A DNA stretch of 34,645 nucleotides from Verrucomicrobiia bacterium. GTDB lineage: Bacteria > Verrucomicrobiota > Verrucomicrobiia > Verrucomicrobiales > DEV007. Shown piece after piece: positions 1 to 34,645 of the stretch (position 1 is its first letter; the number at the start of each line of letters is the position of its first letter). Location of the stretch: NCBI GenBank assembly GCA_030432615.1, contig JAUIGT010000003.1, positions 1 to 34,645 on the forward strand, in the 5' to 3' direction. Under the pieces are notes generated by a model that had not been told where the DNA came from, did no database searches, and saw only the letters and a program-made list of their open reading frames with translations. Both the position numbers and the translations under genes were made by a program.

Positions 1-2
1 TC

Positions 3-212
3 GGACGAGCCGATGCTCCGGCCTTCGGCACTGATACCCGGTTTCGCTTGACCTCTTGGGGCGCGGAGGATTTGGCAGAAGCGATTGACGGGGATGGCAC
101 ATTTTCGAGGAAAGTGCGTGTTTTCACCAGAACCGAACAGCGTCCGACGGTGCGATTCCGTCTTGCAGTTCTCCCCTCGCCCATCCTTCGCGGACTCCCT
201 ACTTCGAACTGA
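3..212 (+). CDS. C-terminal fragment of an unidentified protein (5' end outside window)
   Basis: Frame 3 is open from the window edge to TGA at 210-212: GRADAPAFGTDTRFRLTSWGAEDLAEAIDGDGTFSRKVRVFTRTEQRPTVRFRLAVLPSPILRGLPTSN. Protein-like composition; no family recognised. Not in the ORF track because it is edge-truncated. Confidence 0.4.
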   Translation, partial: GRADAPAFGTDTRFRLTSWGAEDLAEAIDGDGTFSRKVRVFTRTEQRPTVRFRLAVLPSPILRGLPTSN

Positions 213-361
213 CGCAGTTCTCCCTGAAGTTCCGGACGAGTTCCATTGTTTCGGCGAACTCTTCGTTCCCTTCCCTAACGAACCGATCGAGGAAGACGCG
301 ACAGCCCCGACAAAAGGTCGGTCTCTTCTCCAGTTTACCGGCAATGGTTACCGCCCCCCCT

Positions 362-1645
362 TCAGGCGGACTCCAGCCCCCGCATCGTGCCGGTGCTGGT
401 GGCAAAGGTATCCGCCTCGACGCCCAGGCGCTGCAGCACGCTGACGAACAGGTTGGGCAGCGGGTAATCGTGATTTCCTCCCAGCGAAAGATGCTGGGCA
501 TGCCGGAAGCCTCCGCCCGCGATGAGGACGGGAAGGTGATTGTTGGTGTGGGCATTGGCGTTGCCCATGCAGGTCCCGTAGATGACCGAGGTCTGGTCGA
601 GCAGGCTGGTCCCTCCCGGCCGGGAAGCGTCCAGGCCGTCCAGGAGCCTGGCGAGTTCGCGGAACTGGGCGCTCTCGATCAGGCTGAGTTGCTCGAGCTT
701 CTCCTTCTGGTTGCCGTGATGGGTCAGCGGGTGGGTGCCGGTGTCGACGCCGGGGATGTTCGGCTTCGCCGTGTTCTGGTGGATGTAGATCGAGATCAAC
801 CGGGTGGAGTCGGTTTCCAAGGCCAGCCGGGTGAGATCATACATGATGCGGGTGCGCTCGATCAGGGCACCGGGATCCTTGTAGTCCTTCGGCATGGGGA
901 AATCGACGGAGGTCTTGGGCTTCTTCTCCCATTCCTCGCCCTTGAGAAGTCGCCCCTCCAGTTCGCGCACCCCGGTGAAGAACTGATCGAGCCTGTCCCG
1001 GTCCGCCGCATCGACACTCTTCTGCAACTGCCTGGCGCGATCTCCCACGGAATCGAGAATGCTTCGTCCCTGGCGGAGCTTGGCCACCTGGGCCTCGACC
1101 TCGGCCTCGGAGCCCTGGACGAACAACTTGCGGAACAGGCCCGAGGGCGAGTCCTCACCGGGAATCTGGACCCCGGACTGGGTGTAGGAAAGGCTCTGCT
1201 TCGTTCCCACCGCAAGCGAGAGCGAAGGGAAGCGGGTCAGGTGCCCGATCCGGTCGGCGGCATACTGGTCGACCGAGATGGTGTTGCGGAATCCGCCGCG
1301 ACCGGGGTGCGGCGCGGCGGTGAGGAAACATTTCTCCGCGCTGTGTCCGCCATCGACCTCGGGATGCGAGACGCCGGAGAAAACGGTCATCTGCTCGCGA
1401 TGAGCGTCGAGGAGTTCCAGGTAGCGCGAAGCCTCGTAGTCTTTCCCCTCCCCCTGGGGAAAGAAATACTGCGGCAGGATTCCCTGGTTTGTCTCGATCG
1501 CGACGAGACGCTGGACCTTGGACGATTCGCCGGCGCGGGCGCGCAGCGGGATCATCGAATCGAGCAAGGGAAGAGCGAGACCGACGCCGAGCCCCCGGAG
1601 GACGGTGCGGCGGTCGAGTGGCTGGCGGGCAATGTGGGGACTCAT
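362..1645 (-). CDS. DUF1552 domain-containing secreted protein
   Basis: 427 aa; N-terminal twin-arginine-like DRRTVLRGLGVGLALPLLDSM; DUF1552-like phrases (HPEVDGGHSAEKCFLTAAPHPGRGGFRNTISVDQYAADRIG, GTCMGNANAHTNNHLPVLIAGGGF). Start is 2 nt downstream of the DUF1592 gene stop, so operon-like. Confidence 0.93.
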   Translation of the reverse strand: MSPHIARQPLDRRTVLRGLGVGLALPLLDSMIPLRARAGESSKVQRLVAIETNQGILPQYFFPQGEGKDYEASRYLELLDAHREQMTVFSGVSHPEVDGGHSAEKCFLTAAPHPGRGGFRNTISVDQYAADRIGHLTRFPSLSLAVGTKQSLSYTQSGVQIPGEDSPSGLFRKLFVQGSEAEVEAQVAKLRQGRSILDSVGDRARQLQKSVDAADRDRLDQFFTGVRELEGRLLKGEEWEKKPKTSVDFPMPKDYKDPGALIERTRIMYDLTRLALETDSTRLISIYIHQNTAKPNIPGVDTGTHPLTHHGNQKEKLEQLSLIESAQFRELARLLDGLDASRPGGTSLLDQTSVIYGTCMGNANAHTNNHLPVLIAGGGFRHAQHLSLGGNHDYPLPNLFVSVLQRLGVEADTFATSTGTMRGLESA

Positions 1646-1647
1646 GG

Positions 1648-4188
1648 TTACTTGGAGCGGAAGGTTTCGGAGAGAACGACGTGCTCGAGAAGGTCGCGGA
1701 CGGGAAAGCCATCGGCCTCGGTGGCGTCGAGGATCGACTCGATCACGGACCGGTCGGCGAAGGTGGGTGTCGCACCGGTGGAGAAAGTGAGGAAACGCTC
1801 CACCAGGTTGCGGGCGAGTTGGCGCTCCTGCTCAAGGAGATGGGTGCGGAAATCGGCGATTCCCTCGAAGGCGAATCCGTCCTTCGTCACCCCGGAGGAA
1901 TCGACCGGGAGTCCACGCTTGTAGCGGACATCGCGCCCGGCCACCTGGAGACCGACCGTTTCCCCCTCTCCGAAGGATCGGTAGTGGTCGCGCCATTTGC
2001 CCATCACATCGAAGCTCTCCAGGGCGAAGCCGGGAGGATCGATCACGGCATGACAAGCGGCGCAGGATTCGCTTCGGCTGTGCAGTGCCAGGAGTTCCCG
2101 GACCGTCCTGGCCCCCTGGGTGTCGGGCTCGATCGCACCGGCGTCGGGTGGCGGGGCGGAGGCGGGCGTGCCGAGGATTCGCTCCATCACCCAGGCACCC
2201 CGAATCACGGGGGAAGAGGTCAGCCCGTTGGCGGTGACCTTGAGAACGCTCGACTGGGTCAGGAACCCACCCCGCACCGAATCCTCGGGCAGGTCGACCC
2301 TCCGGATCCCGCGTCCTTCGACACCCTCGATCCCGTAGAGCCTCGCGAGCCGTTCGTTGATCATGACGAAGTCGGCATCGACCACCGTGCGCGTGGGCAG
2401 GTTCCGCCGCAGCATCTCCGCGAAGGTCTCCTCGGTTTCCGCGACGGCGGACTCGACGAGATGGGTGTCGCAGAAGTATTCCGGAAACAGGTAGCGGTCG
2501 GGAGTGGTCTCGTTGACCTCGCGAAGATCGAGCCACTGGCCGGTGAAGTCCGCAACGAAGCGCTCCGCTCTCGGATCCTCCAGGAGACGGGAGAACTCCG
2601 AGCGCAAGCCATCGTCGGTGAGCAGCTGGCCGCTCGCCGCCACATCGAGCAAGGCGGAATCGGGCATCGACCGCCACATCAGGTAGGAAAGCCGCGATGC
2701 CAGGGCAAAGGGGTCGAGTATCCCGGGTGACTCGCGGAAATAGAGGAAGTCGGGAGAGCAGAGCGCGGCCTTGAAGGCCGGACGCATCGCGTCCTGGAAG
2801 CAGGCCCGGTTCTCAATTTCGGCCAGCGCGAAGGCGAGACACCGCTGCACTTCCGACTCGGGCGGAGGACGGCGGTAGGCCCGCTCGAGGAAGTCGCGGA
2901 GGAGTCGTTCCGCATCCTCGGCGGGAGACTCGGAGACAACCATGAACAGTTCCGGCGGCAGCTGGAAAGTTTCGCGCAGCCCGAACTTGTTGGCGGTGAG
3001 GTCGGGAAGGTTGAGCGGTTGTGGCGGCTTCAGTCCGCTCTCCTCCGTCCACGGTGCCGTCGGGAGATCGCCGAAGAGACGGCGAGAGCTCTCCGGCGGC
3101 CACTCGCCCTCGACGCAGTCGGGATTCGCGAAGGGCCCCTCGATCTCGAACCAGTCGATCCCGATGCCATCCCGCTTCAGGGGACCGGTCGGATCCTTCT
3201 TTCGGTTCGGGAAATTGAAATCGTCCAGCGTGGCGCAGAAGAAGTCGAGGTTCTCGTCCTGGTGCTGCCAGGCCACGAACTCGACGATGCCCCCCTCGGG
3301 ACCTCTCGGGACATCGAATTCCCCGAGAACCCGCTTCGCCGAGGTGTTGATCAAGGCGACATGCCCCCGCTTCGGGTCGGACAATTCGCCATGGTCGTAG
3401 TGAACTGCAGCCGCCCGCACCCGGAAACGATACCAGCCCGGGATCTGCGGCGAGGTATTGCGGATGTGATAGGTATCCTGCGCGCTGTTGGGCTGGCGGA
3501 AGAAGATCGTCCAGTCGCCGACCGGCCGGATGTCCCCGACACCCTTCCCGGCGAATTCCCCTTTCCCCAGATAGCGGGGTTCCTGCGAGAACCAGGTCCT
3601 CACCTTCTCGGTCTCGTGCGGGGGACGCAGCTGCATCGCTCCGTCGATCGCGACCTCGGCAGCTTCCAGGTAGCGCGCCAATTGGACATAGGAGAGTTCC
3701 TGCGCCTTGGCGACATTGTCGAAGCCCTCGACCGACGGATCGGGCGGCAACATCGCCTTCAGTTCCAACCACGGGGCGGCAAGCAGATCGCGCAGCGTCG
3801 TCTCGTATTCGGTCGGGTTGAGGCGACGACCACCGGTGCGCCCCCTTTCCGCGTAGCGCTTTCTCCATTCGTCCTCAAGTGCCCCGGCGGTGTTGTCACC
3901 AAACACGGCCAGTGCTTTCTCGCCGGGCCTTGACTCCCCCTCGGGCGGCATTTCACCGGAGACCGCCCGGTCATGCACCTTCGCCCAGATCGCGAGATTG
4001 TGCGGATCGCTGGGATCGAACTCGAGTTCGAGCAGGTTCAGTCCGCCTTCCGTCGTGAGATCGTCGTGGCACTCGTAGCAGTGTGTCTCGAGAAACCGAT
4101 GAACCGGCTCCACCAGTTCCCCTCTCGCGCTGGCGACCCACGCCAGCAGGCCCAGAACAGGAAGGATCTGTAGAATCAATCGCATCAT
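1648..4188 (-). CDS. DUF1587/DUF1592/DUF1588/DUF1585 multidomain protein with cytochrome-c-like CxxCH motifs
   Basis: 846 aa with signal peptide, two CxxCH motifs (CYECH near N-terminus, CAACH near C-terminus), RRLNPTEYETTLRDLL, SRLSYLMWRSMPD, RGGFLTQSSVLKVTANGLTSSPVIRGAWVMERILGTP, IDPPGFALESFDVMGKWR: classic PVC-type architecture. Confidence 0.93.
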   Translation of the reverse strand: MMRLILQILPVLGLLAWVASARGELVEPVHRFLETHCYECHDDLTTEGGLNLLELEFDPSDPHNLAIWAKVHDRAVSGEMPPEGESRPGEKALAVFGDNTAGALEDEWRKRYAERGRTGGRRLNPTEYETTLRDLLAAPWLELKAMLPPDPSVEGFDNVAKAQELSYVQLARYLEAAEVAIDGAMQLRPPHETEKVRTWFSQEPRYLGKGEFAGKGVGDIRPVGDWTIFFRQPNSAQDTYHIRNTSPQIPGWYRFRVRAAAVHYDHGELSDPKRGHVALINTSAKRVLGEFDVPRGPEGGIVEFVAWQHQDENLDFFCATLDDFNFPNRKKDPTGPLKRDGIGIDWFEIEGPFANPDCVEGEWPPESSRRLFGDLPTAPWTEESGLKPPQPLNLPDLTANKFGLRETFQLPPELFMVVSESPAEDAERLLRDFLERAYRRPPPESEVQRCLAFALAEIENRACFQDAMRPAFKAALCSPDFLYFRESPGILDPFALASRLSYLMWRSMPDSALLDVAASGQLLTDDGLRSEFSRLLEDPRAERFVADFTGQWLDLREVNETTPDRYLFPEYFCDTHLVESAVAETEETFAEMLRRNLPTRTVVDADFVMINERLARLYGIEGVEGRGIRRVDLPEDSVRGGFLTQSSVLKVTANGLTSSPVIRGAWVMERILGTPASAPPPDAGAIEPDTQGARTVRELLALHSRSESCAACHAVIDPPGFALESFDVMGKWRDHYRSFGEGETVGLQVAGRDVRYKRGLPVDSSGVTKDGFAFEGIADFRTHLLEQERQLARNLVERFLTFSTGATPTFADRSVIESILDATEADGFPVRDLLEHVVLSETFRSK

Positions 4189-4610
4189 GGGGAAATAGCG
4201 TCAGCTTCCCAAGTTTGCCAAAAAAATGCGCGTCCTGCGCAACCACATCATCCCTGCATTCCTGGCGAATTCCAGGCATGGGGCGAACGATTGGCGGCGG
4301 CGAAAGCGTGGAGCCGATCCCTCTGCGGTGACCGGCTGCGCACCTCCTCGTCGTCCCGGTGGACCGACTCGAGCCGCGCCGTCTCATCTTCGGCAATCGA
4401 ATCGTCGCGGACCCTGCTGCAGGGTTCGGGGAGTTCGCGCGGGTTCATGACGATTCCAGCTTCAACCGGAGGGAGATGCATTTGGGGAGGGGTTCGTGGA
4501 TCCGGTTCGTCGTTCGTCCTTCGGCTGACGACCGAGTCCGACTTTCCGAGGCGCCGGGCGAGGCTGCGATTCGTGGATTCTCCGGATCCCGTTCCGAACC
4601 AAGAGCGAGG

Positions 4611-7600
4611 CTACTCGCCGGAATCCTTCCCGGTCAGGAGCAGGCGGAGAAAGGTGTCGTCCCGATAGCGATCGCCCGGTGAATCGCCCTGGCGAAGGGC
4701 GACCATGCCGAGCGAGGGAACGACATACAAGCGGCACTTGCCGGCCCCGAGGGCGGCGAACAGATCCGTGTAGCCATCGTGGTAGATCCATCCTCCCACG
4801 GCCCCGTCCGGCGCCGACTGGAGCGGATGCGATCCATGCCCGTCGGGATGGTTCAGCCACAGGGCCAACCCGTGCCCGGGGTTGGTCTCGCTGGGCCGGA
4901 TCAACTCGTCCAACAGATCCTTGGCGACGATCTGTTTCCCTTGCCACTCGCCTCCCTGGAGCAGCCATTGGCCGAACCGGCTCCAATCGCGGGCGGTGAG
5001 ATGCGCCCCGTTGGGAATGTGGGGATTTCCCGAATCGTCGTGCACCCATTCCCCGGTTCCGACGCCGATCGGATCGAGAATGCGCTCTTTCAGGTAGTCC
5101 AAAGGCGTCTGTTTCCGGGGAGCGAGCTTTCGCTTCATGATTTCACCGAGGACGTAGTAGCAGCTGGGGCCATACTGGAAGAACTCCCCCGGTTCACGGA
5201 CAGCCGCGACACCGATGGAGTGCCGATAGAGGTCGGGAGCCAGGGTCGGCCGATCATCACCCTGGAGATTCCGGACATCCTGCACCAGGCCGGCGTTGAG
5301 GCTGAGCAGGTGGCGCAGGGTGATCCGGCTCTTGCGGGGATGATTCTTCCATTCCGGGAGCGTTCTCGTTGCGGGTTCGTCGAAGGATTCGATCAGTCCG
5401 TCTTCGATCATCGCCGCGATGACCGGTCCCCAGAATCCCTTGGTGGCGCTGTGAAGATGGGTCGCGGTTTCCGGGCCGAAACCTTCCTCGTAGCGCTCGA
5501 ATGCGACCTTCCCGTCGATCATGACGAGGACGGCGCGGCCGCCGTTTCGGGCCGAGTAGTCCGCGGCGAGGTCCCCGTGCACGTCCGGCGCGCTTCTCTC
5601 CTCGGCAGCCGATGGGGCCGAATCACGGTCCCCCGAACCCGGCGAATCGGGCATCGCCCCGACCGGCGACCGGTGGGCGGGACCGGCGTCGAGGATCTCG
5701 TCGATGATCGCCTTGGCTTCGTAGTAGACACGGTGGGCGTCATTGTAGCGACGACCGTCATCGCCCAGTTTCCACTTCCGCGCATAGGGCAGGAGAACGC
5801 CGGCCACGTTCCGTTCCAAATCCAGGAAGGGCATGCAACCGAATCCGCCGCCGGAAGTGATGGCGGTCGTCCGGCCGGTATCCGGATCGAAGTCCTCCAG
5901 CCAGCAACCGATGCCGTAGGGCGCGCTCGCCAGCGCCGGATCGACAGCGTGGAGTCCCTCGTAGGCATGGCGCAGAATGGGAACGTCGCCACTCTGGTTC
6001 GCCAGCATGGTGGCCACCGCCTCCTCCGACAGGATCCTCCGGCCCTGGTAGACGCCTCGGTTGAGCAACATGGTCAGGTATTTGCCGTAGTCGTCGACGC
6101 AGGTCCGCACGGCGCCCGCCACGTTCGGATTCTCCGTGGGACCAAGCCCGAAGTAGTCGGTGCTGTCCATCCCCAGCGGGTCGCCGATCGTTTCCCGGAA
6201 GAGATCGGCCCAGGGTTTGCCGGTGGTGATTTCACAGATGCGGCCCGCGGCCTGCATCCCGATCCCTCCGTAGTAGAGCGCCGTGCCCGGGTCGGCGACC
6301 AGCTCGCAGTCGGCGATCCTGTGGACCGCTTCCTCCATGGTCAACGAGGTGTTGTAGAGGTGGTCGCGGACGTTGCCCTTGAGGCCATGCGTGTGGGAAA
6401 ACATCTGGCGAATGGTGATGTCGGCCTTCTTCCCCGTGAAAGAGGGAAGGTAGCGGGAAGCGGGATCATCGAGGCTGATCCTGCCGGCATCGACGAGGGC
6501 CATGACGACTCCGCCGGAGATCCATTTCGAGGACGAGGCGACCGGAACGACCTTGTCGGGAGTGAAGCTCCCGTAGGCGCCGCGGTGGATCACGCGATCC
6601 CCCTGGATCAGGATGAAGGCGCACCCGCCCTCGAGGCGCGGCGCGGCGTCCTCGAGAAAACGGTCCAGGCGGCTGAAATCGTATCCCTCACCGACCGGAG
6701 CAGCCTGCTCTCCCCGTTGGCCGGCGGAGTCCGGGGACATCGCGTTCTCCTTGCTCTCGAGACGGACACGCCCCTGGTCCTCCTCCGGGATCGGCCAGGA
6801 CCGAAGGCGCTGGCGAGCCTGTGAATCGGCCTCGAGGTGTGCTTTCCAAAAGGCGGTGGTCGCCTCCCGGACGAACGCGGCCGGCGCCGGATCGATGTCC
6901 TCACCCGTGCACAGGCCCGCGAAGTCGCCCCCCATGCCTTCGACCCAGAGCAGGTACTTGTCGCCGGGCCGGGCGAAGCGGTAGGGCTCGGTGCGCCACT
7001 CGGCCGGATTCGACGTCCTCCGGCTGGGCGTCCCGGAACCCGTCGCCACCAGCATGGGCTTGTCGATTTCTTCCCACGAGGTCTCGTCCAGCTCCTGACC
7101 ACGTCCCTGGGGAGAGAGCAACAGCGCCGCATCCACCCGCGGATCCAGGAAATCCTCCGTTTCGTTTCCCGGTCCGAAGCCCGCTCCTTTCATTCCCACC
7201 AGGGCCCCGGCGGCGTAGGAGCCGATGAAGTGACCGCCCACCCCGATCCGCGTGGCATCCATCTTCGACACGAGTCCGGAAGCCTTGCGCCCGATTTCTT
7301 CCAGGGAATCGATCAGGAAACTCAGGTCGCGAGCGCGCTCCCTCCAGTCTTCGCCCATCCGCCTGGTGTCGGCATGATCGGCCTGAATCACCACGTATCC
7401 GCTGGCGGCCCAGTCTTCCACCAACGGCCGGAAATCGGTTCGGCTGCGCCGCACGGCGTGGGCGAACAGGATCACGGGAAACGCACCCTCCGCATCGGGC
7501 CCGGTGATGCGGAGCGCCAGGTCCTTGTCTCGTTTCGCATCGTGGAGCACCAGTTCCTCGATGACCGTGACGGGAAGCCGTCCACTCCCTGGCGGACGGG

Positions 7601-8897
7601 CGACCTCGGTGCCGCCACCGCCTTCCGGCATGGCTGGCCCAGTCTCGCCGGCTGGACGCTGGCCGGCTCGTTCCAGAACGGGACGCAGTTCTTCCCCGGT
7701 GAGCCTGCCATCGCTGTCGCGGTCGATCCGGTCGAACATTCCCTTGAGTCGCGCGGGCGCTTCCTCGCGGGAAAGTGCGCCATCGTCGTCTTGATCGAAC
7801 AAGGCCAACAACCGCCCGACCCGGTCCTCCGCCGGCGATGCCGGTGGCGTATCCATCTTCTCCGAGATGGCGGGCGACTCCGGACCCGCGTCCTTCGCCA
7901 CTTTCTCCAGCTTCTGCTCCTGCGCGCACTCCCCAACCGTTTCCGTCTCCAGGGTCCCGGCCCGCAGCCACTCCCCGGCCTTCGGGTCGTCCTTGAGGTA
8001 GGCATCGAGAAAGGCGGTGGTCGCCTGCTGGATCCAGAGGTGATGCCGGGGATCGCGTTCCCGGGCGGGATAGAACGGGACCGAATCGGTGAAGGCGTTG
8101 TGCTCGGCATCCCGGATCTCCACCAGGTATTTGTCCCCGGGCGGAAGACCGTCGAAGGGAATCCGCGTCCGGTTGGGAATCTCCCGGGCCTCGGGAGACC
8201 AGTTGAAGTCCCGCGAGCCGGTCACCATCAAAGTGGGAACCTCGATGTGTGCCCACGAGCCTTCGTGCAGCGGGCTGTTGCGCTGGATCCCCGGCTGCGG
8301 TGAGAGGGCGAGCGCGCACTTGAATCGTGGATCGAGAAAGGTCGCATCCCCCTTTTCCGGAAGATCGATGCGGAGGCCGACCATGGCCAGGGCCGTGCTG
8401 GATCCGGCGCACTGTCCCGCCACCGCCACCTGGTCCGGTGCGATCCGGCCTTCCAGCAGCTCGCTGCCGGGATCGTCGCTCAGCACCTTGTCGAGGACGA
8501 AGCGGACGTCCTCCGGTCGGAGGTGAAAATTCCCGACGCCGCCCATGCCCCGAAGCCCTTGCCCATCGACGGCCTCCCGATCGCTGCCGGGGTGGGTCAG
8601 GAACACCGTGATATAGCCGTTCTCCGCCCAGTGGGTGCCGAGATAGGTGTATGCCTCGCGCGACTCCCCTCCGCCATGGGAAAAGACGATGACCGGGAAC
8701 GGCCCATCACCCCGATCCAAAGCGGGCGCGTAGATGCGGACGGGCACTTCGCGGCCTCGCGCTTCGTCCAGCCAGTCGAGATCCTTCGTCGCGACGGACG
8801 GCATCGGTCCGGTGGCCTCCTGCGCGGACAACCGGCCCATATTCAAGCCGAACACGAGCGAGCAGGACAGGACAAGGAAAGCTCGGAAGATCTTCAT
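4611..8897 (-). CDS. Secreted multidomain hydrolase: alpha/beta hydrolase (Cys nucleophile) + EF-hand linker + degenerate alpha/beta hydrolase + two serine beta-lactamase-like domains
   Basis: One uninterrupted ORF (track start 8951; preferred start ATG at 8897, MKIFRAFLVLSCSLVFGLNMGRLSAQ, signal peptide). Domain 1 VIVFSHGGGESREAY/VAVAGQCAGSS/VTGSRD/RDAEHN; EF hands DQDDDGALSREE and DRDSDGRLTGEE; domain 2 GGHFIGSYAAG; domain 3 VASSSKWISGG (SxxK); domain 4 HLHSATKGFWGP (SxxK). Confidence 0.87.
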   Translation of the reverse strand: MKIFRAFLVLSCSLVFGLNMGRLSAQEATGPMPSVATKDLDWLDEARGREVPVRIYAPALDRGDGPFPVIVFSHGGGESREAYTYLGTHWAENGYITVFLTHPGSDREAVDGQGLRGMGGVGNFHLRPEDVRFVLDKVLSDDPGSELLEGRIAPDQVAVAGQCAGSSTALAMVGLRIDLPEKGDATFLDPRFKCALALSPQPGIQRNSPLHEGSWAHIEVPTLMVTGSRDFNWSPEAREIPNRTRIPFDGLPPGDKYLVEIRDAEHNAFTDSVPFYPARERDPRHHLWIQQATTAFLDAYLKDDPKAGEWLRAGTLETETVGECAQEQKLEKVAKDAGPESPAISEKMDTPPASPAEDRVGRLLALFDQDDDGALSREEAPARLKGMFDRIDRDSDGRLTGEELRPVLERAGQRPAGETGPAMPEGGGGTEVARPPGSGRLPVTVIEELVLHDAKRDKDLALRITGPDAEGAFPVILFAHAVRRSRTDFRPLVEDWAASGYVVIQADHADTRRMGEDWRERARDLSFLIDSLEEIGRKASGLVSKMDATRIGVGGHFIGSYAAGALVGMKGAGFGPGNETEDFLDPRVDAALLLSPQGRGQELDETSWEEIDKPMLVATGSGTPSRRTSNPAEWRTEPYRFARPGDKYLLWVEGMGGDFAGLCTGEDIDPAPAAFVREATTAFWKAHLEADSQARQRLRSWPIPEEDQGRVRLESKENAMSPDSAGQRGEQAAPVGEGYDFSRLDRFLEDAAPRLEGGCAFILIQGDRVIHRGAYGSFTPDKVVPVASSSKWISGGVVMALVDAGRISLDDPASRYLPSFTGKKADITIRQMFSHTHGLKGNVRDHLYNTSLTMEEAVHRIADCELVADPGTALYYGGIGMQAAGRICEITTGKPWADLFRETIGDPLGMDSTDYFGLGPTENPNVAGAVRTCVDDYGKYLTMLLNRGVYQGRRILSEEAVATMLANQSGDVPILRHAYEGLHAVDPALASAPYGIGCWLEDFDPDTGRTTAITSGGGFGCMPFLDLERNVAGVLLPYARKWKLGDDGRRYNDAHRVYYEAKAIIDEILDAGPAHRSPVGAMPDSPGSGDRDSAPSAAEERSAPDVHGDLAADYSARNGGRAVLVMIDGKVAFERYEEGFGPETATHLHSATKGFWGPVIAAMIEDGLIESFDEPATRTLPEWKNHPRKSRITLRHLLSLNAGLVQDVRNLQGDDRPTLAPDLYRHSIGVAAVREPGEFFQYGPSCYYVLGEIMKRKLAPRKQTPLDYLKERILDPIGVGTGEWVHDDSGNPHIPNGAHLTARDWSRFGQWLLQGGEWQGKQIVAKDLLDELIRPSETNPGHGLALWLNHPDGHGSHPLQSAPDGAVGGWIYHDGYTDLFAALGAGKCRLYVVPSLGMVALRQGDSPGDRYRDDTFLRLLLTGKDSGE

Positions 8898-9051
8898 CAC
8901 GAGATATCCAACCCTGGAAACGCGTCGAGGTTGCCCTCGGGAGAGTTGCACAGGTTGTTAGATAGTTGGTTTCCGGTGCAGCGACCGCCGGAGGTCAGGG
9001 GCGAAGGTCGACCGCCCGGGGTGACGCAGGACTTTCCCCCATCCGCTGGAT

Positions 9052-9081
9052 GGAATTGGTTCCGCGGGAATTGATTCCGCG
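9052..9081 (+). repeat. Two tandem copies of a 15-bp palindromic unit
   Basis: GGAATTGGTTCCGCG (9052-9066) and GGAATTGATTCCGCG (9067-9081), one mismatch. Confidence 0.85.
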
Positions 9082-9111
9082 GGTCGCGCCTGTCATGATC
9101 CCGGTCTCGCC

Positions 9112-10293
9112 ATGAAATCTCGCTTCCTCGCTCTCCTCGTCCTCGCCAGCCTCACTCCGGTCGCCTTCGCCGAGCCGAGCGCGGAGCAACTGGCCAAGTG
9201 GCTGAAACGCTTTCCCCAGGCCGATGCGAATCAAGATGGGGTGCTGTCGGTCGAAGAAGCGACGCGCTTTCGCGATCAACTCACCGGAAAGGATCCCCGG
9301 AAGGGAGGCGCACCGCGCGCCTTCGACGTCGACCCCGGCTGGGACGCGGACACCTTTCCCGCGCATGCCGCCTGCTATCGTTCTCCCGAGGAGATCAAGG
9401 CGCTCTTCGGCGGCAAGGTCACCTCCTTTCCCAAGCCCGCGAACGGCGCCCTGCGCATCGTCGGCACCGGTCACAGTTTCATGGGACCGGGTTACAACGC
9501 CCTGCCGAAAATCACCGAGGCTGCCGGCTTCACGCAACCGCTCCTGACCCACACGGGTGGTGGCATCACTGGCAGCGCCCGCTACAAGTGGGAGCAGGAG
9601 AACGGCATCTTCCAGTTCGACGGCAAACCGGAACCCAAGCTGCTGGCGTCCATCGCCAACGCCGAATGGGACGCCATGATGTGGGGCCCGTATTTCAATG
9701 ATCGCCCCGAATACTACCGCTGCTGGATCGAGTTCTGCCTGAAATACCACCCCGACATGACCTTCTACCTCTCCGATGCCTGGCCGCAGCTGGTGCAGCT
9801 CGAGGAGATCCCGAAGTCCGAGGACGAGCTGAGCGCGGAGAAGATCGCCGCCATGGGACGGGAGAAGAACGCCATCTACGGCGAGGTCGTCAATGCGCTG
9901 AACGAGGACTATCCCGGCAAAGTCTTCGTCCTCCCGACCTCCGATGCCATGGTGCTTGCCGCCGAGCGCTGGCATCGCGGCGCACTGCCCGGCGTCGAGG
10001 GACTTCACCGCGTCCTCGGAGGAAAGGAGCGTTCCCTCTGGCGGGATCAGCTCGGCCACCTCGGCCCCGGCTTCGACCGGCTTGAGGGCTACGTTTTCTA
10101 CGCCACCCTCTACGGTAAGTCGCCGGAGCTGATCGAGGGCGACATCGCTTTTGGCCGGGAAAAGAACAGCGGCGGAGAGAAGTTTCCCAGCCCCGAGCTG
10201 GATCGGGTCTTCCGCCAGATCGCCTGGGAGGCCGTGATCGGGAATCCGCTTTCCGGGGTGAAAGACGAAAACGGCGACGGCATCGGCGATTGA
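9112..10293 (+). CDS. Secreted EF-hand protein with SGNH-hydrolase-like domain
   Basis: 393 aa; signal peptide MKSRFLALLVLASLTPVAFA; EF-hand DANQDGVLSVEEA; LRIVGTGHSFMGPGYNALPKI resembles an SGNH block I-like motif. Confidence 0.75.
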   Translation: MKSRFLALLVLASLTPVAFAEPSAEQLAKWLKRFPQADANQDGVLSVEEATRFRDQLTGKDPRKGGAPRAFDVDPGWDADTFPAHAACYRSPEEIKALFGGKVTSFPKPANGALRIVGTGHSFMGPGYNALPKITEAAGFTQPLLTHTGGGITGSARYKWEQENGIFQFDGKPEPKLLASIANAEWDAMMWGPYFNDRPEYYRCWIEFCLKYHPDMTFYLSDAWPQLVQLEEIPKSEDELSAEKIAAMGREKNAIYGEVVNALNEDYPGKVFVLPTSDAMVLAAERWHRGALPGVEGLHRVLGGKERSLWRDQLGHLGPGFDRLEGYVFYATLYGKSPELIEGDIAFGREKNSGGEKFPSPELDRVFRQIAWEAVIGNPLSGVKDENGDGIGD

Positions 10294-10297
10294 GATC

Positions 10298-10349
10298 GGA
10301 GCGCGACGATCCGTCGTCGCCTCACGGGGAGAGCGGGAGTCTCGCCCGG
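10298..10349 (+). repeat. Paired 3'-intergenic palindromic repeat, copy 1 (A 10298-10320, B 10331-10349)
   Basis: A: GGAGCGCGACGATCCGTCGTCGC (stem GCGACGA/TCGTCGC). B: GAGCGGGAGTCTCGCCCGG. Confidence 0.8.
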
Positions 10350-10369
10350 TGATTCCCCAACCAGGCTCG

Positions 10370-11536
10370 CTACTTTTCCCCCAACGTCCGCGCAAAGAAC
10401 GCCTTCATCGCCGGGCCCGTCTGATCGCGGTGCTGCGTGAAGACCCCGTGGCCGGCTCCCTCGATGCGGAGATACTCCACATCCTTCGCTCCGGCTTTCT
10501 TCAAGGCCTCCACGAAGGCATCGCCGTGCCGGACATTGACGGTCCCGTCCGCGGTTCCGTGGATGAGGAAAAACGGAGGGGCATCCTCGCGAACGTGGGT
10601 GATCGGCGAACTGAGTTTCGCCAATTCCGCCGAATCGTATTTCTCGTTCACGAACTTCGTGTCTCCACCGCGCGGCCGGGGGAACAGCGAGAAATCCGTC
10701 GGCGTCGCCGAGGCGCACACCGCCTGCAGCGCGCTCGACTGATCCTGCCACGGACCATCGCCCTCCAGCCCCGCCTCCGGCCCGGCCAGTCCGAGCATCG
10801 CGACCAGGTGCGCCCCCGCCGAATTTCCGTAACCGCCGATGCGATCGGGATCGACCCCGTATTCCTCCGCGTGAGCGCGAAACCACCTGACCGCGCATTT
10901 CACGTCCTCGATGCAGGCCGGAAACGGTGCCTCGGTGATGAGCCGGTAGTTGATCGTGATGCACACATAGCCCTCCTGCGCATACTCCACCGCCCCCTGG
11001 AAAAAGGTGCCCCGGCCCTTGTCTCCGCTCCGCCAGCCGCCGCCGTGGATGAAAACGATTCCCGGTCGCGGCGCGTCCGCCGGTTCCTTCGGCATCACGA
11101 GATCGAGTTTCCACGCCTCGCTTTCGTCGCCGTCGCGATAGGCGAGATCGCGCAGGATCGTGACATCGTCCGGCACCGCGCCGCCGGATTCCATTCCCGG
11201 GCGATTCCGGTTCGGCATTTCGCGATTGGCGTTTGCGCCATTGCCCCCACGCCGCTCGGCCAGGCGCAGCGCGATCGCCTTCAATTCCTCGCCGTCGAGC
11301 ATCCCGTCCGCATTGGCATCGTTCTGGTCGAAAAATCGGGCCATCAGCCCGCTGGTCTCCGACCTGGCCAACTTTCCATCACCGTTCGCATCCATCTGCT
11401 GGAGCCAACGGGCCGGGACATTCGAACCACCCGACGGCTTTCCGGAGTTCTCTTCGGCGCTGGAAAACGCCATCGCCCCCAGGAAAGTCACCGCAAAACC
11501 CATCAGGAGCGGATAGCGCAATCTACCGAAAGTCAT
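10370..11536 (-). CDS. EF-hand containing alpha/beta hydrolase (BD-FAE / HSL-type esterase-like)
   Basis: VFIHGGGWRSGDKG oxyanion motif, GGYGNSAGAHL nucleophile elbow, FFLIHGTADGTVN, GAGHGVF; EF hands DANGDGKLARSE and DANADGMLDGEE. Start at internal Met (MTFGRLRYPLL) at 11536 preferred over track start 11548. Confidence 0.87.
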   Translation of the reverse strand: MTFGRLRYPLLMGFAVTFLGAMAFSSAEENSGKPSGGSNVPARWLQQMDANGDGKLARSETSGLMARFFDQNDANADGMLDGEELKAIALRLAERRGGNGANANREMPNRNRPGMESGGAVPDDVTILRDLAYRDGDESEAWKLDLVMPKEPADAPRPGIVFIHGGGWRSGDKGRGTFFQGAVEYAQEGYVCITINYRLITEAPFPACIEDVKCAVRWFRAHAEEYGVDPDRIGGYGNSAGAHLVAMLGLAGPEAGLEGDGPWQDQSSALQAVCASATPTDFSLFPRPRGGDTKFVNEKYDSAELAKLSSPITHVREDAPPFFLIHGTADGTVNVRHGDAFVEALKKAGAKDVEYLRIEGAGHGVFTQHRDQTGPAMKAFFARTLGEK

Positions 11537-11701
11537 GAATCGAACCAACCCCGGGTGTCCCGGGAGGTTTCGAAAACGCCTCCTCCCACCCTGTCAGGTC
11601 CCGGACTCTACCCTCTTTGTTCCCGTCGCCGGGAATGCCGGGATCATCGTCAGCCCCTTGCCTCGGATTGGTTCTGGCCGGAAGTTGGCGGAAGGATGTC
11701 G

Positions 11702-14700
11702 ATGTCGTCTTTCTCCGCTCCCGCCTCTTCCGATGCCGACTCCGCCACCCCCGATCCGGCCGAGGCGGCGGTCGCGTTGGCGGAGCGACTGTTGCGGGAG
11801 TCGCTGGAGGCGATGACCGCGGATGAAGAAGCCCGCATGGCCAGGGTGGCCGACCTTATCGGACATCCGGACGCGAAACGTTTCAGCCTGGCGATGACGG
11901 ATCGACTCGGTCGATCGCGCGATGCCTCGCGAATGGCGCGGGCGTGGCGGGAATGGATCGACCGACTCGGAAAGGCGGAGGGATTTTCCTGGTTCGATCG
12001 CCTGCAACTGCGGCTCGGCGCTTTCGGATCGCGCCTGCTTCCGGGCCCGGTGATGGCGGCGGTGCGGCACCGGTTGCGGTCGGAGAGCCGGGACGTGATT
12101 CTCGACGCCGATGACGCCGCGCTCTCGCGCTACCTGGAGAAACGGCGCGAGGCGGGGGCGCGGGTGAACCTGAACCAACTCGGAGAAGCGGTCCTCGGCG
12201 AGGAGGAAGCGCGCAATCGCAGTGAGGCCTTGCTGCGGCTCCTAGAGCGGGACGATGTCGATTACGTGTCGGTGAAAATCTCGGCGCTCTTCAGCCAGAT
12301 CCATCTCGTGGCCTGGGAGAAAAGCCTGTCGGAGATCAAGGATCGGCTCCGTCCCGTGTTTCGCGCGGCGCGCGATCGGGGAAAATTCGTGAATCTCGAC
12401 ATGGAGGAATACCGGGACCTGGAACTGACCGCCCGCGCGTTCCGTGAACTATTGGATGAGAGTGAGTTCCATGACTTTTGCGCAGGAATGGTTTTACAGG
12501 CTTATCTGCCCGATTCCCTGGCCGTACAGCGGGAATTGACCGAATGGGCACGGAATCGCCACGCGCGGGGCGGGGCGCCGGTGAAGCTGCGGCTGGTGAA
12601 GGGCGCCAACCTGGCGATGGAACGGGTGGAGGCCGAGATGCACGGCTGGCACCCGGCTCCGCACCGGAGCAAGCACGAGACCGACGCGGCCTTCAAGCGC
12701 ATGCTGGAGTTCGCCTGTCGTCCCGAAAACGCCGAAGCGGTCCAGGTCGGCGTGGGCAGTCACAACCTCTTCGACGTGGCCCTCGCCCTGGTCCTCCGCG
12801 CGCGGGCTGGAGTGACCGATTTCGTGGAGATCGAGATGCTGGAAGGGATGGCCCCGCCGCAGTCGCGCGCGGTCCAGCGGGAGGCCGGCGCCCTGCTCTA
12901 CTACGCCCCGATCGTCAAGCGCGAGGACTTCGGCAGCGCGCTCGCCTACCTGATTCGCCGGCTCGACGAGAACACCGCGCCCGGAAACTTCCTGGCCAGT
13001 CTCTTTTCCCTGCGGCCGGGATCCGAGGCCTGGATCGAACAGCGCGACCGATTCCTCGCCGCCTGGCGGAATCGCGACACGATCCGGGAGGAATCCCGGC
13101 GCGCCACCCTGCCCGATCGGCCCGACGACGGATTTTCCAACGAACCGGACACCGACTGGACCCAGGCCGGGAACCGGCGGTTGCTCTCGCTGGCGAAAGC
13201 GGATCCGGATCACCCCCCGGCGGCGGGTTCGGAGGAAATCGAGCGCGCCCTGGCCGCGGCGACGGCGGCGCAGGCCGGGTGGGAGCGCCGCGGCGAAAGC
13301 GAACGGGCCTCCCTCCTCCGCGCCGCGGCGGAACAACTGGCGCGGACCCGATTCGAGACCATCGCCCTGATGCGGGACGAGGGAAAGAAGGCCCCGATGG
13401 AGGCCGACGCCGAGGTGTCGGAAGCGATCGATTTTGCCCGCTACTACGCCGAAACCACGCCGATACCCGAGGCACTGCAGGCCGAGGCGCTGGGAACGGT
13501 GGTGGTGACGCCGCCGTGGAATTTCCCTTTCGCCATTCCCTGCGGCGGCGTGCTGGCGGCCCTGGCGGCGGGGAACGCGGTGATCCTGAAGCCGGCACCG
13601 GAGAGCGTGCGCATCGGCTGGTGGCTGGTTCGCCAGCTGTGGAAAGCGGGAATTCCCCGCGAAGTGCTCCACTTCGTGGCCTGCGAGGACGGCGTCACGG
13701 GCCGGAAGCTGATCGAGGATTCCCGCACCGCCGCCGTCATCCTGACCGGCGCCTACGCCACGGCCCGGAAATTCCGGGAATGGCGTCCGTCGTTGAAATT
13801 GTTCGCCGAGACCAGCGGCAAGAACGCCCTCGTGGTCACCGCCCTGGCCGATCGCGAACTGGCGGCGAAGGACCTGGTGCAGTCGGCTTTCGGCCACACC
13901 GGCCAGAAATGTTCCGCCGCCAGCCTGGGCATCCTGGAGGCGGAAGTCTACGACGACCCCGTGTTTCGCCGGCAGTTGCGCGACGCGGCCGCCAGTCTCG
14001 CCGTGGGCGGAGCCGACGATTCCCGCAGTCGGGTGACCCCGCTGGTGCAGCCCCCGGGCGAAGACCTGCGCCGTGCCCTGACAACGCTGGACGATGGCGA
14101 GGAGTGGCTGCTGGAGCCGCGAGTCTCGGAGAACGATCCCCTGCTCTGGTCCCCCGGGATCAAACTCGGGGTGCGGCCCGGTTCGTGGTTTCACCGGACG
14201 GAGTGTTTCGGCCCGGTCCTCGGACTGATGCGGGCGCGGGATCTCGATCATGCCATCGAGCTGCAGAATGCGGTCGATTTCGGGCTCACCGCCGGCCTGC
14301 ATTCGCTGGACGAGAGTGAGATCGCCCGCTGGAAAGCCCGGGTCGAGGCCGGGAATCTCTACATCAATCGCGGCATCACCGGCGCCATCGTGCGTCGCCA
14401 GCCCTTCGGCGGCTGGAAGCGGAGCAGCATCGGCCCCGGCGCCAAGGCGGGTGGTCCGAACTACGTGAACCAGTTTCGAAGGCTGCGGGATCGCGAGCCG
14501 CGATCGATCGAGGCGGTGCGGACCTCCTACGAACGGGCGTGGCGAGAGCATTTCTCGATCGCTCACGATCCGAGCGGGCTGCGCTGCGAACGAAACGAAT
14601 TCCGCTATCGGCCGGCGCGCGGGGTGTTGTTGCGACTGAACGGCAACGAGGAGGACGAGCTGTCGACCGAACGAGCCCGGTTGGCGGCTGAGATCTGCGG

Positions 14701-14965
14701 CGTGCCGCTGACGATCAGCCGCGAGTCGGAGGAAAGCGCGGCCGACCTCGCGGCAAGGCTGCCGGAGATCGCCGGAGCGCTCGAATTTCTCCGCACGACC
14801 GGCCAGGCGCCGAGCGGTGAATTGCTGCGCGCCGCCGCCGAGCACGACCTGAACTGGATCGACGCCCCCGTGGTGGCCGAGGGACGCGTGGAATTGACCC
14901 GTTGGACGCGCGAACAGAGCGTCACCGAGACGCGCCATCGCTACGGAAACGTGATCGCCGACTGA
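11702..14965 (+). CDS. putA: Bifunctional proline dehydrogenase / L-glutamate gamma-semialdehyde dehydrogenase (PutA-type, no N-terminal DNA-binding domain)
   Basis: PRODH motifs VKLRLVKGANLAMERVEAEMHGW and VQVGVGSHNLFDVALAL; ALDH motifs TPPWNFPFAIPCGG, FAETSGKNALVV, GHTGQKCSAASLG, INRGITGAIVRRQPFGGWKRSSIGPGAKAGGPNY. Start chosen at ATG 11702 behind GGAAGG; 11696 also possible. Confidence 0.93.
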   Translation: MSSFSAPASSDADSATPDPAEAAVALAERLLRESLEAMTADEEARMARVADLIGHPDAKRFSLAMTDRLGRSRDASRMARAWREWIDRLGKAEGFSWFDRLQLRLGAFGSRLLPGPVMAAVRHRLRSESRDVILDADDAALSRYLEKRREAGARVNLNQLGEAVLGEEEARNRSEALLRLLERDDVDYVSVKISALFSQIHLVAWEKSLSEIKDRLRPVFRAARDRGKFVNLDMEEYRDLELTARAFRELLDESEFHDFCAGMVLQAYLPDSLAVQRELTEWARNRHARGGAPVKLRLVKGANLAMERVEAEMHGWHPAPHRSKHETDAAFKRMLEFACRPENAEAVQVGVGSHNLFDVALALVLRARAGVTDFVEIEMLEGMAPPQSRAVQREAGALLYYAPIVKREDFGSALAYLIRRLDENTAPGNFLASLFSLRPGSEAWIEQRDRFLAAWRNRDTIREESRRATLPDRPDDGFSNEPDTDWTQAGNRRLLSLAKADPDHPPAAGSEEIERALAAATAAQAGWERRGESERASLLRAAAEQLARTRFETIALMRDEGKKAPMEADAEVSEAIDFARYYAETTPIPEALQAEALGTVVVTPPWNFPFAIPCGGVLAALAAGNAVILKPAPESVRIGWWLVRQLWKAGIPREVLHFVACEDGVTGRKLIEDSRTAAVILTGAYATARKFREWRPSLKLFAETSGKNALVVTALADRELAAKDLVQSAFGHTGQKCSAASLGILEAEVYDDPVFRRQLRDAAASLAVGGADDSRSRVTPLVQPPGEDLRRALTTLDDGEEWLLEPRVSENDPLLWSPGIKLGVRPGSWFHRTECFGPVLGLMRARDLDHAIELQNAVDFGLTAGLHSLDESEIARWKARVEAGNLYINRGITGAIVRRQPFGGWKRSSIGPGAKAGGPNYVNQFRRLRDREPRSIEAVRTSYERAWREHFSIAHDPSGLRCERNEFRYRPARGVLLRLNGNEEDELSTERARLAAEICGVPLTISRESEESAADLAARLPEIAGALEFLRTTGQAPSGELLRAAAEHDLNWIDAPVVAEGRVELTRWTREQSVTETRHRYGNVIAD

Positions 14966-14980
14966 GGCACCCTCTCACTG

Positions 14981-15042
14981 GGAGCGCGGGCGTCTCGCCC
15001 GCCCCACGGCCAGCGCCACGGAGCGCGACCATCCCTGGTCGC
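14981..15042 (+). repeat. Paired 3'-intergenic palindromic repeat, copy 2 (B 14981-15002, A 15020-15042)
   Basis: B: GGAGCGCGGGCGTCTCGCCCGC (stem GCGGGCG/CGCCCGC). A: GGAGCGCGACCATCCCTGGTCGC (stem GCGACCA/TGGTCGC). Confidence 0.85.
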
Positions 15043-15067
15043 ATCCGATCGACTGGGGCGAGCAGTT

Positions 15068-16903
15068 TCACTCCCGCGGCAGGGAGACCGATTCGGCATA
15101 GTCCAGTTCGCCGGTGTTGCCGTCGTAGTATTGGAACACGACCTGGGGATGCGGATAGGCCACCCAGCGTTCGCCGCCGAGTTTCTTGGGCATGTTGAAG
15201 ACGTTGTTCACCTGGACGACGGCGTAGTGCGGGTAGAGCCGCTCGAGCCGATCGAGATCGGGCAGGATGTAGCTGCTCCAGCGGATGTCGCATTCGCGCG
15301 GGCCGAACTGGAATTTCCCGGTCGCCGGACGGTCCATCTCGTCGTTGAAAGGCACGTGATTGACGCTGTTGTGCGGCCCGCAGCAGAACTCCCAGATGCG
15401 GTCGGTGATCTTGATGGCGAAACTGTTGTGCAGGTCGCCGGTCATCACGAAGACGGGCTTGCCGATCTTTTCCCATTCGGAAATGAGCAATTCGCGTTCG
15501 TCGAAGAAAGCGGTCCAGGCTTCCTCCTTGTTGCCGGCGGCCTCGAAGCCGCCCGCGCCGCTGTGGGGAATCATGAAGGGCACGGTCGAGACCACGAAGA
15601 AGAAGTCGGCGTCGCTGTTCTTCATCGAGTCCAGCAACCACTCGCGCTGCGGCTTGCCGAGCATGGAGATGCCCTTCTTGTCGCGCTCGGTGATGTCGTG
15701 CATGTCGCGGGCGCCGCGGGTGTCGAGCAGGTAGAACTCGCAGTTGCTGACGCGAAAGTGGGCGTAACTGCGGCGGCCGATGGAGTAGGTCACGGTGTCG
15801 GTCGCCTTGGCGGGCATGTGGAGGCGGAGGGTGTGCGGATCGACGACCTCGACGATGTCGTAGACGAACGAGTTGGGATGCCCGAGTTCGGTGGCGTCGT
15901 ACTTCAGGTCGTTCACCCCGGCCTCGGCCGTGCCCCAGTGGACGTGAAGGTTGAGCATCTCGTCCAGCGGCAACTGGGTGAAATCGGTGTCCTCGTCGAC
16001 GAGCAGGTCGCTCCCCTCCTCCATCTGGCCGCGGGAAACGTGGATCTCGTGATCGAACTCGGTCGGATTCGCCCAGCCGAGGTAGTCGTAGAAAGCCTCG
16101 GTCCCGATGTCGCGAAACACCGCCCGCCGATCGCGGCGCCCGGCGGTGGCCGCGCCCCAGATGTCGTTGACCAGCTCGTGATCGTCGAAGGTGAAGTAGC
16201 TGGGCACGTGGCGATGCCATTTCGCCAGGGAAACGCCCCGCTCCAGGTAGAGTCGGTAGTTTTCCCAGACCCCGACGACGGAGGGCATCAGCTCCACGTT
16301 GCGCGGCACCTGCGCGATCCCCTGCGCCAGGCGCCAGGCTTCGACGGGATACGCGCGCAGTTCCTCGTAGAGCCAGTCGCCGTTCATGATGTGGAAATGC
16401 GTCCGGTCGGCCCAGTCGCGGTTGAGGTTCTCGTAGGTGCGGATGCGATGACCGTTGCCGTGAAGCGGGTTCTGGTTGGCGCAGGAACCGATCTGGAACC
16501 GGAAGTTGAAGAGGCCTCTCGGATTGTGTTCCGCGTTCTTCACTTTCTCCGAATCCGGCAGCGTGAGAAACGATCCCGGCAGCCCGTGGGGCCGGTCGTT
16601 GACCCAGACCTGGTAGTGGTAACGTTGGTCGCCCTCGAGCCCCTCGAGCGTGACCGTTCCCGTGTTGTCATCCTCGATCCGGGTCACGCCGGCCTCCGAT
16701 TCCTGATCGAGCGCGTCTTCCCGCGTGCCGTAGCGCACCCGGAACTCTCCCGGGTCCGAGGTTCGCGCCCAGACCTCGACGCTGTGCGAAGTCGGGTTTC
16801 CCAGCATGGGCCCGTGGGTCAGGCGAATGGGATCGCGCTCCGCGAGCGCGGTGGCCACCAGGCCGAGGAGGGTGAGGACCACGAGGGAGAATCGTTTCTG
16901 CAT
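15068..16903 (-). CDS. PhoD-like alkaline phosphatase / phosphodiesterase family protein
   Basis: Signal peptide MQKRFSLVVLTLLGLVATALA; fibronectin-like N-domain; HIMNGDWLYEE, FTFDDHELVNDIWG, FYLLDTRGARD, PVFVMTGDLHNSFA metal-site motifs of the PhoD family. Confidence 0.87.
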   Translation of the reverse strand: MQKRFSLVVLTLLGLVATALAERDPIRLTHGPMLGNPTSHSVEVWARTSDPGEFRVRYGTREDALDQESEAGVTRIEDDNTGTVTLEGLEGDQRYHYQVWVNDRPHGLPGSFLTLPDSEKVKNAEHNPRGLFNFRFQIGSCANQNPLHGNGHRIRTYENLNRDWADRTHFHIMNGDWLYEELRAYPVEAWRLAQGIAQVPRNVELMPSVVGVWENYRLYLERGVSLAKWHRHVPSYFTFDDHELVNDIWGAATAGRRDRRAVFRDIGTEAFYDYLGWANPTEFDHEIHVSRGQMEEGSDLLVDEDTDFTQLPLDEMLNLHVHWGTAEAGVNDLKYDATELGHPNSFVYDIVEVVDPHTLRLHMPAKATDTVTYSIGRRSYAHFRVSNCEFYLLDTRGARDMHDITERDKKGISMLGKPQREWLLDSMKNSDADFFFVVSTVPFMIPHSGAGGFEAAGNKEEAWTAFFDERELLISEWEKIGKPVFVMTGDLHNSFAIKITDRIWEFCCGPHNSVNHVPFNDEMDRPATGKFQFGPRECDIRWSSYILPDLDRLERLYPHYAVVQVNNVFNMPKKLGGERWVAYPHPQVVFQYYDGNTGELDYAESVSLPRE

Positions 16904-17147
16904 GGCCCGATGGAACCTTGTGCCCGACCGATTGTCAATGCGCGCCCCCGCCGAACCGCCCGCTCGATCTGCCCATGCAAGTTGAGCAACTCCCTTCGCG
17001 CGACCCTTGCGTTGCGCATGAAACACCCGCTACGGGAGCCTGGGGAAACCTCCTCAAGTCCCTCACCATCAGCGCCCTGATCATTGTGGCACCCTCCCTG
17101 CGACTCTGGAATGCCGACAATCAACCTCAAAACAGAAAGGTAAACTT

Positions 17148-17309
17148 ATGATCAGTTGGGCAATCATCTTCTTCATCGTCGGTCTCATCGCCGTGGCTCT
17201 CGGCTTCGGCGGCGTCGGCGGACTCGCCATGAACATCGGCTGGATCCTCCTGGCCATCGGCGTGGTGCTCTTCATCGTTCACGCCATCTCCGGCCGGCGA
17301 ACGGCCTGA
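17148..17309 (+). CDS. DUF1328 / YtjA (UPF0391)-like small membrane protein
   Basis: Absent from ORF track (53 aa): MISWAIIFFIVGLIAVALGFGGVGGLAMNIGWILLAIGVVLFIVHAISGRRTA; AAGG upstream of ATG; followed by a strong hairpin plus T-rich tract. Confidence 0.87.
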   Translation: MISWAIIFFIVGLIAVALGFGGVGGLAMNIGWILLAIGVVLFIVHAISGRRTA

Positions 17310-17337
17310 GCCAGGCGAGACGAAAATCCCCCCATCC

Positions 17338-17373
17338 AAGAGAACCCAGCCCCAGCGGCTGGGTTCTTTTCTT
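17338..17373 (+). terminator. Rho-independent terminator downstream of the DUF1328 gene
   Basis: GAACCCAGCC-CCAGC-GGCTGGGTTC perfect 10-bp stem (17342-17351 / 17357-17366) followed by TTTTCTTT. Confidence 0.87.
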
Positions 17374-17413
17374 TCCGAAATCCGCTTCTACCTTGCTCTA
17401 CGGCATCCATCCC

Positions 17414-17689
17414 ATGAACTCCACCAACACGACCACCACCGCCTCCTCCGGAAACGCCACCTTCAGCGTGGCCTCGCTCATCGCCATCGTCGCCGCCATC
17501 GGCAGTTTCATGACCGGCGCGATCGGCGGCCTGCTGCTCGCCATAGTCGCCATCATCGCCGGCCTGGTCGGCGTCATCATCGCCCTGTCTCCGTCCAAGC
17601 GGGGCGGGATCGCCAGCACCCTGGCGGTGCTCGCCGGCGGCATCGGTATCGTGGCGGCCGTCATCAAGGCGCTGATGTGGATCTTCTGA
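17414..17689 (+). CDS. Small hydrophobic membrane protein, unknown function
   Basis: 91 aa MNSTNTTTTASSGNATFSVASLIAIVAAIGSFMTGAIGGLLLAIVAIIAGLVGVIIALSPSKRGGIASTLAVLAGGIGIVAAVIKALMWIF; about three hydrophobic segments. Internal ATG of the track ORF 17156..17689. Confidence 0.7.
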   Translation: MNSTNTTTTASSGNATFSVASLIAIVAAIGSFMTGAIGGLLLAIVAIIAGLVGVIIALSPSKRGGIASTLAVLAGGIGIVAAVIKALMWIF

Positions 17690-17920
17690 AGACGCAGGCC
17701 AGAACTGCGGGCGGAGCGGTCGCCGCGTCACGCCATCTTTGACCAGTGGGTTTTCTCCCTTGTCATCCCGAGTGAGCCTGCGAACCGAGGGATCTCCCGC
17801 CTTCCAGCAACAGGCGCCCCCTTACCCAACGCGTCACCACACTCCCGCCCCGTCCGCGACGGCGCGAGCGCCAAGCGATTCCTTTCCCTCCAGCCGTCTC
17901 GCCCCCTGATCGCACCTGAT

Positions 17921-18838
17921 TCAAGCTCCGACCGGCTTTCCTTCCTCACCGTCTCCGGATGAAGGAGAGCAGATCTCGATGGCGCCGGGAACGGCCTCGA
18001 AGATGAGCGGGGTCTCGCCGAGCGGTTCCCCGTCACCGATGAAGCTCATGCCGGGCTCGCTGCGGATCTCGATTCGCCTGGCGCGCGCCATCCAGAAATG
18101 CGCGGACTGCTCCTGCCGCCCGACAGCGAACCGGGCAAGCAGGGACGACAGTTCGCCCAGCGATTCGGCGCGGACCACGGCGACATCGAGCCGGTGGTCC
18201 TCGGGGTCGGCTTCGGGAAGCAACTCGACACCACCCGCGTGCCTGCCGTTGGCCACCATCAGGGCCATGGCCGGGCCCTCGTAGGTTTCCGAACCGGCCT
18301 CCACCCGAACGGCATAGGCCTCCGCCCGCGGAATGACCTCGGCGGCGACGCGAAAGTAGGAAAAGCGTCCCCACCATTGCTTGGCCTGGTCGTCGAGTTG
18401 TTCCTGGATCTCGGAACTGATTCCGCCGGTGGCGGCATTGGCGAAGTAGCCGCGCCGACCTCCCTCCACCCGGGCCAGGTCGAACCTCCGGCAGGCGCCG
18501 CCTTCGATCATGGCCACGGCATCGTCCCAGGTGAGCCCCTCGCGTTGCAATTTCACGAAGTCGTTGGCCGTGCCGCAGGGCAGAATGCCCAGCGTCGGAC
18601 GCCGGGCCGGCTCGATTTCCATGAGGCCGTTGATGACCTCGTTGACGGTTCCATCGCCGCCCGCGACGACGAGAACCTCCGTCTCCGGACGGGCCGCCTC
18701 CGCCGCCAGACGTCGCGCGTCGCCTTTCCGCTCGGTCTCGCGAAGGGACCAGCCGCGCGTCTTCGCCAGTTCGCGGGTGGCTTCGGCATGGCGACCGCCA
18801 CCGGCATGGGGATTCATCACGATCAGGGTCGAACGCAT
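17921..18838 (-). CDS. Diacylglycerol kinase / YegS-like lipid kinase family protein
   Basis: IVMNPHAGGGRH, VVAGGDGTVNEVINGL, LGILPCGTANDF, YFANAATGGISSEI: DAGK catalytic motifs. Start at MRSTLIVMNP (18838). Confidence 0.92.
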   Translation of the reverse strand: MRSTLIVMNPHAGGGRHAEATRELAKTRGWSLRETERKGDARRLAAEAARPETEVLVVAGGDGTVNEVINGLMEIEPARRPTLGILPCGTANDFVKLQREGLTWDDAVAMIEGGACRRFDLARVEGGRRGYFANAATGGISSEIQEQLDDQAKQWWGRFSYFRVAAEVIPRAEAYAVRVEAGSETYEGPAMALMVANGRHAGGVELLPEADPEDHRLDVAVVRAESLGELSSLLARFAVGRQEQSAHFWMARARRIEIRSEPGMSFIGDGEPLGETPLIFEAVPGAIEICSPSSGDGEEGKPVGA

Positions 18839-18978
18839 CGTCCCCTCCTCCATCGCGAGATGCGTGCCAGCCTTCCGCTTCCGGGAGCCGTCGGCGGAAA
18901 TGCGTGCCATTTTCGCTTTGCGGCCCGACCTCGAAACGGGCGAGTATCGAACTCGCTTCCCGCCGCTCCGATCCCATC

Positions 18979-21066
18979 ATGTTTCCTCGTTCCCCTCGCC
19001 TCCGACTTCTTCCGGTCGCCCTTTTCTGCCTGTCCTGCGGTGCCGCCTGTTTCTCGCCCCGCGACGCCTCCGCGGAAGTGGTGCGGGTGGAAATTCGCGA
19101 GCGCAAGCCCTTCGCCGAAGGCATCCGCTTCGGCCGGGTCGGCGAATACGAGATCCTGGAAGGACGCCTCTACTTCGCCGCCGATCCCGCCGATCCCGCC
19201 AACGACCGCATCACCGATCTCGATCGCGCCCCGGTCAACGCCGACGGCCGGGTCGAGTTCTGGTCCGATTTCACCCTCCTCAAGCCGGTCGATCCCGCCC
19301 GCGGCAACGGCTGCCTGCTCTACGATGTCCACAATCGCGGCAACAAGCTGGCCCTGTGGACCTTCAACGAAGGGGTCCGGTCGAACACCCCGGAATCCGC
19401 CGAGCACGCCGGCAACGGGTTTCTCATGAAAGAGGGTTATACGCTGCTCTGGACAGGGTGGAATGGCGATGTCCGCGCCGACGGAACCGGACGCCTCCTG
19501 GCGGGCCTGCCGGTGGCCCTCGACGAGGCCGGGGAACCGGTCACGGGCAGAACCCATGTCGAGATCACGGTCGATGAGCCGGCCTTCAGCCGCGAATTCT
19601 ACTGGAGCCCCTGGGGCACGTCGGATGCCTATCCGGCGGCGGCGCTCGATGAACCCGAGGCGACCCTGACCCGCCGTCCGCACCGCGGCGAACCGGGCGA
19701 ACTGGTTCCCCGGGAGGCCTGGTCCTTCGCCCGCTGGGAGGACGGCAAGGCGGTGCCCGATCCCCGCAGTCTCCTCGTGAAGGACGGACTCGAACCCGGA
19801 TGGATCTACGACCTCGTCTACACCGCGAAAGCCCCGCGCGTGTCCGGCCTGGGACTGGCGGGACTCCGGGACGCGGTCTCGTTCTTCCGCTTCGAAAAAG
19901 GCGCCACCCAGGAAGCGCGAAACCCGATCTTCGGCACCCTCGATCGCGCCGTCATCTTCGGCATCTCGCAATCCGGGCGGCTGATCCACCACTTTCTCCA
20001 CGAGGGACTGAATCTCGATTCCGCCGGGCGTCGGGTCTTCGACGGGGCGCTGATCCACGTCGCCGGCGCGGGCAAAGGCCTGTTCAATCACCGCTTCGGA
20101 ATGGCCACGGTCTACGGGACCTATCGTCAGGGCAACCTCGCGCCGGCCGACTCCTTCCCGTTCACCCCGATGGCGGAGACCGATCCGATCACCGGTAGAT
20201 CGGGCGACACCACGGCCCGGCTGCGAGCCGGCAACGGCGTTCCGAAGTTGTTCTTCGTGCAAACCTCCACCGAATACTGGGCACGCGCGGCCTCGCTGCT
20301 GCACACCGACGTGGAGGGAAAGCGCGATCTCGAACTCGATCCCGACATGCGTCTCTACTTCATCGCCGGCACCGAACATCTCGGCGGCAGCGACGATCCG
20401 TCGGCGAAGGGGGTCTGCCGCTATCCGCTCAACCCGGTGAAGCACCGCGGCCCCGTGCTCCGCGCCCTCCTCACGGCGCTGGATCACTGGACCACGGACG
20501 AGGAATTCTCCCCGCCGGAGAGCCGCTATCCGCGCATCGACGACGGAACCCTGGTCGATGCGGCGACCTTTCGGGAACAGTTCCCCGAAATTCCCGGGAT
20601 CGAATTGCCGCCCGGCCCCTATCAACCGCGCCGGCTCGACCTCGGCCCGCGCTGGGACAGCGAAGGCATCGCCGACCAGGTGCCGCCTCAGGTGGGAGAA
20701 CTCTACCGAACCCTGGTTCCCGCCGTGAACGAAGACGGCAATGAGATCGCCGGCATTCGCCTGCCGTCGATCGCCGTGCCGCTCGGCACCTACACCGGGT
20801 GGAACATTCGCGACGACGAGTTCGGAGCCGGCGGTTTGCCGGCGGGCCTGAACGGGGCCTCGTTCCCGTTTCCCGATTCTCCCGGAAAAAGCGGCGATCC
20901 CCGGAAATCGATCGCGGAACGCTACGCCACGCGGAACGATTTTCTCGGACGCGTCGCGCGAAATCTCCTTTCCTTGCGGGAAGGCGGCTACCTGCTCGAC
21001 GAGGACGTGACCCGCCTGCTCGAAGGCGCCCGACAACGCGCGAGGGACGCGGCGATTCCGGAGTGA
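18979..21066 (+). CDS. Alpha/beta hydrolase domain-containing protein (PF20091-like), secreted
   Basis: Signal peptide MFPRSPRLRLLPVALFCLSCGAAC; GCLLYDVHNRGNKLALWTFNEG; nucleophile elbow VIFGISQSGRLIHHFLHEGLN; LLHTDVEGKRDLELDPDMRLYFIAGTEH. Confidence 0.85.
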   Translation: MFPRSPRLRLLPVALFCLSCGAACFSPRDASAEVVRVEIRERKPFAEGIRFGRVGEYEILEGRLYFAADPADPANDRITDLDRAPVNADGRVEFWSDFTLLKPVDPARGNGCLLYDVHNRGNKLALWTFNEGVRSNTPESAEHAGNGFLMKEGYTLLWTGWNGDVRADGTGRLLAGLPVALDEAGEPVTGRTHVEITVDEPAFSREFYWSPWGTSDAYPAAALDEPEATLTRRPHRGEPGELVPREAWSFARWEDGKAVPDPRSLLVKDGLEPGWIYDLVYTAKAPRVSGLGLAGLRDAVSFFRFEKGATQEARNPIFGTLDRAVIFGISQSGRLIHHFLHEGLNLDSAGRRVFDGALIHVAGAGKGLFNHRFGMATVYGTYRQGNLAPADSFPFTPMAETDPITGRSGDTTARLRAGNGVPKLFFVQTSTEYWARAASLLHTDVEGKRDLELDPDMRLYFIAGTEHLGGSDDPSAKGVCRYPLNPVKHRGPVLRALLTALDHWTTDEEFSPPESRYPRIDDGTLVDAATFREQFPEIPGIELPPGPYQPRRLDLGPRWDSEGIADQVPPQVGELYRTLVPAVNEDGNEIAGIRLPSIAVPLGTYTGWNIRDDEFGAGGLPAGLNGASFPFPDSPGKSGDPRKSIAERYATRNDFLGRVARNLLSLREGGYLLDEDVTRLLEGARQRARDAAIPE

Positions 21067-21076
21067 CGGAAATGCC

Positions 21077-21490
21077 TCAGGAAGCGATCGCGTAGCCGGC
21101 GAAGATCAACGCGCCCAGCCCGATGAGGGCGATCCAGAAGAAGGCGGAGAAACCGATCTCGACCGCGTGGCGGGTTTTCGTTTCCGCGGGCGATTCGATC
21201 TGCTGGCGTTTCTTTTCCTCCAGTCGATCGCGGCGCCGCGCCACCGGAATCACCGCCAGCAGGACAATCGACAGCACGACAGTTACCACCAGCGGACCGG
21301 CCCAGTAGACTTCCTGGACGGTGGCCGCGCCGGGCGTCAACCAGACCAGCGCCGCCCAGGCGGCGAAGAGAAAGAGCGGAAAGTAGAACCAGAATCCGCC
21401 CATCGGTCCGGGACCGCGCCGCTGCATGGTGATGAGGACGAGGGCTCCGACCACGGCGAGAACGAGAAGGATGATGACTTCGGAATACAT
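21077..21490 (-). CDS. Small multi-pass membrane protein, unknown function
   Basis: MYSEVIILLVLAVVGALVLITMQRRGPGPMGGFWFYFPLFLFAAWAALVWLTPGAATVQEVYWAGPLVVTVVLSIVLLAVIPVARRRDRLEEKKRQQ...FFWIALIGLGALIFAGYAIAS; about four predicted TM segments. Confidence 0.75.
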   Translation of the reverse strand: MYSEVIILLVLAVVGALVLITMQRRGPGPMGGFWFYFPLFLFAAWAALVWLTPGAATVQEVYWAGPLVVTVVLSIVLLAVIPVARRRDRLEEKKRQQIESPAETKTRHAVEIGFSAFFWIALIGLGALIFAGYAIAS

Positions 21491-21734
21491 GATGGGGTCA
21501 GGTTGCGTTGAAGGAAAAGGAGTTCCCCTCCTTTTCCACGCAAGCGGCATACCGGATTGCAGAAGCCCCGAAGCGGGCCCAATCCAGGGCAGTTCCCGCC
21601 CCTGCGGCGGAACGTGAGTTTGCAGGATGCGAGACGAATCCGCCGCCTCGCCTCGCGATCTGCAAGGAGCGCAGGCTTTCCGCGACCTTGCCTTTCGATC
21701 CGTGTTCTCGGCCGATCGAGCCCTCGTGATGCGA

Positions 21735-22745
21735 TCAGGAAAAGTCGGCCTGCAGCACCAGTCGATGGGCCGGTTTCTCCTCCTCGAGACGTTGGAAGGC
21801 GCGATTGGCTTCGGACATCGGCATGATCTCGGTCTTCGGCGCGAGCCCGTGACGCGCGCTGAATTCCAGCATCCGGTTTACCGCCGCCGGACTGCCCAGC
21901 GGAGAGCCGCCGATGCTGCGCTGCTTCTCGAGGAGGGTGAAGACCGGGCTTTCCACCTTCGGCGCGGCTCCGACGAGGTGAAGCCGGCCCTTCGGCTTGA
22001 GGGCGCCGAGGAAGGCTTCCCAGTCCAGCTCGACATTTACCGTCACGAGGATGAAATCGAGGCTGGCTCCCAGCTTCCGGATGGCGTCGGAATCACGCGA
22101 GCTGACGTAGTGATGGGCCCCGTAGCCGCGGGCGGCCTCCTCCTTTTCCGGGCTCGAGGAAAAGGCCGTCACCTCGCAGCCCCAGCGATTGAGGAACTGC
22201 AGCGCCATGTGACCGAGTCCTCCGATGCCGACCACGCCGACGCGATCGGTGGGCAGGACTCCGCATTCGAGGATGGGGTTGAAGACGGTGATGCCGCCGC
22301 AGAAGAGCGGACCCGCCGCGGAGAAATCGAGCGCGTCGGGAAGCGGCGCCACCCAGAGGGCCTGGGCGCGCACTTTTTCGGCGAACCCGCCGTGACGGCC
22401 CACGATCGTCTGCCCGGCACTGGCGCAGAGGTTCTGATCTCCGGAGAGACACGGCTCGCAGGTGCCGCAGGAACGGGAGTACCAACCGAGCCCGACCTTC
22501 TGGCCGACTTCCAGGTGGACGACGCTTTCCCCCTTCGCCGCCACGGTGCCGACCACCTCGTGCCCGGGAACGAAGGGATACCGGGACTGCATCCAGTCGT
22601 TGCCCCACATGCTGAGATCGCTGTGGCAGAGGCCGCAGTAGGCGACATCGATCTCCACCTCGTCGGGAGCGAGTTCACCGGGGTCGTATTCGATGAGGCT
22701 GAGGGGTTCGCGGGCGGCGGAAGCGGCGTAGGCTCGGATGTTCAT
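21735..22745 (-). CDS. Zinc-dependent NAD(P)-alcohol dehydrogenase (MDR/CAD-like, YahK-type)
   Basis: YCGLCHSDLSMWGNDW, FVPGHEVVGTV, SCGTCEPCLSGDQNLC structural zinc site, VGVVGIGGLGHMALQFL. Confidence 0.92.
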   Translation of the reverse strand: MNIRAYAASAAREPLSLIEYDPGELAPDEVEIDVAYCGLCHSDLSMWGNDWMQSRYPFVPGHEVVGTVAAKGESVVHLEVGQKVGLGWYSRSCGTCEPCLSGDQNLCASAGQTIVGRHGGFAEKVRAQALWVAPLPDALDFSAAGPLFCGGITVFNPILECGVLPTDRVGVVGIGGLGHMALQFLNRWGCEVTAFSSSPEKEEAARGYGAHHYVSSRDSDAIRKLGASLDFILVTVNVELDWEAFLGALKPKGRLHLVGAAPKVESPVFTLLEKQRSIGGSPLGSPAAVNRMLEFSARHGLAPKTEIMPMSEANRAFQRLEEEKPAHRLVLQADFS

Positions 22746-22815
22746 GGTGAGGATTACGACGGGGGAACGGGTGACAGATTACGGAAACTCGAGGAGGCAG
22801 TTTTCGTGCCGCCAG

Positions 22816-22830
22816 GGAGTTGATTCCACG
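22816..22830 (+). repeat. Dispersed relative of the 9052-9081 repeat unit
   Basis: GGAGTTGATTCCACG followed by GGCGGCGC; two mismatches to GGAATTGATTCCGCG, similar flank (GGTCGCGC at 9082). Confidence 0.5.
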
Positions 22831-22929
22831 GGCGGCGCTCGACCTCGTCCCACATCCTTCGTAGCGTCCATCGAGCGCGCCATTGATTTCACTCTCGGAT
22901 CAGCGAGGCTCGAAGGAAGCCCTGTTTCC

Positions 22930-24453
22930 ATGAAATTCCCCGCCCGCCTGCTTTCTTTCCTCTCCGTTTTCCTGTTCGTCCTCGCCGGTCCGGGCGCCTC
23001 GGCCGCCGACTACCGTCCGGCCCGGGTGCAGCCGCCGGAACCCGCCCGCGAATTCCGCGGCGCCTGGGTGGCGACCGTGCACAACATCGACTGGCCCTCC
23101 CGCCCCGGACTTTCCCCTTCGCAACAGCGCGCCGAGCTGGTCTCGCTCCTCGACCTCGCCGCCAGGACCGGCCTCAACGCCGTCATTCTCCAAGTCCGGC
23201 CCGAGGGCGACGCCCTCTACGCCTCGAAAATCGAACCGTGGTCCTACTGGCTGACCGGACAGATGGGAAAGGCGCCGTCGGACGGCTACGATCCTCTCGC
23301 CTTCGCGGTCGCCGAGGCGCACCGGCGCGGCATTGAATTGCACGCCTGGTTCAATCCCTTCCGCGCCCGCGCGACGAAATCGGTCTCGGCTTCCTCCGAC
23401 CACCTCAGCAAGACTCACCCCGAATGGCTGATGCCGGCCGGCTCCCAGACCTGGGCCGATCCCGGGAACCGCGCCGTTCAGGATCGGGCCATCGAGGTGA
23501 TGGTCGATGTCACCCGGCGCTACGACGTCGATGCCATTCACATCGACGACTATTTCTATCCCTACCCGAAGAAGAGCGGCGGCAGGATGATCCAGCAGTT
23601 CGACGACTCCCGGACCTACGCCGCCTACCGTTCCGGCGGTGGCGATCTTTCCATCGAGGACTGGCGGCGGGCCGAGATGAACGGTTTCATCCAGCGGCTC
23701 TACACCGCCATCAAGCAGACGAAACCGTGGGTGAAGTTCGGCGTCAGCCCGTTCGGTATCTGGCGCCCCGGTCACCCGCGCGGCATCGAGGCCGATCTCG
23801 ACTCCTACGCCCACATCTCCGCCGACTCCCGCACCTGGCTGCGCGAGGGTTGGGTCGATTACCTCTCGCCCCAGCTCTACTGGCGGATCGACGACAAGCC
23901 ACACAGCTTTTCCGCCCTGGCGAAATGGTGGAACGACGAGAACAAGCAGGGGCGGCACGTCTGGCCGGGCACCGCCTCCAGTCGCGTCATGAGCGACACC
24001 GATCCGGGCCGGCCCGCGAGCGAGATCGCCCGCCAGATCGGCGTCACCCGGGAAACGGTCTCGAATCGGCTCGGCGCCGGGCACCTCCACTGGAGCTTCG
24101 CCGCCATCAAGGCCGATCGCGGTGGCCTGCGAGGCCAGTTGGCGCCGCTCTACCGGACCGTGGCCATTCCCCCGGCCTCGCCCTGGCTGTCGCCACCCAA
24201 CGACCCGCCCGCGCCGAAGCCCTCCATCCAGGTCCGCGAGGGCCGCGCCGTCGTCGTATTCGGTCAACCGCAGGCCAATGCCCGCTGGCGACTCGTCCAG
24301 GCCCGCCCCCAGCCGGGCGGGGAGTGGTTCACCCTGCGCCTTGCCTGGGGCGGCGCGCCGGAGCTGACGCTGCCCGATGTTCCCGCGGAGATCGCGGTGC
24401 GCAATGTCGGGTTCGCCGGGCGCCTCTCGGATGCGGCCGGGTTTTCCCGGTGA
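22930..24453 (+). CDS. Glycosyl hydrolase-like 10 (GHL10 / YngK-like) family protein, secreted
   Basis: Signal peptide MKFPARLLSFLSVFLFVLAGPGASA; EFRGAWVATVHNIDWPSRPGLS, LNAVILQVRPEGDALYASKIEPWSYWLTG, ELHAWFNPFRA, YDVDAIHIDDYFYPYP, KFGVSPFGIWRPG. Confidence 0.92.
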   Translation: MKFPARLLSFLSVFLFVLAGPGASAADYRPARVQPPEPAREFRGAWVATVHNIDWPSRPGLSPSQQRAELVSLLDLAARTGLNAVILQVRPEGDALYASKIEPWSYWLTGQMGKAPSDGYDPLAFAVAEAHRRGIELHAWFNPFRARATKSVSASSDHLSKTHPEWLMPAGSQTWADPGNRAVQDRAIEVMVDVTRRYDVDAIHIDDYFYPYPKKSGGRMIQQFDDSRTYAAYRSGGGDLSIEDWRRAEMNGFIQRLYTAIKQTKPWVKFGVSPFGIWRPGHPRGIEADLDSYAHISADSRTWLREGWVDYLSPQLYWRIDDKPHSFSALAKWWNDENKQGRHVWPGTASSRVMSDTDPGRPASEIARQIGVTRETVSNRLGAGHLHWSFAAIKADRGGLRGQLAPLYRTVAIPPASPWLSPPNDPPAPKPSIQVREGRAVVVFGQPQANARWRLVQARPQPGGEWFTLRLAWGGAPELTLPDVPAEIAVRNVGFAGRLSDAAGFSR

Positions 24454-24574
24454 ACCGTTTCCTTTCCCGCGTTTGCGGACTGACAGGCGCGGCTTTGTCG
24501 TTCAGAATCCCGAGCCTTTCTCACCTCTTCTCTCCTGACGCGGCAATGGCGTCCGCACTCCCCGTGATTTCCCG

Positions 24575-25816
24575 ATGAAAACTTCCCTTTCCCTGCTGTT
24601 CGCCCTCATCCTGATCAGCTCCCCGCTCGCCAGCCAGGCCGGAGACTGGCCCTGGTGGCGCGGACCGGAACGCAACGGCCACGCCGACCCGAACCAGGAG
24701 CCGCCGGTGGAATTCGGTCCGGAGAAGAACGTGAAGTGGTCGGTCGACCTGCCCGGACGAGCCCACGGATCCGCCGCCATCGTCGGGGACCGTGTCTTCC
24801 TCGCCACCGCCGACGAAGCCGAGCAGGTCCAGGCCGTTCACGCCTTCGATCGCGAGACCGGCAAGGAACTCTGGAAGACCGACGTGCATCGCGGCGGGTT
24901 CACCCAGAAATCGAACAAGAAAGCCTCGTGGGCCTCGGGCACGCCGGCCTGCGACGGGGAGCGCGTCTTCATCAATTTCATCAACGAGGACGCCGTCTAC
25001 ACCACGGCGCTCGCGGTCGGGGACGGCAGGCAACTCTGGCAGACGAAGATCACCGGTTACACCATCCACCAGGGCTACGGTTCTTCACCCGCGATCTGGG
25101 AACACCTCGTCATCGTCTCCGCCGACAACAAGTCCGGCGGCGCCCTCGCCGGCCTCGATCGGGAGACCGGCGAGATCGCCTGGAAGGTGCAGCGGGCCCA
25201 GCTGCCCAACTATCCGTCTCCCGTCATCCTGGAAGCGGCCGGCAAAGCCCAGCTCTTCATGACCGGGACCGAGAAGGTCTCCAGCTTCGATCCCCTCACC
25301 GGCGAGACCAACTGGGAGATCGACGGTGCCACCACCGAGTGCGTCTCCACCACCGTCACCGACGGCAAGCACATCTATTCCAGCGGCGGCTACCCGAAGA
25401 ATCACGTCGCCGCCATCGCCGCCGACGGCTCCGGCAAGGTGGTGTGGGAAACCACCGACCGCGTCTACGTGCCCTCGATGCTCGTCAAGGACGGCCACCT
25501 CTACGCCGCCATGGACAGCGGCGTCGCCATCTGCTGGGACTCGGCCACCGGCGAAGAGAAGTGGAAAGCCCGCCTCGGCGGCAACTTCACCGCCTCATCC
25601 GTCCTCGTCGGCGACCTCATCTACGCTCCCAACGAATCCGGCACCCTCTACGTCTTCAAAGCCAGCCCCGAAGGCCTCGAGGTCGTGGCCGAGAACCAAC
25701 TGGGCGGAGAGATCTACGCCACCCCCTCCATCTGCGGCGGCGAAATCTTCCTCCGCGTCGCCGACTACCAGGGCGAAACCCGCAGCGAACGCCTCGTCTG
25801 CTACGCCAAGGAGTAG
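24575..25816 (+). CDS. PQQ-binding-like beta-propeller repeat protein, secreted
   Basis: Signal peptide MKTSLSLLFALILISSPLASQA; WPWWRGPERNGHA; repeated blades (ALAGLDRETGEIAWKV, ICWDSATGEEKWKARLGGNF, TLYVFKASPEGLEVVAENQLGGEIYATPSICGGEIFLR). Confidence 0.9.
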   Translation: MKTSLSLLFALILISSPLASQAGDWPWWRGPERNGHADPNQEPPVEFGPEKNVKWSVDLPGRAHGSAAIVGDRVFLATADEAEQVQAVHAFDRETGKELWKTDVHRGGFTQKSNKKASWASGTPACDGERVFINFINEDAVYTTALAVGDGRQLWQTKITGYTIHQGYGSSPAIWEHLVIVSADNKSGGALAGLDRETGEIAWKVQRAQLPNYPSPVILEAAGKAQLFMTGTEKVSSFDPLTGETNWEIDGATTECVSTTVTDGKHIYSSGGYPKNHVAAIAADGSGKVVWETTDRVYVPSMLVKDGHLYAAMDSGVAICWDSATGEEKWKARLGGNFTASSVLVGDLIYAPNESGTLYVFKASPEGLEVVAENQLGGEIYATPSICGGEIFLRVADYQGETRSERLVCYAKE

Positions 25817-25823
25817 ACCATCC

Positions 25824-25905
25824 GGAGCACGACCATCTGGAGCGCGACCATCCCTGGTCGCCCCGGCAGTAGTGTCACCACCCGGAACGCGGTCGCCTCC
25901 CCCGC
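25824..25905 (+). repeat. Paired 3'-intergenic palindromic repeat, copy 3 (half-A 25824-25838, A 25839-25861, degenerate B 25884-25905)
   Basis: GGAGCACGACCATCT followed directly by GGAGCGCGACCATCCCTGGTCGC, then GGAACGCGGTCGCCTCCCCCGC. Confidence 0.8.
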
Positions 25906-25984
25906 CCCGGAGCCCCAGTGTCCCGTGCATGACAAACCGGACACTTGCTTCCCCCGGGCGATCCCGCCATTCTCCAGATCGTCC

Positions 25985-27715
25985 ATGAAACTCCCGATTC
26001 CCCGGCTCCTCGCCGGCCTGCTTTCCCTTCCCCTCCTTCCCGTCGCCTCCCTTGCCGCGGAACCGGCCGACTCCCTCTCCCCCTCCCTCGGCCAGCTCGG
26101 CGCCCCCATTTCCTGGACCGATCTTCCCGGTTCCGACGGCCTCGTCCACGCCGTCCAGTTCACCCGCGACGACCGGCTCTTTCTCACGCCGAACGAATCC
26201 TTCTTCCCGAAGCTCGGTCTCACCGCCACGGGCGGTGGCCCCATCCCCGATGTCGCGGAACTCAACGGCGGCAAGACCTTCGCCACCATCGAAAAGTGGG
26301 ACGCCGGCGACGCCGCCGAGTGGGGCCTGTGGCTTACGAAAACCGGCTCCCTCGAAGTCGCTGTCCGCATGAGCGGGGGTTCGGGCCGATTCGCCCTGAG
26401 TCTCGGCGAGCAATCGGAAAGCTTCACCCTTCGCGGGGGAAACGAACCCGAAACCGTCACCACCGCCACTTTCTCCCTCCCCGAACCGGGCCGTCACCTC
26501 GTCCGCCTCACCTGCGATGAAGACGGCAGCGGCGCTGTCTTTCACTGGATCGAAATCACCGGCCCCGCCGCGGCCGACGGTGGCGTGATCCGCAAGCGCT
26601 GGCGACCCGCCGCCGCCCACACCAAGTTCACCAGTTCCCGATCGCCCGACCGGGTCCGGCTCTGGGTCATGGAAATGGACGCCGTCCCCGGCGAACTCGA
26701 TTTCTACTCGCCCGTCACCACGCCCTTCGGCTACTACGGCCCGACCTGGAAAGCCGACGGCACGGTGAACACCAGCTTCAACTTCTCCCTCTGGTCCTTT
26801 GGCCGCAACCAGCCCGAGCCTCCCGTCGAACAACTCTCCCACCTGCTCGCCATCGGGAATCCCGACGCGAAATTCAGCGGCTTCGATCACGAGGGCACCG
26901 GGGTGAAGATCCGCGACTGGGAGCCGCTCGAAGGTCGCCAGGGGCAGCGCCAGGTCCTCGCCCTCCGCGTCGAACCTGGTGAAAAATACGACACCTATTT
27001 CAGCTACTTCTACGCCGCCGACGAGCAGCGCTGGCGCCTGTTTGGCGTCGGCAACAAGTGGAACAACGGCAAGCCACTGCAAAATCTCTGGGTCGGGAGT
27101 TTCGTCGAAGTCCCCGGTCCCCCGCCCGTCCAGCGCACCGGCGCCTGGGAGCGCACCATGCGCTACCGCGGCTGGGTCATGAACGATCGCGGTCAGTGGT
27201 TTCCGCTCGACCGGATGGAGCGTGGCAATGTCGACAAGGAAACCGGTCTCACCCACACCGATCGCGGCGTCACCGAGGACGGCTGGTTCTACCTCCAGAC
27301 CGGCGGCTGGGTTTTCCGCAAGGTGCGCGACGACTCTCCTGTCGAAATGCCTGCTGCCCCCCGTCCCGACGACGTCCCCTACCTCGACGAGCAAGCCATC
27401 GACTTTCTGACCGGCCTTCCGAGCGAAATCGTCGTCACCAAGCTCGAACGCGCCGACACCCGAGCCCGGGTCACGTTCGCGGTGAAAAACGCCGGCGAAG
27501 ACGCCCGGGCCGTCATCCATTGGGGCAACGCCGAAGGCCTGACCCTGTTGGATCGCTGGCCCAACCGGGTCGAGTGCACTGAAACGATTCGCGAAGGCGA
27601 AAACCAGTTCGTCTTCGACGGCGTGCCCGAAAGCGAGCCGCTCTTCGTCCGCGTCCTCCTCACCAACGACGAGGGCCAGTTCTGGACGCCCGAGACGACT
27701 CAGGCGTCTCCCTGA
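25985..27715 (+). CDS. DUF3472 domain-containing secreted protein
   Basis: Signal peptide MKLPIPRLLAGLLSLPLLPVASLA; N-terminal carbohydrate-binding-like segment (WDAGDAAEWGLWLTKTGSLEVAVRMSG...GRHLVRLTCDEDG); C-terminal DUF3472-like segment ALRVEPGEKYDTYFSYFYAADEQRWRLFGVGNKWNN...SFVEVPG. Confidence 0.78.
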   Translation: MKLPIPRLLAGLLSLPLLPVASLAAEPADSLSPSLGQLGAPISWTDLPGSDGLVHAVQFTRDDRLFLTPNESFFPKLGLTATGGGPIPDVAELNGGKTFATIEKWDAGDAAEWGLWLTKTGSLEVAVRMSGGSGRFALSLGEQSESFTLRGGNEPETVTTATFSLPEPGRHLVRLTCDEDGSGAVFHWIEITGPAAADGGVIRKRWRPAAAHTKFTSSRSPDRVRLWVMEMDAVPGELDFYSPVTTPFGYYGPTWKADGTVNTSFNFSLWSFGRNQPEPPVEQLSHLLAIGNPDAKFSGFDHEGTGVKIRDWEPLEGRQGQRQVLALRVEPGEKYDTYFSYFYAADEQRWRLFGVGNKWNNGKPLQNLWVGSFVEVPGPPPVQRTGAWERTMRYRGWVMNDRGQWFPLDRMERGNVDKETGLTHTDRGVTEDGWFYLQTGGWVFRKVRDDSPVEMPAAPRPDDVPYLDEQAIDFLTGLPSEIVVTKLERADTRARVTFAVKNAGEDARAVIHWGNAEGLTLLDRWPNRVECTETIREGENQFVFDGVPESEPLFVRVLLTNDEGQFWTPETTQASP

Positions 27716-27817
27716 TCCCGCCTCTCCGCGTTCCGAATTCTCCGCTCCGCCTTTCCTTTGCGCCTAGGGCGCTTTGGCGTTACTGAGTTTGCCCGCTTTC
27801 CCAAGCCCGCCCAACCC

Positions 27818-29338
<1,521 letters not shown>

Positions 29339-29405
29339 TCGACGATTCAGATTCGGCCATTCCGAGATTCCCTTCGCGGCGCGGTTTTGGTAGAGTCTTG
29401 CCACC

Positions 29406-30458
29406 ATGCCTGCCAATGAATCGCCCGAGTTTCTTCATCCTCGCCCTGGTGGATTCAGCCGCCGTGATGCGCTGAAGGCGACGGCGCTGTCGGCGGCCGC
29501 GGCAACGACGGCGCTTGGAGCTCGGGTGGGGACGGCACAGGATGCGGCCGAGGCGAAACCGAAGGACGAGCGGCGGGCTTCGCCGAAGCGGTATGATCGG
29601 ATGAAGAAGTCGATCAATCTCTGGGCGTTCCCGTATCCGGACAAGATGTCGCTCCGGGAATGCCTGCAGTTGGCGAAGGATGCGGGGTTCGACGGGATCG
29701 AGCTGAACTACGACCTGGAGAGCGATCTTTCTCCGAAGGCGACGACGGCCGATTTTCACGAGATTCGGAAAATGGCGGACGAGATCGGGATCGAAATTTC
29801 CGGCCTCTGTTCGTTCCTCTTCTGGCCGTACCCGCTTTCGAGCAACGATGCGGCGAAACGAAATCGCGGCATCGAGCTGGCGGGACTGATCGCGAAGGCG
29901 GCGCACGACCTGGGAGTGGAGAACGTGCTCGTGGTTCCGGGTGCGGTGCACATTCCCTGGAGGGACGATCACGAGCCGGTGGCGAACGACATCTGCGATC
30001 AGCGGGCGAAGGAAGCGGTCGGGCAATTGCTGCGCGACGCCGAGAAACTCGATGTCTGTCTCAACATGGAGAACATCTTCTTCAACGGCTACCTGATGAC
30101 GCCGATGGAGATGAACGCCTTCGTCGATCATTTCTCGAGCGAGCATTGCCGGGTGCATTTCGATACCGGCAACATCATGGAATACCAGTTCCCGGAGCAC
30201 TGGGCGCGCCTGCTCGGTAACCGGACGAAGAACGTGCACCTCAAGGAATTCTCCAAGAAGAGCACGGATCACTCGCTGGAGTGCTTTCGTCCCTTGCTCG
30301 ACGGCACCACGAACTGGCCGGCGGTGATCGAGGAACTCGACCAGGCCGGCTACGAAGGCTTTCTGACCTTCGAGTATTTCCACCCGTGGCAGCACTACCC
30401 GGAGGCGCTGATCCACCAGACGAGCGATTCGTTGGATCGGATGCTGGGCCGGGTTTGA
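29406..30458 (+). CDS. Tat-exported sugar phosphate isomerase/epimerase (TIM barrel, hydroxypyruvate isomerase-like)
   Basis: FSRRDALKATALSAAAATTALGARVGTAQ twin-arginine signal; AP-endonuclease-2-like TIM-barrel motifs DGIELNYDLE, LNMENIFFNGYL, VHFDTGNIMEYQFPEHW, KNVHLKEFSKK, GFLTFEYFHPW. Confidence 0.9.
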   Translation: MPANESPEFLHPRPGGFSRRDALKATALSAAAATTALGARVGTAQDAAEAKPKDERRASPKRYDRMKKSINLWAFPYPDKMSLRECLQLAKDAGFDGIELNYDLESDLSPKATTADFHEIRKMADEIGIEISGLCSFLFWPYPLSSNDAAKRNRGIELAGLIAKAAHDLGVENVLVVPGAVHIPWRDDHEPVANDICDQRAKEAVGQLLRDAEKLDVCLNMENIFFNGYLMTPMEMNAFVDHFSSEHCRVHFDTGNIMEYQFPEHWARLLGNRTKNVHLKEFSKKSTDHSLECFRPLLDGTTNWPAVIEELDQAGYEGFLTFEYFHPWQHYPEALIHQTSDSLDRMLGRV

Positions 30459-30700
30459 ACGTCGAAGCGGCCAGCACTGTCAAAGATCCCTCACCTTCCC
30501 CCGTTGGGTCGCGGACCAGACAGGGTCGAAACGTCATCCCGAGCCATCCACGGTTCCCCGGGCGGTTATCCTGGGGATTTCGTCGGGGTTCCGCTCCAAA
30601 ATCCGCCGGTTTTTCCGGTCGCAAAAGGCCTGTCATGCCCTAGATTTCCGCTTCCCATTCCCCAAATTTTCAAGCCCTCCGAAATAAATTTCCTGCCGTC

Positions 30701-33913
<3,213 letters not shown>

Positions 33914-34003
33914 GCGGCCTCCCGCAATTCATCCCCTCGAATCGCCACCACCGACACGCCCGGGTGACGGTCCCCTGCCAACCTGCCGTGGCGCCGAAAA
34001 ACT

Positions 34004-34031
34004 GGGAATTTTCATGATTCCCGTGTTTTTT
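34004..34031 (+). terminator. Probable Rho-independent terminator downstream of secA
   Basis: GGGAAT-TTTCATG-ATTCCC stem (34004-34009 / 34017-34022) followed by GTG and T6 (34026-34031); A-rich run just upstream may extend pairing. Confidence 0.55.
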
Positions 34032-34105
34032 GGCCCAAGGGCAGCCTCTCGGTCCGATTTCCTTCCCCGATCCCGCAAAAACTACATCTTGTGGCGGTTT
34101 TTCTT

Positions 34106-34134
34106 TTGACACCCCAAGATGTTGTCGGTATGTC
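34106..34134 (+). promoter_or_regulatory. Possible sigma-70-like promoter for nrdR
   Basis: TTGACA (34106-34111), 17-nt spacer, TATGTC (129-134; weak -10), 19 nt before nrdR ATG. Leader would be very short. Confidence 0.3.
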
Positions 34135-34153
34135 TCGTCTTTGAGACGCAAAA

Positions 34154-34645
34154 ATGCGCTGCCTGAAGTGTAACAGCCTCGAAGACAAGGTCATCGATTC
34201 CCGCATGAGCAAGGATGGCTTGTCCATTCGTCGCCGGAGGGAATGCCTGGAGTGCGGCCATCGCTTCACGACCTACGAGCAACTGGAGCACAGCGAGTTG
34301 CGCGTCATCAAACGAGACGGGACCCGCGAACCGTTCAAGCGTGACAAGCTGCTCGACGGCATGGTCCGCGCCTGTGAAAAGCGGCCCGTTTCCATCCATA
34401 TCCTGGAGTCTTCCGCCGACGAGATCACCAACGATCTCGCCACCGAGGGCCTCAAGGAAGTACCGACCCGCCTCATCGGCCCCAAGGTGATGGCGAAACT
34501 GCAGGAGATCGATCCCGTCGCCTTCGTCCGCTACGCCTCGGTCTACCGCCAGTTCCAGGATGTGGGGGAATTCATCGACGAAATCCAATCCCTCGAACGC
34601 CAGCCCATCGATCCCGCCCTCCAGCCCGAACTTTTCGAACCGAAG
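34154..34645 (+). CDS. nrdR: Transcriptional repressor NrdR (3' truncated by window end)
   Basis: MRCLKCNSLEDKVIDSRMSKDGLSIRRRRECLECGHRFTTYEQLE zinc ribbon plus ATP-cone RVIKRDGTREPFKRDKLLDGMVRACEKRPVS...VRYASVYRQFQDVGEFIDEI. Not in ORF track because it runs off the window. Confidence 0.97.
   Translation, partial: MRCLKCNSLEDKVIDSRMSKDGLSIRRRRECLECGHRFTTYEQLEHSELRVIKRDGTREPFKRDKLLDGMVRACEKRPVSIHILESSADEITNDLATEGLKEVPTRLIGPKVMAKLQEIDPVAFVRYASVYRQFQDVGEFIDEIQSLERQPIDPALQPELFEPK

Follow-up and report, generated by a model that had tools for sequence, protein, structure and literature searches.

A predicted secreted protein joining four hydrolase-fold domains, one of them without its catalytic triad, in a Verrucomicrobiia bacterium

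A single open reading frame, predicted to be secreted, that joins four hydrolase-fold domains and a pair of EF-hand loops was identified in the genome of a Verrucomicrobiia bacterium (assembly GCA_030432615.1, contig JAUIGT010000003.1), within the 34,645-nucleotide stretch analysed here, hereafter called the window. The chain reads signal peptide, D1, two EF-hand loops, D2, BL1 and BL2 (Table 1). The domains with their motifs, the loss of the triad in D2, the separate ancestry of the paired domains and the absence of the architecture from the searched relatives are established. The explanation that we favour, at a probability of roughly 0.62, is that four separate genes for secreted enzymes were fused in this lineage, with D2 now dead, D1 altered and BL2, probably together with BL1, active.

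Table 1. Features of the fused open reading frame, with positions in the window
Feature	Position	Strand	Basis or detail
Complete fused ORF	4611..8897	(-)	1428 aa, uninterrupted from ATG to stop; single copy in genome
Sec-type N-terminal signal peptide, residues ~1-26	8820..8897	(-)	Hydropathy scan; cleavage site by eye
D1, PAF-AH/cutinase-like alpha/beta hydrolase, residues ~36-322	7932..8792	(-)	PF03403; AlphaFold/Foldseek
D1 nucleophile position, Cys163 (GQCAG), not Ser	8409..8411	(-)	Alignment with relatives
Span with D1 Asp230 (8208-8210) and His266 (8100-8102), both retained	8100..8210	(-)	
EF-hand pair, residues ~362-411	7665..7814	(-)	Pfam; loops 7761-7796 and 7689-7724
D2, alpha/beta hydrolase fold without catalytic triad, residues ~442-705	6783..7574	(-)	Alignments; AlphaFold/structure match
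D2 nucleophile position, Phe557 (GHFIG; GHSFG in relatives)	7227..7229	(-)	
BL1, PF00144 serine-hydrolase, residues ~746-1060	5718..6662	(-)	SSSK Ser788, YGG; nearest solved relative 5TGF
BL2, PF00144 serine-hydrolase, residues ~1101-1428	4614..5597	(-)	SATK Ser1150, YGP

The initial annotation had described one secreted ORF of about 1428 aa; as an observation it stands, down to the exact positions of the two nucleophilic serines (Ser788 at nt 6534-6536 and Ser1150 at nt 5448-5450), and its interpretation stands in part only. The frame is open throughout, and the N-terminal secretion signal is the most hydrophobic segment of the whole protein in the hydropathy scan, which suggests export via Sec. 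In Pfam, PF00144 matched two stretches (2.6e-62; 211 bits against a cut-off of 27), and both N-terminal units matched alpha/beta hydrolases of the PAF-AH/chlorophyllase type (3.8e-12 and 9.4e-09). The four domains are hydrolases by fold, yet not four hydrolases by function, as D2 lacks all three triad residues.

The two C-terminal domains had been called SxxK beta-lactamase-like, and this agrees with our results: both score above the curated cut-off of the PF00144 profile, and both carry the SxxK nucleophile and the catalytic Tyr. BL1 aligns with 5TGF at 158 bits, and BL2 matches 8RLJ, 6-aminohexanoate-dimer hydrolases and Lsa45. With the class C beta-lactamase-related hydrolases of PF00144/MEROPS S12 (5TGF; 8RLJ, NylB-type) they share SxxK and Tyr and, by homology, the fold; the difference is that here two divergent members lie in one chain and are joined to alpha/beta hydrolases. 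The equivalog model for class C beta-lactamases (NF033085, NCBIfam) gave 18.5 bits against a cut-off of 415. The third motifs of both domains are unlike those of classical beta-lactamases, that of BL1 (SGGGFG) being without their Lys/His, and a lactam activity of either domain is unsupported. BL2, and probably BL1 too, would instead be SxxK serine esterases or acyl hydrolases of the PF00144 (S12) type, whose substrate is probably an acyl ester, possibly a polysaccharide-linked one.

Both N-terminal units resemble PAF-acetylhydrolases and cutinase-PETase-like enzymes (PF03403, PF12740, PF07224) in sequence matches and in fold, and their AlphaFold models show the cutinase/PETase/PAF-AH alpha/beta hydrolase fold (pLDDT 84.0 and pTM 0.87 for D1; 83.7 and 0.86 for D2). 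They depart from these enzymes in that D1 has Cys for Ser, and D2 lacks the triad and carries a shortened insert. All of the approximately 38 D1-type relatives, which come from the same taxonomic order as the bacterium, carry GHS[FY]G, an oxyanion loop of the SHGLGG type, Asp and His; in D1 itself the Ser of GxSxG is replaced by Cys, Asp and His are kept, and the oxyanion position reads FSHGGGE. Cys-His-Asp triads work in other alpha/beta hydrolases, of the dienelactone-hydrolase type, according to two papers (PMC9825947, PMC9853848), and D1 may therefore be active. This activity is nonetheless uncertain, since GQCAG stands where the relatives show GHSxG.

In D2, the positions of Ser, Asp and His are all substituted in the alignment to relatives, and the insert that separates the HAD segment from the RARDLSF segment is shorter than theirs. 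The aligned stand-alone D2-type relatives (L150/L154, L152, L153, L101) retain GHSFG, TGSxD and the His, as does L151 within the part that it covers. In the nearest of the stand-alone relatives (G421, 41% identical, and also G434, G687 and G076), GHSFG, the Asp after TGS and the His are intact. Since the triad is substituted in D2 and intact in these proteins, D2 is, judged by alignment, a pseudoenzyme descended from an active lineage, which may serve as a scaffold, spacer or binding module; it could also be freshly decaying instead of retained for some function.

Could all four domains be active nonetheless, in a true tandem multi-esterase working through the Cys in D1 and through an unrecognised site in D2? 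The retained SxxK and Tyr of BL1 and BL2 would fit, as would Asp230 and His266 of D1 in view of the functional Cys-His-Asp triads described in the papers cited above. In D2, however, Ser has become Phe, and Asp and His are lost too, which makes this reading very improbable. The multi-esterase proposed earlier is thus over-stated, D2 being without Ser, Asp and His and the D1 nucleophile being a Cys.

The paired arrangement had further been taken to suggest two internal duplications or gene fusions. D1 and D2 are 29% identical (7e-32) and BL1 and BL2 25% (1e-17), both far above chance. Nevertheless, duplication within the chain was rejected for each pair, whose members fall into separate clades that include stand-alone proteins (AU p 0.00035 to 0.01). 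BL1 and BL2 are placed in two distinct clades, each well supported, and the AU test rejects them as sisters (p 0.00035); D1 and D2 are separated by a 100/99 branch with stand-alone members on each side, with AU p 0.01 against sisterhood and 0.0012 on another sequence set. On these trees the absence of duplication is firm for BL1/BL2; for D1/D2, whose trees contain long branches, it is well supported though not absolute. Gene fusion is supported: as had been pointed out, the domains are commonly encoded by stand-alone genes, relatives of this kind were found for each of the four, and their combination was seen in no other searched genome.

The closest BL2 orthologue (P0002, in the congener G001) is a separate gene consisting of a signal, EF-hands and PF00144, 78% identical to BL2 in the search alignment and 74-79% by stretch. 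Counterparts in G080, G084 and G082 are likewise separate frames of about 413-474 aa (74-76% identity in G080 and G084), and the genome itself encodes an EF-hand plus PF00144 protein (G000:C557) that is 44% identical to BL2. These secreted stand-alone proteins share with the fusion the BL2-type domain and the EF-hand pair, whereas in the fusion the pair lies between D1 and D2 and three extra domains precede BL2. By counting, BL2 gave a dN of about 0.15-0.17, a dS of about 1.6-2.0 and a dN/dS of about 0.1, values that cover BL2 only and average over a whole branch, most of which possibly predates the fusion. Purifying selection has acted across the BL2 lineage. Relatives of BL1 also occur as stand-alone genes (L014, L155). 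A BL1-lineage pseudogene is present in the congener (L038:1752-2054, G001:C354), with an in-frame TGA and 58% identity to BL1 over its best part.

Perhaps the fusion is decaying, with D1, D2 and possibly BL1 losing function and selection acting on BL2 only. The long branches and active-site changes of D1 and D2, the stop-containing remnant of a BL1-like gene in G001 and the low dN/dS of BL2 would all agree with this. It is nonetheless unlikely, in that 4.3 kb are free of stops and frameshifts, GC3 and codon usage are typical of coding sequence throughout D1 and D2, and both domains have good predicted folds.

In some relatives the stand-alone genes lie close together. In G421, one cluster holds a D1-type and a D2-type gene in the same orientation, along with a sulfatase and an F5/8 type C gene, and in both G013 and L086 (G067:C331) D1-type and BL1-type genes are clustered with a sulfatase. 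At L154, a D2-type gene (1132-2148, minus strand) and a D1-type gene (5405-6409, minus strand), both stand-alone with intact active sites, share a cluster with a sulfatase. Such clusters are a plausible source of fusions of this kind, and they point tentatively to acyl esters linked to polysaccharides as substrates.

A search for the same architecture, as the initial annotation had proposed, was run from genus to class and found the fusion in this genome only. It was absent from the genus and from 75 genomes of the family, 387 of the order and 384 of the class (these sets overlap, and the best two candidates per genome were scored in the full-protein order and class runs), and from a scan of named genomes. 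Apart from single-fold repeats matching both members of a pair, no other genome was seen to place at least two of these domains within a single matched frame. A literature search found no paper on this architecture. No orthologue of the whole fusion exists among the searched genomes, so a selective upkeep of the architecture is without support. The parts are known ones whose fusion is specific to this lineage, and one catalytic domain has decayed; as an example of gene fusion this is unusual but not revolutionary.

Homologues split into separate genes, together with an assembly error, had been named as grounds against the fusion; the homologues found are indeed separate. An artefact would mean that the assembly merged reads from neighbouring genes or paralogues, in frame, into a chimera encoded by no cell. 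The assembly is fragmented (728 contigs), the fusion is seen in no other searched genome and BL2 is a separate gene in relatives, all of which speak for such an error. Against this, the frame would have to survive at every domain junction, and the only hydrophobic leader is N-terminal, whereas a join of secreted genes would have left signal peptides inside the chain. Moreover, the domain linkers are rich in P, G, S and E, repeats of at least 18 nt are absent from 4300-9200, and the genome is without a second DNA-level copy of any part of the fusion. D1, D2, BL1 and BL2 also resemble one another and the neighbouring genes in codon usage, with a lower value in the EF/linker segment only. An artefact is accordingly most improbable.

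The two EF-hand loops said to separate the alpha/beta hydrolase domains were confirmed by Pfam (match at residues ~384-411, 7e-07) and by loop inspection. The loops DQDDDGALSREE (368-379) and DRDSDGRLTGEE (392-403) are canonical 12-residue D-x-D-x-D-G loops with Glu at position 12, paired at a spacing of 24 residues, and for this reason the pair likely binds Ca2+. EF-hand motifs lie N-terminal to the catalytic domain in P0002, the C557 gene of the same genome, the BD-FAE esterase at 10370-11548 and genes in L143/L146, so that such a pair is a module often found at the N-terminus of secreted enzymes in this group. Since such motifs precede the catalytic domain in many of these enzymes, a structural role of the pair and its Ca2+ is the simpler and more plausible reading and the calcium-responsiveness proposed earlier is unsupported; the word "hinge" fits as a description of its position between D1 and D2. 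It is quite doubtful that D2 has turned into a ligand- or substrate-binding module, that the EF pair works as a Ca2+-dependent switch at the D1-D2 joint and that the chain is thereby a regulated deacylase. If true, the protein would be a bacterial multi-enzyme whose two SxxK esterases receive their substrate from a pseudo-esterase.

In the fusion scenario that we favour, four once-separate secreted-enzyme genes would have been joined into one chain, which would leave the cell through Sec. BL2, and probably BL1, would work as SxxK serine esterases or acyl hydrolases, D1 would be an alpha/beta hydrolase whose Cys-His-Asp triad may or may not be active, and D2, though catalytically dead, would persist as a scaffold, a spacer or a module for binding. 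The EF pair, which in secreted enzymes of this group usually forms a Ca2+-binding module at the N-terminus, would have been brought into the D1-D2 junction, where in its Ca2+-loaded form it would most likely stiffen the joint. The protein is a clean case of such a combination, with four secreted-enzyme genes of separate inheritance in one chain and the whole triad lost in one unit. With that unit triad-less and its stand-alone relatives triad-intact, the emergence of a pseudoenzyme within a fusion becomes testable. Practical interest is limited, the fusion being in one genome only.

Finally, several neighbouring genes deserve mention. The divergent gene at 9112-10293 (+) has an EF-hand-like N-terminus, its curated domains amounting to a weak EF-hand match; taken as a synteny marker, it was unmatched in three congeners at E 1e-30. 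Beyond it, on the upstream side of the fusion, 10370-11548 (-) encodes a BD-FAE/LipQ-like secreted esterase with N-terminal EF-hands, and a related EF-hand esterase occurs at G000:C349. An ORF at 10349-14965 (+) encodes Pro_dh and Aldedh (PutA-like); read from the listed GTG, it overlaps the esterase on the other strand, and its domain matches begin at about residue 595, so that translation probably starts around 12.1 kb instead. On the other side, a DUF1592-type (PSD) gene at 1648-4188 (-) and a DUF1552 gene at 362-1645 (-) form a pair. The DUF1592 protein, checked for synteny, belongs to a large paralogous family, so that neither flanking gene marked out an empty site in the congeners; the expansion is reflected in 19 matches at E <= 1e-60 within its own genome.
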